This document shows positions 1 to 64,000 of a stretch of DNA of 64,000 nt, piece by piece. Both the position numbers and the translations under genes were made by a program. This stretch comes from Rhodopseudomonas palustris (lineage in GTDB: Bacteria > Pseudomonadota > Alphaproteobacteria > Rhizobiales > Xanthobacteraceae). A model generated the notes under the pieces. That model was given only the letters and a program-made list of their open reading frames with translations. It was not told the DNA's origin and ran no database searches. Within the stretch, counting starts at the first letter, position 1. Each line of letters starts with the position of its first letter. Location: positions 248,001 through 312,000 of the forward strand of contig NZ_CP019966.1 in NCBI RefSeq assembly GCF_003031265.1. The letters run 5' to 3'.

Positions 1-1
1 C

Positions 2-331
2 AAGGGCCCGTTCACCGTGTTCGCGCCGACCAACATGGCGTTCGACAAGCTGCCGGCCGGCACCGTCGATACGCTGGTGAAGCCGGAGAACAAGAAGCAG
101 CTCACCAAGATCCTCACCTATCATGTGGTACCCGGCAAGCTCGAAGCCGCGGACCTCACCGACGGCAAGAAGCTGAGGACGGTGGAAGGCGAGACCCTGA
201 CCGTAAAGCGGATGGGCGATCAGGTGATGCTGATCGACGCCAAGGGCGGAAGCTCGACCGTGACCATCCCGAACGTCAATCAGTCCAACGGCGTGATCCA
301 CGTGATCGATACCGTGCTGCTGCCGTCGTAA
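2..331 (+). CDS. Fasciclin (FAS1) domain protein, 5' end outside the window
   Basis: The reading frame is open from the first bases and ends at a TAA, so only the C-terminal part of about 109 residues is present. The visible protein carries the FAS1 hallmarks: an early FTVFAPTNMAF block (FAPT...AF is the H1 box), a YHVVPG block, and a C-terminal NGVIHVIDTVLLP segment (H2 box). FAS1 proteins are usually secreted or surface adhesion modules of 150-190 residues; the missing part should hold the signal peptide and the domain start. A 12-bp inverted repeat follows the stop. The function beyond domain identity is unknown. Confidence 0.9.
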   Translation, partial: KGPFTVFAPTNMAFDKLPAGTVDTLVKPENKKQLTKILTYHVVPGKLEAADLTDGKKLRTVEGETLTVKRMGDQVMLIDAKGGSSTVTIPNVNQSNGVIHVIDTVLLPS

Positions 332-342
332 TTGCGGGCTCA

Positions 343-380
343 CCTCCGCGGCGCATGATGTCCCCCTGGCGCCGCGGAGG
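343..380. terminator. Strong hairpin after the fasciclin gene
   Basis: Perfect 12-bp inverted repeat (arms 343-354 and 369-380, 14-nt loop), GC-rich, starting 12 nt after the fasciclin stop. There is no T-run after it, so it is only a putative terminator or mRNA 3'-end stabiliser. Confidence 0.45.
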
Positions 381-543
381 CTGCGGCAAGCTGCCGCGAG
401 CGAGGGCGCGGGCCGGGCAACCGGCTCGCGCTTTCGTGATCCCGCTCGCGTGCGAAGCCGCAATGATCGATAATCGGCAGTAACGAAATCGGCGCATTGC
501 CCGTAATGTCCGGTGCAACCGCTGGCTTCCAGGAATAGGGCCG

Positions 544-1185
544 ATGTCTACCACCATCCTGAATGAACCTGCCCCGACCACCGCGGCGATCGCCGAGCCC
601 CGCGCCACCCTGCAGCCGGTGTGGGTGCGGGTGATGCATTGGATCAACGCCGCCGCGATGCTGGCGATGATCCTGTCCGGCTGGCAAATCTACAACGCCG
701 CGCCGCTGTTCGACTTTCAGTTCACGCGGGCGCTGACGCTCGGCGGCTGGCTCGGCGGCGGACTGCTGTGGCACTTCGCAGCGATGTGGGTGCTGGTGAT
801 CAACGGCGTGCTGTATGTCATTCTCGGCTTCGCCACTGGCAGATTCCGGCGCAAGCTGTGGCCGATCACGTTGTCTGGCATCACCTCCGATTTGTCACAG
901 GCGATCCGGCTCCGGCTCTCCCACAACGACCTCAGCCGCTACAACACAGTGCAGAAGCTGCTCTATGTCGGCGTCCTGATCGTCGGCGCGCTGTCGGTCG
1001 CATCGGGCCTCGCGATCTGGAAGCCGGTGCAATTCCATTCACTCACCGCGCTGCTCGGCGGCTACGACACCGCGCGCTACGTGCATTTCGGTGCGATGAG
1101 CGCCATCGTCGCGTTCTCGGCCATCCATATCCTGCTCGCCGCCCTGGTGCCGAAGGCGCTGCGGGCGATGATTATCGGGCGCTGA
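544..1185 (+). CDS. Cytochrome b561-type membrane subunit
   Basis: 213-residue membrane protein with about four hydrophobic segments and histidines placed as in diheme b-type cytochromes: VRVMHWINA near residue 32, LLWHFAAMW near 77, YVHFGAMSA near 180 and FSAIHILLA near 195. The family passes electrons between the quinone pool and periplasmic redox enzymes. It lies 94 bp upstream of a Tat-exported molybdenum oxidoreductase on the same strand, so it probably serves as that enzyme's membrane anchor and quinone-reactive partner (inference from context). An AGGAATAGGG stretch precedes the ATG. Confidence 0.85.
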   Translation: MSTTILNEPAPTTAAIAEPRATLQPVWVRVMHWINAAAMLAMILSGWQIYNAAPLFDFQFTRALTLGGWLGGGLLWHFAAMWVLVINGVLYVILGFATGRFRRKLWPITLSGITSDLSQAIRLRLSHNDLSRYNTVQKLLYVGVLIVGALSVASGLAIWKPVQFHSLTALLGGYDTARYVHFGAMSAIVAFSAIHILLAALVPKALRAMIIGR

Positions 1186-1279
1186 CCCACGAAGCCGTTT
1201 CTCCGTCATGACGAGTGCGGCGAAGAAGCCAGAACACGGTGCACTTCGCTCCTCCCATTGACGCCAAGAGGACAAAGAT

Positions 1280-2059
1280 ATGCTGCGCATCAACAAACTG
1301 CTGATCCCGGGCGTCGACAAGAAGCTGCTGGTCCGCGATGCGGCCAAGCTGATGCCCGACGTGTCGCGGCGGCGTTTCCTCGCAGGGGGTGCCAGCCTCG
1401 GGGCGCTGACGCTACTGACCGGCTGCGACGTGGTCGACGGCGCCTCGGCCGAAACGCTGCTGGCCCAGGTGTCGAAGTTCAACGACGCGGTGCAGGCGGC
1501 GATCTTCAACCCGAACACGCTGGCGCCGACCTTCAGCGAGAAGGACATCACCCGGCCGTTTCCGTTCAACGCCTACTACTCGCTCGACGAAGCGCCGACG
1601 ATCGACGGCAGCGACTGGAAGCTGGAGGTGTCGGGCCTGGTCCAGAACAAGAAGAGCTGGACGCTGCAGGAACTAACGCAGCTGCCCGAGGTGTCGCAGA
1701 TCACCCGGCATGTCTGCGTCGAAGGCTGGAGCGCGATCGGCCATTGGAGCGGCGTTCGGCTGCGCGACTTCCTCGAACTGATCGGGGCCGACACCAAGGC
1801 GAACTACGTCTGGTTCCGCTGTGCCGACGACTACACCTCGCCGATCGATATGCCGACAGCGCTGCATCCGCAGACCCAGATGACCTTCAAGTTCGGCGGC
1901 GAGGTGCTGCCCCGCGCCTACGGCTATCCGATGAAGATCCGGATTCCGACCAAGCTAGGCTTCAAGAACCCCAAATACGTCGTGTCGATGGAAGTCACAA
2001 ACGACTACAAAGGCGGCTATTGGGAAGACCAGGGCTACAACTCGTTCAGCGGGTTGTAG
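1280..2059 (+). CDS. Exported molybdopterin-dependent oxidoreductase, sulfite-oxidase fold
   Basis: 259 residues. The N-terminus holds a twin-arginine motif (SRRRFLAGG, about residues 30-38) followed by a hydrophobic stretch ending in LTGC, which resembles a lipobox, so the protein is probably exported folded and perhaps lipid-anchored. The body matches the sulfite-oxidase/YedY molybdopterin domain: the HVCVEGWSAIG segment supplies the cysteine that would ligate molybdenum, and a C-terminal MEVTNDYKGGYWE block is typical. The preceding cytochrome b561 gene is the likely electron partner. The substrate cannot be read from the sequence. Confidence 0.85.
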   Translation: MLRINKLLIPGVDKKLLVRDAAKLMPDVSRRRFLAGGASLGALTLLTGCDVVDGASAETLLAQVSKFNDAVQAAIFNPNTLAPTFSEKDITRPFPFNAYYSLDEAPTIDGSDWKLEVSGLVQNKKSWTLQELTQLPEVSQITRHVCVEGWSAIGHWSGVRLRDFLELIGADTKANYVWFRCADDYTSPIDMPTALHPQTQMTFKFGGEVLPRAYGYPMKIRIPTKLGFKNPKYVVSMEVTNDYKGGYWEDQGYNSFSGL

Positions 2060-2076
2060 TCGCCTCTCACCCGCCC

Positions 2077-2194
2077 GTCATCCCGGACACGCGCAACGCA
2101 CGTCACCCCCGAATATCGCGGCTGTTGTGGGCCGGCACGTGCCTCGCACGTCGCGATTCAGGGCTCGCTCACTGCGTGAGCGCCCCGGAATGAC
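2077..2194. repeat. Degenerate copy of palindromic repeat family A
   Basis: Begins GTCATCCCGG and ends CGCCCCGGAATGAC, the same outer ends as the better copies at 2853-2964, 10763-10880 and 20734-20829, but the interior is diverged. It lies between the molybdenum enzyme and sodC. Confidence 0.55.
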
Positions 2195-2328
2195 TCGTGG
2201 GAGTTCTGTCTCCCCAACAATCTCAAATGGTTCCACGCATGATCCGCGGCCAATCGCGTGTTGGCGTTGCGGCAGCCGCGGTGTTAGCGTCGCGCATCAC
2301 GTTTCAGAACACGTCACGGGAGGTCCTG

Positions 2329-2841
2329 ATGATCCTGCGAGCTTTGTTGTGCACCGGCGCGCTGCTCGGCGCCACCACGGCGGCGATGGCGGCGGACAGC
2401 GCCAAGGCGACGCTGAAGAACGCCGAAGGCGCCGAGGTCGGCACCGCACTGCTGACCGAGGGCAGCAAGGGCGTCACCATCAAGCTGGCGCTGAAGGGCC
2501 TGCCGCCGGGCGAACACGCTTTCCACATTCACGCGGTCGGCAAATGCGAGCCGCCGTTCACCTCGGCGGGCGGCCATTTCAATCCGGACAACAAGAAGCA
2601 CGGCAAGATGGCCGAGGGCGGCGCCCATGCGGGCGACATGCCGAACCTCGATGTGCCGGCCTCCGGCGCGCTGAGCATCGACGTCGTCAACGACGCGGTG
2701 ACGCTCGCCAAGGGCAAGCCGAACTCGGTGTTCAAGGACGGCGGCACCGCACTGGTGATCCACGCCAAGGCCGACGACTACAAAACCGACCCCGCCGGCA
2801 ACGCCGGCGACCGCATCGCCTGCGGCGTGATCGAACAGTAG
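2329..2841 (+). CDS. sodC: Periplasmic Cu/Zn superoxide dismutase
   Basis: 170 residues with a signal peptide (about 1-21, cleavage near AMA-AD). It converts superoxide to peroxide and oxygen in the periplasm. All ligands are visible: copper His66, His68, His83, His145; zinc His83, His91, His100, Asp103; and a likely disulfide Cys73-Cys165. The frame stays open upstream to 2197, but the ATG at 2329 is chosen because a GGGAGG ribosome-binding site precedes it by 5 nt and the signal peptide starts there. It stands alone between two repeat elements. Confidence 0.95.
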   Translation: MILRALLCTGALLGATTAAMAADSAKATLKNAEGAEVGTALLTEGSKGVTIKLALKGLPPGEHAFHIHAVGKCEPPFTSAGGHFNPDNKKHGKMAEGGAHAGDMPNLDVPASGALSIDVVNDAVTLAKGKPNSVFKDGGTALVIHAKADDYKTDPAGNAGDRIACGVIEQ

Positions 2842-2852
2842 CCACCCGCACC

Positions 2853-2964
2853 GTCATCCCGGGGCGCGCGTAGCGCGAACCCGGGATCTCGACGTGTTCT
2901 GCGCGGGCACACGTCGCCCCAACTCCGGGATTCCGGGTTCGCGCTGCGCGCGCCCCGGAATGAC
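2853..2964. repeat. Palindromic repeat family A, copy 1
   Basis: About 112 bp. The left end GTCATCCCGGGGCGCGCG and the right end CGCGCGCCCCGGAATGAC are near-complementary, so the element folds into a long hairpin. It sits between the convergent sodC and MFS genes. Related copies are at 10763-10880 and 20734-20829. Confidence 0.8.
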
Positions 2965-2968
2965 GATG

Positions 2969-4162
2969 TTAGTTACTTCTCTGCAGCGGCCGTTGAAACG
3001 CCGACAGCGCGGCGCCGAGCGCCAGCGTTGCGGCGGAGACGGCGAGCGCGGATGACAGGCTGCCGATCGCGTCGGTGATGGCGCCGACCACCAGCGGGCC
3101 GAGCGTCTGGCCGATACCGAACGCGATGGTCATCGCGGCGATCGCGCCGGGCCAGGAGGCCTGCGGATAGTTGAAGCGGACGAATGCGGTCGTCGAGGCC
3201 ACCACCGCGAAGAACGACACCCCGAACACCAGCGCCGAGGTTGCCAGCATCACGGGCGACAGGCTGAACAGCGGCAGCACGGCGCCGACTGCATTGACGG
3301 CGAGGATAATGGTGGTCGACAGCCCGCCGCGATGCAGCGCCATCACCCGGCGCCAGACCCAGGGCGTGACGAAGGCGCTGATCCCGATCAGGCACCAGAA
3401 CGCGCTCTGCGCCGCCGCGCCGTCGCCGGCGTCGCGCACATACGCGATCATGAAGGTCATGTAGGCGATGTAGCCGGCGCCGAACATGAAGTAGCCGGCC
3501 AGATAGATCAGCACCGGAGCGATCCGGAATGGCGCGGCGCGGCCGCCGCCGAGACCGGCATCGACCCCGATCGGCGCCAGCAGCACCGGCAGCGCCATCG
3601 CGGCCGATAGCGCCGCCAGCACCAGCCAGCCGAGCCACCACGAGCCGGGTCCGGCCGCCTGCAGCAGGAATGGCGCGATCAACCCCGACGACAGGATGCC
3701 GATGCCGGGACCGGCATAGAACAGGCTGAGCAGAAACGCCGACCGCGCCGGCTGCGCCTGGGCGATCGTGGTGGCGAGCGCCCCGCCGGCCACGAATGCC
3801 AACGCCGCACCGATCCCGGCGATCAGCCGGGCGGCGGACAGCAGCGCGAAATTGCCGGAGATCGCGCACAGCACCAGCGAGGCGACGCAGGCCAGCGTGC
3901 CGACCCGCACGATTGCCGCCATGCCGAACCGGGCGACCAGCCGGGACGTCACCAGCGCGCCGGCCAGGTAGCCGGCCGCATTGATGGTGTTCATGAATCC
4001 GGCCGCCGAATACGACCAGCCGAGGCTGTCGCGCATGTCGGGCAGCAGCAGCGAATAGGCGAAACGGCCGATGCCGAGCCCCACGGTCGGCGCAAGCGAC
4101 AGGATCAGGATCAGGCGCGCGGGATGAGCGGGCGCCGCCTCGGTGCGGTCGAGCAGGGTCAA
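2969..4162 (-). CDS. MFS transporter, YbfB/YjiJ type
   Basis: 397 residues, about 12 hydrophobic segments with short loops, consistent with a full-length major facilitator. The N-terminal segment ([19 protein letters not shown], then a loop ending in [19 protein letters not shown]) is characteristic of the YbfB/YjiJ family, whose substrates are largely unknown. It is divergent from leuB and ends 5 bp from a family A repeat. No regulator is adjacent. Confidence 0.85.
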
Positions 4163-4290
4163 GGAAGGTCTCCGGCACGGTCATTGTGACAGCGAATGCG
4201 CCCCACCCGCAACACGCACCGGCGGCAACACTGTCTTGCCAAGCCCGCACCGGCGATCTAGCACTCGGCCCGCGAATTCATTTCTTCCTG

Positions 4291-4362
4291 TCATGCCCGG
4301 GCTTGACCCGGGCATCCATCCTTCTCGAAACGATGGATCGCCGGGTCGAGCCCGGCGATGAC
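4291..4362. repeat. Palindromic repeat family B, copy in the leuB leader
   Basis: 72-bp element made of two hairpins (TCATGCCCGGGCTTGACC half and CGCCGGGTCGAGCCCGGCG half) joined by a short spacer. It ends 18 nt before the leuB start codon. The same layout recurs at 19696-19770, with half copies at 8915-8946 and 41605-41636. Confidence 0.8.
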
Positions 4363-4380
4363 GCTTGCAAGGACCCGATC

Positions 4381-5493
4381 ATGGCAACGCACAATCTGCT
4401 TCTTCTTCCCGGCGACGGCATCGGCACCGAAGTGATGGCCGAGGTCAGCCGGCTGATCGACTGGCTCAACAAGGCCGGCATTGCCAGCTTCGAGACCGAG
4501 CACGGCCTGGTCGGCGGCGCCGCCTATGACGCCGACAAGGTCGCGATCACCGACGCCACCATGGCGCTGGCGCAAGCCTCCGACGCGGTGATCTTCGGCG
4601 CGGTCGGCGGCCCGAAGTGGGACGGCGTACCGTACGACGCACGCCCCGAAGCCGGCCTGCTGCGGCTGCGCAAGGATCTCGGGCTGTTCGCCAATCTGCG
4701 GCCGGCGGTGTGCTACCCGGCGCTGGCGGATTCCTCGAGCCTGAAGCGCGACGTGGTCGAAGGCCTCGACATCATGATCGTCCGCGAACTGACCGGCGGC
4801 GTGTATTTCGGCGAGCCGAAGACCATCACCGATCTCGGCAACGGCCAGAAGCGCGCGGTCGACACCCAGGTGTACGACACCTACGAGATCGAGCGGATCG
4901 GCCGGGTCGCGTTCGACCTCGCCCGCAAGCGCCGCAACAAGGTCACCTCGATGGAGAAGCGCAACGTCATGAAGACGGGCGTGCTCTGGAACGAAGTGAT
5001 CACCGCCGTGCACGACCGCGAATACAAGGACGTCCAGCTCGACCACCAGCTCGCCGACTCGGGCGGCATGAACCTCGTGAAGTGGCCGAAGCAGTTCGAC
5101 GTCATCGTCACCGACAACCTGTTCGGCGACATGCTGTCCGACATCGCCGCGATGCTGACGGGCTCCCTCGGCATGCTGCCGTCGGCCTCGCTCGGCGAAC
5201 TCGACGCCAAGACCGGCAAGCGCAAGTCGATGTACGAGCCGGTGCATGGCTCGGCGCCCGACATCGCCGGCAAGGGCATGGCAAATCCGGTGGCGATGCT
5301 GGCGTCGTTCGGCATGGCGCTGCGCTACTCGCTCGACATGGGCGCGCTCGCCGACAAGCTCGACGAAGCGATCGCCGCGGTGCTGGCCAAGGGCCTGCGC
5401 ACCGCCGACATCAAGAGCGAAGGCACCACGGTGATCTCGACCTCGCAAATGGGCGAAGCGATCGTCACCGAACTGCAGGCGCTGCACGCCTGA
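4381..5493 (+). CDS. leuB: 3-isopropylmalate dehydrogenase
   Basis: 370 residues. Third step of leucine synthesis: NAD-dependent oxidative decarboxylation of 3-isopropylmalate in the cytoplasm. The N-terminal [11 protein letters not shown], the [12 protein letters not shown] segment, the [16 protein letters not shown] helix and the C-terminal [15 protein letters not shown] block are family signatures, and the length is normal. The frame is open upstream to 4186, but the ATG at 4381 is chosen because the protein starts with the canonical [13 protein letters not shown] and an AAGGA motif precedes it. leuC and leuD lie 8-12 kb away on the other strand. Confidence 0.97.
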
Positions 5494-5496
5494 CGA

Positions 5497-5529
5497 ACGG
5501 TTTTCGCGGGCCTGCTCCGCGAAAACCGT
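5497..5529 (+). terminator. Hairpin after leuB
   Basis: Perfect 13-bp inverted repeat (5497-5509 and 5517-5529) with a 7-nt loop, 4 nt after the leuB stop. It has internal A and T runs but no terminal T-tract. Confidence 0.6.
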
Positions 5530-5587
5530 CTCCAAGAAATCCGATGGACTGCCGGGCCAGCCCCGGCGGTCACGTCGAGCTAAAACA

Positions 5588-5617
5588 AAAAACGCCCGCC
5601 GAATTCGGCGGGCGTTT
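5588..5617. terminator. Bidirectional rho-independent terminator between leuB and the 5663 gene
   Basis: 15-bp perfect inverted repeat centred on GAATTC, with A-rich and T-rich flanks (AAAACG...CGTTTT). It can end transcription from leuB and from the convergent minus-strand gene. Confidence 0.85.
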
Positions 5618-5662
5618 TCGTTTCTGGCGCTGTCGCGGGCGGCGGCAGGTGCCGCGGGCCGA

Positions 5663-6064
5663 TCAGTACAGCGGGAAACCGGTCGGAGAGCCGCCGAGAT
5701 CGGAGGCCGGATTGAGAGGCCAACGGTCGAGCGGGCGCTGGCCGTTCTCGCGGGCGAACGAGTAGCCCGGCGGGAAGGCGTAGTCGGAGAAGTGGCGTTC
5801 GCCCGGCTGCACTTCGGTGCCGGCGTCGAGCCAGGACCGCTTGGTGACGTACACACGTGTGCGGGGGCCGGCCTGATAGACCACGTTCGGGCCGCGGGAG
5901 CCGTAGCGGATCTGGTCGGAGGTGCCGTAAACCCGCTTCTTCTTCGGCGCGGCATCGGCATTGCTGACGCCGATCACGGCGACGGCGGCTGCCGCGAGCA
6001 GCACCGGCAACAGTCTGGCGGCAGTGGATTTCACGAACATCGGGGTCCCCATCGGCAGGCGCAT
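5663..6064 (-). CDS. Small secreted protein of unknown function
   Basis: Up to 133 residues. The N-terminus has a hydrophobic segment (VLLAAAAVAVIGVSNADA) like a signal peptide with cleavage after ADA, followed by the basic stretch APKKKRVYGTSD. The mature part is rich in Gly, Tyr, Pro and Arg (YGSRGPNVVYQAGPRTRVYV) with no recognised domain. Three in-frame ATGs (6064, 6052, 6040) are possible; the last gives the tidiest signal peptide. It is transcribed towards leuB and separated from it by a shared terminator. Confidence 0.7.
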   Translation of the reverse strand: MRLPMGTPMFVKSTAARLLPVLLAAAAVAVIGVSNADAAPKKKRVYGTSDQIRYGSRGPNVVYQAGPRTRVYVTKRSWLDAGTEVQPGERHFSDYAFPPGYSFARENGQRPLDRWPLNPASDLGGSPTGFPLY

Positions 6065-6206
6065 TCCAGGTTCGTCCTTTGTAGCCGCCGCCGCACACCG
6101 GCCACAAGATCAATCCGGCAACACCGGCCGACAATCATTCAATCCGGCCGTCGCCAAAATGTTGCATCAACTCCAGGGCGTTACGCCGCCCCGACAGGTC
6201 TCCAGC

Positions 6207-7016
6207 TCATAGCCGGCCGCGCAGCGACGGGTCCTGCGGACCGGTCAGCCAGTCGGCGGACGCCGCCGAAGCCGCGGACTGATTCGGCCCACAGCTGCCG
6301 CGCCGCAGCTCGGCCTGGGCAAACGCCGCGGCCGTCGCCGCATCACCGCTCAGCAGCACCAGCCGGTCGAGCAGACAAGCCACCGCGGCCCGACGCTGCG
6401 GCGCGGTGTCGCCGCGGCAGGAGAAGCCGGAAATCCGCAAGCTCGCGACATCGATCGCTTTGACGAAGCCCAGACAAGAACCGGCCGGACGGTCGCTGCC
6501 AGCAAGGCTGAACAGCGGCATCGGGCCGAACTTGGTGTCGATCACGCCGGCGGTCTCGATCGTCGCGGTCCCGCCCGGGTCCATCCGGGCCGCCAGAGCG
6601 GCTTCGGCCGTGGCGCGGGACGTCTCACGACCGACCCGGTAGATCTCGATCTCGGCCGCCACCGGCTCGCCTGGCGTAGCGAGGCGCAGGATGTCTTTGC
6701 GTCCGCCATCCGGGTGATGCAGGATTTCGGTGGTCTCGGTCTTGCCCGGCCAATCGAGCTGACTGAGCGCGTAGGCCGGCTGCGACCGCGTCGCCACGCT
6801 CCAGCCCGGGCCGGCCTCTGCGGTGGTCGCCGCGGTGATCGCGGCGTCGGTCAGCGGATTGGCGGTGTAGAATACAATCAGGCCGATCAGCGCCAGCGCG
6901 CCCACATAGGCCATCACCCGCAATACCGCGTCACGGCACTCGTCGACGAAGCTATCCAGCGCCGGATGAATCCGGTGCCGGGAGGCTGCGGCGCGGAGGG
7001 CTGGGGTGCTTCGCAT
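6207..7016 (-). CDS. Membrane-anchored protein of unknown function
   Basis: 269 residues from the ATG at 7016. The frame runs open far upstream, antisense to asd, but that part is a GC-bias shadow. One transmembrane helix is visible at about residues 34-52 (VMAYVGALALIGLIVFYTA), so a short cytoplasmic N-terminus and a large periplasmic domain of about 215 residues are likely. The domain has several cysteines (SCLGF, FSCRG, ACLLD, GSCGPN) that could form disulfides. No family was recognised. It is divergent from asd. Confidence 0.65.
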   Translation of the reverse strand: MRSTPALRAAASRHRIHPALDSFVDECRDAVLRVMAYVGALALIGLIVFYTANPLTDAAITAATTAEAGPGWSVATRSQPAYALSQLDWPGKTETTEILHHPDGGRKDILRLATPGEPVAAEIEIYRVGRETSRATAEAALAARMDPGGTATIETAGVIDTKFGPMPLFSLAGSDRPAGSCLGFVKAIDVASLRISGFSCRGDTAPQRRAAVACLLDRLVLLSGDAATAAAFAQAELRRGSCGPNQSAASAASADWLTGPQDPSLRGRL

Positions 7017-7085
7017 TGCGTGGGCTCGAACGGGTATTACGTTGTGTCCGAGGCGTTTCTCGCATAGAAGCGCTGACTTCTCCTT

Positions 7086-7103
7086 GCTGCGGCATGCCGC
7101 AGC
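7086..7103. promoter_or_regulatory. 18-bp perfect palindrome in the asd upstream region
   Basis: GCTGCGGCATGCCGCAGC reads the same on both strands and ends 27 bp before the asd start. It could be an operator or a leader hairpin; no regulator was identified. Confidence 0.3.
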
Positions 7104-7130
7104 GGAGCAAATTCCTTCGGAGAGTGAACG

Positions 7131-8165
7131 ATGGGTTACAAAGTCGCGGTAGTGGGTGCGACCGGCAATGTCGGGCGTGAGATGCTCGCCATTCTGGACG
7201 AACGCAAGTTCCCGGCCGACGAGGTGGTGGCGCTGGCATCGCGCCGCTCGGTCGGCGTCGAGGTGAGCTACGGCGACAAAACCCTGAAATGCAAGGCGCT
7301 CGAGCACTACGACTTCAGCGACGTCGACATCTGCCTGATGTCGGCGGGCGGCAGCGTGTCGACCGAATGGTCGCCAAAGATCGGTGCGCAGGGCGCGGTG
7401 GTGATCGATAATTCCAGCGCGTGGCGGATGGATCCGGACGTGCCGCTGATCGTTCCGGAAGTGAACGCCGCGGCCGCCGCCGGCTTCACCAAGAAGAACA
7501 TCATCGCCAACCCGAACTGCTCGACCGCGCAGCTCGTCGTGGCGCTGAAGCCGCTGCACGATGCCGCCAAGATCAAGCGCGTCGTGGTATCGACCTATCA
7601 GTCGGTGTCGGGCGCCGGCAAGGATGCGATGGACGAGCTGTTCTCGCAGACCAAGGCCGTCTACACCAACGACGAGCTGGTGAATAAGAAATTCCCGAAG
7701 CGGATCGCCTTCAACCTCATCCCGCAGATCGACGTCTTCATGGAAGACGGCTTTACCAAGGAAGAGTGGAAGATGGTGGTCGAGACTAAGAAGATCCTCG
7801 ACCCCAAGATCAAACTGACCGCGACCTGCGTGCGCGTGCCGGTGTTCGTCAGCCATTCCGAAGCGGTCAACATCGAGTTCGAGAACCCGATCACCGCCGA
7901 CGAGGCTCGCGAAATCCTGCGCAAGGCGCCGGGCTGCCTGGTGATCGACAAGCACGAGCCGGGCGGCTACGTCACGCCGTACGAAGCCGCCGGTGAGGAC
8001 GCCACCTACATCAGCCGCATCCGCGAAGATGCGACGGTGGACAACGGCCTGGTGCTGTGGTGCGTCTCAGACAACCTGCGCAAGGGCGCGGCGCTGAACG
8101 CGATTCAGATCGCCGAAGTGCTGATCAACCGCAAGCTGATCACCGCCAAGAAGCAGGCGGCGTAA
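7131..8165 (+). CDS. asd: Aspartate-semialdehyde dehydrogenase
   Basis: 344 residues. It reduces aspartyl phosphate with NADPH to aspartate semialdehyde, the branch point to lysine/diaminopimelate, threonine and methionine. The N-terminal VAVVGATGNVGREML is the nucleotide-binding loop. Cys130 in NPNCSTAQ is the catalytic nucleophile, and the STYQSVSGAGKDAMDEL block is typical. A GGAGAG ribosome-binding site precedes the ATG. Two hairpins follow the stop, suggesting a single-gene transcript. Confidence 0.97.
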   Translation: MGYKVAVVGATGNVGREMLAILDERKFPADEVVALASRRSVGVEVSYGDKTLKCKALEHYDFSDVDICLMSAGGSVSTEWSPKIGAQGAVVIDNSSAWRMDPDVPLIVPEVNAAAAAGFTKKNIIANPNCSTAQLVVALKPLHDAAKIKRVVVSTYQSVSGAGKDAMDELFSQTKAVYTNDELVNKKFPKRIAFNLIPQIDVFMEDGFTKEEWKMVVETKKILDPKIKLTATCVRVPVFVSHSEAVNIEFENPITADEAREILRKAPGCLVIDKHEPGGYVTPYEAAGEDATYISRIREDATVDNGLVLWCVSDNLRKGAALNAIQIAEVLINRKLITAKKQAA

Positions 8166-8180
8166 TATCAGGCAGCCTGC

Positions 8181-8240
8181 GCGAACCGCGCGGTTCGCTT
8201 TGCTCGAAATCAACAATGGCCGGGGCTCGCCCCGGCCATT
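8181..8240 (+). terminator. Two hairpins after asd
   Basis: An 18-bp perfect palindrome (8181-8198, followed by TTTGCT) and a second hairpin of 12-bp arms (8215-8226, 8229-8240). Together they make a plausible termination region for asd. Confidence 0.65.
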
Positions 8241-8315
8241 GGCGTATCAGGGCCATGATCGGTACTGACGAAGTCACGGCGAGACGCTAGGCTGTTTTCC
8301 GCTTCACCAGCCTTG

Positions 8316-8882
8316 ATGCGTGCCATGACCGATCAACCTCATCCTGCAAAATCCCGCGCGCCCGGCAGCCGGGTCGAGCGCGGCTTCGAGACCGTGCTGT
8401 TCAACAGCCGCTGGCTGATGGCGCCGTTCTATTTCGGCCTCGTCATCAGCCTCGCGGTGCTGCTCTACAAATTCGTGATGCTGCTGTACGAATTCATCGT
8501 GCACGCCACGATCGCGAAGGAAGCCGATATCATCCTCGGCGTGCTCAGCCTGATCGACGTGTCGCTGACGGGCAATCTGGTGCTGATCGTGGTGTTCTCC
8601 GGCTACGAGAACTTCGTGTCGCGGATCGATCCCGGCAATCACCCGGACTGGCCGGAGTGGATGACCAAGGTCGATTTCGCCGGGCTGAAACAGAAGCTGC
8701 TGGCTTCGATCGTCGCGATCTCGGCGATCCAGGTGCTGAAAGCGTTCATGAACATCGACAGCTACGACCAGACCAAGCTCGCCTGGCTGGTCGGCATCCA
8801 TCTGGTGTTCGTCGCCTCGACGCTGATCCTTGCGCTGTCGGACCGGCTCGGTCATCACGCCGACGACAAAGGCGGCCATTAG
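8316..8882 (+). CDS. UPF0114 (YqhA/TIGR00645) family membrane protein
   Basis: 188 residues with three to four transmembrane segments (about 30-55, 70-90, 130-145, 155-172). The LFNSRWLMAPFYFGLVISL start and the VFSGYENFVSRID segment identify the UPF0114 family of inner-membrane proteins of unknown function. A second ATG at 8325 could be the true start; neither has a clear ribosome-binding site. Confidence 0.85.
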   Translation: MRAMTDQPHPAKSRAPGSRVERGFETVLFNSRWLMAPFYFGLVISLAVLLYKFVMLLYEFIVHATIAKEADIILGVLSLIDVSLTGNLVLIVVFSGYENFVSRIDPGNHPDWPEWMTKVDFAGLKQKLLASIVAISAIQVLKAFMNIDSYDQTKLAWLVGIHLVFVASTLILALSDRLGHHADDKGGH

Positions 8883-8914
8883 CCGCCTTCCGCTAGGCTA
8901 CTTCCCGACACAGC

Positions 8915-8946
8915 GTCATGCGCGGGCCTGACCCGCGCATCCATCC
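8915..8946. repeat. Half copy of repeat family B
   Basis: GTCATGCGCGGGCCTGACCCGCGCATCC-type hairpin, the left half of the two-hairpin family B element. The right half is not clearly present. It sits between the convergent UPF0114 and carbonic anhydrase genes. Confidence 0.6.
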
Positions 8947-9031
8947 CGCGCGCACCGCGGTGAAGAGAGCCAAGAGCTGTCACGACGCGACGGATTTCCG
9001 AGCCGAGACCGGCGATGGCGTCGCGCCCGCC

Positions 9032-9676
9032 TCACACCACCTTCACGGCCGGCACAAACTGCTTGCTCTCCTGATCGAGCACGAACAGATCGCCGTCGGC
9101 GACGCCGAAATAGGCGCCGTGGAGTTGCAGCTTGCCGCGCTCGACCAGGATCTTGACGCAGGGGAATGTCATCAGGTTCTCGATGCTGCGGAACACCGCC
9201 GCCTTTTCGATCCGGGTGCGGAAGTCCTGCACGGTTTCGTGGTCGCGCTTTTCGACCACTTCGCCAGGCTTGGTGAACATCTGCATCCAGCGGCCGATGA
9301 AGTCGCTTTCGGTCAGCGGCGGGGTCTTGTCGGTGAACGCCTTGATGCCGCCGCACAGCGCGTGGCCGAGCACCACGATGTGCTTCACCCTCAACACCTG
9401 CACGGCGAACTCCAGCGCCGCCGAGACGCCGTGGGCGCCGCCGTCCGGCTCGTACACCGGCACCAGATTGGCGACATTGCGCACCACGAACATTTCGCCC
9501 GGTCCGGCGTCGAAGATCACCTCCGGCGAGACCCGGCTGTCGCAGCAGCCGATCAGCATCACTTCCGGCGACTGACCGCGCTCGGAGAGTTCGCGGAAGC
9601 GGCTCTGCTCGGTCGGCAGCCGCTGCGTCCGGAACGCCTCGTAACCGTCGATCAGTGACTTCGGAAAGGATGTCAT
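9032..9676 (-). CDS. Beta-class carbonic anhydrase
   Basis: 214 residues. It interconverts carbon dioxide and bicarbonate in the cytoplasm. The zinc site is visible: Cys44 with Asp46 and Arg48 in GCCDSRVSPE, then His105 and Cys108 in GHALCGG. The start at 9676 is preferred over an upstream ATG at 9739 because a GGAGG ribosome-binding site precedes it and the protein then begins MTSFPKSLIDGYEAF as in relatives. It is divergent from a CoA-ester lyase; a role in supplying bicarbonate to carboxylases is inference. Confidence 0.93.
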   Translation of the reverse strand: MTSFPKSLIDGYEAFRTQRLPTEQSRFRELSERGQSPEVMLIGCCDSRVSPEVIFDAGPGEMFVVRNVANLVPVYEPDGGAHGVSAALEFAVQVLRVKHIVVLGHALCGGIKAFTDKTPPLTESDFIGRWMQMFTKPGEVVEKRDHETVQDFRTRIEKAAVFRSIENLMTFPCVKILVERGKLQLHGAYFGVADGDLFVLDQESKQFVPAVKVV

Positions 9677-9857
9677 CGGCGCAGTTCCCTCCTTCGGGGT
9701 GCGGGGGTGAGGCGCGTCAGCGAACGATACCGACGTCACAACGCGCGCGGCCTGATGCCGCTCGCATAATCACAGGACGGGTCCGCGAACAAGCCTTCCG
9801 ACCGGATGATACAGATGCTATCGGCTCGGACGTTTTTATGACGCCGAAGGGGGAACC

Positions 9858-10736
9858 ATGATTCGACCGCGCCGCAGCCTGTTGTTCATGCCGGGATCGA
9901 ACGCGCGGGCGCTTGAAAAGGCCCGGCTGCTGCCCGCCGACGGCCTGATCCTGGACCTCGAAGACGCGGTGGCGCCGGACGCCAAGGATACGGCGCGCGA
10001 TCAGATCGCCACGGCGGTGGCCGCCAAGGGCTACGGCAAGCGCGAGATCCTGGTGCGGATCAACGCCCTCGACACCGCGTGGTGGCAGGACGACATCGCA
10101 ATGGCGGCGAAGGCGGGGCCGGACGGCATTCTGGTGCCGAAGGTCTCGACCATCGAAGACATCGCCACCGTCGGCAACAAGCTCGCCGAGCTCGGCGCCG
10201 ATCCATCGATCCGGGTCTGGATCATGATCGAGACCGCGCGCGGCGTGCTGCACGCCGAAGAGCTGGCGGCTCAGAAGCAGGATCCGAAGTCGCGTCTGGA
10301 AGGCTTCGTGTTCGGCCCGAACGACATTTCCCGCGAAACCGGGATCCGGATGCTGCCCGGCCGCTCCACCATGCTGTCGATGATCACGCATTGCGTGCTC
10401 GCCGCTCGCGTCCACGGCCTGATCGCGCTCGACGGTCCCTATAGCGACATCGGCAATGTCGATGGTCTCTCGGAAGAGTGCGCGCAGGCCCGCGATCTCG
10501 GCTTCGACGGCAAGACCCTGATCCACCCCGGCCAGATCGACGCCTGCAACGCGGCCTTCACGCCGCCGCCTGATGACGTCGCCCAGGCCCGCAAGATCCT
10601 GGCGGCGTTCGAGCGGCCGGAGAACCAGGGCCGCGGCGCGATCCAGCTCGATGGCCGCATGGTCGAACGCCTGCACGCCGAAATTGCCAAGAAGACGATC
10701 GCGATCGCCGATGCGATCGAAACGGCGGGCCACTAA
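9858..10736 (+). CDS. CoA-ester lyase of the CitE / malyl-CoA lyase family
   Basis: 292 residues with the HpcH/HpaI aldolase TIM-barrel pattern: RRSLLFMPGSN start, DGLILDLEDAVAP (acidic metal/substrate site), VRINALDT, ILVPKV, and an IETARG segment carrying the metal-binding glutamate, with GFDGKTLIHPGQI near the end. Members cleave or form malyl-CoA, methylmalyl-CoA or citryl-CoA; which one cannot be decided here. No citD or citF neighbours exist, so a citrate lyase complex is unlikely. A GGGGGAA ribosome-binding site precedes the ATG. Confidence 0.88.
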   Translation: MIRPRRSLLFMPGSNARALEKARLLPADGLILDLEDAVAPDAKDTARDQIATAVAAKGYGKREILVRINALDTAWWQDDIAMAAKAGPDGILVPKVSTIEDIATVGNKLAELGADPSIRVWIMIETARGVLHAEELAAQKQDPKSRLEGFVFGPNDISRETGIRMLPGRSTMLSMITHCVLAARVHGLIALDGPYSDIGNVDGLSEECAQARDLGFDGKTLIHPGQIDACNAAFTPPPDDVAQARKILAAFERPENQGRGAIQLDGRMVERLHAEIAKKTIAIADAIETAGH

Positions 10737-10762
10737 GCGCCAGGGACATCACTCAGTCGGGC

Positions 10763-10880
10763 GTCATTCCGGGGCGCGAGCGATAGCTCGCGAACCTGGA
10801 ATCCCGAGATTGTTGTGCGACCGGCGGTGCTTTGAACGTCGAGATTCCGGGTCCGCCGCTTCGCGGCGTCCCGGAATGAC
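10763..10880. repeat. Palindromic repeat family A, copy 2
   Basis: Starts GTCATTCCGGGGCGCGAG and ends GGCGTCCCGGAATGAC. The interior contains GATTCCGGGT as in the other copies. It lies between convergent genes. Confidence 0.8.
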
Positions 10881-10904
10881 GGAGCTTGGGCCTAAGCCTT
10901 CCGA

Positions 10905-12596
10905 TCAGGCCGCCCGTACCGACGCGAGGAAGTTTCCGACCTCGGCGCGGAGGCGGCTGCTCTCGCTCGACAGCGATTTGGCGGCCGACAGCACCTGCAC
11001 CGAGGCTGCGCCGGTCTCGCGCGCGCCGGCCTGGACGCGGGCGATGTCCTCGTCGACCTGCGAAGTGCCATGGGCGGCGTGCTGGATGTTGACCGCGATG
11101 TCCTGGGTGGCCATGCCCTGCTCTTCGACCGCGGAGGCGATCGAGGAGGAGATCTCCGACATCTGGCCGATGATCGAGCAGATCTCCTTGATGGCCGCCA
11201 CCGACTCGCCGGTCGCCGCCTGAATGCCGTTGATCTGCTGGCCGATCTCGCCGGTGGCCTTGCCGGTCTGCTCGGCCAGCGCCTTGACCTCCGACGCCAC
11301 CACGGCGAAGCCGCGGCCTGCTTCGCCGGCCCGGGCGGCTTCGATCGTCGCGTTCAGCGCCAGCAGATTGGTTTGGCCTGCGATATTGCTGATCAGCTCG
11401 ACGACGTCCCCGATCCGGGCCGCAGCGGCCGACAATTCGCTGACGCGTTCATTGGTCCGGCGCGCCTGATCGGCCGCCTCGTTCGCCACGTTGGCGGAGG
11501 TCTGCACCTGCCGACCGATCTCGTGCACCGACGCGGTCAGCTCCTCGCTGGCCGAGGCCACCGACTGCACGCCGGCAGAGGCTTCCTGCGACGACGAGGC
11601 GACGCCCACCGCCAGTTCGAGCGAGCGCGCCGCGGTCGAGGACAGCGAGTGCGCGGCGGCTTCCAGTTCGTTGGCGGCCGACGACACGGTCTTGATGATC
11701 TCGCCGACCGCGTCTTCGAAGCCGTCGGCGAGCCGCGCCATATCGGCCTTGCGCTGCTCGGCGGCGAGGTGCTCCTGCCGGCTCTTCTCGGCGGCCTCGT
11801 GGTTCGCCTTCTCCTCGGCGTTGGCCTTGATCGCGGTGATCGCCTTGGCCATGCCGCCGATCTCGTCGCTGCGGCCAGCCCCTGGGATCACCACGTCGAG
11901 CATGCCGGCGGCCATCGCCTGCATGGCGGCGGTGAGACGCACCAATGGACGAACCATGCCGACTGCGAGACCCGCGACGCCGAGCGCGATCAGCAGCGCC
12001 GCAAAGCCCGACAAAATCCACACGATGGTCGAGTAGCTGCCGACCTGGCGCGCAGCTTCGGTTTCGAGTTCGGCGTTCTCGGCATTGGCGCGTTTGACGA
12101 TGTCGTCGATGATGGCGCGATGCGCCGCATAGCTTGAATCGAGCTTGGTGTAGGCGGCTTCGGCCGCCGCTTCGTCACCTGCGCTCAAGGCCGGGATCAG
12201 CTCCTGTTCGGCCGCTCTCCAAAACTTCTGCACCGCCGCGTCAGAGTCGACGGTCAGCCGCGTCTTCAAAGCCGGATCGAGTTGGGAGCCCGACCAGTAT
12301 TTCTGCCGATCGAGATAGTCGCGGTGCAGCTGCTCGAGCTTTGCCGCATGGGCGCGCCATTCGGACGGACGGCGCAACGCCAGCGTCGCTTCCAGATAGG
12401 CTTCGATCACATAGGCCGGTGGCGGCAGGATGTCGGCGACCAGATCGTTGCCAAGCTTGATCTGCGAATACAGGGGCCCGCCGACCCGCAATTGATTGAG
12501 CGCCATGATGTTGGTCGTCAGCATCGCCGTGAGGCTCACCAAAACAACCACGGCGAAAGCGACGATCATCGATGTGATCGAAAGACGAATTTTCAT
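10905..12596 (-). CDS. Methyl-accepting chemotaxis protein
   Basis: 563 residues. Transmembrane helix 1 is at about 9-30, followed by a periplasmic helical sensor region of about 155 residues, transmembrane helix 2 at about 190-212, then a HAMP domain ([18 protein letters not shown]). The cytoplasmic coiled coil carries the signalling hairpin tip [20 protein letters not shown] and [19 protein letters not shown], which contacts CheA/CheW. The ligand is unknown. The gene stands alone with a gene-free stretch of 720 bp upstream. Confidence 0.95.
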
Positions 12597-13317
12597 GACG
12601 TTAGTCTCGGGTGGATCAGTTTCGATCTGATTAGTTCCACCGACTTAAGACGACGTTACGCCACGGGAGAATCCGTATCCAAAGATCGTAATCACACGAG
12701 GCGAAAACGACATACTCCCGTCATTCAACAATCACGCGAAGGCACGATTCTACGCAACGCAGAACCGCTTTTAGATTACTTCCAATCAGATGAATCCGCG
12801 TCACATCTGCGTCGTTAGTTCGAGACGGGCGGGGTGCAGACAGCCGTCGTTACGAACGCAAATTTCGAGACGCGTAGCACGCATGCATTGCGACGATGCG
12901 GCGCGCGAGTCCATACGACCATCGTGGCAGGGTCGCGGATCGGATCCGCGCCGCGCTTGGCACCGTCATTGCTAACGATCAAAATCAAGGCAGCGCCTCA
13001 ATGCGATGCAAGCGTCGGCATTGCGGGTTGAGAAGCTTGAAGTAAGCGGAGACGCAATCGCGTGGTCGCATAGCGCGCTTCATCGATGGATCGAAGCCAC
13101 CGCTCCGCGGAGCTCGCGATGCCGAACGCCTACTCTCGCCGCGGCGGACTCGGACAACCCCAGAATCCCTGCTTTGAAGCCGACGTGACGCCAAAAACGC
13201 AAATGGCCGGGTCGAACCCGGCCATCACGTAGCTTGATCAGCGAACCGTCCGACTGAGCAAAAGCAGCGACATTCATCGCCGCTTGTCTCCCCGCGCCGG
13301 ACCAGGAGGCCGGGGCG
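12597..13317. other. Gene-free stretch upstream of the chemoreceptor
   Basis: About 720 bp. It contains the leuD terminator (13203-13225) and presumably the chemoreceptor promoter. Short open frames here have no ribosome-binding sites and no recognisable protein features. No RNA gene was recognised. Confidence 0.5.
13203..13225 (-). terminator. leuD rho-independent terminator
   Basis: 10-bp perfect stem (13203-13212, 13216-13225) with a 3-nt loop. Read on the minus strand it is followed by TTGCGTTTTT, downstream of the leuD stop. Confidence 0.7.
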
Positions 13318-13923
13318 TTACGCCCAGGCGCGCTCGGTCTTCAGCTTGGTCTCGTAGGCGTCGATCGACGGCTTCTTTTCCAGCGTCAGGCCGATGTCGT
13401 CGAGACCGTTGATCAGGCAGTGCTTGCGGAACGGGTCGATCTCGAACTTGATCACGCCACCGTCCGGACCGCGGATTTCCTGCGCCGGCAAGTCGATCGT
13501 CAGCGTGGCGTTGGAGCCGCGCTCGGCGTCGTCGAACAGCTTGTCGAGCTCGGCCTGCGACACGCGGATCGGCAGCACGCCGTTCTTGAAGCAGTTATTG
13601 TAGAAAATGTCGCCGAACGAGGTCGAGATCACGCAGCGGATGCCGAAATCGAGCAGCGCCCAGGGGGCGTGCTCACGGCTTGAGCCGCAGCCGAAATTGT
13701 CGCCGGCAACCAGGATCTTGGCGCTGCGATAGGCCGGCTTGTTGAGGATGAAATCCGGGTTCTCGCTGCCGTCGTCCTTGTAGCGCTGTTCCGAGAACAG
13801 GCCCTTGCCGAGACCGGTGCGCTTGATGGTCTTCAGGTACTGCTTGGGAATGATCATGTCGGTGTCGACATTGATGATCTTCAGCGGCGCCGCGACGCCT
13901 TCCAGCGTGGTGAACTTGTCCAT
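13318..13923 (-). CDS. leuD: 3-isopropylmalate dehydratase small subunit
   Basis: 201 residues. With LeuC it isomerises 2-isopropylmalate to 3-isopropylmalate. The N-terminal [16 protein letters not shown] and [14 protein letters not shown] motifs are hallmarks of the aconitase swivel domain, and the length is typical. It is transcribed on the same strand as leuC (2.8 kb away) but is separated from it by plus-strand genes, so the two subunits are not co-transcribed here. Confidence 0.97.
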
Positions 13924-14008
13924 CGTCAGGTCTCCGGGGTTTCAAATGGTCTTAACGCCCCTTGGCCGGCGGTCAAGCCGGCAAACCGCAGGGCCGCGCG
14001 CGGCAGGC

Positions 14009-14422
14009 TCAATCCTCGGCCAGCTCGTCGGCTTTGGCCTCGATCGCTTCCATATCGTCGTCGGACAGGCCGAAATGGTGGCCGATCTCGTGCACCAGGA
14101 CATGGCGGACGATTTCGCCCAGGCTGTCGTCGTGCTCGGCCCAATAGTCGAGGATCGGCCGGCGATACAGCCAGATCATATTGGGCATCGGGGCGACGTC
14201 CTGGCTGGAGCGCTGCGGCAGGCCGATGCCCTGAAACAGCCCGAGCACGTCGAATTCCGTCTCGGCCCCGAGCTCTTCGAGCACTTCCTCGGTGGCGAAA
14301 TCGTCGACCCGGATGATGACGTCCTCACACAGCGACCGAAACTCGCCGGGCAGGCGGGCGAACATCTCGTGCGCCATCTGTTCGAGCTCGGCGAGGGAGG
14401 GGGCTTTGGCATTGATCCACAT
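14009..14422 (-). CDS. Zincin-like metallopeptidase family protein (PF06262 type)
   Basis: 137 residues from the ATG at 14422. The C-terminal HVLVHEIGHHFGLSDDDM carries HExxHxxGxxD, the zinc-binding and catalytic motif of metzincin-like proteases; the acidic tail and small size match the minimal zincin family of bacterial proteins of unknown substrate. Upstream in-frame codons are rejected because the sequence there is low in protein character. It lies 85 bp beyond leuD on the same strand. Confidence 0.85.
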   Translation of the reverse strand: MWINAKAPSLAELEQMAHEMFARLPGEFRSLCEDVIIRVDDFATEEVLEELGAETEFDVLGLFQGIGLPQRSSQDVAPMPNMIWLYRRPILDYWAEHDDSLGEIVRHVLVHEIGHHFGLSDDDMEAIEAKADELAED

Positions 14423-14525
14423 ACCGGCCGTTGTACGCGATCGGGTGGGGGCGGCAAGCGGCTTGCGGTTGACGACAGCGCCGTGATCGGGGACGTTGCC
14501 GCGGGGCTTTGAGGGGGCGGATGGC

Positions 14526-14870
14526 ATGGACCAGCGCAGCAAGGGGCGGATTACGATCGCAGCGGCAACGCTGGGACTGGGGCTGGCTGTCAGCCTGACG
14601 GCGACCGTTCTGGCGGGGGCCCAGCAGGCGGTGGCCGCCACCGAGCGCCCAGCGGCTGATCGCCTCACCGACGTGTCGTCGCAGGAGCGGGTTCGCCGGG
14701 CGCCGCGGCGGGTGCCGGTCTATCCGCGCGATGAGGGCGACGACGTCATCCCGCGCTACAACCCGGGCCCGAACGCGGTCCGTGACTGTACCGCCAGCTA
14801 CGTCCAGGAATATCGCCCGAGCGGCACCGTGATCGTGCCGCGGATGAACTGCTTCTGGCGCCGCGGTTGA
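14526..14870 (+). CDS. Small secreted protein of unknown function
   Basis: 114 residues. The signal peptide is clear (hydrophobic segment about 9-30, ending near VAA-TERPAAD). The mature part is Arg/Pro-rich with a C-terminal CTASYVQEYRPSGTVIVPR segment and two cysteines about 24 residues apart, likely disulfide-linked. A GAGGGGGCGG ribosome-binding site 5 nt before the ATG supports this start over the upstream TTG. It is the first of four consecutive small exported proteins. Confidence 0.75.
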   Translation: MDQRSKGRITIAAATLGLGLAVSLTATVLAGAQQAVAATERPAADRLTDVSSQERVRRAPRRVPVYPRDEGDDVIPRYNPGPNAVRDCTASYVQEYRPSGTVIVPRMNCFWRRG

Positions 14871-15106
14871 GCCTCGCCTTAGCCTGAAGGCTTCGCAGCG
14901 ACGCCGCGTTGGTACGCCAAGTACCAAGCAAATCCGAGGTCTTTCCGGAACTTCGCACGCTGATCGCGCATTGCTGTGCGGCGAGTGGCGCATTCACTCC
15001 GCATTCACGTCGTGCGCGTCAGCCTGATTGTCAGGGGGTCATGCCGAGCGGCCCGCCGACCGCCAGCAAGCGGCCGGACGCGCGTCGCCAACCAAGGAGC
15101 TGTTGG

Positions 15107-15388
15107 ATGAAGATTCTGAAATGGTCGGGCCTGGCTGCGATCGCCGGTCTGTTGCTGATCGCTGCCCCCGGCGAACGCGCCGAGGCGGCGCCGCTGTCGA
15201 CCCCGGGTATCGCCGCCGCGGTCCAGCGGGACGCCATCCCGCAGGCGACCGAAGTGCAGTACCGGCATCACCGGCACATGCACCGCCATCACTACCGTGG
15301 GCACCGTCACCACCACATTCGTCGGCACTACGGCCACCGGCACCACCATCATCATTACCGGCATCATCATCACCGCCATTGGCGCTGA
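15107..15388 (+). CDS. Small histidine-rich secreted protein
   Basis: 93 residues. It has a signal peptide (KWSGLAAIAGLLLIAAPGERAEA), then about 25 ordinary residues, then a tail of about 43 residues holding 22 histidines with arginines and a few tyrosines. Such tails bind divalent metals (Ni, Zn, Cu); a periplasmic metal buffer is the inferred role. An AAGGAG ribosome-binding site 7 nt upstream fixes the start. A strong hairpin follows the stop. Confidence 0.8.
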   Translation: MKILKWSGLAAIAGLLLIAAPGERAEAAPLSTPGIAAAVQRDAIPQATEVQYRHHRHMHRHHYRGHRHHHIRRHYGHRHHHHHYRHHHHRHWR

Positions 15389-15403
15389 TACGGATCGGTT
15401 ACC

Positions 15404-15429
15404 AACGGGCCCGCAAACGCGGGCCCGTT
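15404..15429 (+). terminator. Rho-independent terminator after the His-rich gene
   Basis: Perfect 11-bp stem (15404-15414, 15419-15429) with a 4-nt loop, followed by TTCATT. Confidence 0.75.
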
Positions 15430-15499
15430 TTCATTGCGGCGGTTGCATTTCGGCGGGTTGCGCCGACATGATGGCCAGCAACAGCCGATGGAGGTGACG

Positions 15500-15826
15500 A
15501 TGCGGACATGGATCGGAGCGGCCATTGTGGCGACGGCGCTCGGCGTCGCCGGTCCCGCGGGCGCAACTCCTGTAAGCACCGCCCAGGCACCCAGCGTGAC
15601 GGCACCCGGCGTGACGACATCGCAGGCGACCGATATCAGCGCGCGGCAGCGCAAGCCGCACGCCAAGCATCGCCACGTCCGGCGCCATGCGCCGCCGCAC
15701 CGCACCTATGTGTATGGGCCGCGCGGCAGCTACGACTATAACGCCCGCCCGCATTGGTACCGGCCAGACCCGGTGTCGCCGTTCTTCCCGTTCAGCTACG
15801 GCTGGGGCCTCGGGCCGTCGTGGTAA
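15500..15826 (+). CDS. Small secreted protein of unknown function
   Basis: 108 residues with a signal peptide (WIGAAIVATALGVAGPAGA). A Thr/Ser/Ala linker is followed by a basic His/Arg patch (RQRKPHAKHRHVRRHAPPH) and a Tyr/Pro/Trp-rich C-terminus ending FSYGWGLGPSW. A GAGGTG ribosome-binding site supports the ATG. It belongs to the run of small exported proteins between 14.5 and 16.6 kb. Confidence 0.75.
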   Translation: MRTWIGAAIVATALGVAGPAGATPVSTAQAPSVTAPGVTTSQATDISARQRKPHAKHRHVRRHAPPHRTYVYGPRGSYDYNARPHWYRPDPVSPFFPFSYGWGLGPSW

Positions 15827-15949
15827 GCGCCGCGGCGCTGCCGCTGCAGGCGGCCTTCGGCGCATTCATCACGCGTTCAGTCAGCCAGCCCTAGCGTCGC
15901 GATTCTGGTGCAACGACAATGCGCCGCCTGCGGCGCAGGGAGAGGTGAG

Positions 15950-16639
15950 ATGGCGGATCTGCGCGTGATCCATTTGCCTGCAACTCAATCCTTGCGACCT
16001 TCGCCGGGGCCTCTGCGGCTGGTTCGCCGGATCGGTGCGGCGGCGCTGATGGCAGCCGCGGCGCTGACGATTTCAGCGATCACACCGCGCCCAGCGCTGG
16101 CGCTGTCCCCGGCTACTCCCGCGACCAAATCCATCAGCTCTGCTGCTGCAACACAGCCGATCCAGGTGCAACATCATTTCGGCCATGGCGGCGGCGGTCC
16201 CCGCGTCGGCGGATTCCATGGCGGCGGTTTCCGGGGCGGTGGTTTCCGGGGAGGACCTGCATTCCATGGCGGCTTCCGCGGCGGACCGGCGGTTGGACCA
16301 CGGTTCTATGGCGGCGGACGGCATTTCTACGGCGGCCCGCGGGTGTATGGCGCACCGCGCTTCTACGGACGGCCGCGTTACTTCGGCGCTCGTCACTACG
16401 GCTTCCACCGTCGTTACTATCGGCCGCGCGTCTACGGCTATTACGGGCCGGCTTATTACGGCTCCGCCTACTACTACCCGGCCTACGGCTACTACCGGCC
16501 GCGGGTCTGCCGCGTGGTGTGGACCTATTACGGCCCGCGCCGCATCTGCCATGTCCGACACTGGCGTCACCACTGGCACCGGCACTGGCGGCATCATCAC
16601 CGCCACCATCATCACCATCGCCACTGGCGCGGGTACTGA
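15950..16639 (+). CDS. Secreted Gly/Tyr/His-rich repetitive protein
   Basis: 229 residues from the ATG at 15950, preceded by GAGAGGTG. A signal-like hydrophobic stretch lies at about 27-52. It is followed by degenerate GGF/GGGFRGG repeats, then tyrosine-rich RFYG/YYGPAYYG repeats, a CRVVWTYYGPRRICHV segment with two cysteines, and a final tail of His, Trp and Arg much like the 93-residue protein upstream. It resembles low-complexity cell-envelope proteins; metal binding through the tail is inference. A hairpin terminator follows. Confidence 0.75.
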   Translation: MADLRVIHLPATQSLRPSPGPLRLVRRIGAAALMAAAALTISAITPRPALALSPATPATKSISSAAATQPIQVQHHFGHGGGGPRVGGFHGGGFRGGGFRGGPAFHGGFRGGPAVGPRFYGGGRHFYGGPRVYGAPRFYGRPRYFGARHYGFHRRYYRPRVYGYYGPAYYGSAYYYPAYGYYRPRVCRVVWTYYGPRRICHVRHWRHHWHRHWRHHHRHHHHHRHWRGY

Positions 16640-16655
16640 CCGATCTCAAAAGCAA

Positions 16656-16682
16656 AACAGGCGCCCCGAGGGGCGCCTGTTT
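16656..16682. terminator. Bidirectional terminator between the repetitive protein gene and leuC
   Basis: 12-bp stem (16656-16667, 16671-16682) with a 3-nt loop, flanked by AAAA on the left and TTTGG on the right, between convergent genes. Confidence 0.8.
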
Positions 16683-16703
16683 GGTTGTCAGTTCGACCGG
16701 TGC

Positions 16704-18113
16704 TTAGTGCCAGTCGCGGATGTCGACGAAGTGGCCGGCGATCGCGGCGGCGGCGGCCATCGCGGGCGACACCAGATGGGTGCGCCCCTTGAAGCCCTGA
16801 CGGCCCTCGAAGTTGCGGTTCGAGGTCGAGGCGCAGCGCTCTTCAGGCGCCAGCTTGTCGGGGTTCATGGCGAGACACATCGAGCAGCCCGGCTCGCGCC
16901 ATTCGAAGCCGGCCTTGATGAAGATCTTGTCCAGACCCTCGGCCTCGGCCTGTTCCTTCACCAGTCCGGAGCCCGGCACGATGATGGCGTTGACGTTGGC
17001 GTTGACGGTCTTGCCCTCGGCGACCTTGGCGGCGGCGCGCAGGTCTTCGATGCGGCCGTTGGTGCAGGAGCCGATGAACATCCGGTCGATCTTGATGTCG
17101 GTGATCTTGGTGCCGGGGGTCAGGCCCATATAGGCCAGCGCGCGCTCCTTGGAGAGCCGCTTGGCTTCATCGGCGATGTCAGCCGGGTTCGGCACGCGGC
17201 CAGTGACCGAGATCACGTCCTCGGGGCTGGTGCCCCAGGTGACGATCGGCGGCAACGCGGCGGCGTCGAGCTTCAGCTCGTGATCGAAATGCGCGCCGTC
17301 GTCGGAGCGCAGCGTCTCCCAATAGCGCAGCGCGGCGTCCCAGGCAGCGCCGTTCGGCGCCAGCGGACGACCCTTCAGGAATTCGTAGGCGCGCTCGTCG
17401 GGCGCGATCAGGCCGGCGCGGGCGCCGCCTTCGATCGACATATTGCAGACCGTCATGCGGCCTTCCATCGACAGCGAGCGGATCGCGTCGCCGGCGTATT
17501 CCAGCACGTAGCCGGTGCCGCCCGCGGTGCCGATCTCACCGATGATCGCCAGGATCACGTCCTTGGCGGTGACGCCGTCCGGCAGCTTGCCGTCGACCGT
17601 CACGCGCATGTTCTTGGCCTTCTTTTGGATCAGCGTTTGGGTCGCCAGCACATGCTCGACCTCGGAGGTGCCGATGCCGTGCGCCAGCGCGCCGAACGCG
17701 CCGTGGGTCGAGGTGTGGCTGTCACCGCAAACGATAGTGGTGCCGGGCAGCGTGAAGCCCTGCTCCGGGCCGATGACGTGGACCACGCCCTGACGCTTGT
17801 CGAACTCGTTGTAGTAGGTGATGCCGAAGTCGCGGGCGTTCTCCGCCAGCGCGGCGATCTGCTCGGCGCTTTCCGGATCGGGATTGGGCTTGGAGCGATC
17901 CGTGGTCGGCACGTTGTGATCGACCACCGCCAGCGTTTTCTCCGGCGCGTGCACCTTGCGGCCGGCGGTGCGCAGACCTTCGAACGCCTGCGGCGAAGTC
18001 ACTTCGTGCACCAGATGGCGGTCGATATACAGCAGGCAGGTGCCGTCTTCGGCCTCGTGGACCAGATGGTCGTTCCAGATCTTGTCGTACAGCGTGGTGG
18101 GCTTAGCGGACAT
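16704..18113 (-). CDS. leuC: 3-isopropylmalate dehydratase large subunit
   Basis: 469 residues. It forms the [4Fe-4S] catalytic subunit with LeuD in leucine synthesis. Cluster ligands are visible: one Cys in [16 protein letters not shown] and two in CSMCLAMN. The N-terminal [22 protein letters not shown] and DHNVPT segments are standard, and the length is normal. It lies downstream of rplS on the same strand with a 309-bp gap holding an rplS terminator, so it probably has its own promoter. Confidence 0.97.
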
Positions 18114-18422
18114 GGTGTCGGTCCTTCGGAAGGATCTTTGATTTGTCGAAGTGAGCAGGATCGCGCGGCGCCAATGCGCCGTCGGCTGATCAGCTAATCA
18201 GCGCGGCCGTGGTCAGCCGGCCGAAGAACCGCCACGGCAGGCGGCTGCGGTCGTCGAGCACAATCTTCGAGGCGTGGCGGCGGTTTGGAAACATTCCATC
18301 CATATAGCACGTCGCGGCAGGGCCACAACGCTTCGCCGAGCAGACAGGCGCACGGCGCAGGCGCAACAAAAAAGCGCGACCCGAAGGCCGCGCTTTCGAA
18401 ATCCGAAATGTCGAAGCGCCGA
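18114..18422. other. Intergenic region between rplS and leuC
   Basis: 309 bp containing the rplS terminator at its right end and presumably the leuC promoter. A GGAAGGACC stretch lies just before the leuC start. No leader peptide with a leucine run and no riboswitch was recognised. Confidence 0.5.
18368..18396 (-). terminator. rho-independent terminator of the rplS operon
   Basis: On the minus strand an 8-bp stem (arms 18371-18378 and 18389-18396 on the plus strand) is followed by a run of six Ts, 27 nt after the rplS stop. Confidence 0.75.
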
Positions 18423-18812
18423 TTACTCGGCGGCAGCGGCCGCGACGGTGCGGTCCTGCTTCTTCTCGACGATGCGGGCCGACTTGCCGCGCAGGTTGCG
18501 CAGGTAATACAGCTTGGCGCGACGCACCTTGCCGCGGCGCACAACCTTGATCGAATCGATCATCGGCGACAGCAGCGGGAACACGCGCTCCACGCCCTCG
18601 CCGTACGAGATCTTGCGCACAGTGAAGCTCTCGTTGATGCCGCCGCCCGAGCGGCCGATGCAGACGCCTTCGTAGGCCTGCACGCGCGAACGCTCGCCTT
18701 CGACGACCTTCACGTTGACGATCACGGTATCACCGGGACCGAACTCCGGAATCGTCTTGCCGGCCGACAGCTTGTCGAACTGCTCTTTTTCGAGCGTCTG
18801 AATCAGGTTCAT
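18423..18812 (-). CDS. rplS: 50S ribosomal protein L19
   Basis: 129 residues. It sits at the interface of the 30S and 50S subunits. The sequence [27 protein letters not shown]-like [24 protein letters not shown] and [20 protein letters not shown] is unmistakable, with a short Ala/Lys tail common in alphaproteobacteria. The start is the ATG at 18812; the frame upstream lacks L19 similarity. Last gene of the ffh-rpsP-rimM-trmD-rplS block. Confidence 0.97.
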
Positions 18813-18925
18813 CGATAATTCTCCATCGGCGGCGCGCCCGACCATCCCGGCGCGGGCTGCGCAAAGATCCATTGTCCTGCCATTGCACGGATTTGGCGGT
18901 GCTATACGGCAATCTTGGGGGTTTG

Positions 18926-19672
18926 TCACCCGTCCGTCTTGTTTTTTGGCGTTTTTTGCGATTCGCCCTTTGCCCGAATGGTTTGCGCCGGCCTAGCAGC
19001 CCACAAATCCGGTCGCCGGGCCTTGGTCAGGGCCTCTGCTTCGCCCAGACGCCACGCCGCGACCTTGCCGTGATCGCCCGACAGCAGCACCTCGGGGATC
19101 GGCCGGCCCTCGAACGTCTGCGGCCGGGTGTATTGCGGATATTCCAACAGACCGGCCGAAAAGCTCTCGTCGGTCGAGGATTCCAGCTTGCCCATCACGC
19201 CCGGCAGCAGCCGGACGCAGGCATCGATCAGCGCCATCGCGGCGACCTCGCCGCCCGACAGCACGTAATCGCCGATCGAGACCTCCTCCAGCCCGCGCGC
19301 GTCGATCACCCGCTGGTCGATGCCTTCGAACCGGCCGCAGACGATCAGCGCCCCGGGGCCGGCCGCCAGCTCGGCAACGCGCGCCTGGGTCAATGGCCGA
19401 CCGCGCGGGCTCATCACCAAACGCGGGCGGTCCGCGGATGCGTCCACGGCGTCGATTGCGGCCGCCAGCACGTCCGCCCGCAGCACCATGCCGGGGCCGC
19501 CGCCCGCCGGAGTGTCGTCGACGCTGCGGTGTCGGTCAGTGGCCGAGTCCCGGATATCGCGCGCCTCCAGGCCCCACAGCCCGGACGCCAGCGCCCGCCC
19601 CGCCAGGCTGACGCCGAGCGGGCCGGGAAACATCTCCGGAAACAGGGTGAGGACAGTGGCGCGCCAGGTCAT
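18926..19672 (-). CDS. trmD: tRNA (guanine-37-N1)-methyltransferase
   Basis: 248 residues. It methylates G37 next to the anticodon using S-adenosylmethionine, preventing frameshifting. The trefoil-knot SPOUT signature is clear: [19 protein letters not shown], the SPRGRPLTQ loop, [15 protein letters not shown] and the binding loop [14 protein letters not shown]. The order rpsP-rimM-trmD-rplS is conserved across bacteria. Confidence 0.97.
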
Positions 19673-19695
19673 GCAGGGCCTGCAACAGGTGAGGC

Positions 19696-19770
19696 GTCAT
19701 GCGCGGGCTTGACCCGCGCATCCATCATCTTCGCGAGACGATGGATCGCCGGGTCGGGCCCGGCGATGAC
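19696..19770. repeat. Palindromic repeat family B, full copy
   Basis: Two hairpins (GTCATGCGCGGGCTTGACCC half and CGCCGGGTCGGGCCCGGCG half) joined by a spacer. Same layout as 4291-4362. It is inserted between rimM and trmD inside the operon, so it is transcribed. Confidence 0.8.
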
Positions 19771-19814
19771 CACAGAGAATGTAGCAGCGTTCGGCCGGAC
19801 CGATCGACGCGCCT

Positions 19815-20357
<543 letters not shown>

Positions 20358-20678
20358 TTACTTGCCGTCAGCGGCCTTGCGCTCCTTGCGCGGCACCGCC
20401 TTCTCGGGGTTGTTGCGGGCTTCACGCTTGCGGACACCGGCGGTGTCGAGGAAGCGGGCCACGCGGTCCGACGGCTGCGCGCCCTTGGCGAGCCAATCCT
20501 TGACCTTGTCGAGGTCGAGCTTGAGGCGGGCTTCGTTGTCCTTCGCCATCAGCGGATTGAAGTAGCCGAGACGCTCGATGAAGCGGCCATCGCGCGGGAA
20601 GCGCGAGTCGGCGACGACGACGTGATAGAACGGGCGCTTCTTGGTACCAGCGCGCGCGAGGCGGATGACGACGGACAT
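20358..20678 (-). CDS. rpsP: 30S ribosomal protein S16
   Basis: 106 residues. The [20 protein letters not shown] start, [20 protein letters not shown] block and [12 protein letters not shown] segment define bS16. A basic, low-complexity tail after about residue 85 is common in alphaproteobacteria. The ATG at 20678 has an AGGAG-type site (GGAGATCCGC) upstream. Confidence 0.97.
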
Positions 20679-20733
20679 TGCGGATCTCCTAGGTGGGGGT
20701 TCGTGTGTGTGTTTGTGACTAAATGATTAGTTC

Positions 20734-20829
20734 GTCATTCCGGGGCGCGCGAAGCGCGAACCCGGAATCCCGAGCTGTTCTGGGAGAGAGAGATTCCGGG
20801 TTCGCCGCTGCGCGGCGCCCCGGAATGAC
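20734..20829. repeat. Palindromic repeat family A, copy 3
   Basis: The cleanest copy: the left end GTCATTCCGGGGCGCGCG and the right end CGGCGCCCCGGAATGAC pair almost fully, with inner arms GAACCCGGAATCC and GATTCCGGGTTC. It lies between ffh and rpsP, in the transcribed region of the block. Confidence 0.85.
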
Positions 20830-20851
20830 AAAAGCGAGGGAGTGCTCGGGC

Positions 20852-22396
20852 TCATTTCTTCTTCCCGAGGAAGCCGCCGAGGCCCGGCAACGTCGGCTTG
20901 CCGGACAGGCCGGTAAGGCCCGGCAGATTGGGCATGCCGCCGCGCAGCGACGCCGGCAGATCCTTCGGCAACTCCGGCAGCCCTTCGGGCATGTCGCCGC
21001 TCTTCATCTTTTCCTGCATCGCCCTGATCTCGTCCGGCGAGGGCAGACCGCCGCCGAAGCCCATCGCCTTGGCGAAGCCAGCCATCGGGCCGCCCTTGCC
21101 GCGACCCACGGCCTTCATCATGTCGGCCATGTTGCGATGCATCTTCAGCAGCTTGTTGACGTCCTCGACCTTGATGCCGGCGCCGGCGGCGATGCGCTTC
21201 TTGCGGCTGGCCTTGAGGATGTCGGGGTTCTTGCGCTCCTCGCGGGTCATCGAATCGATGATCGCAACCTGGCGCTTGAGCACCTTGTCGTCGATCCCGG
21301 CAGCCGCGATCTGGTTCTTCATCTTCGAGATGCCGGGCATCAGACCCATCAGGCCGCCGATGCCGCCCATCTTGGTCATCTGCAGCAGCTGATCGCGCAA
21401 GTCCGTCAGATCGAACTTGCCCTTGCGCATCTTCTCGGCGACGGCGGCGGCCTTTTCGGCATCCAGCGTCGCAGCAGCCTTTTCGACCAGCGAGACGATG
21501 TCGCCCATGCCGAGGATGCGGCTGGCGATCCGGCTCGGATGGAAGTCTTCGAGGGCGTCGGTCTTTTCGCCGGTGCCCATGAGCTTGATCGGCTTACCGG
21601 TGACGGCACGCATCGACAGCGCGGCACCGCCGCGGCCGTCGCCGTCGATACGGGTCAGCACGATGCCGGTGAGGCCGACGCGCTGATCGAACGCGCGGGC
21701 GAGGTTGACGGCGTCCTGACCGGTCAGCGAGTCGGCGACCAGCAGCACTTCGTGCGGATTGGCGGCAGCTTTGATCTCGGCCGCCTCGGTCATCATCTCT
21801 TCGTCGAGCGTGGTGCGGCCGGCGGTGTCGAGCAGCACGACGTCGTAGCCGCCGAGCTTGCCGGCTTCCATCGCACGCCGGGCGATATCCGGCGGCTGCT
21901 GACCGGCGACGATCGGCAGCGTGTCGATCGAAAGATCGCGGCCGAGCACCGCGAGCTGCTCCATCGCGGCCGGACGATAGACGTCGAGCGAAGCCATCAG
22001 CACCTTGCGCTTGTCGCGCTCGGTCATGCGGCGCGCCAGCTTGGCGGTGGTGGTGGTCTTACCTGAGCCTTGCAGACCGACCATCATGATCGGCACCGGC
22101 GGCACGGCGTTGAGGTCGATCGACTGAACTTCGGACCCCAGCGTGGCGATCAGCTCGTCATTGACGATCTTGACCACCATCTGGCCGGGCTTGACCGACT
22201 TGACGACGGTGGCGCCGACCGCCTGCTCGCGGACCCGCTCGGTGAACGAGCGAACCACTTCGAGCGCGACATCGGCTTCCAGCAGCGCGCGACGGATTTC
22301 GCGCATCGCCGCATCGACATCGGCCTCGCTAAGCGCACCGCGCCCGGTCAGCCGATCGAGAATGCCACCCAGCTTTTCCGACAGATTGTCGAACAT
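20852..22396 (-). CDS. ffh: Signal recognition particle protein Ffh
   Basis: 514 residues. It binds signal peptides of nascent membrane proteins with 4.5S RNA and docks with FtsY. N domain at about 1-90; GTPase G domain with GLQGSGKTTTTAKLAR (P-loop), DVYRPAAMEQL, DTAGR and TRIDGDGRGGAAL; methionine-rich M domain from about 300 (MGGIGGLMGLMPGI, GAGIKVEDVNKLLKMHRNMADMM). The C-terminal Gly/Pro/Leu-rich tail is normal for the group. First gene of the block; the 454 bp upstream have no gene. Confidence 0.97.
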   Translation of the reverse strand: MFDNLSEKLGGILDRLTGRGALSEADVDAAMREIRRALLEADVALEVVRSFTERVREQAVGATVVKSVKPGQMVVKIVNDELIATLGSEVQSIDLNAVPPVPIMMVGLQGSGKTTTTAKLARRMTERDKRKVLMASLDVYRPAAMEQLAVLGRDLSIDTLPIVAGQQPPDIARRAMEAGKLGGYDVVLLDTAGRTTLDEEMMTEAAEIKAAANPHEVLLVADSLTGQDAVNLARAFDQRVGLTGIVLTRIDGDGRGGAALSMRAVTGKPIKLMGTGEKTDALEDFHPSRIASRILGMGDIVSLVEKAAATLDAEKAAAVAEKMRKGKFDLTDLRDQLLQMTKMGGIGGLMGLMPGISKMKNQIAAAGIDDKVLKRQVAIIDSMTREERKNPDILKASRKKRIAAGAGIKVEDVNKLLKMHRNMADMMKAVGRGKGGPMAGFAKAMGFGGGLPSPDEIRAMQEKMKSGDMPEGLPELPKDLPASLRGGMPNLPGLTGLSGKPTLPGLGGFLGKKK

Positions 22397-22850
22397 CGGC
22401 CCAATTCCAGCGACGGCCTTCCGGCGAAAGGCCTACAAAACCAAACACTTATGGCGCCCGAGGGCGCATCGCGCTGTCGGACGTTGACCTCCGGCCTCTT
22501 AGGACCGGGCGGCGGATCGAAAGACAAGCCTTTCGAGAATTCGGCGATCCATACGCGCTCGACGGGCGAAGCGCAAGACTGGTCCGCCGGCGCGCGGTTT
22601 CGTCTCCTGCAAGGCACCCCGTGCGCGCGGCCGGCACCTCCCTCGGCGAGGGTACTATTGTGTAGGGCCGGAGGCGTCCGGGTCCCATAGCGAGACAGAC
22701 CGGTCGAATTCGCAAGGCCCGCTTAAGGCGAATTTCGGCAAGTCGCCGCCCACGCCGCCGCTCCCCGTAGTTCTACAAGCTCCCGGACCTCGGGACGGCT
22801 GCTATAGCGCCGCCCCGCTCTGAACTTGCTGCTTTCCGGTTAATCTCGAC
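22397..22850. other. Gene-free region upstream of ffh
   Basis: 454 bp between the divergent ffh and the antitoxin relic. It presumably holds the ffh promoter. A short inverted repeat lies near 22416-22434. No convincing ORF or RNA gene was seen. Confidence 0.45.
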
Positions 22851-23119
22851 ATGAAATTCGTGAAGCTTGCAGATGCCCGCGCTGCGATCGAGCAGCTGCT
22901 CGACGAGGTCGAACGCGGTGAGACGATCATCATCACCCGCGGCGTCCGCCCCGCCGCAAAGCCGGCGAGCCGCAGGAGCAATGGCGGACCGCGATGCAGG
23001 ACCTTCGCGACCTGAAAAAGGGCGCCGGCCTCGCCTCGATTGAAGACCTGCTGCAATGGCGCGAGGAACAGCGAAAGGCTGCCCGCGGCCGGCGGACCGC
23101 GCCGATCCGGTGGATCTGA
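22851..23119 (+). pseudogene. Frameshifted Phd/YefM-type antitoxin relic
   Basis: Frame 1 starts ATG at 22851 and gives KFVKLADARAAIEQLLDEV, then ERGETIIITRG, the typical N-terminal DNA-binding part of prevent-host-death antitoxins, but stops at 23015. A second frame, offset as if one base were lost, continues from about 22945 to a TGA at 23117-23119 and encodes a toxin-binding-like C-terminus (MQDLRDLKKGAGLASIEDL, then LQWREEQR). Joined, the two make an antitoxin of about 89 residues. No PIN or other toxin gene follows in the next 220 bp, so this looks like an orphan decayed antitoxin. A sequencing error is possible. Confidence 0.7.
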
Positions 23120-23339
23120 CGACCGGTAAACCTTGCCGTCCGAGCGACCGCGCTTAGATGACCAGTCCACACACGGGTCGAGCGTGATGAACCTTCGCAA
23201 GGCCGCCGGAACAACCGGCGCCAATCCTGACTTCTCCCTCCATCAGCCCTTGACGATCGTTTGCCTGCCGGACCGGGCTCCGTGATGCGCTTGGCGCAGC
23301 TTCACAAGCTCGCGGCTCGGTTGATCGGCACGTGACTGC

Positions 23340-24401
23340 ATGACGTTGATCACGCGCCGCCGCCTGCTGGCGGCCGCTGCCGGCCTTGCCGCCACGGCCG
23401 GGCTCTCCTCCCTTTGGATCTCCCGCATGAGCTATTACCAAGGCCCGGTCACCGATCACTTCGATGGCACGCGCTTCTTCGATCCCGATGGGGCGCCGCC
23501 GAAGAGCTTCTGGGAGGTGATGCGCTGGCGATTCAGCCACAAGCCGGCGCAATGGCCCGAATGGGCTCCGAGCCCGTTCGCCGACACTCCGCCGCCGCGT
23601 GTCGACGGCGCCGGCGTCAGGCTGGTTTATGTCGGCCATGCGAGCTGGCTGATCCAGACCGCCGGACTGAACATCCTGATCGACCCGGTATGGTCGGAGC
23701 GGGTGTCGCCGGTCAGCTTCGCCGGGCCCAAACGGCACAACGATCCGGGCATCGCGTTCGACCGGCTGCCGAAGATCGACGTGGTGCTGGTGTCGCACGG
23801 CCACTACGACCATCTCGACCTTACCACGCTGTCGCGGCTTGCTGCTGCGCATGCGCCGCGGGTGATCACGCCGCTCGGCAACGATCTGACCATGACGGCG
23901 CACGATGCCACGATCCGCGCCGAAGCTTATGATTGGAGCGACCGCGTCGAGCTGAATGATCGCGTCGCAGTGACGCTGGTGCCGACCCGGCATTGGACCG
24001 CGCGCGGCCTGTTCGACCGCAACCGCGCGCTGTGGGCCAGCTTCGTGCTCGAAACGCCCGCCGGCAAGATCTACGTGGTGTGCGATTCCGGCTATGGCGA
24101 TGGCCGGCACTTCCGCCGCGTTCGCGACGCCCATGCGCCGCTGAAGCTGGCGATTCTGCCGATCGGCGCCTATGAGCCGCGCTGGTTCATGCAGGATCAG
24201 CACATGAATCCGGCCGACGCCGTGAAGGCGCTGGCCGATTGCGGCGCCGAGCGGGCACTCGCCAATCACCACGGCACCTTCCAGCTCACCGACGAGGCGA
24301 TCGACGCCCCCGAGCAAGCTCTGTATGCGGCGCTCGATGCCGAAAGCGTGCCGCGCGAGCGGTTTCCGGTGCTGAAGCCCGGGCAGGTGTTCGAGCTGTG
24401 A
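23340..24401 (+). CDS. MBL-fold metallohydrolase, NAPE-PLD/UlaG-like
   Basis: 353 residues. It begins with an RRR and hydrophobic N-terminus (RRRLLAAAAGLAATAGL) that could be a Tat-type signal or anchor. The metallo-beta-lactamase fold is shown by YVGHASWLIQT, DPVWSERVSPVSFAGPKRH, SHGHYDHLD (HxHxDH metal motif), VPTRHWTARG and the later D and H residues in VCDSGYGDG and NHHGTFQ. The FAGPKRHN block is typical of N-acyl-phosphatidylethanolamine phospholipase D-like enzymes. The physiological substrate is unknown. Confidence 0.85.
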   Translation: MTLITRRRLLAAAAGLAATAGLSSLWISRMSYYQGPVTDHFDGTRFFDPDGAPPKSFWEVMRWRFSHKPAQWPEWAPSPFADTPPPRVDGAGVRLVYVGHASWLIQTAGLNILIDPVWSERVSPVSFAGPKRHNDPGIAFDRLPKIDVVLVSHGHYDHLDLTTLSRLAAAHAPRVITPLGNDLTMTAHDATIRAEAYDWSDRVELNDRVAVTLVPTRHWTARGLFDRNRALWASFVLETPAGKIYVVCDSGYGDGRHFRRVRDAHAPLKLAILPIGAYEPRWFMQDQHMNPADAVKALADCGAERALANHHGTFQLTDEAIDAPEQALYAALDAESVPRERFPVLKPGQVFEL

Positions 24402-24410
24402 GCGCCGCGC

Positions 24411-25106
24411 TTACTGCGCCTTGATGCCCCAGTTCACCGTGACCGACACGTTCAAGGTCTGCTCGCCCGGCGCCACCTGAGCGCCGGTCGACAGATCCGC
24501 CGCCATCTTGCGCATCGGCACCATGCCGGGGGCGGAATCTTCGGCAATCGACAGCGGCGCACCGAGCGTGAGACCAGCGGCGCGCGCGTAGATCTCGGCC
24601 TTGCGGCGCGCATCGGCGACCGCTGCGGTCCGCGCTTCGTCGAGCAGCTTGGATGCATCGCTGACGGTGAAGCTGATGCCGCGCACCTCATTGGCGCCCG
24701 CCACCATCAGCCGATCGAGAATCCCCGCCACCGCCGCGATGTCGCGCACCCGCACCGACACGATGTTCTTGGCGACGTAGCCGGTGACTTCGCTTGGACC
24801 GGGGCGGTCGGCATATTGCGGCTGCAACGACAACTGCGAGGTCTGGATATCCTTGCCGTCGATGCCGGCGTTCTTCAACTCCAGCAGCACTTTGCCCATT
24901 GCCAAATTGGTGGCTTCCGCCGCCGCGCGGGCGGACTTGGCGAAGTTCGACACCCCGGCTTCGATCATGGCGGTGTCGGGCGCGACCGACTTCTGCGCTT
25001 CGCCGCGCACGACGATACCCGGCGGCGGGGCGTCCTGGGCACGCGCCGGCAACGCGACGAGCAGGCAGCAAGCGGCAGCAACGGAAACAGAGCGGAGCAT
25101 GTTCAT
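24411..25106 (-). CDS. SIMPL (DUF541) domain protein, exported
   Basis: 231 residues. A signal peptide (SVSVAAACCLLVALPARA) is followed by a SIMPL domain: GIVVRGEAQKSVAPDTAMIEAGV start, ISVRVRD-like VSVRVRDIAAVAGILD, and ARRKAEIYARAAGLTLGAPLSI near residue 180. Family members are periplasmic or outer-membrane proteins (for example YggE) linked to oxidative stress, mechanism unclear. The start overlaps the stop of the upstream 25103-25924 gene by 4 nt, so the two are translationally coupled. Confidence 0.85.
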   Translation of the reverse strand: MNMLRSVSVAAACCLLVALPARAQDAPPPGIVVRGEAQKSVAPDTAMIEAGVSNFAKSARAAAEATNLAMGKVLLELKNAGIDGKDIQTSQLSLQPQYADRPGPSEVTGYVAKNIVSVRVRDIAAVAGILDRLMVAGANEVRGISFTVSDASKLLDEARTAAVADARRKAEIYARAAGLTLGAPLSIAEDSAPGMVPMRKMAADLSTGAQVAPGEQTLNVSVTVNWGIKAQ

Positions 25107-25924
25107 TTCATCGGCACGTAAACGTTGATCACCAATTTGTCTTCGGCGGTCTTCAGCGGGTCGGTGATGTATTCCTCGATGAAGGTGTCCTTGGCCTCGA
25201 GCTTCTTGTCGTCGAGGAAGTTGGTGATCGCCTCGTAGGTGTTGTCCATGTTGTCGTAGGAGCCGCGGTGGACGAACTTGAGCGCCTTGCCGTCGGGCGA
25301 CTTGCCGATGCTCATCGACTTGGCGAGGTTCTTCGGCTCCTGCGGCACCGGCACCTGAGCCTGGAAGGTGAAGCCGGTATCGTCGGTCGAGGTGTAGACG
25401 ATCATCGGGTTGCCGTTCGGCGCGATGCCCTGCTTGTCGAGCAGCGCCGTCAGCGACTTGAACGCGTCCATCAAACTGTCGAATGCGTTATCCCAGTTCG
25501 CCTTGCCCTTCAGGATCACCACCGTCTTCGGCTCCAGCGTGGTCTCCTCGCCGAACGGATCGGCGGTCTGCACCGGCGCCGGCGTGGACGGCGCCGCGGG
25601 GGTCTGGGCCGCTGACGGGGGCGTGGCGGGAGCCGGCGTCACAGCTGGTGTCTCGCTCGCCGTCGGCGGCGTCGCTGGGGCAGAGGTCGACGGCGCAGAG
25701 GTCGACGGATTTGCCGGGGTGGCAGGTGCCGGCGTGGCCTGAGCCGGTGCCGGCTGGGTCGGCGCAGTCTGAGCCGGCGCCGGTGCTGCGGCTGCCGGCT
25801 TGTCCTTGGTGTCCTTGCTGGCGTCGGGGGCGGTCTGGGCTGATGCGCCGGCGATGCCGAGCGTCAGCACCAGCGCCGGCATCAGCCCGACGCGCGTAAC
25901 ACCAAACAGGCAGGGGCGTTCCAT
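25103..25924 (-). CDS. Exported protein with a GyrI-like effector-binding domain
   Basis: 273 residues from the ATG at 25924. A signal peptide (ALVLTLGIAGASA) is followed by a Pro/Ala/Thr-rich linker of about 85 residues, then a domain of about 155 residues resembling the GyrI/SOUL-type small-molecule-binding fold (NGNPMIVYTSTDDTGFTFQA, VHRGSYDNMDNTYEAITNFL, EEYITDPLKTAEDKLVINVY). That fold normally sits in the cytoplasm in MerR/AraC regulators; here it is exported on a linker. It overlaps the SIMPL gene by 4 nt. Function unknown. Confidence 0.8.
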   Translation of the reverse strand: MERPCLFGVTRVGLMPALVLTLGIAGASAQTAPDASKDTKDKPAAAAPAPAQTAPTQPAPAQATPAPATPANPSTSAPSTSAPATPPTASETPAVTPAPATPPSAAQTPAAPSTPAPVQTADPFGEETTLEPKTVVILKGKANWDNAFDSLMDAFKSLTALLDKQGIAPNGNPMIVYTSTDDTGFTFQAQVPVPQEPKNLAKSMSIGKSPDGKALKFVHRGSYDNMDNTYEAITNFLDDKKLEAKDTFIEEYITDPLKTAEDKLVINVYVPMK

Positions 25925-26159
25925 TCCATCTCTCCCAAGGCCACCGCGAACGTCGCCCGACCTTCCCGCGTGGCGCAGCATCGGACTTGCGCCAATCACC
26001 GAGTCGAGCGGCTCCTCATAACATCCGATCCGCGATTTCGTCCCGTCCTGGCGAGCCATGCGATGACGGTGTGGCTTCCCTGTGGCCGTGCGGCGCTGCG
26101 GGCGGCAGACTGGCCAAACCGGACCGGGTTCGCCATATAGGCGCGGCGAGGACGAGAGC

Positions 26160-27041
26160 ATGAGCGCGCTGGACAACCGCCTGTTCGCCAAGATGAACGG
26201 CATCGGCAACGAAATCGTGGTGGTCGACCTGCGCGATCAGCCGGCGCCGGTGACGCCGGCCGATGCGCGGGCGGTGGCGGCTCACGTGCCCTACGATCAG
26301 TTGATGCTGCTGCAGCCGGCCCGGCTGCCCGGCACCGAAGCCTTCGTCCGGATTTACAACAACGACGGCTCCGAATCCGGCGCCTGCGGCAACGGCATGC
26401 GCTGCGTCGCGCGGCAGATGTTTGCCGGCAGCGACCAGAACGGCCTGACCTTCGAGACCCGCGCCGGCCTGCTCAATTGCTGGCGCGGCCCGGCCGACGG
26501 CCTCTTCACCGTCGACATGGGCGAGCCGAAGTTCGGCTGGCAGGACATTCCGCTGGCCGAGGAATTCCGCGACACCCGGATGATCGAATTGCAGATCGGC
26601 CCGATCGACGCGCCAGTGCTGCACACGCCGTCGGTCGTCAGCATGGGCAACCCGCACGCGATCTTCTGGGTCGACGATGTGAACGCCTACGATCTCGGCC
26701 GGTTCGGACCATTGCTGGAGAACCATCCGATCTTCCCGGAGCGCGCCAACATCACGCTCGCCCATATCGTCGATCGCCAGCACATCACGATGCGGACCTG
26801 GGAGCGCGGCGCCGGGCTGACAAAGGCGTGCGGCTCGGCCGCCTGCGCGACCGCGGTCGCGGCGGCGCGGCTGAAGCGCGCCGAACGGACCGTCGACATG
26901 ACGCTGCCGGGCGGCCAGCTCAGCATCGAGTGGCGCGAGAGCGACAACCACGTGCTGATGACCGGCGGCGCCGAATTCGAGTTCGAAGGCCGGTTCGATC
27001 CGGCGCTGTTCACCGGCGCGCTCGACCCGACTGGCGCCTGA
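26160..27041 (+). CDS. dapF: Diaminopimelate epimerase
   Basis: 293 residues. It converts LL- to meso-diaminopimelate for lysine and peptidoglycan. Catalytic cysteines are Cys76 in [10 protein letters not shown] and Cys224 in KACGSAAC, the two-base mechanism pair. The [15 protein letters not shown] start is characteristic. The ATG at 26160 is used rather than upstream in-frame codons because of that start and a GAGGACGAGAG site. The stop overlaps the mtaB start (TGATG-type overlap). Confidence 0.97.
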
Positions 27042-28312
27042 TGGCCGTCGAGGTCGTCACCTTCGGCTGCCGCCTCAACGCGTTCGAGTCCGAGCTGATC
27101 CGGCGCGAGGCTGAAGGCGCCGGTCTCTCGGACACCATCGTGGTCAACAGTTGCGCGGTGACCAACGAGGCGGTGGCGCAGGCGCGGCAGCAGATCCGCA
27201 AGCTGAAGCGCGCGCGCCCCGAGGCCCGCATCATCGTGACCGGCTGCGCGGCTCAGACCGAGCCGGCGACATTCGCCGCGATGGCCGAAGTCGACCGGGT
27301 GATCGGCAATGACGACAAGACCCGCAGCGAGGCCTGGCATGCAGCCAAAGGCGCGCTTAAGGCGGGCCCCAGCTTCGGGCTCGAAACCGAGCAGAAAATC
27401 GCGGTCGCCAACATCATGGCGGTGCGCGAGATGGCGCCGCATCTGCTGGACGGGTACCAGAGCGGACTGCCGCGGGTGTTCGTGCAGGTGCAGAACGGCT
27501 GCGACCATCGCTGCACCTTCTGCATCATCCCATATGGCCGCGGGAATTCCCGCTCGGTACCGGTCGGGGCGGTGGTCGAGCAGGTGCGGCGGTTGGCCGA
27601 GCGCGGCCACGGCGAGATCGTGCTGACCGGGGTCGACCTCACCAGCTACGGCGCCGACCTGCCGGGCACGCCGAAGCTCGGCACCCTGGTTAAGAAAGTG
27701 TTGCGGCACGTGCCGGAGCTGCAGCGGCTGCGGATCTCGTCGATCGATCAGGTTGAGGCCGATCGCGACCTGATCGATGCGCTTGCCACCGAGCCGCGGC
27801 TGATGCCGCATCTGCACCTGTCACTGCAGGCCGGCGACGATCTGATCCTCAAACGGATGAAGCGCCGGCATGCGCGGGCCGACGCGGTCGCATTCTGCGC
27901 CGAGGCCCGGCGGCTGCGGCCGGACATCACGCTCGGCGCCGATCTGATCGCCGGGTTTCCGACCGAGACCGACGAGATGTTTCAGCGCTCGCTCGACTTG
28001 GTCGAGGAATGCGGCCTGACGTTTCTGCATGTGTTTCCATATTCGCCGCGGCCCGGCACGCCGGCCGCGCGGATGCCGCAGCTCGATGGCCGCGTGATCC
28101 GCGATCGCGCCGCCCGGCTCCGCGCCGCCGGCGATGCAGCGCTGCAGCGGCGGCTGGCCGCCGAGATCGGCACGACCCGCGCGGTGCTGATCGAGAGCCC
28201 GACGCAGGGCCGCACCGAGCACTTCCTCCCGGTCGCGATCTCAGGCGCGACGCCCGGAGATGTGCAGACCCTGCGGATCACCGGGAACGACGGCGCGCGG
28301 CTGACCGTATAG
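27041..28312 (+). CDS. mtaB: tRNA t6A37 methylthiotransferase
   Basis: 423 residues. A radical-SAM enzyme that converts t6A37 to ms2t6A37 in ANN-decoding tRNAs. The N-terminal domain has three cysteines (TFGCRLN, NSCAVT, TGCAAQ) for one cluster. The radical-SAM cluster CxxxCxxC is Cys154, Cys158, Cys161 (CDHRCTFC), and the tail holds a TRAM-like domain. Its ATG shares one base with the dapF stop, so translation is coupled. tsaD, which makes the t6A substrate, lies 2.3 kb away. Confidence 0.93.
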   Translation: MAVEVVTFGCRLNAFESELIRREAEGAGLSDTIVVNSCAVTNEAVAQARQQIRKLKRARPEARIIVTGCAAQTEPATFAAMAEVDRVIGNDDKTRSEAWHAAKGALKAGPSFGLETEQKIAVANIMAVREMAPHLLDGYQSGLPRVFVQVQNGCDHRCTFCIIPYGRGNSRSVPVGAVVEQVRRLAERGHGEIVLTGVDLTSYGADLPGTPKLGTLVKKVLRHVPELQRLRISSIDQVEADRDLIDALATEPRLMPHLHLSLQAGDDLILKRMKRRHARADAVAFCAEARRLRPDITLGADLIAGFPTETDEMFQRSLDLVEECGLTFLHVFPYSPRPGTPAARMPQLDGRVIRDRAARLRAAGDAALQRRLAAEIGTTRAVLIESPTQGRTEHFLPVAISGATPGDVQTLRITGNDGARLTV

Positions 28313-28321
28313 CGGCGCCAA

Positions 28322-28984
28322 TTACTTCAGCGTCCACACGCCGGTGTGTTTGATTTCGGAATCTTCCAATTCGCGCGTCACCGGCACGCCGTAGCTCGCA
28401 AGCTGCACGAGTTGATCTTTCGGCAAGTAGTAGCGTCCAGGATCGCCGATCAGCACCTGCGCGCCCTGTGCTGCACGGCCTTGCAGGAAGGTGAAGGCTA
28501 GCCCGGCGATGTCCTGCTGATAGAAGATATCGCCGGCCAGCACGGCCTGCGCCGGCAGCGGATGCGGCCCGGCGAGCAGATCGTCGCCGCAGACCTCGAT
28601 CACGACGCCATTGGCCGCGGCATTGACCAGGATCGCCTCGCGGGCAAAACCATCGATATCGAACGCGGTGACGCGGCGCGCACCGGCCTTCATAGCCGCG
28701 ATCGCCACCAGCCCGGAGCCGGAAGCGAGATCGATCACATCCGTGCCGGCAACGTCCTGCGGATGATCCAGCACATAGCGCGCCAGCGCCTGTCCGCCCG
28801 CCCAGGCGAACGTCCAGAACGGCGGCGGCAACCCGGCTTCGCCAAGCTCTTCTTCAGTCTTGCTCCACAGCGGCAACGCCTCGTCGGCGACGTGCAGCAT
28901 CACCTCCGGCACGAGCGGCACCTCGCGCAGCCGGGTATTGGCATGGATGAAGGCGATGGGATCGGTAATGGCGGAGCTGCTCAT
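28322..28984 (-). CDS. Class I SAM methyltransferase, ETFB-lysine methyltransferase-like
   Basis: 220 residues. The motif I segment VIDLASGSGLVAIAAMKAG binds S-adenosylmethionine, followed by an acidic ARRVTAFDID. The PPPFWTFAWAGGQALARYVLD segment and the IFYQQDIAGLAFTFL block match the family that methylates lysines on the electron-transfer flavoprotein beta subunit or related proteins. The target is inferred only from family resemblance. It is convergent with mtaB, 9 bp apart. Confidence 0.8.
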   Translation of the reverse strand: MSSSAITDPIAFIHANTRLREVPLVPEVMLHVADEALPLWSKTEEELGEAGLPPPFWTFAWAGGQALARYVLDHPQDVAGTDVIDLASGSGLVAIAAMKAGARRVTAFDIDGFAREAILVNAAANGVVIEVCGDDLLAGPHPLPAQAVLAGDIFYQQDIAGLAFTFLQGRAAQGAQVLIGDPGRYYLPKDQLVQLASYGVPVTRELEDSEIKHTGVWTLK

Positions 28985-29032
28985 CGCGCGGTGATGGGCG
29001 AGCGGCGGAGAGATGTAAAGCGATCACCATCC

Positions 29033-29150
29033 TCATCCTTCGAGACGCGGCCAAATGGCCGCTCCTCAGGATGAGGTGCCTAGGCTCCAGGCAAGGCCTC
29101 ATGGTGAGGAGCCCGGCGGAGCCGGGCGTCTCGAACCATGATCTGTCCTG
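29033..29150. repeat. Palindromic repeat family C
   Basis: About 118 bp. The left half contains CCTCATCCTTCGAGACG and CTCCTCAGGATGAGG, the right half CCTCATGGTGAGGAGCC and CGGAGCCGGGCGTCTCGAA. The outer CGAGACG and CGTCTCG ends pair. The only copy in the window, between the methyltransferase and EVE genes; similar elements are known in Bradyrhizobium-type genomes (recall, not searched). Confidence 0.7.
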
Positions 29151-29161
29151 CTGTCCGTCCC

Positions 29162-29575
29162 CTAAAGCCCGCCCATCTTGCAGACCAGTTTCCATTCCTC
29201 GGCGGTGACCGGCTGCACTGACAGGCGCGAGTATTTCAGCAGCGCCATTTCGGCGAGGCGGGGCTCGGCCTTGATGGCGGCGAGGGTCACCGGCGTCTTC
29301 AAGGGCTTCTCGGCCTTGATATCGACGCAGACGAATTTGCCGCTGGCATCGGTTGGATCCGGGTAGGCTTCGCGGATGATCTCGGCGATGCCGACGATCT
29401 CCTTGCCCTCGTTGGAGTGATAGTAGAACGCGCGGTCGCCGCGCCGCATCGCCACCATGTGCAGCTTGGCGGAGTGATTGCGCACGCCGGTCCAGGCTTC
29501 GCCCTCGGCGCCCTTGGCGACCTGCTGGTCCCACGACCACACCGACGGCTCGGATTTCACCAGCCAATACGCCAC
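29162..29575 (-). CDS. EVE domain protein
   Basis: 137 residues from a GTG at 29575 that gives the canonical start AYWLVKSEPSVWSWDQ. EVE domains are PUA-like folds that bind modified bases in RNA or DNA. WTGVRNHSAKLHM, FYYHSNEGKEIVGIAEI and YPDPTD are typical. It sits 2 bp beyond gpsA on the same strand and is probably co-transcribed with it. Confidence 0.88.
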   Translation of the reverse strand: MAYWLVKSEPSVWSWDQQVAKGAEGEAWTGVRNHSAKLHMVAMRRGDRAFYYHSNEGKEIVGIAEIIREAYPDPTDASGKFVCVDIKAEKPLKTPVTLAAIKAEPRLAEMALLKYSRLSVQPVTAEEWKLVCKMGGL

Positions 29576-29577
29576 GT

Positions 29578-30567
29578 CTATTCCTCCGCCTTGAGCGGCC
29601 GCGTCAGCAGCCCTTCGATCGCGGCATCGACGCTGAGCTTGCCGCTCAGCACCGCCGCCACCGCGGTCGAGATCGGCATGTCGATGTCTTTCGCCTGCGC
29701 CATCTCCAGCAGCACCGGCGCGGTGTAGTAGCCTTCGGCGAGCTTGCCGTGCGCGGCGGTTTCGATCTGCTCGCCGCGGCCGAGCGCCATGCCGAACGAG
29801 AAATTGCGCGACTGCGGCGTCGAGCAGCACATCGTCAGATCGCCGAGCCCCGACAGGCCATGCATGGTTTCGATTCGCGCCCCATAGGCCTTGCCGAACC
29901 GCACCAGCTCCACGAAGCCGCGCGTCGTCATCGCCGCCAGCGCTGACGCGCCGAGCTGACGGCCCTCGACGATGCCGGCGGCGATCGCCAGCACGTTCTT
30001 GGTAGCGCCGCCGAGTTCGACGCCGCGCACATCGGTCGAATGATACGGGCGGAAGCTGCCGGAGTTCATCGCCTGGGCCAGCGCCTGTGCGCAGGCCGCA
30101 TCGGTGGCGGCGATCGTCACCGCGGTCGGCAGTCCGCGCGCCACGTCCGCCGCAAAGCTCGGCCCCGAGAGGATCGCCGGGATCGCAGCCGGTGCCGCTT
30201 CAGCAACGATCTCGGTCATGAACCGGTGGGTGCCGTGCTCGATGCCCTTGGCGCAGGCGACCAGCGGGGTTCGCGGCGCGATCAGCGGCTGCAGCGACGT
30301 GACCACCTGGCGCAGCACCTGTGCCGGCACCACCAGCAACAGCGCGTCGGCGCGCGCCGCCTCGGCGAGGTCGCGCGTCACCTGGATCGAGGGTTCGAGC
30401 CGCACGCCGGGCAGGAAGCGGCTCTCACGCGCCGCAATCAGATGCTCGGCATTGCCGGCATCATGCTCCCACAGCGTCACGTTTCGGCCAGCCCGCGCGG
30501 CGGTCTGCGCCAGCGCCGTGCCCCAGGCTCCGCCTCCGAGCACGGCAATCGAATTCAACGAACTCAT
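29578..30567 (-). CDS. gpsA: NAD(P)-dependent glycerol-3-phosphate dehydrogenase
   Basis: 329 residues. It reduces dihydroxyacetone phosphate to sn-glycerol 3-phosphate for phospholipid synthesis. [21 protein letters not shown] is the dinucleotide-binding loop; [39 protein letters not shown] (catalytic Lys) and [12 protein letters not shown] are family motifs. An alternative ATG at 30582 adds five residues. Part of a tsaD-gpsA-EVE run on the minus strand. Confidence 0.95.
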
Positions 30568-30603
30568 CGCAACATCATCCAAGCCACCGACTTGAGCCCG
30601 GCC

Positions 30604-31695
30604 TTAGAACCCGGCACGCGTGTTGGCAAATTTGGCCGGCGCGGTGGCGTTGGCGTCGAGCAGCCAGCGCGCGCGCGGCGCGGTATCCATCGTGTCGGTG
30701 AGGCCTAGCGCCAGCCGTTCGGCGCCGGCCCAGGCGATCATCGCGCCATTATCGGTACACAGGGCCGGCGGCGGCACGATCAGCGTGGTCTGCGCTTTCG
30801 CGGCGACCTCGCGCAGCATCCGCCGGATCGCCTGATTGGCGGCGACGCCGCCGGCCGCAACCAGCGCTTTCGGCGGGCCGAACCGTTCCTTGAACAGCCG
30901 CAGGCCGGCGCCGAGCCGGTCGGCCACCGACTCCAGCACCGCCGCCTGGAAGCCGGCGCATAGATCGGCGATGTCCTGCGGATCGAGCGGCGTCAGCTTG
31001 CCGGCCTCGTTGCGCACCGCCGTCTTCAGGCCGGACAGGGAGAAATTGGCATCCTGCCGGCCGAGCATCGGGCGGGGGAATGCGAACCGGTTGGGATCGC
31101 CGGCTTCGGCCGCGCGTTCGACCTGAGGGCCGCCGGGGTAGGGCAGGCCGAGCATCTTGGCGATCTTGTCGAACGCCTCGCCGACCGCGTCGTCGACCGT
31201 GGTCCCCAGCCGGACGTAGTTACCGACACCGAGCACCGCGACAATCTGGGTGTGGCCGCCGGAGGCGAGGAACAGGCAGTAGGGAAACTCCACCGCGTCG
31301 GTCAGCCGCGGCGTCAGCGCGTGGGCTTCGAGGTGATTGACCGCAATCAGCGGCGTGCCGTGCACCAGCGCAATCGCCTTCGCGGTGGTCAGCCCGACGA
31401 TGACGCCGCCGATCAGTCCGGGCCCGGCGGCCGCAGCGACGCCCGACAACCCGGCGAATGCCACGCCGGCTTCGTTCATCGCCGCCGCGATGATGCCGTC
31501 GAGCACATCGACATGGGCGCGCGCGGCGATCTCAGGGACGACGCCACCAAACGGGGCGTGTTCGTCGGTCTGAGAGCGTACGATATTGGAGAGAAGCCGG
31601 CCGCTGCCGTCGGCGCGGCGCTCGACCACGGCGGCTGCGGTTTCATCGCAGGTGGTCTCGATCCCCAGCACCAGCAAGGCTTGTTCACTAGTCAA
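30604..31695 (-). CDS. tsaD: tRNA threonylcarbamoyltransferase component TsaD
   Basis: 363 residues from a TTG at 31695, giving [21 protein letters not shown]. The next upstream ATG (31749) would add an unusual Arg-rich stretch. It transfers the threonylcarbamoyl group to A37 of ANN-decoding tRNAs with Tsa[13 protein letters not shown] carries the metal-binding HxxxH, and [29 protein letters not shown] and [12 protein letters not shown] are kinase-like ASKHA motifs. Divergent from hemD. Confidence 0.93.
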
Positions 31696-31919
31696 ATTGA
31701 GCCCTTGCGTTTGCGCCCGAACCGGCGTTCTCCTTGCCTCGCGTAGCATTGCGGGGTCTTGGAATGCAATCATCCCCTTGGCGCCCTGCGGCCCCGGCAG
31801 ATTGCGTGGGAGCGGCGAAGCGGGGTGCTGCGGCGCGACCGGTTTTCACGCGGCTCAGGGTCATGCGGCCGGGCTACTTCGGATTCACTCTCATCAATCG
31901 ACAGCCGAGGACGTAACGC

Positions 31920-32666
31920 GTGGCTTTGCTCGTCACCCGCCCGCAACCCGACGGCGACGCGACTGCGAAGACGCTGCGCGCCAAGGGTTATGACGTGTTG
32001 CTGGCGCCGATGCTGCGGTTCGAGCCGGTGCCTTTCCCCGACGATCCGGATGCGCACTACACCGGCGTGATCGTCACCAGCGCCAATGCGCTGCGTGCGC
32101 TGGACGACCAGCCGGTGCTGGCGCGGCTGTTGAAACTGCCGCTGTTCGCGGTCGGCAAGCACACCGCCCGCAAGGCGCAGGACGCCGGCTTTAGCGACGT
32201 GATCATCGCCGACGGCGATGCGGCCAAGCTCAGGATCAAGATCCGAGACACCTTCAGCGGGAAAGACAAGCGCGCTGGCGCGTTGCTGTATCTGGCGGGC
32301 GCCGATCTGTCGCGCGACCTCGCCGGCGAATTGCGCGAAGATGGCTTCGAGGTGGTGATGCAGACGGCCTACCGGATGGTGCCGGTGCCGAGCCTGCCGG
32401 CCGAGGTGTGCGACGCTTTCGCGGCTAATCGCATCGAGGCTGTGCTGCACTACTCGCGGCGCAGCGCCCGGGCGTTCATCGACGCGACGCGGACCTCCGG
32501 CATCGAGATTTCGGCGCTGGCGATTCCGCAATGCTGCCTGTCGGAGGCGGTCTCCGAGGTGGTGCGCGAAGCCGGCGCCAACCAGGTGATGGTGGCGCGC
32601 AAGCCGGACGAAAAGGCGCTGCTCGAAGCGCTGGATCGGGCGCTCAGCCCGGCCAAAGTGAATTGA
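31920..32666 (+). CDS. hemD: Uroporphyrinogen-III synthase
   Basis: 248 residues from a GTG at 31920. It cyclises hydroxymethylbilane to uroporphyrinogen III, the precursor of heme, siroheme, B12 and bacteriochlorophyll. The family is poorly conserved, but the LLVTRPQPDGDATAKTLRAKG start, VIVTSANALRAL, VGKHTARKAQDAGF, and LHYSRRSARAFI blocks are diagnostic. It heads an operon with a mitofilin-like and a HemY_N protein; hemC, its usual upstream partner in related genomes, is not present here. Confidence 0.93.
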   Translation: MALLVTRPQPDGDATAKTLRAKGYDVLLAPMLRFEPVPFPDDPDAHYTGVIVTSANALRALDDQPVLARLLKLPLFAVGKHTARKAQDAGFSDVIIADGDAAKLRIKIRDTFSGKDKRAGALLYLAGADLSRDLAGELREDGFEVVMQTAYRMVPVPSLPAEVCDAFAANRIEAVLHYSRRSARAFIDATRTSGIEISALAIPQCCLSEAVSEVVREAGANQVMVARKPDEKALLEALDRALSPAKVN

Positions 32667-32717
32667 TGCCGCGCCGGACCGCCGGCGCCGACAGGTAGCG
32701 ACGAGGAAAATCCAGGG

Positions 32718-34127
32718 ATGGTCCAGAACAGGCCCGAACACGAACAGGCTGCGGAACCGGCCGAGCTGGCTCAGCCGACCGGCGAGGAGATCAGTGCCGC
32801 GCCCGCCGGTGCCGAGGCGGAAGCCGCAGCGGAGACAGCACCCGAGGCCGAACCGGCGCGGGGACCGGAGCAGGCGTTCGACATCGCCGCCGATCAGCGC
32901 GAGCAAGCCGAACAGGCTGCCGGGCTGCCGGAACCGGAATTTGCCACCACCACGGCTGCAGCCGATGCGTCGGCGACCGCGCAAAGCTCCGCAGCGCCGC
33001 GGAACAGCATCGCGTCGCTGATCCTGCCGCCGGTCCTGACGATCGCGATCGCCACCGGCCTCGTGGTCGGCGCCGCCAAGATGGAGCTGTTGCCGCAGTT
33101 CCTGTCGTCGACCAGCGTCACCGCCCCGCAGGCCGACCCGACGGCCCTCGACGCGCTGAACGCACGGATCGCCAAGCTCGAAGCCGCTCCCGCAACCGGC
33201 GGCGCCGCAGCCGCGCCGAGCGACACCGCGGCGCTGGAAGCGCTCGCGATCCGGATCACCAACCTCGAAGCGCGGCCAAAGGCGGCAGCCGATGGCGCTG
33301 CCACTTCCGATCCCGCCGCTACCGGCCGGATCGACGCGCTGGAGAAGTCGGTGGCGTCGCTGCGTGACGATCTGACCGCGCTACGCGGCCAGACCGATCA
33401 GCTCGCCGCGACCATCAAGGAGCTGAAGGCGTCTCCGGACGCCAGCGCGGGCGAGGCCAAGCCGACTGCGGACGCCGCCGCCGCCGACAAAACGGCCGCG
33501 CTGGAGCAGACCACCGCCGCAATGGCGGCGATCGATCGGCGCCTCGGCGCACTGGAAACTGCCGCCAAGGCCGAGGCGGAGAAACCGGCGCCGAAGACGG
33601 CTCCAGCCGAAGACGGCGCGCTGCGCCGCGCGGTCGCCGCCACCTTGCTCGACCTCGCGGTGACGCAGGGCCAACCGTTTCAGGCACTGCTGAAGGCCGC
33701 GGCGCCGCTGGCGCCCGATGCAGCCGCGCTGAAGCCGCTCGACCGCTTCGCTGCGACCGGCGTGCCGAGCGCCCGTGCGCTCGGCCAGGAGCTGGTCGAT
33801 CAGCTGCCCGGCCTGCTGCCCGACAAGAGCACCACGAACGCCAACTTCATCGACCGGTTTCAGGCCAACGCCGAGCGGCTGGTGAAGATTCAGCGTTCGG
33901 ACGCGGTCGAAGGCATCGATCGCACCGCGATCGTCGGCCGGCTGACCGCGGCCGGCAAGCAGGGCGACATCGCCGCCGCGCTGAAGGAGCTGAAAGCGCT
34001 TGCGCCGGGTGACCGCGCTCCTGTTCAATCCTGGATCGACAAGGCCGAGGCGCGCGACCAAGCGCTCGCCGCGTCCCATCAATTCGCCACCGCAGCGCTC
34101 GGGTCGCTGCAGAAACCGTCGCCATAG
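32718..34127 (+). CDS. Mitofilin-like (COG4223) inner-membrane protein
   Basis: 469 residues. An acidic Ala/Glu/Pro-rich cytoplasmic N-terminus (about 1-95) precedes one transmembrane helix (about 100-122, LILPPVLTIAIATGLVVGAA). A long Ala-rich coiled-coil region follows, and a folded C-terminal domain begins near DGALRRAVAATLLDLAV. This layout matches alphaproteobacterial relatives of mitochondrial mitofilin/Mic60, often encoded between hemD and hemY. It starts 51 bp after hemD and lies 8 bp before the next gene. Confidence 0.88.
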   Translation: MVQNRPEHEQAAEPAELAQPTGEEISAAPAGAEAEAAAETAPEAEPARGPEQAFDIAADQREQAEQAAGLPEPEFATTTAAADASATAQSSAAPRNSIASLILPPVLTIAIATGLVVGAAKMELLPQFLSSTSVTAPQADPTALDALNARIAKLEAAPATGGAAAAPSDTAALEALAIRITNLEARPKAAADGAATSDPAATGRIDALEKSVASLRDDLTALRGQTDQLAATIKELKASPDASAGEAKPTADAAAADKTAALEQTTAAMAAIDRRLGALETAAKAEAEKPAPKTAPAEDGALRRAVAATLLDLAVTQGQPFQALLKAAAPLAPDAAALKPLDRFAATGVPSARALGQELVDQLPGLLPDKSTTNANFIDRFQANAERLVKIQRSDAVEGIDRTAIVGRLTAAGKQGDIAAALKELKALAPGDRAPVQSWIDKAEARDQALAASHQFATAALGSLQKPSP

Positions 34128-34135
34128 GTCTGCCC

Positions 34136-35836
34136 ATGCTGCGCATCGTTCTGTTTCTCGTGATCATCGCGCTCGCGGCGGCGGGCGCTGCCTGGGTGGC
34201 CGAACAGCCCGGCGAAGTGGTGCTGTCGTGGAACGACTGGAAGGCGTCGATGACGCTACCAGTGTTCGCGCTGGTGCTCGGCGCCGGCGTCGTCGCCGTG
34301 ATGCTGGCCTGGGCGGTCATCCTCGGCGTGCTGCGCGCACCCGGCTGGATGAAGCGCGGCCGCAGCTCGCGGCGCAGCGCCCGCGCCCGCAACGCCATCA
34401 CCCAGGGCCTGCTCGCCGTCGGCCATGGCGACAGCAGCGCCGCCCGTGCCCACGCCAACGCGGCGCGGCGCCATGCCCCGCACGATCCGCTCGCTCTGCT
34501 GCTGCAAGCGCAGTCGGCGCAGCTCGAAGGCGACCGCGAAGGCGCCCGCCGTGCGTTCCTGGCAATGGCCGCCCGCAAGGACACCAAGTCGCTCGGCATG
34601 CGCGGGCTGTATATCGAGGCGCAGCGCGCCGACGATCCCTATGCGGCCCTGGCGATCGCCGAAGAAGCGCTGCGGCTGCAGCCGACCTGTGCCTGGGCGT
34701 CGCAGGCGGTGCTCGGGTTCCGCTGCGCCCGCTCGGACTGGACCGGCGCGCTGGAGATTCTCGAGCGCAATCTCTCGGCTGGCCTGATCGACAAGAAGGC
34801 GTTTCGCCGGCAGCGTGCGGTGCTGCTGACCGCGCGAGCGACCGATCTGGAAGAAAGCGACGAGAGCCTTGCCCGCGACAGCGCGCTGGAAGCCAACAAG
34901 CTGGCGCCGACCCTGGTGCCGGCGGCGGTGCTGGCAGCGAAATATCTGGCCGAAGCCCATCAGGTTCGGCGCGCCATGAAGGTGATCGAGGCCGCCTGGC
35001 AGGCGCAGCCGCATCCGGATCTGGCCTCGACCTACGCCAACCTGAAACCGGGCGACACCGCGACTGCGCGGCTCGGCCGGGTCGAGAATCTGGTCGCCAA
35101 GGGTCCGCAGCAACTCGAGAGCGCGGTTGCGATCGCCCGCGCTGCGATCGACGCTGGCTCGTTCAGCCGCGCCCGCGCCGCACTGCAGCCCTATCTCGAC
35201 ATGCCGACCCAGCGCGTCGCGATGCTGATGGCCGAGATCGAACATGGCGATCGCGGCGACACCGCGAAAGCGCGGGCTTGGACGCTGCGGGCAGTACGCG
35301 CGCTGCACGACCCGGTGTGGACCGCCGACGGCTACGTGTCGGATCACTGGCGGCCGGTGTCGCCGGTCACCGGACGGCTCGACGCGTTCCAGTGGCAAGT
35401 GCCGGTGTCGGCGTTGCCGTCCAACAAGGTCGAGGTGATCGACGACAAGTTCCACGACGCCCTGATCGCCTCGGCGGCCGGCGAAGCGCTTCCCGCCAGC
35501 ACGACGGCGGAAGCCGTCACCGTCACGGTGGAGGCGGCCCCGGAAGCACCGATCGTGACGCCGAAAGAAACCACCGTTGTGGCCGATGAGCCAGCAAAAC
35601 TGGACAAGCCCGCCAAGGCGACCGAGGCTCCGACTGAGGTGGCGACCGCACCGGCGTCGTCTGCGGCGCCGCTGTTCCACCGCCGCAAGGAGGCGGCCCC
35701 GGTGATTCCGATCGTGCGGGCTCCCGACGATCCAGGTGTCGACGAAGACGCGGCACCTGAAGAGTTCGCCGAACGCTCGCAGGCGCCTGCGGCAGGGCAG
35801 AGCACTGGCTGGCGGGGTTACCGGCCGCCGCGCTGA
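34136..35836 (+). CDS. HemY N-terminal-domain TPR membrane protein
   Basis: 566 residues. Two hydrophobic segments (about 1-20 and 38-65) make a hairpin anchor, followed by a region of tetratricopeptide-like helices (from about residue 80 to 430) and a low-complexity Ala/Thr/Pro tail. The VVLSWNDWKASMTLPVFALVL start is typical of the HemY_N family, which accompanies heme genes but is not protoporphyrinogen oxidase. Last gene of the hemD operon; a tRNA gene follows 157 bp later. Confidence 0.88.
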   Translation: MLRIVLFLVIIALAAAGAAWVAEQPGEVVLSWNDWKASMTLPVFALVLGAGVVAVMLAWAVILGVLRAPGWMKRGRSSRRSARARNAITQGLLAVGHGDSSAARAHANAARRHAPHDPLALLLQAQSAQLEGDREGARRAFLAMAARKDTKSLGMRGLYIEAQRADDPYAALAIAEEALRLQPTCAWASQAVLGFRCARSDWTGALEILERNLSAGLIDKKAFRRQRAVLLTARATDLEESDESLARDSALEANKLAPTLVPAAVLAAKYLAEAHQVRRAMKVIEAAWQAQPHPDLASTYANLKPGDTATARLGRVENLVAKGPQQLESAVAIARAAIDAGSFSRARAALQPYLDMPTQRVAMLMAEIEHGDRGDTAKARAWTLRAVRALHDPVWTADGYVSDHWRPVSPVTGRLDAFQWQVPVSALPSNKVEVIDDKFHDALIASAAGEALPASTTAEAVTVTVEAAPEAPIVTPKETTVVADEPAKLDKPAKATEAPTEVATAPASSAAPLFHRRKEAAPVIPIVRAPDDPGVDEDAAPEEFAERSQAPAAGQSTGWRGYRPPR

Positions 35837-35993
35837 GCCCACGGCGCGCTTCTGTTATTGGGACGACGTTCAACAAAACCACACCGGCGGCCGCTCCGAC
35901 CGCCGGTTCAGGCACCCTGGTTCTTGCCAATCAGGCCGCCGCCCGATATCAGGAGCCGACGTTTCGGGCCGCTTCGTCAGCGCGCTCGCGGTC

Positions 35994-36069
35994 GCCGCAA
36001 TAGCTCAGCTGGTAGAGCACGTCATTCGTAATGACGGGGTCGGGGGTTCGAATCCCTCTTGCGGCACCA
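35994..36069 (+). tRNA. tRNA-Thr (anticodon CGU)
   Basis: 76-nt cloverleaf: acceptor GCCGCAA pairs with TTGCGGC; D-stem GCTC/GAGC; anticodon stem CGTCA/TGACG with loop TTCGTAA, so anticodon CGU reading ACG; T-loop TTCGAAT; discriminator A and encoded CCA at 36067-36069. Confidence 0.95.
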
Positions 36070-36569
36070 CCTTTCTTCCTTCACCCGCACCGATCCTGAT
36101 CCGCCACGCCACGCGTGAGTTTGGGTGCAGCCATGCCTCGGCTTCAAGGGCTTGGTCGGGACACTTCCGAAGCAATCGCGTCCAGCGGAACATCTCTGTT
36201 GTCCCGGGTGTAATCTAGACGCCGAGCAGGTCTCCATCCTGGCTCGCTCAAGCGCTTGGCACGACCAGGCATGCCTTGGAGCGAACACCTGTCTGGCTGC
36301 ATCGAACGCCCAGCGGAGCGTTCGGAGACATAGTCGACACATCGGACTGCGTTGGACGGGGCAGGGGGCGACGCTCTGTATCTTGGCCAAGCACAACCTC
36401 AAGACATTCGCCTGCCCCAAATAGAAAAGCCCGCGCGATGCGCGGGCTTTTGTTGGTACCGGCTCACCCGCCAGGGTGAGCCTCAATGTGATGATCTCAA
36501 CGCTTGGTTTTGATCGTCGCGCCTTCAATGACTCGAGGAGGCGCGTTCAGGGTCGTGGAGAGGCGCCGA
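36070..36569. other. 500-bp stretch between tRNA-Thr and the HAMP gene, with a terminator
   Basis: No convincing protein gene. The only plus-strand frame (36125-36424) lacks a ribosome-binding site and domain features. A strong terminator lies at 36425-36451, far from the tRNA, so an unannotated small transcript may occupy 36080-36450. Confidence 0.45.
36425..36451. terminator. Bidirectional rho-independent terminator
   Basis: Perfect 12-bp stem (36425-36436, 36440-36451) with a 3-nt loop and AAAA/TTTT flanks, about 355 nt after tRNA-Thr and 118 nt from the minus-strand gene end. Confidence 0.85.
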
Positions 36570-37352
36570 TCAGGCGCGCTTCGGAACGCCCAAACCGTTG
36601 TGCAGCCAGCTGCTCCACGATCGCGACAGCGTCTCGCTGACCGTCCGGCCGTCCGTGAACAGCATCTCGCGGGCGTTGCTGACGGCCCCCTTCAGATCCA
36701 TCCACATTTCCTTGAGATTGGCCAGAATACCGTTCGTGCCGTCGAGGACGCGATGGCTCTTCAGCTTGGCCAGCTCGATCAGAGACTGCTGGATCTTGGC
36801 GATCGACCGCGCGATCCGGCCGATTTCATCCGAGCGGCTCAGCGCATGGATGCGAACGCTGGTGTCGCCAGAGGCGAGGCGTTCCACGTCCTTCTCCAGT
36901 TCGCCGAGCGGGGCGAGCAGGCCGCGCGAAATCCGGGTGCCGACCAGACCGACCACCGCGAACACCACGACACCGGCGAGCAGCAGCATGGTGCGGGCAG
37001 CGCCGACACCGTAATCCGGAGTCGAGGTGACCACCGTCTCCGAAGCCTGAACCACCAGACCCTGACCTTCGTACGACGCCGGCATCACCACCGGCCCGGC
37101 ATCCTGCTGCATCACCAGCATGCCGACGATGCTGCCGTCCGCGGCGCGGACTGGCGACAGCGTCGCTCCCCCTTGGCCGACCAAGCGGTCGAGCGACGCA
37201 ACGCTCGCGGCCTGCTTGGCATGGCTATCGGTGACCTTGTGCAAGACCATTTCGCCGACACCACCGATGGCGACCGAGGCGAACAGCGTAATTCCCAAGA
37301 CGAGGATCGAGATCTTCTGGGCTAGGTTTCGGTTGGACAGATCGAATTGCAT
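36570..37352 (-). CDS. HAMP-domain membrane protein without a signalling domain
   Basis: 260 residues from the ATG at 37352 (GGAGAAC site upstream). Transmembrane helix 1 at about 14-34 and helix 2 at about 121-143 flank a periplasmic loop of about 85 residues (HKVTDSHAKQAASVASLD...). HAMP follows (GTRISRGLLAPLGELEKDVE, DEIGRIARSIAKIQQSL). The remaining 70 residues are predicted helical but contain no MCP signalling hairpin, kinase or cyclase domain. It may be a truncated chemoreceptor or an accessory sensor. Confidence 0.8.
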   Translation of the reverse strand: MQFDLSNRNLAQKISILVLGITLFASVAIGGVGEMVLHKVTDSHAKQAASVASLDRLVGQGGATLSPVRAADGSIVGMLVMQQDAGPVVMPASYEGQGLVVQASETVVTSTPDYGVGAARTMLLLAGVVVFAVVGLVGTRISRGLLAPLGELEKDVERLASGDTSVRIHALSRSDEIGRIARSIAKIQQSLIELAKLKSHRVLDGTNGILANLKEMWMDLKGAVSNAREMLFTDGRTVSETLSRSWSSWLHNGLGVPKRA

Positions 37353-38203
37353 CGTAGTTCTCCAGCTTTCTTCAATTAGGGGCGGCTTGCCCCCTAAGGT
37401 GAACAGCGTGAACAACGCTTTACTTATTAACGTTAACGATTTGCTAACTCCCGCGTAGACCTGCTTGGGACCACGCTAAGAAAACGCCTCACGCTGGAAC
37501 GGTGAACGAGCGCTGGTAACCAGGCACTCGTTCGAGAGAATCGCGAATCACCATGAGCCAATTAGCCGTCTAACTCTTTGATTAAACAGGTAGTTGCTCA
37601 GTAAAACACGATCCGTGGAATCAGTTTTGCTCCGATTCGCGCGGCTGTAAATATACAGAGAAGTCAGTACCGGCGCTTGCCCCGCGACAATAGGAGTACG
37701 CGAGCTTCACTCTTTTAACGGAGCAATGATCGAGCGGTGTTCGTTTACTAATTCCCGACACCGGACATACCGCTCCGCCGGTCACCGGTCATGCCGAAGT
37801 AACAATCAGCGACAGCGCTGCCTCGCGGCTTGCGCAGTCACGCGAAGCTCATGGTCATCGCCTGGAGGCCGATCCGGGCGCCTTCATTCGGCGAACGCTC
37901 CGCCCGCGCAGGCCAGCTGACGCGCCGCGACCCTATGCCGCTGGCCATGCTGCGCCGCGGTCCGGCGCCACCGCCCGAACGTGGCGACAGATGCGAATGC
38001 TTCGTTTTGATCCAGAGCAAAGACGAGTCTCCGTTTCCGGGGCTCCCTTCGCACCGCGGCAACGGCGCTGCCGGCTTTTCGACGGGCCAACAGCCGCGCG
38101 AGGCGATCCAATCCCTGCTTCCCCTCGGCAGCGGCCATGGTCTCATCGCACTCGTTCAGCAATCTGCTTTTTTGGTCGAGGGCAACCAGATCGAGTGCGT
38201 GCC
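37353..38203. other. Long intergenic region, relatively AT-rich between 37420 and 37780
   Basis: 851 bp between divergent genes. The part next to the HAMP gene is less GC-rich than its surroundings and includes TTAACGTTAA near 37427 and a near-CtrA box. Short ORFs here are not supported. Some of the right end could be a 5' extension of the B12-domain gene, whose start is uncertain. Confidence 0.45.
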
Positions 38204-38986
38204 GTGCATACTGAAAGCATTGTCTCGACTGTTATTCCGCATCTCGTCGTCAAACACACCTCCGCCAGGACCCGCGTTGCGCAGGATCCAGCGGAAGCGC
38301 GCGCCGCGGAACTCGCCCGACTCCTGATCGCGCCGAACCTCGCCGATGCGTTCGACCTGATCGACAAATCACTGGCGCGGGCGTCGTCGCCGACCGCGTT
38401 GTTCACCGGACTGTTTGAACCGACCGCCCGCAGCCTCGGCAATCTGTGGAGCGAAGACGCCTGCAGCGAATTCGAAGTCACGATCGGCCTCTGCCATCTG
38501 CAGACGGCGATGCGCCGCATCAGCTTCGATCTGTTGTCGGCGCCGCTGGCGCGCTCGCAGCCGCGCAGCGTGCTGCTGGTGTCGCAGCCCGGGGAGCCGC
38601 ATTCGTTCTGTGCGGCGCTGCATGCCGAGCTGCTGCGACAAGCCGGTTGGAACACCGTGAGCGAATTCCCCGACACCGATCGCGCGCTGTCGGATCTGGT
38701 CGCCAACGGTTGGTTCGATGCCGTCAACATCTCGCTGTCGCCGGCGCTGCGCCGCGAGCACTGGCTGCCGCGAATGGCCGAGACCATCCGCAAGCTGCGC
38801 GCCGCGTCCCGTAACCCCGCACTGGCGGTGGTCGCCAGCGGCCGCGTCTTCGCCGAACGCAGCGACGCCGTTGCTCTCGTCGGGGCCGATGCCGCGACGA
38901 TCTCGTCGGTGCAGATCGAGCGCTGCCTGATGCGCTCGTTGCTCAATCGCACCGCGCGTCCGGCGGCGAACTTCGCCTGGATCTGA
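38204..38986 (+). CDS. B12-binding-domain (AerR/PpaA or SCHIC-like) protein
   Basis: 260 residues from a GTG at 38204; no ATG exists in the conserved part and the start is uncertain (frame open to 37991). The N-terminal half is helical with a LWSEDACSEFEVTIGLCHLQ segment, matching the modular cap of cobalamin-binding regulators (W...E..EVT). The C-terminal half is a Rossmann-like fold (VLLVSQPGEPHSFCAALHAELLR, DAVNISLSP, ALAVVASGRVF). The DxHxxG motif of classic B12 domains is replaced by PGEPHSF, keeping the histidine, as in photosystem regulators AerR/PpaA and SCHIC heme variants. Light or redox sensing is inference. Confidence 0.75.
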   Translation: MHTESIVSTVIPHLVVKHTSARTRVAQDPAEARAAELARLLIAPNLADAFDLIDKSLARASSPTALFTGLFEPTARSLGNLWSEDACSEFEVTIGLCHLQTAMRRISFDLLSAPLARSQPRSVLLVSQPGEPHSFCAALHAELLRQAGWNTVSEFPDTDRALSDLVANGWFDAVNISLSPALRREHWLPRMAETIRKLRAASRNPALAVVASGRVFAERSDAVALVGADAATISSVQIERCLMRSLLNRTARPAANFAWI

Positions 38987-39011
38987 TCTTCGCCGCACCT
39001 TTCATTCATCT

Positions 39012-39042
39012 CACGGCCGCTTCGGTTACCGAGGCGGCCGTT
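39012..39042 (+). terminator. Hairpin after the B12-domain gene
   Basis: Imperfect inverted repeat ACGGCCGC...GCGGCCGT with TCGGT/ACCGA inside, followed by TGCGTTG, 25 nt after the stop at 38986. It suggests the B12-domain and PhyH-like genes may be separate transcripts. Confidence 0.5.
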
Positions 39043-39161
39043 GCGTTGAGTCGCACCAGGCATCTGTGTTGGCCGGATTGCCAACTCGCCCGACTCGCGC
39101 CCCACCGCCATATTCCAATCGTGCGTCCGTGCTATCGGTGATGCCTTCAGAGGGGCTGGTC

Positions 39162-40247
39162 ATGCAATCCGAAACGAAATCTTATCCGTTCGATCACCTG
39201 CCAATGATCGACTACGACGCCCACCCGGCCTATGGGCGCGTGATGTCGATGCCGATGCTCGGCGCGCGGCTGAAGGCGATCACGATTTTCGGTTACGGAT
39301 TCTGTCTCACCACCGCGCAGCGGATGATCGACGTCGAGCACCTGCCGCGCCCCGCCGAGGCCGGCAACCGCTTCGTCACCACGCTGCGCAGCCTGCCGAC
39401 CTATCTGCGCCTGATCATGCTGCAGCGGCTCGGCCGGTTCAGTGCGGGCTCCGCCTACGCGCCGAAGACCGAGCGCGGCACCGCGGTGTTCGTCCCGCTC
39501 GCCCGCGACGGCTTTGCCGCCGTGCAGCTCGGTCCCGACAAGATCGTCGAACTGCGCAACCAGCTCGACGCCGCGTTCAAGACACTCGAACATCGCGTGG
39601 CGATTCCGGGCGATCCGGATTCGACCCGCGTGGCGATCGATCCGGCTGCTGCTCCCGACCTTTACAAATGGCTCAACCAGATCGCCGCCGACGCCGGTCT
39701 GACCGAGGCGGCCAGCGGCTATCTGAAGCGGCCGGTCGGCATCGGCCGGATCGCCGCCGAGGTGACCGAAGCATCGAGCGGCGCACTGTCGAGCCCATTC
39801 GCCGATGTCAGCGTCGACGCCTCGCCGTGCGACGGCTTCAAGGTCGACACCGGCTACAACGTGCTGAAGATGGTGGTGTATCTCGGCGAGACCGGCGCCG
39901 CGAACGGCCCGCTCACCTATGTGGCAGGCAGCAATCGTGCCGGCCGCCGGTTCTGGGACGCGATGATCCGCCGCGCCAATGATCTGTGCGGTCTGTCGTC
40001 GACGCTGCCGGCCGCGCGCGAGACGTTCTACGCGCTGCCGGCCGGCCTGCAGCGCAAGGCGACGTTCGGCACCGATCTCGTCGCCGACAGCAACTTCACG
40101 GCGGCCATCGCCGAGAACCAAGTTGCGGTGACCAGCAGCCAGGGCAACGCGGTGCTCTACGATCCGGCCGGCATCCACCGCGACGGCGCGCCGAGCCAGG
40201 GCCGGCGCAGCGCCGTGATCGTCACCTTCACCGAACTGCCGCGCTAA
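39162..40247 (+). CDS. Phytanoyl-CoA dioxygenase-like protein with an altered metal site
   Basis: 361 residues from the ATG at 39162 (GAGGGG 6 nt upstream). The core FKVDTGYNVLKMVVYLGE, then NGPLTYVAGSN and GIHRDGAPSQGRRS match the double-stranded beta-helix of PhyH-type 2-oxoglutarate/iron oxygenases. In that family the first strand normally reads HxD; here the position is Lys227-Val-Asp229, while the distal His339 and following arginines remain. Catalysis is therefore uncertain. It follows the B12-domain gene and is convergent with the RuBisCO-like gene, 27 bp apart. Confidence 0.7.
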   Translation: MQSETKSYPFDHLPMIDYDAHPAYGRVMSMPMLGARLKAITIFGYGFCLTTAQRMIDVEHLPRPAEAGNRFVTTLRSLPTYLRLIMLQRLGRFSAGSAYAPKTERGTAVFVPLARDGFAAVQLGPDKIVELRNQLDAAFKTLEHRVAIPGDPDSTRVAIDPAAAPDLYKWLNQIAADAGLTEAASGYLKRPVGIGRIAAEVTEASSGALSSPFADVSVDASPCDGFKVDTGYNVLKMVVYLGETGAANGPLTYVAGSNRAGRRFWDAMIRRANDLCGLSSTLPAARETFYALPAGLQRKATFGTDLVADSNFTAAIAENQVAVTSSQGNAVLYDPAGIHRDGAPSQGRRSAVIVTFTELPR

Positions 40248-40274
40248 GGCGCGGACCAACGCGGCGGGTGCTGA

Positions 40275-41573
40275 TCAGCGCCCGCCGAAAGCTTTCAGCG
40301 CCGCCGCCAATTCAGGATGGCTGGCGGCGTGATCAGCTACCGGGATGCCCGCAGCGATCGCGTCCCAAGCCTGCCGGATCGATGCCGCCCCCGCGGCCGG
40401 TCCCATCGGGTGGCCGAACACGCCGCGGCCGGGCACGAAGCCGAAATCGGCGCTGCCGACCTTGCGATACACAGTCTCCAGCGTCGCCGCTGAATCGCTG
40501 CCGCCTGGCACCGGCAGACACGGCTTGATCGGTCCCATCGGCTCCAGGCAGGCGCGGATGCAGTCGAGCACCTCGCGCTCCGGCGTCATCATCCGCGGAC
40601 CGAAGCCCGGCATGATCACGACGTCGAAGCCAGCCAAGCGCTGCAGTCGCGTCATTACCCGCGAATGAATGCCGTAATTCGCCAGCCGGCTGAACGCGGC
40701 GATGAACGGGAAATGTGCCATCAGCGGCACGGTCGCGTGCTTACGCAGCATCCGCACTGCGGACAGCCCGACAGGCATTGCATTGACCAGCAGCGCGCCG
40801 GCTCCCTTGGCGACCGCGACATCGTGCAGCTCGGTCAGCCGATCAACCTCGTCAGTGATATTGGCGAGATAGATTTTCGGCACACCGGTTTCGTCAGCGG
40901 CCCGACGGCAGGCATCGCCCAGCAGTGCGGCGCGCTCGGCCAGCGGACACCAATCGACATCCGCCAGCATCTCATCGTCCTTGGCGATATCGAGACCGCC
41001 GGTCCAGCTCTGATAGCCGAGCTCGGCGAACGGCTGCGGCGGCAGGCCGATATTCGGCTTGATCACGCCGAAAAAGATCGGACGATCGAACGCCTGCAGT
41101 CGCTCGCGTAAGCCTGCGATGCCGAAGCGCGGACCATCGAACGCTGCGAGATACGATTCGGGGAAGCGGATGTCCTGCAGCCGGATCAGCGGAATGCCCG
41201 GCGAGAAGAACACGCCCTCGCCGCACACGGCCGACAACAGGTTGGGAATCTTTGCGCCGAAATTGCCGTGCGGATGCGCAATGGTGACGCGGCAGGCATG
41301 CACCTCGCCGCGCGCTGCGCACTCGACCGGAATGCTGAAGCCCGACGGACGCGGCTCCGCCGACAGCTCCAGCACCTTGGCGGCGAAGCGCGGACGGAAA
41401 TCTTCGTCGAAGCCCACCCGGCGCCACTGCGCCGTCGACTGCTCGCTGCACAGATGCGCCGCGGCCTCGCGCGGATCGCCGGCGCATTCGAAATCGAAAT
41501 CCAGCTCGATGTATTGGTCGAGGTCGAGATCCGTGCGCTTGGCGTGGAAGCCTGCGATGTCGTCCGGCGTCAT
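40275..41573 (-). CDS. RuBisCO-like protein (form IV)
   Basis: 432 residues. The RuBisCO large-subunit fold is clear: [11 protein letters not shown] (strand 1), [11 protein letters not shown] (strand 2), and the later [14 protein letters not shown] and [14 protein letters not shown] segments. By eye, Lys198, Asp200 and Glu201 of the carbamylation and Mg site remain, as does Lys172, but Lys177 is Asn174, the His-His-Arg segment after strand 5 reads AHFPFIA, and loop-6 lysine is absent. Carboxylase activity is not expected. Rhodopseudomonas has such proteins of the photosynthetic form IV group with unknown reactions (recall). Confidence 0.9.
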
Positions 41574-41604
41574 GGCTGATGACCTGTCTGGTGATACCGC
41601 TGCG

Positions 41605-41636
41605 GTCATACGCGGGCACGGCCCGCGTATCTATCC
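41605..41636. repeat. Half copy of repeat family B
   Basis: GTCATACGCGGGCACGGC with the pairing GCCCGCGTAT arm and trailing CTATCCGG, a diverged version of the left half of family B. It lies between the RuBisCO-like gene and yjbQ-type gene. Confidence 0.5.
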
Positions 41637-41685
41637 GGAATACCCCGTTCTTTCGGTGGAGGCGCAGGCGCGCGAAGCGCCTAGC

Positions 41686-42108
41686 TTAACCGATGATCTG
41701 CAGCTCGACGCCGCGGCGCTCGCGCGGACCATCGAGCTCGATGAAGAACACCGACTGCCATTCGCCGAGCACCATGGCGCCTTTGGCGACCGGAATCGTC
41801 TCCGACGAATTCATGAACAGCCCGATCAGATGCGAGTGCGCGTTGTCGCGGCCGTCGACCGGATCGAGATTGTGCAGATAGTCGCCGTCGCGCGGTGCGA
41901 ACCGCTTCAGAAACGTCAGCATGTCGCGCTCGAGCTTTTCCTCGCGCTCGTTGACGTTGATCCGCGCGGTGGTGTGCAGGCAGCTCACCGTAACCAGACC
42001 ATCCTTGATGCCGCTCGATGTGACGAAGCGGCGGACCTGATCGGTGATGTCGATCAGCTGGATCGGCGCGGTGGTGGCGAGTTCGATACGGTGACGTTGA
42101 ATCTGCAT
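41686..42108 (-). CDS. YjbQ/UPF0047 family protein
   Basis: 140 residues. GLVTVSCLHTTARINVNE, HNLDPVDGRDNAHSHLIGLF, and GEWQSVFFIELDGPRERR are the conserved blocks of the YjbQ family; the conserved Cys-x-His and HSHL histidines form the presumed active site. Family members show weak thiamine-phosphate synthase activity in vitro; the real role is unknown. It lies upstream of the RuBisCO-like gene on the same strand, 112 bp apart. Confidence 0.9.
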   Translation of the reverse strand: MQIQRHRIELATTAPIQLIDITDQVRRFVTSSGIKDGLVTVSCLHTTARINVNEREEKLERDMLTFLKRFAPRDGDYLHNLDPVDGRDNAHSHLIGLFMNSSETIPVAKGAMVLGEWQSVFFIELDGPRERRGVELQIIG

Positions 42109-42333
42109 GGCGACGTCCTGACTGGAACCACCCGAGTGTTAGCCCGGTGCCCACGTCGGGGCAACGCAAGCCGTTGCCGCATGCGCGACATGCGATCCGC
42201 TCGCAACCTGGCACGACCGTAACTTGACAGTGCGGGAGGGCTTCGCGATGACGCGCTGTTTGCATCCCTGCGTGTTGACGGAGCCCGCAGCGCCCAGTTC
42301 GATCTTCTTGCCCCGCCAGGACCACGATTCCCG

Positions 42334-44271
42334 ATGAGACCGGCCTATCGCAGCGATATCGATGGCCTGCGCGCGATCGCAGTGCTGCTGGTGGTTGGGT
42401 TCCACGCCTTTCCGGCCGAGATCCGCGGCGGCTTCATCGGCGTCGACGTCTTCTTCGTCATCTCGGGCTTTCTGATCACGTCGATCATCTGCCAGGCGCT
42501 CGACCGCGGCGACTTCAGCTTCGCCACGTTCTACGCCCGCCGCATCAACCGCATCTTCCCCGCACTGCTGCTGGTGCTGGCGGCCTGCGCGATCGGCGGC
42601 TGGTTCCTGCTGTTTCCCGTCGATTATCGCGACGCCGGCAAGGCGATCGGCTTCGGCGCTGCATTCCTCGCCAACATCGCGCTGCTGCATGACGCCGGCT
42701 ACTTCGACACCGCCTCCGAGCTGAACCCGCTGCTGCATCTCTGGTCGCTCGGCGTCGAGGAGCAGTTCTATCTGCTGTGGCCGCCGGTGATCATTCTGGC
42801 GTGGCGCTGGAGGAACGGCGCAGTGGTGGCCGCAGTGGCGATTCTGCTGGCTTCGTTCGTCACCAATCTGCTGCTGACACCGGCTCATCAATCAGCCGCG
42901 TTCTATCTGCCGGTGACCCGGTTCTGGGAGCTGATGACCGGCTGCCTTCTGGCGATCGCCACGGCGAACCGCGCGGCGCCATTTGCGCAGCACGCCGTCA
43001 CGCTGCGCAACATCGGGGCGATCGCCGGTCTCGCGCTGATTGCTACCGGTGCTGCCTTGATCGACCGCAGCCGCGCTTTTCCGGGTTGGTGGGCGGTGCT
43101 GCCCGTGCTCGGCGCCGCGCTGCTAATTGGCACAGGCCCTAGCACCTGGGTCGGGCGGCGGCTGCTCGGCAATCGCGCCATGGTTTATGTCGGGCTGATC
43201 AGCTACCCGCTGTATCTGTGGCACTGGCCGGTGCTCGCCGCGATCAGGATCGTGCGGCTCGGCGAGGAGCCGCCGCCGCTGATGAAGCTGATCGCGGTCG
43301 TGGTGGCGTTCGGGCTCGCCGATTTCACTTACCGGTTCGTCGAGCCGAAGATTCGCTATCGGGCGACCCGCGCCAAGACCGCCGCCGCTTTCGCCGGCGT
43401 CGCGCTTGTTGGGCTTCTCGGCGCGGGTATCTACTTGGCAAGCGGCTTTCCGGCACGCTTCAGCCCGAGCGTGCAGATCGTCACCCGCGATCACCAGGCC
43501 GAGGCGATGCTGGCATATCGGCTGAAGAGCTGCTTCCTCGGCTCGGGCTCGACCTTCGCGCGCGAGTGCGATGACGCCGCATTGCCCGGTGTGCCGAGAA
43601 TCACACTGTGGGGCGATTCCCACGCCGCCCATCTCTATCCTGGGCTGCGCGCCTTGCAGGAGAGCGAAGGCGGCTTTGTGCTATCGCAATACACCACCGC
43701 GGGCTGTCCGCCGATCTTCGGCTACGTCAGTGCTCAGACACCGGGCTGCACCGCCGCCAACGCCAATGCGCGCGAGCGGCTGAACGCGATCAAGCCTGAC
43801 ACGGTGATCCTGGTGGCGCGGCAGTGGCACGATTACGACGGCGCCGACCGCGATCCCGCGGCGATCGACGCGATGATCAAGGCGACGCTCGCTGAACTGC
43901 GCAGCATCCGCGTCCGGCGGATCGTCGTGGTGGGGAAATTTCCGAGCTGGCGAACGCCGCCGAAGCGGATTTTGGCGCAGGCCTACCGGTCCGAGGCCGC
44001 CGGCCTGATCTCCGCATCCGAGATCCCGACGCGCGACGGCCCGCCCCGGCTGGATCGCTCGGAAGCCGAAGCCAATGAACAGCTGCGCGCTTTCTTCGCC
44101 GCGCTAGGCGTCGAGTTCATTTCGCCGACGCCGGTCTATTGCAACGATCAGGGCTGTCTGCTCGCCGTGCCCGGCAGCGGCACGCCGGTGACGTTCGACG
44201 GCAGCCACCTGACGATTGCGTCGTCGCAATTCTTCGTCAGGCAGTTCGCGAAAGAGCTGCTCGGCCGCTAG
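42334..44271 (+). CDS. Acyltransferase-3 with C-terminal SGNH domain (OafA/OatA type)
   Basis: 645 residues. The N-terminal half (about 1-375) has ten or so transmembrane helices with the YRSDIDGLRAIAVLLVVGFH start and the GVDVFFVISGFLI motif of integral acyltransferases; HLWSLGVEEQFYLLWP holds further conserved residues. The C-terminal half is a periplasmic SGNH hydrolase-like domain with LWGDSHAAHLYPGL (GDSH serine block) and a terminal DGSHLT motif. Such enzymes O-acetylate LPS O-antigen, peptidoglycan or exopolysaccharide. No glycan genes are adjacent, so the target is unknown. Confidence 0.92.
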   Translation: MRPAYRSDIDGLRAIAVLLVVGFHAFPAEIRGGFIGVDVFFVISGFLITSIICQALDRGDFSFATFYARRINRIFPALLLVLAACAIGGWFLLFPVDYRDAGKAIGFGAAFLANIALLHDAGYFDTASELNPLLHLWSLGVEEQFYLLWPPVIILAWRWRNGAVVAAVAILLASFVTNLLLTPAHQSAAFYLPVTRFWELMTGCLLAIATANRAAPFAQHAVTLRNIGAIAGLALIATGAALIDRSRAFPGWWAVLPVLGAALLIGTGPSTWVGRRLLGNRAMVYVGLISYPLYLWHWPVLAAIRIVRLGEEPPPLMKLIAVVVAFGLADFTYRFVEPKIRYRATRAKTAAAFAGVALVGLLGAGIYLASGFPARFSPSVQIVTRDHQAEAMLAYRLKSCFLGSGSTFARECDDAALPGVPRITLWGDSHAAHLYPGLRALQESEGGFVLSQYTTAGCPPIFGYVSAQTPGCTAANANARERLNAIKPDTVILVARQWHDYDGADRDPAAIDAMIKATLAELRSIRVRRIVVVGKFPSWRTPPKRILAQAYRSEAAGLISASEIPTRDGPPRLDRSEAEANEQLRAFFAALGVEFISPTPVYCNDQGCLLAVPGSGTPVTFDGSHLTIASSQFFVRQFAKELLGR

Positions 44272-44279
44272 TCTAATCC

Positions 44280-44876
44280 TCAGGCGGGCAGGACCGCCGC
44301 GCAGGCGCGGCCCGCGACATCGGCCGCCGACGGATCGCGCGTCACCAGCGCCATCACGATCGCGCCGTCGATGACCAGACCGAGCGTGTGGGCGACTTCG
44401 GTCGGCTGTTCGATCCCGGCTTCGGCACACAGAGCGGTGAGACGATCCAGCACGATCGTCTTGTGCGCGATCGCCAGACTCCGCATCCGATCGTCGTTCT
44501 TGTCGGATTCGCCGACCGCATTGATGAAGGGGCAGCCGTAGAAGTCGCCGCGGGTAAACCATTCTTTCAGCGCCGGGCCGATCCGTCCGAGCCGCTCGCG
44601 CGCGGTTCCGCCTGGCCCATCGATCGACTCCAAGAACCAGCTACGCCAGCTCTGGCCCTCGCGCTCCAGCACAGCTTCGACGAGGCCATCCTTCGAGCCG
44701 AACAGCTTGTAGAGGGTGGTCTTAGCGGTGCCGGCTTGTTCGATGATCGCGTCGACGCCGACCGAATTGATGCCGTAGCGGCAGAACAGACTGCGGGCGC
44801 TGTCGATCAGCCGCTCGCGCGGCGACAGCTTCGCCTCGACGGCGGGATCGATCACGAGGTGCGCAGCGTCTGCCAT
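44280..44876 (-). CDS. TetR family transcriptional regulator
   Basis: 198 residues. The N-terminal helix-turn-helix (LFCRYGINSVGVDAIIEQ, then AGTAKTTLYKLFGSKDGL) binds DNA; the C-terminal ligand domain includes FYGCPFINAVGE. It is divergent from the OsmC-led cluster across 269 bp, with a perfect inverted repeat 40-59 bp before the OsmC start, so it is the likely repressor of that cluster (inference). The ATG at 44876 is chosen over one further upstream. Confidence 0.92.
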   Translation of the reverse strand: MADAAHLVIDPAVEAKLSPRERLIDSARSLFCRYGINSVGVDAIIEQAGTAKTTLYKLFGSKDGLVEAVLEREGQSWRSWFLESIDGPGGTARERLGRIGPALKEWFTRGDFYGCPFINAVGESDKNDDRMRSLAIAHKTIVLDRLTALCAEAGIEQPTEVAHTLGLVIDGAIVMALVTRDPSAADVAGRACAAVLPA

Positions 44877-45086
44877 GGTTCGGCACATACCGCGACATTT
44901 CGGACTGCGCAATCGAGGAAACCGAATGGTCTGTTCACAGCCCAGGATTTGCCGCTGAAGCAGGCATTTGCCGCGCCATGTGATCGCAAATGCGCCCCGC
45001 CTCTAGAATGGGCACGTGGCATTAACGCCTCCTCCCCTGATTCCGCTGTGGTTTTTGCAGTGCGGGACTTTGGCACGCTTCGTGCT

Positions 45087-45106
45087 GATACAGAACGGTC
45101 TGTATC
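45087..45106. promoter_or_regulatory. Candidate TetR operator
   Basis: Perfect inverted repeat with 8-bp arms GATACAGA (45087-45094) and TCTGTATC (45099-45106) and a 4-bp centre, in the divergent promoter region between the TetR gene and the OsmC gene. Size and symmetry fit a TetR-family operator. The arms resemble operators of several TetR regulators (recall). Confidence 0.65.
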
Positions 45107-45145
45107 CAAAAGCGCTGTCAGCCGATTGGCAGCAGAGGAGATCCC

Positions 45146-45718
45146 ATGACAAAAGCCGCCACCGCCGTGACCGCCTGCCTGACCCCCGACAGCCCGACCG
45201 CCCTGACCGGCTGCCTTACGCCGATCGACAAGGCCGGCCTCGACGATCTGATCGCCAAGGGCAAGGCCGACCCGACGGTGATCAAGACGCTGAAGTGCAA
45301 GACCATCGCCGAAGGCCGCTTCCGACACCTCAATTTCATCCGCTCGCTGCCGCCCTACGTAGTCGATGAGCCGCCGGGCCTGCTCGGCGACGACACCGCG
45401 CCGAACCCGTCCGAAGCCTCGCTCGCCGCGCTCGGCTCGTGCCTCGCAGTCGGCATCCACGCCAACGCCGTCGCTAAGGGCATCACCGTCTACAAGCTCG
45501 AGATCGAGCTCGAAGGCGACCTCAACATCACCGCGGTGTGGGGCACCGGCGACCTGTCCGACAAGCCAGTCGGCTTCACCGATGTGCGCGCCAAGGTGAG
45601 CTTCGAAGCCGACCGTCCGCGCGAAGAACTGGAAGCGCTGGTCGCGCATGCGCGGCTGTGGTCGCCGGTGGCCAACACCTTCTCCCGCCCGGTCAATCTC
45701 GACGTTGCGATGGCCTGA
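45146..45718 (+). CDS. OsmC family protein
   Basis: 190 residues. The OsmC/Ohr fold is shown by DEPPGLLGDDTAPNPSEASL, AALGSCLAVGIHANA (conserved Cys) and the C-terminal RLWSPVANTFSRPVNLDV. Two extra cysteines lie near the N-terminus (ACLTPD, GCLTPI) and one in TLKCKT. Classical members reduce organic hydroperoxides with paired cysteines; this type occurs near sulfur and acyl-CoA genes and may instead handle a thiol. First gene of the cluster, with a GAGGAG site 7 nt before the ATG. Confidence 0.88.
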   Translation: MTKAATAVTACLTPDSPTALTGCLTPIDKAGLDDLIAKGKADPTVIKTLKCKTIAEGRFRHLNFIRSLPPYVVDEPPGLLGDDTAPNPSEASLAALGSCLAVGIHANAVAKGITVYKLEIELEGDLNITAVWGTGDLSDKPVGFTDVRAKVSFEADRPREELEALVAHARLWSPVANTFSRPVNLDVAMA

Positions 45719-45751
45719 CCAAGCAGCCCCACCAAACGGACGAGAACAACG

Positions 45752-46882
45752 ATGTTGGATGTCCAGTCAGTGAGTAAAGGCGACGCCACGGTGCTGCCCG
45801 GCGCCGAAGTCGTCGAGGCGGTGCGCGCGCTGGCGGCGCGCGAACTGCCGCCGCTGGTCAACACCATCGACGTCGACGGCCATTATCCGGAAGCTCAGAT
45901 GCGCGCCTTCGGGCGTCTCGGCGCCTACGCGCATCATCTGCCGGGAATGAGCCCGAGCGTCGATCTGATGACCGCGATCAACGCGATGGCGGCGGCCGGC
46001 GAGCACTGCCTGTCGACGTCGTTCTGCATGTGGTGCCAGGACGCGCTGGGTTGGTACATCTATGCGTCCGACAACCAGCATCTGCGGACCAGTGTCGGCC
46101 CGCAGATCGCCAGCGGCGCAGCACTCGGCGGCACCGCGCTGTCGAACCCGATGAAGTCGCTATTCGGGATCGAGCCGATGCGGCTGAAGGGCCGCCGCGG
46201 CGACGGCGGCTACATCGTCAAGGGCTTGTTGCCTTATGTCTCCAACCTCGGCGCCGACCATTACTTCGGCGCGATCTTCGAAGTCGAGGACGGCGGCAAC
46301 ACGCGCAACGTGATGGCGGTGATTCCTTGCAACGCGGAAGGTGTGAGCCTTGCCGACAATGCGAAGTTCACCGCGCTCGACGGCACCCGCACCTTCGCGG
46401 TGCAGATGCGCGACGTGGTGGTGCCCGAAGCTTGGGTGCTAGCCGATCCGGTTGATCCGTTCATCAAGCGGATCCGCGCCGGGTTCATCCTGCTGCAGGC
46501 GGGTATGGCGTTCGGCCTGATCCGGGACTGTCTGCGGCTGATGCAGCAGACCAAGGCGCCGCTCGGCCACGTCAACAAATACCTCGACGTGCAGCCCGAG
46601 CCGATTGCCGAACAGCTCGAAGCAATGGAGGTCGAGGTCGCGCGCCTCGCCGCGACCCCGTTCGAGGACGACCTCGGCTATTGGCGCGCAGTGATCGAGG
46701 CCCGGCTCGCCGCCGGCGATGCCTCGGTCGCGGCGGCGCATGCGGCGATGCTGCATTGTGGGGCGCGCGGCTATGTGGCCGGTGCCGTCGCACAGCGCCG
46801 GCTGCGCGAGGCTTACTTCGTCGCCATCGTCACCCCGGCCACCAAGCAACTCCGCAAGATGCTCGCGGACATGGCGCACTAG
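45752..46882 (+). CDS. Acyl-CoA-dehydrogenase-fold flavoprotein without the usual catalytic Glu
   Basis: 376 residues, the normal length for the fold. The N-terminal helical domain (AEVVEAVRALAARELPPL), the beta-domain (RGDGGYIVKGLLPYVSNLG, FAVQMRDVVVPEAWVL) and the C-terminal helical domain are recognisable. The region that in fatty-acid dehydrogenases reads YEGT reads IVTPATKQLRKML, so the classic catalytic glutamate is missing there. Relatives beside sulfonate-type transporters act as flavin monooxygenases or sulfur-acquisition oxidoreductases. A monooxygenase role is inference. Confidence 0.82.
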   Translation: MLDVQSVSKGDATVLPGAEVVEAVRALAARELPPLVNTIDVDGHYPEAQMRAFGRLGAYAHHLPGMSPSVDLMTAINAMAAAGEHCLSTSFCMWCQDALGWYIYASDNQHLRTSVGPQIASGAALGGTALSNPMKSLFGIEPMRLKGRRGDGGYIVKGLLPYVSNLGADHYFGAIFEVEDGGNTRNVMAVIPCNAEGVSLADNAKFTALDGTRTFAVQMRDVVVPEAWVLADPVDPFIKRIRAGFILLQAGMAFGLIRDCLRLMQQTKAPLGHVNKYLDVQPEPIAEQLEAMEVEVARLAATPFEDDLGYWRAVIEARLAAGDASVAAAHAAMLHCGARGYVAGAVAQRRLREAYFVAIVTPATKQLRKMLADMAH

Positions 46883-47011
46883 CCCGCGAGACGCCATCGC
46901 GCGGCCCGCGCCAGGCGCGGGCTGCACCTTCAACGCTCGGCTCCAGGGAACCGCCCTGGAGAGCACTCAGACAACGACGTCTTGACCCAACAACGAGCAC
47001 TGGAGCGACTG

Positions 47012-47893
47012 ATGACTGACAAGGTTCTTGTATCGCCCGCCGAACTCTCCGAGATGATCGCCGCCGGCGGCACCGTGGTGATCGACACCCGCGACCCGGC
47101 AACTTACGCGGCAGGACACATTCCCGGCGCCGTCAATGTCCACGACATCTTCACCTATCTCGCCACTTCGACCCCAGAAGGCATTGCCGAGATGCGCGAC
47201 AAGTTCGCGGCGATCTTCGGCGCCGCAGGCCTGTCCGGCGAAGAGACCGCGGTGATCGCGGAGCAGTCGATGAACACCGGCTTCGGCCAGTCGTGCCGCG
47301 GCTATGTGCTGCTGAGCTACCTCGGCTATCCCAAGGTCAAGATCCTGCACGGCGGCACTAGCGCCTGGGTCGCCGCCGGTCTGCCGACCACCACGGACGT
47401 GCCGACACCGGCGCCGAAGACCTTCAAGGTCGACCCGGCCGCCGCATCGATCCTGGTCGATCTCGAAGGCATGAAGGCGGCGGTCGGCGATTCCAGCAAG
47501 GTGAAGCTCGATACCCGCGACGTCGACGAATGGGTCGGCGAAAGCTCTTCGCCCTACGGCAAGGATTTCTGCCCGCGCAAAGGCCGCATCCCCGGCGCGG
47601 TGTGGATCGAGTGGTACCGAATGATGAAGCCGTCGGCAGCCGGTCCGATGTTCAAATCACCGAACGAGATCCTCGCCGAATGCGCCACGGTCGGCATCAC
47701 GCCGGACACACCAGTGGTTCTGTACTGCTTCAAAGGGGCGCGCGCCTCCAACACCCTGGTCGCCTTGAAGGAGGCCGGCATCAAGGACGTCAGCCTGTAC
47801 TTCGGCTCCTGGAATGAATGGTCGCGCGATCCGTCGCTGCCGATCGAACAGGGTCTGCCCTACGCGGCACAGCCGCTGATGGCAGCGGAGTAA
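47012..47893 (+). CDS. Double-rhodanese sulfurtransferase
   Basis: 293 residues with two rhodanese domains: about 1-130 (VVIDTRDPATYAAGHIPGAVN) and about 150-290 (KLDTRDVDEWVGE, GRIPGAVWIEWYRM). The second holds the likely catalytic cysteine in LYCFKGARASNTLV. In the first, the corresponding region reads AEQSMNTGFGQSCRGYV with a displaced Cys. The family transfers sulfane sulfur to thiols or cyanide. Its place between a flavoprotein and an ABC transporter points to processing of a sulfur-bearing substrate (inference). ATG at 47012, GGAGCG upstream; 130-bp gap before it. Confidence 0.88.
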   Translation: MTDKVLVSPAELSEMIAAGGTVVIDTRDPATYAAGHIPGAVNVHDIFTYLATSTPEGIAEMRDKFAAIFGAAGLSGEETAVIAEQSMNTGFGQSCRGYVLLSYLGYPKVKILHGGTSAWVAAGLPTTTDVPTPAPKTFKVDPAAASILVDLEGMKAAVGDSSKVKLDTRDVDEWVGESSSPYGKDFCPRKGRIPGAVWIEWYRMMKPSAAGPMFKSPNEILAECATVGITPDTPVVLYCFKGARASNTLVALKEAGIKDVSLYFGSWNEWSRDPSLPIEQGLPYAAQPLMAAE

Positions 47894-47964
47894 TCGCCCC
47901 CGGCACCGGCCGTGGCCGGTGCCGTCCCTTCCCGATCTCCACGATACGAAGGAGCGGCGGCCGC

Positions 47965-48828
47965 ATGCCGGCATATCAGTCGAAGAAGTCTTGGCCCGGC
48001 GCACACATCACGATTCAGGGAGTCAGCCATCGCTATCGCCGCTCCAGCAACAAGGTGCTCACCACCATCGATCTCGAGATCAAGCCGTGCGAGCAGCTCG
48101 CGCTGGTCGGCCGTTCCGGCTGCGGCAAGTCGACATTGCTGCACATCATCGCCGGCCTGACCAAACCGACGACCGGCGAGGTCCGTATCGACGGCGCGCT
48201 GGTCGAAGGCCCGTCACCGCACTGGATCGTGATGTTCCAGCAGCCCAACCTGTATCCGTGGATGAGCGTGGCGCAGAACATCGGGCTCGGCTTGAAATTC
48301 GCCGGCCGCCCGAAGAAAGAGATTGCCGCCCGCGTCGAAGAGTTGCTGCACCTCGTCGAACTCGACGGCTACGGCAGCCGCAACGCGCAGGATCTGTCCG
48401 GCGGGCAGCAGCAGCGCGTTGCACTGGCACGATCCCTCGCTGTCGAACCCGAAGTGCTGCTGCTCGACGAGCCGTTTTCCGCACTCGACGCCGTCACGCG
48501 CCGCGCATTGCAGCGCGACGTCCGCCGCATCGCCGAAGACATGAAGATCACGCTGGTGATCGTCACCCACGACATCCCGGAAGCTGTGGCGATGGCCGAC
48601 CGCGCGGTGGTGATGGCGTCCGATCCCGGACGGATCGCCGAGACGGTGGCAATCGAGATTGACCGCCGCGATCCTGATCCGGAGCGCCGCGCCACCAGCG
48701 TCGCCGCCGCGCAGGCGAAGCTGCAGGTCGCCTTCGAGCGCGCAACCGGCCGCGCGCTACACGGCGGCCCAAGCCCGGCCCTCGCTGAATCCGCCCCGCT
48801 CAAGATCGTCGCCGCCGGCGCCCGCTAA
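47965..48828 (+). CDS. ABC transporter ATPase, nitrate/sulfonate/taurine type
   Basis: 287 residues. Walker A GRSGCGKST, Q-loop MFQQPNLYPWMSV, signature LSGGQQQRVALARSL, Walker B VLLLDEPFSALDAV and switch VTHD are intact. The layout matches SsuB/TauB/NrtD ATPases, with a 45-residue extra C-terminal tail. AAGGAG lies about 10 nt before the ATG. It energises the import system made with the next two genes. Confidence 0.93.
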   Translation: MPAYQSKKSWPGAHITIQGVSHRYRRSSNKVLTTIDLEIKPCEQLALVGRSGCGKSTLLHIIAGLTKPTTGEVRIDGALVEGPSPHWIVMFQQPNLYPWMSVAQNIGLGLKFAGRPKKEIAARVEELLHLVELDGYGSRNAQDLSGGQQQRVALARSLAVEPEVLLLDEPFSALDAVTRRALQRDVRRIAEDMKITLVIVTHDIPEAVAMADRAVVMASDPGRIAETVAIEIDRRDPDPERRATSVAAAQAKLQVAFERATGRALHGGPSPALAESAPLKIVAAGAR

Positions 48829-48840
48829 CAGGAGACCTCC

Positions 48841-50079
48841 ATGTGCATCAATTGCGGAGATGACATCGTCCATCCCGAAGACAACCGCTTTCGGATCACC
48901 CGCCGGCAGACGCTCGACATGCTGGCCGCGGGCGGGCTCGCCGCGCTCGGCACGATGCTCGGTGGTTTCGGCCAGGCCGCGCGTGCGGCCGACGATGAAG
49001 TGGTGCGGATCGGCTATCTGCCGATCACCGACGCCACCGCACTCCTGGTCGCGCACGGCATGGATTACTTCAAGGACGAAGGGCTGGAAGCCGAGCGCCC
49101 GACCCTGATCCGCGGCTGGTCGCCGCTGGTGGAGAGCTTCGCGGCCGGCAAGTTCAATCTGGTGCATCTGCTCAAGCCGATCCCGGTGTGGATGCGATAT
49201 AACAACAATTTCCCGGTCAAGATCATGGCTTGGGCTCATACCAACGGCTCCGGCGTCGTGGTCGGCAAGGAGACCGGGATCGAGTCGTTCAAGGACCTCG
49301 GCGGCAAGCAGGTCGCGGTGCCGTTCTGGTACTCGATGCACAACATCGTGCTGCAATACGCGCTGCGCAAATCCGGCATCAAGCCGGTGATCAAGGGCCA
49401 GAGCGAGCCGCTCGCCGCCGACGAATGCAATCTCCAGGTGATGGCACCGTCCGACATGCCGCCGGCGCTCGCCGCCAAGAAGATCGACGCCTACATCGTC
49501 GCCGAACCGTTCAACGCGCTCGGCGAAACCAAGGCCGGCGGCCGGATGCTGCGCTTCACCGGCGACATCTGGAAGAATCACCCCTGCTGCGTGCTGTGCA
49601 TGAACGAGGAGGTGACGAAGAAGAAACCGGAATGGACCCAGAAGGTGATGAACGCGCTGGTCCGCGCCGAGATCTACGCAAGCGCCAATAAAAAGGAGGT
49701 CGCCAAGCTGCTGTCGAAGGACGGCGCCGGCTATCTGCCGCTGCCGGCCGAGGTGATCGAGCGGGCGATAACCTATTACGACGACAAGGCTTATGGCGAG
49801 ACCAACGCCATCACTCACCCCGAGTGGAAGCTCGGCCGCATCGACTTTCAGCCGTGGCCGTATCCATCGGCCACTCGGCTGATTGTCGAGGCGATGAACG
49901 ACACCGTCGTGGCCGGTGATAAGACGTTCCTGAAAAAGCTCGATCCGGATTTCGTCACCAAGGATCTGGTCGACTATGCGTTCGTCAAGCAGGCGATGAC
50001 CAAACATCCGGACTGGAAGAACTCGCCGAGCGTCGATCCGGCCGACCCGTTCACCCGAACCGAGGTGCTGGCGCTGTGA
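48841..50079 (+). CDS. ABC substrate-binding protein with CxxC N-terminus and Tat signal
   Basis: 412 residues. The binding domain (VVRIGYLPITDATALLVAHG, FAAGKFNLVHLLKPIPVW) belongs to the NrtA/SsuA-type family. Unusually the N-terminus is MCINCGDDIVHPEDNRF, with a CxxC pair ahead of a twin-arginine segment (ITRRQTLDMLAAGGLAALG). Export by Tat would be as a folded protein. A CCVLCMNEE segment adds more cysteines. Its stop overlaps the permease GTG by 4 nt. The ligand is not known. Confidence 0.88.
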   Translation: MCINCGDDIVHPEDNRFRITRRQTLDMLAAGGLAALGTMLGGFGQAARAADDEVVRIGYLPITDATALLVAHGMDYFKDEGLEAERPTLIRGWSPLVESFAAGKFNLVHLLKPIPVWMRYNNNFPVKIMAWAHTNGSGVVVGKETGIESFKDLGGKQVAVPFWYSMHNIVLQYALRKSGIKPVIKGQSEPLAADECNLQVMAPSDMPPALAAKKIDAYIVAEPFNALGETKAGGRMLRFTGDIWKNHPCCVLCMNEEVTKKKPEWTQKVMNALVRAEIYASANKKEVAKLLSKDGAGYLPLPAEVIERAITYYDDKAYGETNAITHPEWKLGRIDFQPWPYPSATRLIVEAMNDTVVAGDKTFLKKLDPDFVTKDLVDYAFVKQAMTKHPDWKNSPSVDPADPFTRTEVLAL

Positions 50080-50912
50080 GTCTCGACCTGACCCTCGACG
50101 ACACCGCCGCGATTGAGCCATCGCGGCGAACCGGCGAACACCTCGCCGGCCATGCACGCAGCTTCGGCTATGTGCTGCTCGGCATCGCCGCGCTGCTCGC
50201 GGTATGGTGGATCGGTGGGGCGCTCATCGCCGCCAATCCTCGCACCGCCAGCTTTGCCGACTTTGCGCCGCTCCCGACCTTTCAAAGGCTGTGGTCGATG
50301 CTGGCGTCGGGCGAAGCAGCCAAGATGGCGCTGCCGAGCTTGGCGCGGATCGGCGGCGGGCTGGCTTGGGCGATCGTGCTCGGCGTGCCGCTCGGCATCC
50401 TGGTCGGGCGGTTCAAAGGAATGCGCCAAGCCAGTTCGGTGCCGTTCCAGTTTCTGCGGATGATCTCGCCGCTCGCCTGGATGCCGATCGCCGTGATGGC
50501 ATTTTCGAGCTGGAACGGCGCGATCGTATTCCTGATCGGCGTCGCGGCGATCTGGCCGATCCTGTTCTCGACCGCGCACGGCTTCCGGCGAATCGATCCG
50601 GCCTGGTTCAAGGTCGCCCGTAATCTTGGCGCCCAGCCCTGGCACATGTTGTTCACCATCATCGTGCCGGCAATCCTGCAGGACGCACTTGCCGGCATCC
50701 GGCTCGCCGTCGGCGTCGCCTGGATCGTGCTGGTGCCGGCCGAATTCCTCGGCGTCACCTCGGGGCTCGGCTACGCCATCAACGACGCCCGCGACACGCT
50801 GGAATACGACCGGCTCGCCGCCACCGTGGTGATCATCGGCCTGATCGGCTTCACGCTCGACTTTCTCTGCGAACGTGCCGTCCGCCGCGCCAGTTGGGCG
50901 CGAGAGGAGTAA
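50076..50912 (+). CDS. ABC transporter permease
   Basis: 278 residues from a GTG overlapping the preceding stop. About six transmembrane helices; the EAA-type loop GFRRIDPAWFKVARNLGAQPWHM, which docks the ATPase, is intact. The family is SsuC/TauC/NrtB. It completes the ATPase-binding-protein-permease set. No gene of the cluster follows; 242 bp later comes tRNA-Gly on the other strand. Confidence 0.93.
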   Translation: MSLDLTLDDTAAIEPSRRTGEHLAGHARSFGYVLLGIAALLAVWWIGGALIAANPRTASFADFAPLPTFQRLWSMLASGEAAKMALPSLARIGGGLAWAIVLGVPLGILVGRFKGMRQASSVPFQFLRMISPLAWMPIAVMAFSSWNGAIVFLIGVAAIWPILFSTAHGFRRIDPAWFKVARNLGAQPWHMLFTIIVPAILQDALAGIRLAVGVAWIVLVPAEFLGVTSGLGYAINDARDTLEYDRLAATVVIIGLIGFTLDFLCERAVRRASWAREE

Positions 50913-51154
50913 TTCGGATCGGCCGAGCGGCACACGCCCGGCCACCGTTTATCGCCGGGCCCCTGCGCCGGCGATGCAGCGGGCTCCGCGCGGTGTCATC
51001 CCGTTCGGGGCCCGATTTCGTTGCGGCGATCTAAAGTTCAGGCGAGCGTCGAGCGAATCAGAAGTCTGCCCGGCGCATTGCGCGCGCGAACAACTACCGT
51101 CACGGCAAGTGGCTCAATAGACTGAAAAAGCAATCGCCTAGTCTGGCGGATCTC

Positions 51155-51229
51155 TGGAGCGGGCGAAGGGATTCGAACCCTCGACCCCAACCTTGGCAAG
51201 GTTGTGCTCTACCCCTGAGCTACACCCGC
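51155..51229 (-). tRNA. tRNA-Gly (anticodon GCC)
   Basis: Minus-strand cloverleaf of 75 nt: acceptor GCGGGTG/CGCCCGC, D-loop GCTCAGGGGTAGAGC, anticodon stem AACC/GGTT with loop TTGCCAA (anticodon GCC), T-loop TTCGAAT, discriminator T and encoded CCA (plus-strand TGG at 51155-51157). Confidence 0.95.
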
Positions 51230-51539
51230 ATCCGAGAAACGGCGCGCCGTGGGCACGACCGTGGGCAGTCGTATGCCAAATGCCGCGAGCGATTGCAACA
51301 GCCGTTCGACATTTCATGTGCCGGCTTTTTGCGGATCGATGACCGCCTGAGAGATTTTGCCTCAAATGCGACCAAGCGCGCGGCGTACGGCGCCGACAGC
51401 CACCGCATAAAACGATCCGGCCGGCTCGCTGGCGAACGCCGGCGGAGCACCGGTTCCCGTTGCAAATTGAACTTCTGGCGCCATCTAGAGCGGGGGCCGT
51501 GCTAAAACGGCGAACCCGACGGACAACAGCGAGGACGAC
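51230..51539. other. Intergenic region between tRNA-Gly and the thioredoxin-like gene
   Basis: 310 bp, presumably promoters in both directions. No ORF or RNA gene was recognised, and no duplicated tRNA 3' end that would suggest an integration site. Confidence 0.45.
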
Positions 51540-52457
51540 GTGACGATTTTGGAGCAGGGCAGCGGTGCGGCGCCTCAGGCCGCCGATCTGATCAAGGACA
51601 CCACGACCCAGACCTTCGTCCGCGATGTGATCGAGGAATCCAAGCGCCAGCCGGTTCTGATCGACTTCTGGGCGCAGTGGTGCGGCCCGTGCAAGCAGCT
51701 CACCCCGATCCTGGAAAAGGCGGTTCGGGCTGCGAACGGCAAGGTCAAGCTGGTCAAGATGAATATCGACGAGCATCCGTCGATTCCCGGCCAGATGGGC
51801 ATTCAGTCGATTCCGGCGGTCATTGCCTTCGTGGACGGCCGTCCGGCCGACGGCTTCATGGGCGCGGTGCCGGAGAGCCAGGTCAACGCCTTCATCGAGA
51901 AACTGACCGCCGGCATGCCGGGCGGTGCGCCGACCGCCGCCGAGCTGCTGCAGGAAGCCGAGGCGGTGCTGGCGGAGGGTGATGTCCAGACCGCGGCCTC
52001 GATCTATGCCGAAGTGCTGCGGGCCGACGGCACCAATATCCAGGCGATCGCCGGGCTGGCCCGCTGCTATATGCAGACCGGCGCCACCGAACAGGCCAAG
52101 AAGACGCTCGGGCTGGTGCCCGAGGCCAAGCGCGAGGATGCCTCCGTCAAGGCCGTGCAGGCGATGATCGATCTTGCCGAACAGGCACAGTCGCTCGGCC
52201 CGATTGCCGAACTCGAACAGAAGGTCGCGGCCGATCCGCTCGATCATCAGGCGCGATTTGATCTGGCGATCGCGCTGAATGCCGCCGACCGGCGCGAGGA
52301 TGCGACCACGCACCTGCTCGACATCGTCAAGCGCGACCGTAAATGGAACGACGACGGCGCCCGCAAGCAGTTGGTGCAGTTCTTCGACGCCTGGGGACCG
52401 ACCGACGACGCCACCGTCGAAGGCCGCAAGCGGCTGTCGACGATTCTGTTCTCGTAA
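51540..52457 (+). CDS. Thioredoxin-TPR co-chaperone, CnoX/YbbN type
   Basis: 305 residues from a GTG at 51540. A thioredoxin domain (about 20-130) with Cys48-Gly-Pro-Cys51 in FWAQWCGPCKQLTP is followed by tetratricopeptide-like helices (from about 137). CnoX proteins protect unfolding clients from oxidation and pass them to GroEL or DnaK. The intact CxxC is as in alphaproteobacterial members rather than the E. coli SxxC form. Followed by a LON-domain gene and Trm112. Confidence 0.9.
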   Translation: MTILEQGSGAAPQAADLIKDTTTQTFVRDVIEESKRQPVLIDFWAQWCGPCKQLTPILEKAVRAANGKVKLVKMNIDEHPSIPGQMGIQSIPAVIAFVDGRPADGFMGAVPESQVNAFIEKLTAGMPGGAPTAAELLQEAEAVLAEGDVQTAASIYAEVLRADGTNIQAIAGLARCYMQTGATEQAKKTLGLVPEAKREDASVKAVQAMIDLAEQAQSLGPIAELEQKVAADPLDHQARFDLAIALNAADRREDATTHLLDIVKRDRKWNDDGARKQLVQFFDAWGPTDDATVEGRKRLSTILFS

Positions 52458-52482
52458 TCGAATTCAAAGCGCGGAGCCGGCG

Positions 52483-53160
52483 ATGCCGATCAATGCCGCC
52501 TATCGCGGGCCAGCCGATCTTCCCGAAGTGATTCCGGTGTTTCCGCTAGCGGGAGCGCTGCTGCTGCCGCGCGGCCAGATGCCGCTGAATATCTTCGAGC
52601 CACGCTATCTGGCGATGATCGACGATGCGCTGCGCGACGGCCATCGGCTGATCGGCATGATTCAGCCGGATACGGCGCATTCATCCGAGACCGCCGAGAA
52701 GCCGTCGCTGTTCAACGTCGGCTGCGTCGGGCGAATCACCCAGCTCGCCGAATCCGGCGATGGCCGCTACATTCTCGAACTGACCGGCGTCTCGCGCTTC
52801 AAGGTGGTCGAGGAGCTGGAGGTGCTGACGCCGTACCGGCAGTGCAAGGTCGACTATTTCCCGTTCGTCGACGATTTTACCGCTCGCAAGGGCGAGGATG
52901 AGGTGGATCGGGAGACCCTGCTGTCGGTACTGACCGACTTCCTCAAGGCTAACAACCTCAAGGTCGATTGGGACGGCGTCGAAAGCGCGCCGAACGAAGC
53001 CCTGGTCAACGCACTGGCGATGATGTCGCCCTATGGGCCGGCGGAGAAGCAGGCGCTCTTGGAAGCCCCCGACCTCAAGACCCGCGCCGAAATCCTGATC
53101 GCCGTCACCGAGATGGACCTCGCCAAGAAGCGCACCAGCGGCGACCCGCCGCTGCAGTGA
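52483..53160 (+). CDS. LON substrate-binding domain protein
   Basis: 225 residues. It starts near the conserved VIPVFPLAGALLLPRGQMPLN and IFEPRYLAMIDDAL blocks of the Lon N-terminal domain, ends with MMSPYGPAEKQALLEAPDL, and has no ATPase or protease part. Such stand-alone LON domains are thought to bind protein substrates. It lies 25 bp after the CnoX-like gene, likely one operon. Confidence 0.9.
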   Translation: MPINAAYRGPADLPEVIPVFPLAGALLLPRGQMPLNIFEPRYLAMIDDALRDGHRLIGMIQPDTAHSSETAEKPSLFNVGCVGRITQLAESGDGRYILELTGVSRFKVVEELEVLTPYRQCKVDYFPFVDDFTARKGEDEVDRETLLSVLTDFLKANNLKVDWDGVESAPNEALVNALAMMSPYGPAEKQALLEAPDLKTRAEILIAVTEMDLAKKRTSGDPPLQ

Positions 53161-53250
53161 CGACACAGCAATTTGCGCCGGCGCGTTGACGGCGCCGCGC
53201 TGCTGTCCGATCAAGCCCGACGCGAGCCCGTTGTTCTGGAGCCTGAAGCT

Positions 53251-53448
53251 ATGACCATTTCGCCGTCCGAGCGGCCCGACACCGTTGACCGCAAGCTGCT
53301 CGACATCCTGGTCTGTCCGGTCACCAAGGGACCGCTTGAGTTCGATGCCGCCCGCCAGGAGCTGATCTCGCGAGGCGCCAAGCTGGCCTACCCGATTCGA
53401 GACGGTATTCCGATCATGCTTCCAGAAGAGGCACGTCGACTCGACTAA
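53251..53448 (+). CDS. Trm112 family protein
   Basis: 65 residues. [36 protein letters not shown] are the family core. Typical zinc-binding CPxC is reduced to a single Cys (VCPVTKG), as in many bacterial members, so zinc binding is unlikely. Its role in bacteria is unknown; in eukaryotes Trm112 activates methyltransferases. The last 4 nt overlap the convergent DinB gene. Confidence 0.88.
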
Positions 53449-53978
53449 CGACCCGCCGCGAGTGCGGCGAGATCCGGCGCCGGCACCCCGCGCTGAAATG
53501 CCAGCAGATCCAGCGTCGGCGGCTCGGCTCCGGTCAGGATCGACAGGCAAGCGTGGGCTTGGCCGCGGTGGTGCGTCTGGTGATTGAAGACGTGACTGAG
53601 AATCTCGGCGCGCGGCTGATGGAAGGACTTGCCTGAGGTCGTCGCGTACTCGACCATTCCGGCCAACGCCGCAGCGTCGTGGCCGTCGATCATCTCGATG
53701 ATGCGCTCGTCCTCCGCGGCACGCGCCCGAGCCAGCGCACGAAGATCTTCGAACAAGATCTCATCGAGGCGGGTTGGCGCCTCGCCCGCGCCGGTCAGTC
53801 GCTTCAGCCAGATTCGGTCGGCCACCAGCACATGATTCAGCGTGCCGTGCAGGCTGCCGAAGAACACACCGACGCTGCGGCGGTATACGTCATCGGGCAG
53901 CGCCAACGCGGCCTGATAGAGCCGGGCGTTGGCCCAGCGGTTGTAGGCAGCGAGTTGTGCGAAATGGCGTCCATCCAT
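53445..53978 (-). CDS. DinB-family protein
   Basis: 177 residues from the ATG at 53978. Four-helix-bundle DinB signature: [14 protein letters not shown] at the start, [15 protein letters not shown] (first His), and [16 protein letters not shown] (HxxxH metal-binding pair). Related proteins use a metal for thiol (bacillithiol or mycothiol) transfer or are of unknown role. An alternative start at 54002 adds eight residues. Confidence 0.87.
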
Positions 53979-54111
53979 GCCCTGATTCCCTCGCGGCAGC
54001 ACCGTAGCCAGGAAGCTCGTGCGACACGGCTGAGATATTCTCAGCTTTTTGCAACGCGCGAGGGGCGCCGCGTGGCCTGAGCCGTCCGGTGAACCTGGGA
54101 AGGGCGCCGCG

Positions 54112-55332
54112 TTACAGCGCCTCGCCCTTCAGCAGCCGCGGCGTCTCGCCGGTGAGGCCGGCGGCCTGACGGATGAAGGCACCCTTCAGCGGCGGCAAGC
54201 GGTCGACCAGACCGAGGCCGATGTCGCGTATCCCGCGCAGCAGCGGCGAGTTGTTGGAAAACAGGAAGTTGAGCCCGTTGGTCGCGACGCCCATCGCCAT
54301 GGTGTCGAACCGCCGCCAGCGCTGATAGCCCTCCAACACGTCGACCTGACCGGGATCGATTCCGAGCCGCGCTGCATCGACCACCACCTCGGCCAGAGCC
54401 GCGACGTCGCGCAGGCCCATATTGAGGCCCTGCCCGGCGATCGGATGGATCACGTGCGCAGCGTCGCCGATCAGCGCGAGCCGCGGCGCGATGAACGACT
54501 GAGCGACGAAATAGCCGAGCGGAAACGACTTCGGCTTGTCCAGCGGCTTGACGTCGCCGAGCCGCAGCCCGAACCGTTTTTCCAGCTCTCGCTGGAATTC
54601 CTTCTCCGGCAGCGCGACGATCCGCTCGGCATCGCGGCGGCTCTCGCTCCACACCAGCGACGAGCGCCGGCCGGTGAGCGGCAGGATCGCGAACGGTCCG
54701 GCTGGCAGGAAGTGTTCTTCGGCGCAGCCATTGTGGTCGCGCTCGTGCTCGACCGTGACGACGATGCCCGACTGGTCGTAATCCCAGCCATAGGTGGCGA
54801 TGCCGGCACGCTGGCGCAGTCGAGACTTGGCGCCATCGGCGGCGACCAGCAGGCTGGCATCAATCACGCTGCCGTCGCCGAGCGTGACGCCGATCGCTTC
54901 GGTGCGGGCGTCATAGGAGGTGACCGGGGTGGCGCGCAGCTCGACGCCTTCGGCCTCGGCGCGCTTGGCCAGCGCCTCGACCAGATATTTGTTCTCGACC
55001 ATGTGGGCGAACGGCTCGCCAGGCTGCACTTCGCCCGCGAACGTCAGGAACACCGGCCGGGTCGCATCTTCGAGATGGCTGTCGGTGACGATCATGTCGA
55101 TGATCGGCTGGGCGGTCGGCGCCACCTCGTCCCAGACTCCGAGCGCCTCGAACAGCCGCCGGCACGCCGCCACGATCGCGGTGGCGCGCGGGTCGCGGCT
55201 CGGTCGCAGCGCGAGCGCCGGATCGGCGACGATCACCTGCACCTCGGGCCCGAGCCCCTGGCGCAGCGCCAGTGCCAGCGCCAAGCCGGCGAACGCCCCG
55301 CCCCCAATCACAATGCTTCGCGGTGCCGTCAT
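54112..55332 (-). CDS. FAD-dependent ubiquinone-biosynthesis hydroxylase, UbiH/UbiF family
   Basis: 406 residues from the ATG at 55332. FAD-binding Rossmann loop SIVIGGGAFAGLALALAL, the DG-motif LLVAADGAKSRLRQ, and the GDAAHVIHPIAGQGLNMGLRD motif are intact. The family hydroxylates the benzoquinone ring precursors of ubiquinone in the presence of oxygen. The specific ring position cannot be assigned. Divergent from tesB. Confidence 0.9.
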   Translation of the reverse strand: MTAPRSIVIGGGAFAGLALALALRQGLGPEVQVIVADPALALRPSRDPRATAIVAACRRLFEALGVWDEVAPTAQPIIDMIVTDSHLEDATRPVFLTFAGEVQPGEPFAHMVENKYLVEALAKRAEAEGVELRATPVTSYDARTEAIGVTLGDGSVIDASLLVAADGAKSRLRQRAGIATYGWDYDQSGIVVTVEHERDHNGCAEEHFLPAGPFAILPLTGRRSSLVWSESRRDAERIVALPEKEFQRELEKRFGLRLGDVKPLDKPKSFPLGYFVAQSFIAPRLALIGDAAHVIHPIAGQGLNMGLRDVAALAEVVVDAARLGIDPGQVDVLEGYQRWRRFDTMAMGVATNGLNFLFSNNSPLLRGIRDIGLGLVDRLPPLKGAFIRQAAGLTGETPRLLKGEAL

Positions 55333-55571
55333 ATTTCTCACTCTCGCGCCATGATCCTTGCGCCCGGATCGGAGCTGGGCGAAACAGGTTTCAAGGACCA
55401 ACCCGCTGTTGCTGGGGCGGTTTCTAACAGACAACGCCGGCGGTGGGAAATCACCTGCGTGGCCGCGCGGCATTCCGCCCTGGTCGCTGTTGCGACGGGC
55501 CAACTTGTTGTTTCGACGCTTTGTTGCGCGTTATCCCGCCCTGCCTGAACCGCCGTGAAGGAGCTCGACCG

Positions 55572-56447
55572 GTGTCCAAGAGCCTGATCGATCTGATCTC
55601 GATTCTCGATCTCGAACCGCTCGAGGTGAATCTGTTCCGCGGCACAAGCCCGAAGACCAGCTGGCAGCGGGTGTTCGGCGGCCAGGTGATCGGCCAGGCG
55701 ATGGTCGCCGGCTGCCGCACCGTCGAGAACCGGCTGCCGCATTCGCTGCATTGCTACTTCATCCTGCCGGGCGACCCGCAGGTGCCGATCATCTACCAGG
55801 TCGAGCGGCTGCGCGACGGCCGCAGCTACACCACCCGCCGGGTCACAGCGATCCAGCACGGCAACGCGATCTTCTCGCTGATGATGTCGTTCCACGACGA
55901 CGAGCCGACCAATTTCGACCACCAGGACAAGATGCCCGACGTGCCGCCGCCCGAAGCGCTGTCGGCCGAGGAGATCATCAAGCAGCCGTTCTTCAAAGAG
56001 ATGCCGGACTTCATCAAGCGCTATTACGAGAGCGACCGGCCGATCGAGCTGCGCCCGGTCGAGCTGTCTCGCTATTTCGGCCAGAAAATCGATGACGGCC
56101 GGATCCACGTCTGGATCAAGACCGCCGCCAAGCTGCCCGACGATCCGGCGCTGCACATGTGCGCGCTGGCCTATGCGTCGGACTTCTCGCTGCTGGACGC
56201 GGTGATGGCACGCTACGGCCGCACTCTGTTCGACAAGCGGATGATGCCGGCGAGCCTCGACCACGCGATGTGGTTTCACCGCCCGTTCCGCGCCGACGAA
56301 TGGCTGCTGTACGCGCAGGACTCGCCGTCGGCGCAGGGCGGCCGCGGCCTGACCCGCGGCCAGATCTTCAAGACCGACGGCACCCTGGTGGCCTCCGTCG
56401 CCCAGGAAGGCTCAGTGCGCGAACGCCGCGAGGCGCCCAAGGGCTGA
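55572..56447 (+). CDS. tesB: Acyl-CoA thioesterase II
   Basis: 291 residues from a GTG at 55572 giving SKSLIDLISILDLEPLEVNLF. Double hot-dog fold with TSWQRVFGGQVIGQAMVAG, SLHCYFILPGDPQVPI, and C-terminal LDHAMWFHRPFRADEWLLY. It hydrolyses medium- and long-chain acyl-CoAs. The length equals E. coli TesB. A short stem (56501-56520) follows the gene. Confidence 0.93.
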   Translation: MSKSLIDLISILDLEPLEVNLFRGTSPKTSWQRVFGGQVIGQAMVAGCRTVENRLPHSLHCYFILPGDPQVPIIYQVERLRDGRSYTTRRVTAIQHGNAIFSLMMSFHDDEPTNFDHQDKMPDVPPPEALSAEEIIKQPFFKEMPDFIKRYYESDRPIELRPVELSRYFGQKIDDGRIHVWIKTAAKLPDDPALHMCALAYASDFSLLDAVMARYGRTLFDKRMMPASLDHAMWFHRPFRADEWLLYAQDSPSAQGGRGLTRGQIFKTDGTLVASVAQEGSVRERREAPKG

Positions 56448-56500
56448 CCGTCGCTCCGGCGCTGCGGCCCCCCCTCGGCTGCCAGCAATGACGACCTCTG

Positions 56501-56520
56501 GCTCAGCCTTCTCGCTGAGC
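56501..56520 (+). terminator. Weak hairpin after tesB
   Basis: 7-bp stem GCTCAGC/GCTGAGC with a 6-nt loop, 54 nt after the tesB stop, without a T-tract directly after. It could equally belong to the glnK leader. Confidence 0.35.
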
Positions 56521-56628
56521 AGTCAATCAGCTTATTTTCTGCGCGCCTTGCCGCTAAACCCGGCATATACACGGGACCGGAGCACCGCCGCGGCGGTGTC
56601 AAAAGGCTTTGCGCGAATGAGGGGCTAA

Positions 56629-56970
<342 letters not shown>

Positions 56971-57045
56971 GCCGGCCTTCGACAGCCATTTCCCAACCCC
57001 GCGGAGCCGGGGGGCGCCGCGCACAGTTCCAACAGGACGGGCATC

Positions 57046-58377
57046 ATGACCTTGTTGCTACGCCGCGCGGCGTCGGCCGCGACGGGCTACATCCTTGCAA
57101 CATTCGGCCTTGCGGCAGCCGGCGTGACGCCGGCTCTGGCGCAGGGGACGGCCACGGGGACGCCCGGCATCAGCCCGGCCGACACCGCCTGGATGACGGT
57201 CGCGACCGCCTTCGTGCTGATGATGACCATCCCCGGTCTGGCGCTGTTCTACTCCGGCATGGTGCGCAAGAAGAACGTGCTGGCCACGATGGCCCAGAGC
57301 CTCGCGGCCGTGGCGTTGATTTCGATCCTGTGGGTGGCGTTCGGCTATTCGCTCGCCTTCACCGGCAGCGGCAGCCTGATCGGCTCGTTCGACCGAATCT
57401 TCCTGGCCGGCATGACCATGGACAGCGTCAATCCGGCGGCCAAGACCATCCCGGAAGCGCTGTTCATGCTCTACCAGATGACGTTTGCGGTCATCACGGT
57501 GGCCCTGGTGGCCGGCTCGGTCGCCGACCGGATGCGGTTTTCCGCCTACCTGTTGTTCTCGATCGGCTGGTTCATCTTCGTCTATGTGCCGCTGGCGCAT
57601 TGGATCTGGGGCGGCGGCTTTTTGGGCGCGATGGGCGTGCTCGATTTCGCCGGCGGCCTGGTGGTGCACCTGTCGGCCGGCACCGGCGGCCTGGTGGCGG
57701 CGATCGTGATCGGCCGCCGCCACGGCTACGGCATGGAAAACCTGTCGCCGTTCGACCTGTCGCTCGCCGTCATCGGCACCGGCCTGTTGTGGGTCGGCTG
57801 GTTCGGCTTCAATGGCGGCTCCGCGCTGGCGGCGGATTCCCGCGCGGTGTTCGCCATCACCGCCACCCACCTCGCCGCCTGCTCCGGCGCGCTGACCTGG
57901 GGCGCGATCGAATGGATGGCGCGGCGCAAGCCGTCGGTGCTCGGCATGATCTCCGGCGCCGTCGCCGGTCTCGGCACCATTACGCCGGCGTCGGGCTATG
58001 TCGAACCCTGGCATGGCGTGGTGATCGGTATCGTCGCCGGCCTGATCTGCTACTGGGCCTGCACCTGGCTGAAGCACAAGCTGCGCTACGACGACTCGCT
58101 CGACGTATTCGGCGTCCACGGCATCGGCGGTCTCACCGGGACGTTCCTGGCCGGCATCTTCGCTACCGCCTCGATCGGCGGCGTCTCAGGCGCGCTCGAG
58201 GGCTCCTGGATGCAGCCGCTGACCCAGCTTGCCGGTATCTTAGTCACCTTCGTCTGGTCCGGCGTGGCCACCTATGTGCTGCTGAAAGCCGTCAGCCTGT
58301 TCGTGGCGCTCCGCGTCTCCCGCGAGCACGAGATCGAAGGCCTGGATATTTCGCAGCATGGAGAGGCGCTGCAGTAA
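57046..58377 (+). CDS. amtB: Ammonium transporter (first copy)
   Basis: 443 residues. A signal-like N-terminus (about 1-31) and eleven transmembrane helices. The DTAWMTVATAFVLMMTIPGLALFYSGMV start, LLWVGWFGFNGGSAL and DSLDVFGVHGIGGLTGTFLA are Amt signatures, the last carrying one of the pore histidines. The compact loop HWIWGGGFLGAMGVLDFAGG lacks the insertion seen in the second copy. Paired with glnK upstream, it forms one unit. Confidence 0.97.
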   Translation: MTLLLRRAASAATGYILATFGLAAAGVTPALAQGTATGTPGISPADTAWMTVATAFVLMMTIPGLALFYSGMVRKKNVLATMAQSLAAVALISILWVAFGYSLAFTGSGSLIGSFDRIFLAGMTMDSVNPAAKTIPEALFMLYQMTFAVITVALVAGSVADRMRFSAYLLFSIGWFIFVYVPLAHWIWGGGFLGAMGVLDFAGGLVVHLSAGTGGLVAAIVIGRRHGYGMENLSPFDLSLAVIGTGLLWVGWFGFNGGSALAADSRAVFAITATHLAACSGALTWGAIEWMARRKPSVLGMISGAVAGLGTITPASGYVEPWHGVVIGIVAGLICYWACTWLKHKLRYDDSLDVFGVHGIGGLTGTFLAGIFATASIGGVSGALEGSWMQPLTQLAGILVTFVWSGVATYVLLKAVSLFVALRVSREHEIEGLDISQHGEALQ

Positions 58378-59025
<648 letters not shown>

Positions 59026-59062
59026 TCCCCTCACCTTCATTGCTTCACTCAGGAGACGACAA

Positions 59063-60505
59063 ATGACGTTCAAACGTCCCTACGGCGCGGGACTGGCGGT
59101 CCTTGCGGCCGGCATGTTCGCCGCAACCGCGGCCTACGCCGAGCCAACGGTCAACAAGGGCGACAACGCCTGGATGCTCACCTCGACGGTGCTGGTGCTG
59201 TTGATGACCATCCCGGGCCTGGCGCTGTTCTACGGCGGTCTGGTCCGTTCCAAGAACATGCTCTCGGTGCTGGCGCAGGTGTTCTACACCGTGTGTATCG
59301 CCTGCATCATCTGGGCCCTGTACGGCTACAGCCTCGCCTTCACCGGCGGTTCGGACTTCATCGGCGGCTTCTCCAAGGCGTTCCTCGCCGGCGTGACCAC
59401 CGACTCCAAGGCCGCAACCTTCTCGGTCGACGCCAACATCTCGGAGCTGGTGTACGTCTGCTTCCAGATGACCTTCTGCGCGATCACTCCCGCGCTGATC
59501 GTCGGCGCCTTCGCTGAACGTACCCGGTTCGCCGCCGTGGCGCTGTTCATCCCGCTGTGGATCACCCTGATCTACCTGCCGATGGCCCACATGGTCTGGT
59601 ACTGGGCCGGTCCGGACGCGATCAACGACGCCGCCAAGGCGCTCGCTGCCGCTGCCGACGAAGCCGCCAAGACCGCCGCGCAGGCCAAGCTCGACGAAGT
59701 CAACGCCGACGCCGGCTTCCTGTTCAAGAAGGGCGCGATCGACTTCGCGGGCGGCACCGTGGTGCACATCAACGCCGGCATCGCCGGTCTGGTGGGCGCC
59801 CTGCTGGTCGGCCGTCGCACCGGCTACGGCAAGGAGCTGATGGCTCCGCACTCGCTGACCATGACCATGATCGGCGCCTCGCTGCTCTGGGTCGGCTGGT
59901 TCGGCTTCAACGCCGGTTCGAACCTCGAAGCTTCGGGCGGCGCTGCGCTCGCCATGACCAACTCCTTCGTCGCGACTGCGGCGGCGGCGCTGTCGTGGAT
60001 GTTCGCCGAGTGGATCTTCAAGGGTCATCCGTCGGTGCTCGGTGCGCTGTCGGGCGCCGTCGCCGGTCTGGTCGCAGTCACTCCGGCCGCCGGCTTCTCC
60101 GGCCCGATGGGCGCGATCGTGCTCGGCCTGGTGGTCGGCGTGGTCTGCCTGTTCTTCTGCACCGTGGTGAAGAACGCGCTGAAGTATGACGACTCGCTCG
60201 ACGTGTTCGGCGTCCACGCGGTCGGCGGTATCGTCGGCGCGATCGGCACCGGCATCCTGGTGAACCCGGCTCTCGGCGGCACCGGCGTGTACGACTACGT
60301 GGCCGGCAAGGTCGGCGACTACGACATGACCACCCAGCTGATCTCGCAGTGCTGGGGCGTCGGCACCACCGTGCTGCTGTCCGGCATCGGCTCGGCGATC
60401 CTCTACAAGGTCGTCGACGTGATCGTCGGTCTGCGGGCCCCGGTGGAAGTCGAACGCGAAGGCCTCGACCTCGTCGAGCACACCGAGCGCGCTTACAACA
60501 TGTAA
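59063..60505 (+). CDS. amtB: Ammonium transporter (second copy, with a periplasmic-loop insertion)
   Basis: 480 residues. Signal peptide of about 26 residues (AAGMFAATAAYA), then eleven helices with the Amt signatures. Relative to the first copy it has about 44 extra residues (about 180-223) in the loop after MAHMVW, rich in Ala, Lys and Asp (NDAAKALAAAADEAAKTAAQ). AGGAG precedes the ATG by 8 nt. A strong hairpin follows the stop. Confidence 0.97.
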   Translation: MTFKRPYGAGLAVLAAGMFAATAAYAEPTVNKGDNAWMLTSTVLVLLMTIPGLALFYGGLVRSKNMLSVLAQVFYTVCIACIIWALYGYSLAFTGGSDFIGGFSKAFLAGVTTDSKAATFSVDANISELVYVCFQMTFCAITPALIVGAFAERTRFAAVALFIPLWITLIYLPMAHMVWYWAGPDAINDAAKALAAAADEAAKTAAQAKLDEVNADAGFLFKKGAIDFAGGTVVHINAGIAGLVGALLVGRRTGYGKELMAPHSLTMTMIGASLLWVGWFGFNAGSNLEASGGAALAMTNSFVATAAAALSWMFAEWIFKGHPSVLGALSGAVAGLVAVTPAAGFSGPMGAIVLGLVVGVVCLFFCTVVKNALKYDDSLDVFGVHAVGGIVGAIGTGILVNPALGGTGVYDYVAGKVGDYDMTTQLISQCWGVGTTVLLSGIGSAILYKVVDVIVGLRAPVEVEREGLDLVEHTERAYNM

Positions 60506-60551
60506 GTTCTCCCGAGGGCGCGGCGTTCTCCAGACCGCCGCGCCCAGACCT

Positions 60552-60621
60552 ACGGTTCGGGCAACTACCCGGCAATGTCCGAACCGTCGAGGGGTCCCAG
60601 CGCAAGCTGGGGCCCCTTTCT
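60552..60621 (+). terminator. Two hairpins after the second amtB
   Basis: A 9-bp stem (60552-60560 and 60579-60587) and a 12-bp stem with one G-T pair (60590-60601, 60606-60617), followed by TTTCTTT. This is a good rho-independent terminator. Confidence 0.8.
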
Positions 60622-60673
60622 TTATGGCCCGCGGCCGCAAGGCTCCGAACCCGAAACCTGCTATACTGCGTCC

Positions 60674-60970
60674 ATGGACCGCCGCACCGCACTTGAGATC
60701 TTGAAGAATTCGGAGGCCCCGCTACGTGCGCGCGGTGTCCGGCGGGCTGCCCTGTTTGGATCGGTGGCGCGTGGTACTAACCTTCCGGACAGCGATATCG
60801 ATGTGCTGATCGAGATCGATCCGACGGCTCGCATCACCGTGTTCGACTACGTGGAGCTAAAGGACTACATCGCAGGCCTGTTCGACCATCCGGTCGACGT
60901 CGTGAACCGCGACCAGCTCAAGCCGTCCGTTGCGCCGAGCGCCGCGCAAGATGCCATCTATGCGTTCTGA
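60674..60970 (+). CDS. mntA: Minimal nucleotidyltransferase, MntA-type antitoxin
   Basis: 98 residues. LFGSVARGTNLPDSDIDVLI has the GS motif (Gly29-Ser30) and the metal-binding Asp41 and Asp43; a third acidic residue is likely in VDVVNRD. Together with the next HEPN gene this is the MntA-HepT arrangement, in which the nucleotidyltransferase AMPylates a tyrosine of the HEPN toxin (literature knowledge). The gene overlaps the HEPN gene. Confidence 0.88.
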   Translation: MDRRTALEILKNSEAPLRARGVRRAALFGSVARGTNLPDSDIDVLIEIDPTARITVFDYVELKDYIAGLFDHPVDVVNRDQLKPSVAPSAAQDAIYAF

Positions 60971-61319
60971 CGCATCGGCGACCGCACTAAGCGACATCCA
61001 GCATCATATCGAACTCGCAATCGTATTCACCCGCGGCCTGACCGAGACGGAATTCAAAAACGATCTGCGAACCGTGTACGCGGTCACGCGCTGCCTCGAG
61101 ATCATCTCCGAGGCGTCCCGCCGCGTGTCCGAAGACATCAAGAACCGGCACAGCTCGATCCCTTGGAAGCAGATTGCAGGATCCGGCAATGTCTACCGGC
61201 ACGATTACGAGGACGTCGCCGCGCAGATGATCTGGGACACCGTCCAACGCGCTCTGCCGGCGCTGAAAGCCATGGTGGCAGAAGAACTTGCCCGCCGCGA
61301 CGAGCAGCGGCCGCAGTGA
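60951..61319 (+). CDS. hepT: HEPN-domain protein, HepT-type toxin with variant motif
   Basis: 122 residues (or 119 from the ATG at 60960), overlapping the nucleotidyltransferase by up to 20 nt. Four-helix HEPN domain of the DUF86/HepT family. The usual RxxxxHxY reads GNVYRHDY: Gly79 stands at the Arg position, while His84 and Tyr86 remain and an Arg83 sits next to the His. Ribonuclease activity is therefore uncertain. Confidence 0.85.
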   Translation: MPSMRSDASATALSDIQHHIELAIVFTRGLTETEFKNDLRTVYAVTRCLEIISEASRRVSEDIKNRHSSIPWKQIAGSGNVYRHDYEDVAAQMIWDTVQRALPALKAMVAEELARRDEQRPQ

Positions 61320-61344
61320 AGGCTGTGTCGCCGCCGGTCGATGG

Positions 61345-61359
61345 TTAATCGCGTCTTAA
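61345..61359. promoter_or_regulatory. CtrA-type box TTAA-N7-TTAA
   Basis: TTAA at 61345-61348, 7 nt spacer, TTAA at 61356-61359 followed by C. This is the full consensus of the alphaproteobacterial cell-cycle regulator CtrA. It lies 83 bp before the aminotransferase start, in front of the aminotransferase-ftsK operon. Confidence 0.5.
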
Positions 61360-61441
61360 CCTCGCCGTATCTATGGTGGCTGATCTGTTTCCGCTCGATC
61401 CACCACGGCGATCGGGTGCGGTGAAAACTGGCGTATTTCGA

Positions 61442-62668
61442 ATGGCTTTGTCCGCTTCCACCACACCGGCGCGTGCGGCCGGCAGCGTCGACGCTACCGG
61501 GCAGAGCGAGCGCTCGCCGTTCGCGCGGCTGACCGAACTGCTGGCGCCGTATCAGCCGGGCCAAAGCCTGATCAATCTGTCGGTCGGGGAACCGCAGCAT
61601 CCGGTCCCGGATTTCGTCGGCGCCGTGTTGGCGCGGCATACCGGCGAGTTCGGCCGCTATCCGCTGGCCAAAGGCATCGAGCCGTTCCGCAAAGCCGCAT
61701 CCGCTTGGCTGACCAAGCGCTTTGCGCTCGGTCGCGCGCCTGATCCCGAAACCGAAATATTGGTGCTGAACGGCAGCCGCGAAGGGCTGTTCCTCGCTGC
61801 GATCGCTGCCGCGCGCTACGTGCCGAAGCGCGACGGCACGCCGGCGATCCTGATGCCCAACCCGTTCTATCCGGCCTATGCGGCCGGCGCGCGCGCCGCT
61901 GGCTGCGAGGCGGTGTTCCTTCCAACCACGCTCGCCAACGGTTTCCTGCCGGATCTCGATCGGCTCGACGAGGCCACGCTGAAACGCACGGTGGCAATCT
62001 ATCTGGCTTCGCCGGCGAACCCGCAAGGCTCGGTCGCCTCGCGCGATTACTTCGTGCATCTGAAGCAGCTCGCCGATCGCTACGGCTTCATGATCCTCAG
62101 CGACGAGTGCTACTCGGAGATCTACACCCAGGTCGCGCCCGGCAGCGCGCTGCAGGTCGCAGGTCCCGATTTCCGCAACGTCGTCGTGTTCCAATCGCTG
62201 TCGAAGCGATCGAATTTGGCCGGCATGCGGGTCGGCTTCGTCGCCGGCGATAAGGACTTTCTCAAAGCCTATCACGAGCTGCGCAACGTCGCGGGTCCGC
62301 AGGTGCCGATCCCGCTGCAGCATGTCGCGGTCGCCACCTATTCGGATGAAGCGCATGTCGAGGAGAACCGGCGGCTGTATGGGCTGAAGTTCGATCTCGC
62401 CGATCAGATCCTCGGCGCCCGTTACGGTTATCAGCGGCCCGCCGGCGGCTTCTGCCTGTGGCTCGACGTCTCCGCCCATGGCGGCGACGAGGCCGCGGCG
62501 GTGAGCCTGTTCAAGGACGGCGGCGTCCGCGTGGTGCCGGGCAGCTATCTGGCCCGGCAGCAGAACGACGGCAGCAATCCAGGCGCCGGCTATATCCGCG
62601 TCGCGATGGTGCAGGACAGCGAAACCACCGCAGAGGCGCTGCATCGCCTGGTGCGGATTCTCGGATGA
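61442..62668 (+). CDS. Pyridoxal-phosphate aminotransferase class I/II, DapC-like
   Basis: 408 residues. NLSVGEPQHPVPDFV, GRYPLAKGIEPFRKAAS, the ASPANPQGSVAS block, DECYSEIY and the pyridoxal-phosphate lysine in FQSLSKRSNLAGMRVGF are family signatures. Resembles N-succinyl-LL-diaminopimelate or LL-DAP-type aminotransferases of alphaproteobacteria. The ATG at 61442 is preferred over one at 61373, since the latter adds a basic stretch without homology. 13 bp before ftsK. Confidence 0.87.
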   Translation: MALSASTTPARAAGSVDATGQSERSPFARLTELLAPYQPGQSLINLSVGEPQHPVPDFVGAVLARHTGEFGRYPLAKGIEPFRKAASAWLTKRFALGRAPDPETEILVLNGSREGLFLAAIAAARYVPKRDGTPAILMPNPFYPAYAAGARAAGCEAVFLPTTLANGFLPDLDRLDEATLKRTVAIYLASPANPQGSVASRDYFVHLKQLADRYGFMILSDECYSEIYTQVAPGSALQVAGPDFRNVVVFQSLSKRSNLAGMRVGFVAGDKDFLKAYHELRNVAGPQVPIPLQHVAVATYSDEAHVEENRRLYGLKFDLADQILGARYGYQRPAGGFCLWLDVSAHGGDEAAAVSLFKDGGVRVVPGSYLARQQNDGSNPGAGYIRVAMVQDSETTAEALHRLVRILG

Positions 62669-62681
62669 TGCGCAGGGCCCC

Positions 62682-64000
62682 ATGAGCATGCCGGCGATCG
62701 AACGAGCCTTTCCTCTGGTCGGACACCTGCCGCCCTCGGTGCGCGAGGTGCTGACGCGTCGGCTGCGCGAGCTCGCCGGCTTCAGCCTGATCGCCCTCGC
62801 GGCGGTGGCCGCGGCTGCGCTCGCGACCTGGTCGGTGCAGGACCCCAGCCTCAGCCACGCCACCTCGCGGCGCATCCATAATCTGCTCGGCTATCCCGGC
62901 GCGATCGGCGCCGATCTGGCGATGCAGATCCTCGGCCTCGGTGCGATCGGACTGTTGATGCCGGTCGCGGTGTGGGGCTGGCGGATGCTCAATCACCGCC
63001 CCTTCGACCGCACCGCGCTACGGATGGGCGCGTGGTTCCTGTGCACGATCTTCGCCGCCGGCTTCGCCTCATCGTTTCCGCATGACACCGCGTGGCCGCT
63101 GCCGACCGGACTCGGCGGCGTGGTCGGCGACGCGCTGGTGCGGGCGCCGTCGCTGGTGTTCGGTCCCGGCCTGATCTTCCGTGTCATCCTCAGCTTCATC
63201 CTCGGCGCCGCGGTGCTGGCGACATTCCTGATCGCAGGCGGTTTCGGATCGCGTGAGCGCGAACCCGACGAGGCAACGTCCGATGAGGATCTGCCGCTCG
63301 AAGACGAAGAAGAGTCCGACCGCGGCTCGGTGTCGCTCGGCTGGCTGGTGCACGCGATGCTGAGTGCAAAGGCCCGGCTGTGGCGGCTGGCGAAGCTGTC
63401 CTATCAGGGCCTCGTCAGCAGTGCACCCGCGGCCGGCAAGCAGGGTTTCGAACGGCAGGAGCCGCGGCTCGGCGGCCGCTCCGCACCGCCGATCGCGCCG
63501 GACGTCGATCACCACGACGACTACGAACCCGAGCCGGTCGACGAGATCGAAGACGAGGACGACGAAGAGGAGGAAGCTCCTCCGGTCGCCCGCGCGCCGC
63601 GCAAGAAGGCGGCGCCGAAACCGGCCGCCAAGAAGGCGCGGTTCGACCTGCCCTCGGTCAACGTTCTATCTGCCCCGAAAGCCTCGGATCGGCAGCCGCT
63701 CAGCAAGTCCGAACTCGAAGCCAATTCGCGCGCGCTGGAAGGCGTGCTGCAGGATTTCGGCGTGCGCGGCGAGATCATCAAGGCAAGCCCGGGCCCGGTG
63801 GTCACGCTGTACGAGCTGGAGCCGGCGCCCGGCATCAAATCGTCGCGCGTGATCGGCCTTGCCGACGATATCGCCCGCTCGATGAGCGCGCTGTCGGCGC
63901 GCGTCGCGGTGGTGCCCGGCCGCAACGCGATCGGCATCGAACTGCCCAACGCGCATCGCGAGAAGGTGTATCTGCGCGAACTTCTCAGCGTGAAGGACAC
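62682..64000 (+). CDS. ftsK: DNA translocase FtsK, 3' part outside the window
   Basis: The frame from the ATG at 62682 stays open to the last base (439 codons). N-terminal membrane part with about four helices (FSLIALAAVAAAALATW, LILGLGAIGLLMPVAVWGW-like, MGAWFLCTIFAAGFASS, VILSFILGAAVLATFLIAGG), then an acidic linker with DEDDEEEEAPP and a basic stretch, then the alpha domain start (PLSKSELEANSRALEGVLQDFG). The motor and gamma DNA-binding domains lie beyond the window. It pumps DNA at the septum for dimer resolution. Confidence 0.95.
   Translation, partial: MSMPAIERAFPLVGHLPPSVREVLTRRLRELAGFSLIALAAVAAAALATWSVQDPSLSHATSRRIHNLLGYPGAIGADLAMQILGLGAIGLLMPVAVWGWRMLNHRPFDRTALRMGAWFLCTIFAAGFASSFPHDTAWPLPTGLGGVVGDALVRAPSLVFGPGLIFRVILSFILGAAVLATFLIAGGFGSREREPDEATSDEDLPLEDEEESDRGSVSLGWLVHAMLSAKARLWRLAKLSYQGLVSSAPAAGKQGFERQEPRLGGRSAPPIAPDVDHHDDYEPEPVDEIEDEDDEEEEAPPVARAPRKKAAPKPAAKKARFDLPSVNVLSAPKASDRQPLSKSELEANSRALEGVLQDFGVRGEIIKASPGPVVTLYELEPAPGIKSSRVIGLADDIARSMSALSARVAVVPGRNAIGIELPNAHREKVYLRELLSVKD

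Follow-up and report, generated by a model that had tools for sequence, protein, structure and literature searches.

The stretch of Rhodopseudomonas palustris DNA analysed here, a window of 64,000 nucleotides (GCF_003031265.1, NZ_CP019966.1, 248,001-312,000, forward strand), carries at 44280-50912 a TetR-family gene that diverges from six plus-strand genes, and the question raised by this locus is which compound the encoded proteins handle. The preliminary description had proposed the uptake and desulfuration of a sulfur compound. Its coordinates and strands for all seven genes were confirmed, and the families that it had named were borne out by Pfam matches in every case (Table 1). As described below, gene neighbours in related genomes point to thiocyanate as the substrate; we hold, with a probability of about 0.6, that the cluster serves the utilisation of thiocyanate by way of cyanate.

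Table 1. Features of the cluster, in window coordinates.
Feature	Position	Strand	Evidence
TetR-family regulator, divergent	44280..44912	-	Pfam TetR_N, 49.1 bits
Inverted repeat ATACAGAACGGTCTGTAT, putative TetR operator	45088..45105	no strand	recurrence in homologous intergenic regions
OsmC-family protein	45146..45718	+	PF02566, 66.8 bits
Acyl-CoA-dehydrogenase-fold flavoprotein, probably without the usual catalytic Glu	45752..46882	+	Acyl-CoA_dh_N, 35 bits
Two-domain rhodanese	47012..47893	+	PF00581 (Rhodanese), 118.9 bits, two stretches
ABC transporter ATPase	47965..48828	+	PF00005 (ABC_tran), 115.3 bits
Periplasmic binding protein, NrtA/CmpA-like (SBP1)	48841..50079	+	NMT1_2, 153.7 bits
ABC transporter permease	50076..50912	+	PF00528 (BPD_transp_1), 76.6 bits

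The spacing of the six plus-strand genes is operon-like. Gaps of 33 bp (OsmC to flavoprotein), 129 bp (flavoprotein to rhodanese, given the rhodanese start ATG 47012), 71 bp (rhodanese to ATPase, given the ATPase start 47965) and 12 bp (ATPase to binding protein) are followed by a 4-bp overlap between the binding protein and permease genes; the ATPase start codon is uncertain, and the longest open reading frame begins at 47818. Relatives were sought once with a single sequence and once with a profile, under differing limits. Among the best 80 of at least 556 related loci, OsmC was found in 79 (the exception, L015, starts 53 bp before the flavoprotein gene), and a rhodanese and a TetR homologue (at least 100 bits) were each found in 70. 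The rhodanese was missing from 10 of these 80 loci and from 4 of the 52 long loci, defined as having at least 5 kb upstream and at least 8 kb downstream. The seven genes are thus a real unit, as the gene set is conserved in other genomes beyond chance. Upstream RuBisCO-like and YjbQ genes were dropped as candidate members; they occurred in 3 of the 80 loci, all from Rhodopseudomonas.

A cyanase gene (cynS) was located nearby in 52 of the best 80 loci and in 41 of the 52 long loci, where it is represented under 24 of 32 genus labels. It directly follows the flavoprotein gene in L026 and L073 and the rhodanese gene in L049 and L051, and the linkage also occurs in Marinobacter, Acetobacter and Caballeronia plasmids. 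When genomes of the family were compared, cynS was present in 43 of 44 flavoprotein-positive versus 68 of 104 flavoprotein-negative genomes (Fisher p 6.6e-6, uncorrected for kinship). A nearby cynS was absent from 11 of the 52 long loci, three from Rhodopseudomonas included, and no cynS was found in one genome (G855) that has the flavoprotein, OsmC and SBP1. The cyanase of the R. palustris genome itself (PF02560, 115.9 bits, at G000:C1:2355066) lies 2.06 Mb from the cluster and is preceded by SBP2-type importer genes. This cyn operon combines cyanase with an NrtA-like importer of a class related to that of the cluster, and in many relatives such an operon and the window-type genes share one neighbourhood; within 18 kb of the R. 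palustris operon, however, no OsmC, flavoprotein or rhodanese match was present. A cyn gene cluster is also reported for P. pseudoalcaligenes in an excerpt of PMC6627978. The cyanase neighbourhood, the best clue at this locus, had been overlooked in the preliminary description.

The TetR gene begins at TTG 44912, with an alternative in-frame ATG at 44876. The palindrome precedes the ATG of the OsmC gene by 40 bp and, when both strands were read, had one site in the window versus 0 expected; its 14-base core, with at most one mismatch allowed, has its sole site in the genome here. Intergenic regions next to homologous TetR genes were compared for the 62 loci in which both TetR and the downstream gene were found; 53 of them matched at least 12 of the 14 core bases, versus 0.09 expected. 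This conservation suggests that the palindrome is the TetR operator.

Residues were counted in 93 loci, which gave 93 flavoproteins, 90 OsmC proteins (at least 120 bits, no stop) and, from 67 loci, rhodaneses (at least 150 bits, no stop); with the window sequence added, the alignments held 94, 91 and 68 sequences, respectively. The flavoprotein has the predicted acyl-CoA dehydrogenase (ACAD) fold. Its alignment to human SCAD ends at Ile359, and the SCAD Y-E-G-T that follows would fall on V360-T361-P362, of which T361 and P362 occur in 94/94 sequences. The alignment therefore supports the earlier remark that the usual glutamate is absent, as T361 occupies the SCAD position throughout; the alternative, isovaleryl-type position reads G244. 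In the FAD/CoA-binding comparison, V163-S164-N165 was the sole stretch aligned with SCAD I-T-N. The best PDB relatives by sequence were ordinary short-chain acyl-CoA dehydrogenases, and XiaF scored no better than E 0.0068. Fold matches were mostly dehydrogenases, with 3SP-CoA desulfinase (5af7) at ranks 45-46, and the chemistry of the flavoprotein is therefore not readable from the fold alone. Cysteine-based catalysis was also considered and rejected: C86 and C95 are present in 94/94 near relatives, but read Ser and Gly in a Bartonella protein, and C193, C260 and C336 vary. Reductases are linked to the unit in 18 loci (by clustering), and some relatives carry one of the ferredoxin or rubredoxin type; no reductase partner was found in the window. 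We propose that the flavoprotein is a thiocyanate desulfurase/monooxygenase.

On the sulfur side, the preliminary description had called OsmC thiol-peroxidase-like. The family assignment stands (66.8 bits versus a cut-off of 27.5), but the pair of catalytic cysteines of OsmC/Ohr peroxidases does not: at the two catalytic positions, C99 and S173 each occur in 91/91 sequences. We do not describe OsmC as a single-cysteine protein, as further, less conserved cysteines occur in most aligned sequences, although these counts are inflated by N-termini extended by up to about 25 codons. The rhodanese (residues numbered from TTG 46982) has the C-terminal active loop C249-F-K-G-A-R-A, with C249-F-K-G-x-R in 68/68 sequences, and its N-terminal domain holds a second invariant cysteine, C105, likewise in 68/68. 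Proteins resembling the dioxygenase part of Blh, a bifunctional sulfurtransferase/dioxygenase, adjoin the unit in L109 (389 bits) and L110 (383 bits), versus a cut-off of 625 that applies to the fused protein; both cover the C-terminal two thirds of the Blh model and lack its N-terminal part. A weaker match was present in L120 (104 bits), and the window has no Blh-type gene. Persulfide dioxygenase was dropped as a general member of the unit, as matches were confined to L120 (the query), L109 and L110; that three loci carry the whole persulfide-dioxygenase link counts against the thiocyanate model.

The binding protein belongs to the NMT1_2 family, and its predicted fold is closer to NrtA/CmpA than to the SsuA/TauA class; judged by these similarities, the importer belongs to the nitrate/bicarbonate class. 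Its N-terminus, by eye, resembles a Tat signal. An SBP1 or SBP2 importer accompanies 44 of the 52 long loci; when 14 genomes with the flavoprotein were searched for SBP1, it was found in no more than 5, and in 0 of 5 in one genus (g2). Assignment to the sulfonate (SSU/TAU) or SAO systems was rejected, as scores fell below the NCBIfam cut-offs for SsuA (SsuA_fam, 108.9 versus 163.5), TauA (27.7 versus 304.25 and 21.7 versus 490) and the SAO equivalogs SaoX (57.5 versus 300), SaoA (205 versus 360) and SaoP (141.1 versus 295).

Distant versions of the unit were also compared. In those checked, except the one on Synechococcus elongatus plasmid pANL, OsmC or an AhpD-like CMD protein adjoins the flavoprotein, and rubredoxin fusions occur; cynS does not adjoin the units of the CMD or DUF4242 type. 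In a Neisseria-like genome (1.8 Mb) the flavoprotein adjoins a CMD protein, and the 19 kb examined there yielded neither an importer nor a rhodanese or cynS. Synechococcus cysR mutants are reportedly unable to use thiocyanate as a sulfur source, which we did not count as evidence. In the pANL unit, the flavoprotein (32% identical) adjoins an ABC ATPase, an SBP1-type binding protein and a permease, as in the window; unlike the window, an SCO4226-like (DUF4242) gene replaces OsmC, and no cynS or rhodanese is annotated in the stretch examined, which also contains cysK. Many sulfur-related genes are attributed to pANL in an excerpt of PMC8049743.

Several other readings of the cluster were weighed. 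In the one nearest the preliminary description, an organosulfur compound or sulfonate is taken up by the importer and oxygenated by the flavoprotein, with the sulfur handled by the rhodanese and OsmC. We retain that description's frame of sulfur-compound uptake and desulfuration, but consider such a substrate unlikely: it leaves the cyanase linkage unexplained, and the binding protein falls below the SsuA and TauA cut-offs with a fold nearer NrtA/CmpA. Cyanide tolerance or assimilation would account for the presence of both rhodanese (cyanide to thiocyanate) and cyanase, or the flavoprotein, which with its linked reductase could be an oxygenase, might convert cyanide to cyanate for cyanase to finish. 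This appears quite improbable, as HCN passes membranes without an importer, yet one accompanies 44 of 52 long loci; moreover, the four long loci lacking a rhodanese retain the flavoprotein, and the persulfide-dioxygenase-like genes and the sulfur setting of pANL find no explanation.

A defence against oxidant or thiol stress (hypothiocyanite, hydroperoxides), with OsmC or an AhpD-like protein as peroxidase and TetR as sensor, would suit the near-constant OsmC (79 of 80) and the OsmC or CMD neighbours in distant loci other than pANL; we regard it as more doubtful again, as the second OsmC cysteine position is Ser in 91/91 sequences and the importer and cyanase are left over. Least probable of all is the import and detoxification of cyanate with the flavoprotein, OsmC and rhodanese as accessories. 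The importer class does carry small anions and cynS is linked, but in the R. palustris genome, as in many loci from Bradyrhizobium, it is the SBP2 importer that adjoins cynS, both importers occur together in several loci (L036, L037 and L043), SBP1-type proteins accompany the flavoprotein without an adjacent cynS, and the sulfur genes have no role. Thiocyanate fits best because both cyanate and sulfane sulfur are expected as its products. Counting against it are the 11 long loci without a nearby cynS, genome G855, the distant units without an adjacent cynS, the Neisseria-like genome, the loci that lack a rhodanese, the tested genomes in which SBP1 was not found, the replacement of C86 and C95 in the Bartonella protein and the preponderance of ordinary dehydrogenases among the fold matches.

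In the thiocyanate model, TetR would repress the operon via the palindrome upstream of osmC, and the NrtA/CmpA-like ABC importer would take up SCN-. A ferredoxin-reductase-like or rubredoxin-reductase protein would reduce the flavoprotein, whose flavin hydroperoxide could then oxygenate SCN- to release cyanate, which would pass to cyanase. The sulfur would depart as sulfane or sulfenate and be caught by the rhodanese and by the OsmC thiol, whose place an AhpD-like protein would take in the distant branch, to be used or oxidised.

The preliminary description had regarded the gene set as undescribed, and consistent with this, our searches of an open-licence library turned up no paper on it. To our knowledge, the enzyme that degrades thiocyanate is unknown in many heterotrophs. 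If the model holds, annotations such as 'acyl-CoA dehydrogenase family', 'OsmC family' and 'ABC transporter' would become a testable carbon-nitrogen-sulfur pathway of soil and marine bacteria, a very large flavoprotein fold would gain a new reaction type, and the system could be useful for thiocyanate-bearing waste water.

Among known routes, the thiocyanate dehydrogenase (TcDH) pathway matches the prediction for the cluster in that thiocyanate yields cyanate and reduced sulfur, followed by cyanase; TcDH itself is periplasmic. Excerpts of PMC8061750 place this pathway in Thioalkalivibrio and, by prediction, in an Afipia reactor strain, and a title cited there (Tikhonova 2020) assigns TcDH a trinuclear copper centre. 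In contrast to the copper enzyme, the candidate has an ACAD flavoprotein fold, and its cluster includes an ABC importer. The three-subunit thiocyanate hydrolase ScnABC of the carbonyl sulfide pathway (PMC8061750, in excerpt) also breaks down thiocyanate, as the cluster is predicted to do; none of the seven genes is an ScnABC subunit by Pfam or NCBIfam. It is plausible, though somewhat less likely than not, that the flavoprotein founds an O2-dependent ACAD-fold family whose members act on a small inorganic anion without CoA, as cytoplasmic thiocyanate monooxygenases/desulfurases. Electrons would then come from a reductase of the ferredoxin or rubredoxin type, and OsmC or AhpD-like proteins would be devoted to accepting the sulfur. 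Thiocyanate would thus have a third route, in addition to those of copper TcDH and the hydrolase, which would extend across soil, marine and mucosal bacteria and one cyanobacterium. XiaF and 3SP-CoA desulfinase (5af7, 13% identical to the flavoprotein) likewise have the ACAD fold and a chemistry beyond acyl-CoA dehydrogenation; unlike them, the flavoprotein is predicted to act without an organic or CoA substrate.

Six genes on the plus strand are oriented divergently from the TetR gene, and their families are those named in the preliminary description (Table). Intergenic gaps within the unit are short, the binding protein and permease genes overlap, and the start of the rhodanese gene is most likely the ATG at 47012. 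The genome consists of one 5.27-Mb contig; the flavoprotein of the unit shares 97% identity with the homologues of R. palustris XCP and R. pentothenatexigens. As had also been noted, this protein has an acyl-CoA dehydrogenase (ACAD) fold and lacks the usual catalytic Glu; C86, C95, N132, V163, S164, E353, T361, and P362 (window protein numbering) were kept in 94/94 aligned sequences. OsmC retained C99 and carried Ser where a second Cys is usual (91/91 aligned), and the rhodanese retained C249 and C105 (68/68).

Coordinates of the unit, its surroundings, and related loci (window positions unless a locus, L, or genome, G, is given)
Feature	Location	Strand	Remark
RuBisCO-like gene	40275-41609	-	near cluster
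YjbQ (UPF0047) gene	41686-42108	-	near cluster
Acyltransferase-3 fused with SGNH domain	42334-44271	+	between YjbQ and TetR
TetR gene and divergent six-gene run	44280-50912	six genes +	OsmC, ACAD-fold flavoprotein, double rhodanese, ABC ATPase, binding protein, permease
Palindrome ATACAGAACGGTCTGTAT	45088-45105		TetR intergenic region
Thioredoxin-like ORF, 305 aa	51540-52457	+	3' of cluster; longer C-terminal part
Own-genome cyanate operon	G000:C1:2349400-2355320 (L088 3430-9318)		SBP2-type binding protein, permease, ATPase, cynS
Cyanase, subtype of L088	L088 8830-9318
Cyanase, subtype of L047	L047 13290-13775
CMD-ACAD-importer paralogues, Bartonella/pANL type	L123 9248-10885; L124 5598-9268; L125 5287-9745
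Flavoprotein homologue and AhpD/CMD gene	L107 8587-10322

A search of the genome collection with profile A1, comprising 15 flavoproteins, gave at least 556 confirmed loci; the best 80 were fetched and their neighbours scored by tblastn score limits. A neighbourhood search on the core families, as suggested earlier, placed OsmC (79/80) and rhodanese (70/80) beside the flavoprotein, and the earlier proviso that TetR and cluster might never co-occur elsewhere did not hold, since TetR was present in 70/80. The window-type, NrtA/CmpA-like binding protein (SBP1) and that of a second importer (SBP2) were each found in 34/80, and cyanase in 52/80; contig ends truncate many of these loci, and close relatives and Bradyrhizobium are over-represented among them. 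When the 52 long loci among these 80 (upstream flank at least 5 kb, downstream flank at least 8 kb) were considered, OsmC was present in 52, TetR in 50, rhodanese in 48, SBP1 or SBP2 in 44, and cyanase in 41, the last spanning 24/32 genus labels (unnamed MAGs counted apart). Two orders were common: TetR divergent from ABC-SBP1-Perm-OsmC-ACAD-Rhod-reductase-CynS (e.g., two Roseibium loci, Martelella, Oricola), and TetR divergent from OsmC-ACAD-Rhod-SBP2-Perm2-ABC-CynS (many Bradyrhizobium). The flavoprotein is patchy, occurring in 3/385 genomes of the host's class (single-sequence query, E 1e-40) and 16/398 of its phylum (profile query, 1e-50), own genome counted in both. The TetR-linked system is real and conserved. 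Among the same best 80 loci, the RuBisCO-like and YjbQ genes accompanied the unit in 3 and the acyltransferase-3/SGNH gene in 4, all Rhodopseudomonas; the RuBisCO-like protein matched RuBisCO_large at 174.5 bits, and its best NCBIfam match was OiaX (217.9, under the cut-off of 700).

Allowing up to 1 mismatch, the genome has a single site for the 14-base palindrome core. In 62 homologous TetR intergenic regions, the best site matched 14/14 core bases in 14, 13 in 29, and 12 in 10 (53/62 with at least 12), and 11 or fewer in 9. Order-1 Markov resampling gave an average of 0.09 regions with at least 12/14, a contrast somewhat overstated because the pattern was picked after palindromes were inspected and the regions share kinship.

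ORF clustering of the best 80 of at least 556 loci returned a neighbour family in 49 that is cyanase by Pfam. Among 148 genomes of the host family, cynS was present in 43/44 flavoprotein-positive versus 68/104 flavoprotein-negative genomes (Fisher p 6.6e-6, ignoring relatedness), and lay within 15 kb of the flavoprotein gene in 16/44 positives. In three long Rhodopseudomonas loci, no cynS was found near the unit; in the window's own genome it lies 2.06 Mb away, within an operon with SBP2-type importer genes. That operon is divergent from a 641-aa regulator of sigma-54-type appearance by eye. Two cyanase subtypes, 46% identical, were distinguished, and the L047 subtype sits in clusters otherwise alike. 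At locus L042, two cynS matches occur in a single stretch, one upstream on the opposite strand and one right after the rhodanese gene.

More distant relatives were found on plasmids. That of Marinobacter carries an importer, a sigma-54-type regulator, OsmC, flavoprotein, a rubredoxin-reductase fusion, and cynS; that of Acetobacter carries OsmC, flavoprotein, a 450-aa rubredoxin-reductase-like protein, an NrtA-like importer, and cynS. A Caballeronia plasmid encodes OsmC, flavoprotein, rubredoxin-reductase, an SBP2-like importer, and cynS, followed by a metallo-beta-lactamase-fold protein whose top NCBIfam match is the sulfurtransferase/dioxygenase Blh (104 bits; cut-off 625). Two same-order genomes (L109 and L110, the latter also with cynS) combine OsmC, flavoprotein, and rubredoxin-reductase with Blh-dioxygenase-like proteins (389 and 383 bits). 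PDB relatives of the L109 protein include 9g8t and 4ysk, and a short TauE-like stretch lies 3' of its gene (27.7 bits, under the cut-off of 32.6).

In a second branch, comprising Bartonella, the Synechococcus elongatus plasmid pANL, and paralogous units in two host-family genomes, an AhpD-like (AhpD/CMD) or SCO4226-like (DUF4242) protein replaces OsmC. The two genomes with paralogues also carry a window-type flavoprotein, and one (G646) has two such units. The pANL unit shares its stretch with cysK and carbonic anhydrase genes, and many genes of this plasmid are sulfur-related (PMC8049743). Moraxella combines CMD, flavoprotein, rubredoxin-reductase, and an NrtA-like importer. In a 1.8-Mb, apparently Neisseria-like genome (L107), a flavoprotein homologue (38%) lies immediately 3' of an AhpD/CMD gene, with neither importer nor cynS found within 19 kb. 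Thiocyanate is abundant in mucosal fluids.

One importer and one flavoprotein join a sulfur-handling module with a cyanate-handling module, and some lineages give the flavoprotein its own reductase. The system is very likely linked to sulfur and cyanate. No literature on it was found in open-licence papers. Thiocyanate is probably the substrate (we put the probability at roughly 0.6). Several observations count against this reading: some loci lack cynS, the Neisseria-like locus has CMD as sole neighbour, SBP1 was found in only 5/14 flavoprotein-bearing genomes tested, and the persulfide dioxygenase link is thin (three loci). In the proposed chemistry, a flavin hydroperoxide would attack thiocyanate, cyanate would then be released, and the sulfur would pass onto a protein thiol. 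Thiocyanate is the simplest molecule from which both cyanate and sulfane sulfur could come and which would also fit an importer of the NrtA class; the binding protein's relatives, both by sequence and by fold, are NrtA and CmpA.
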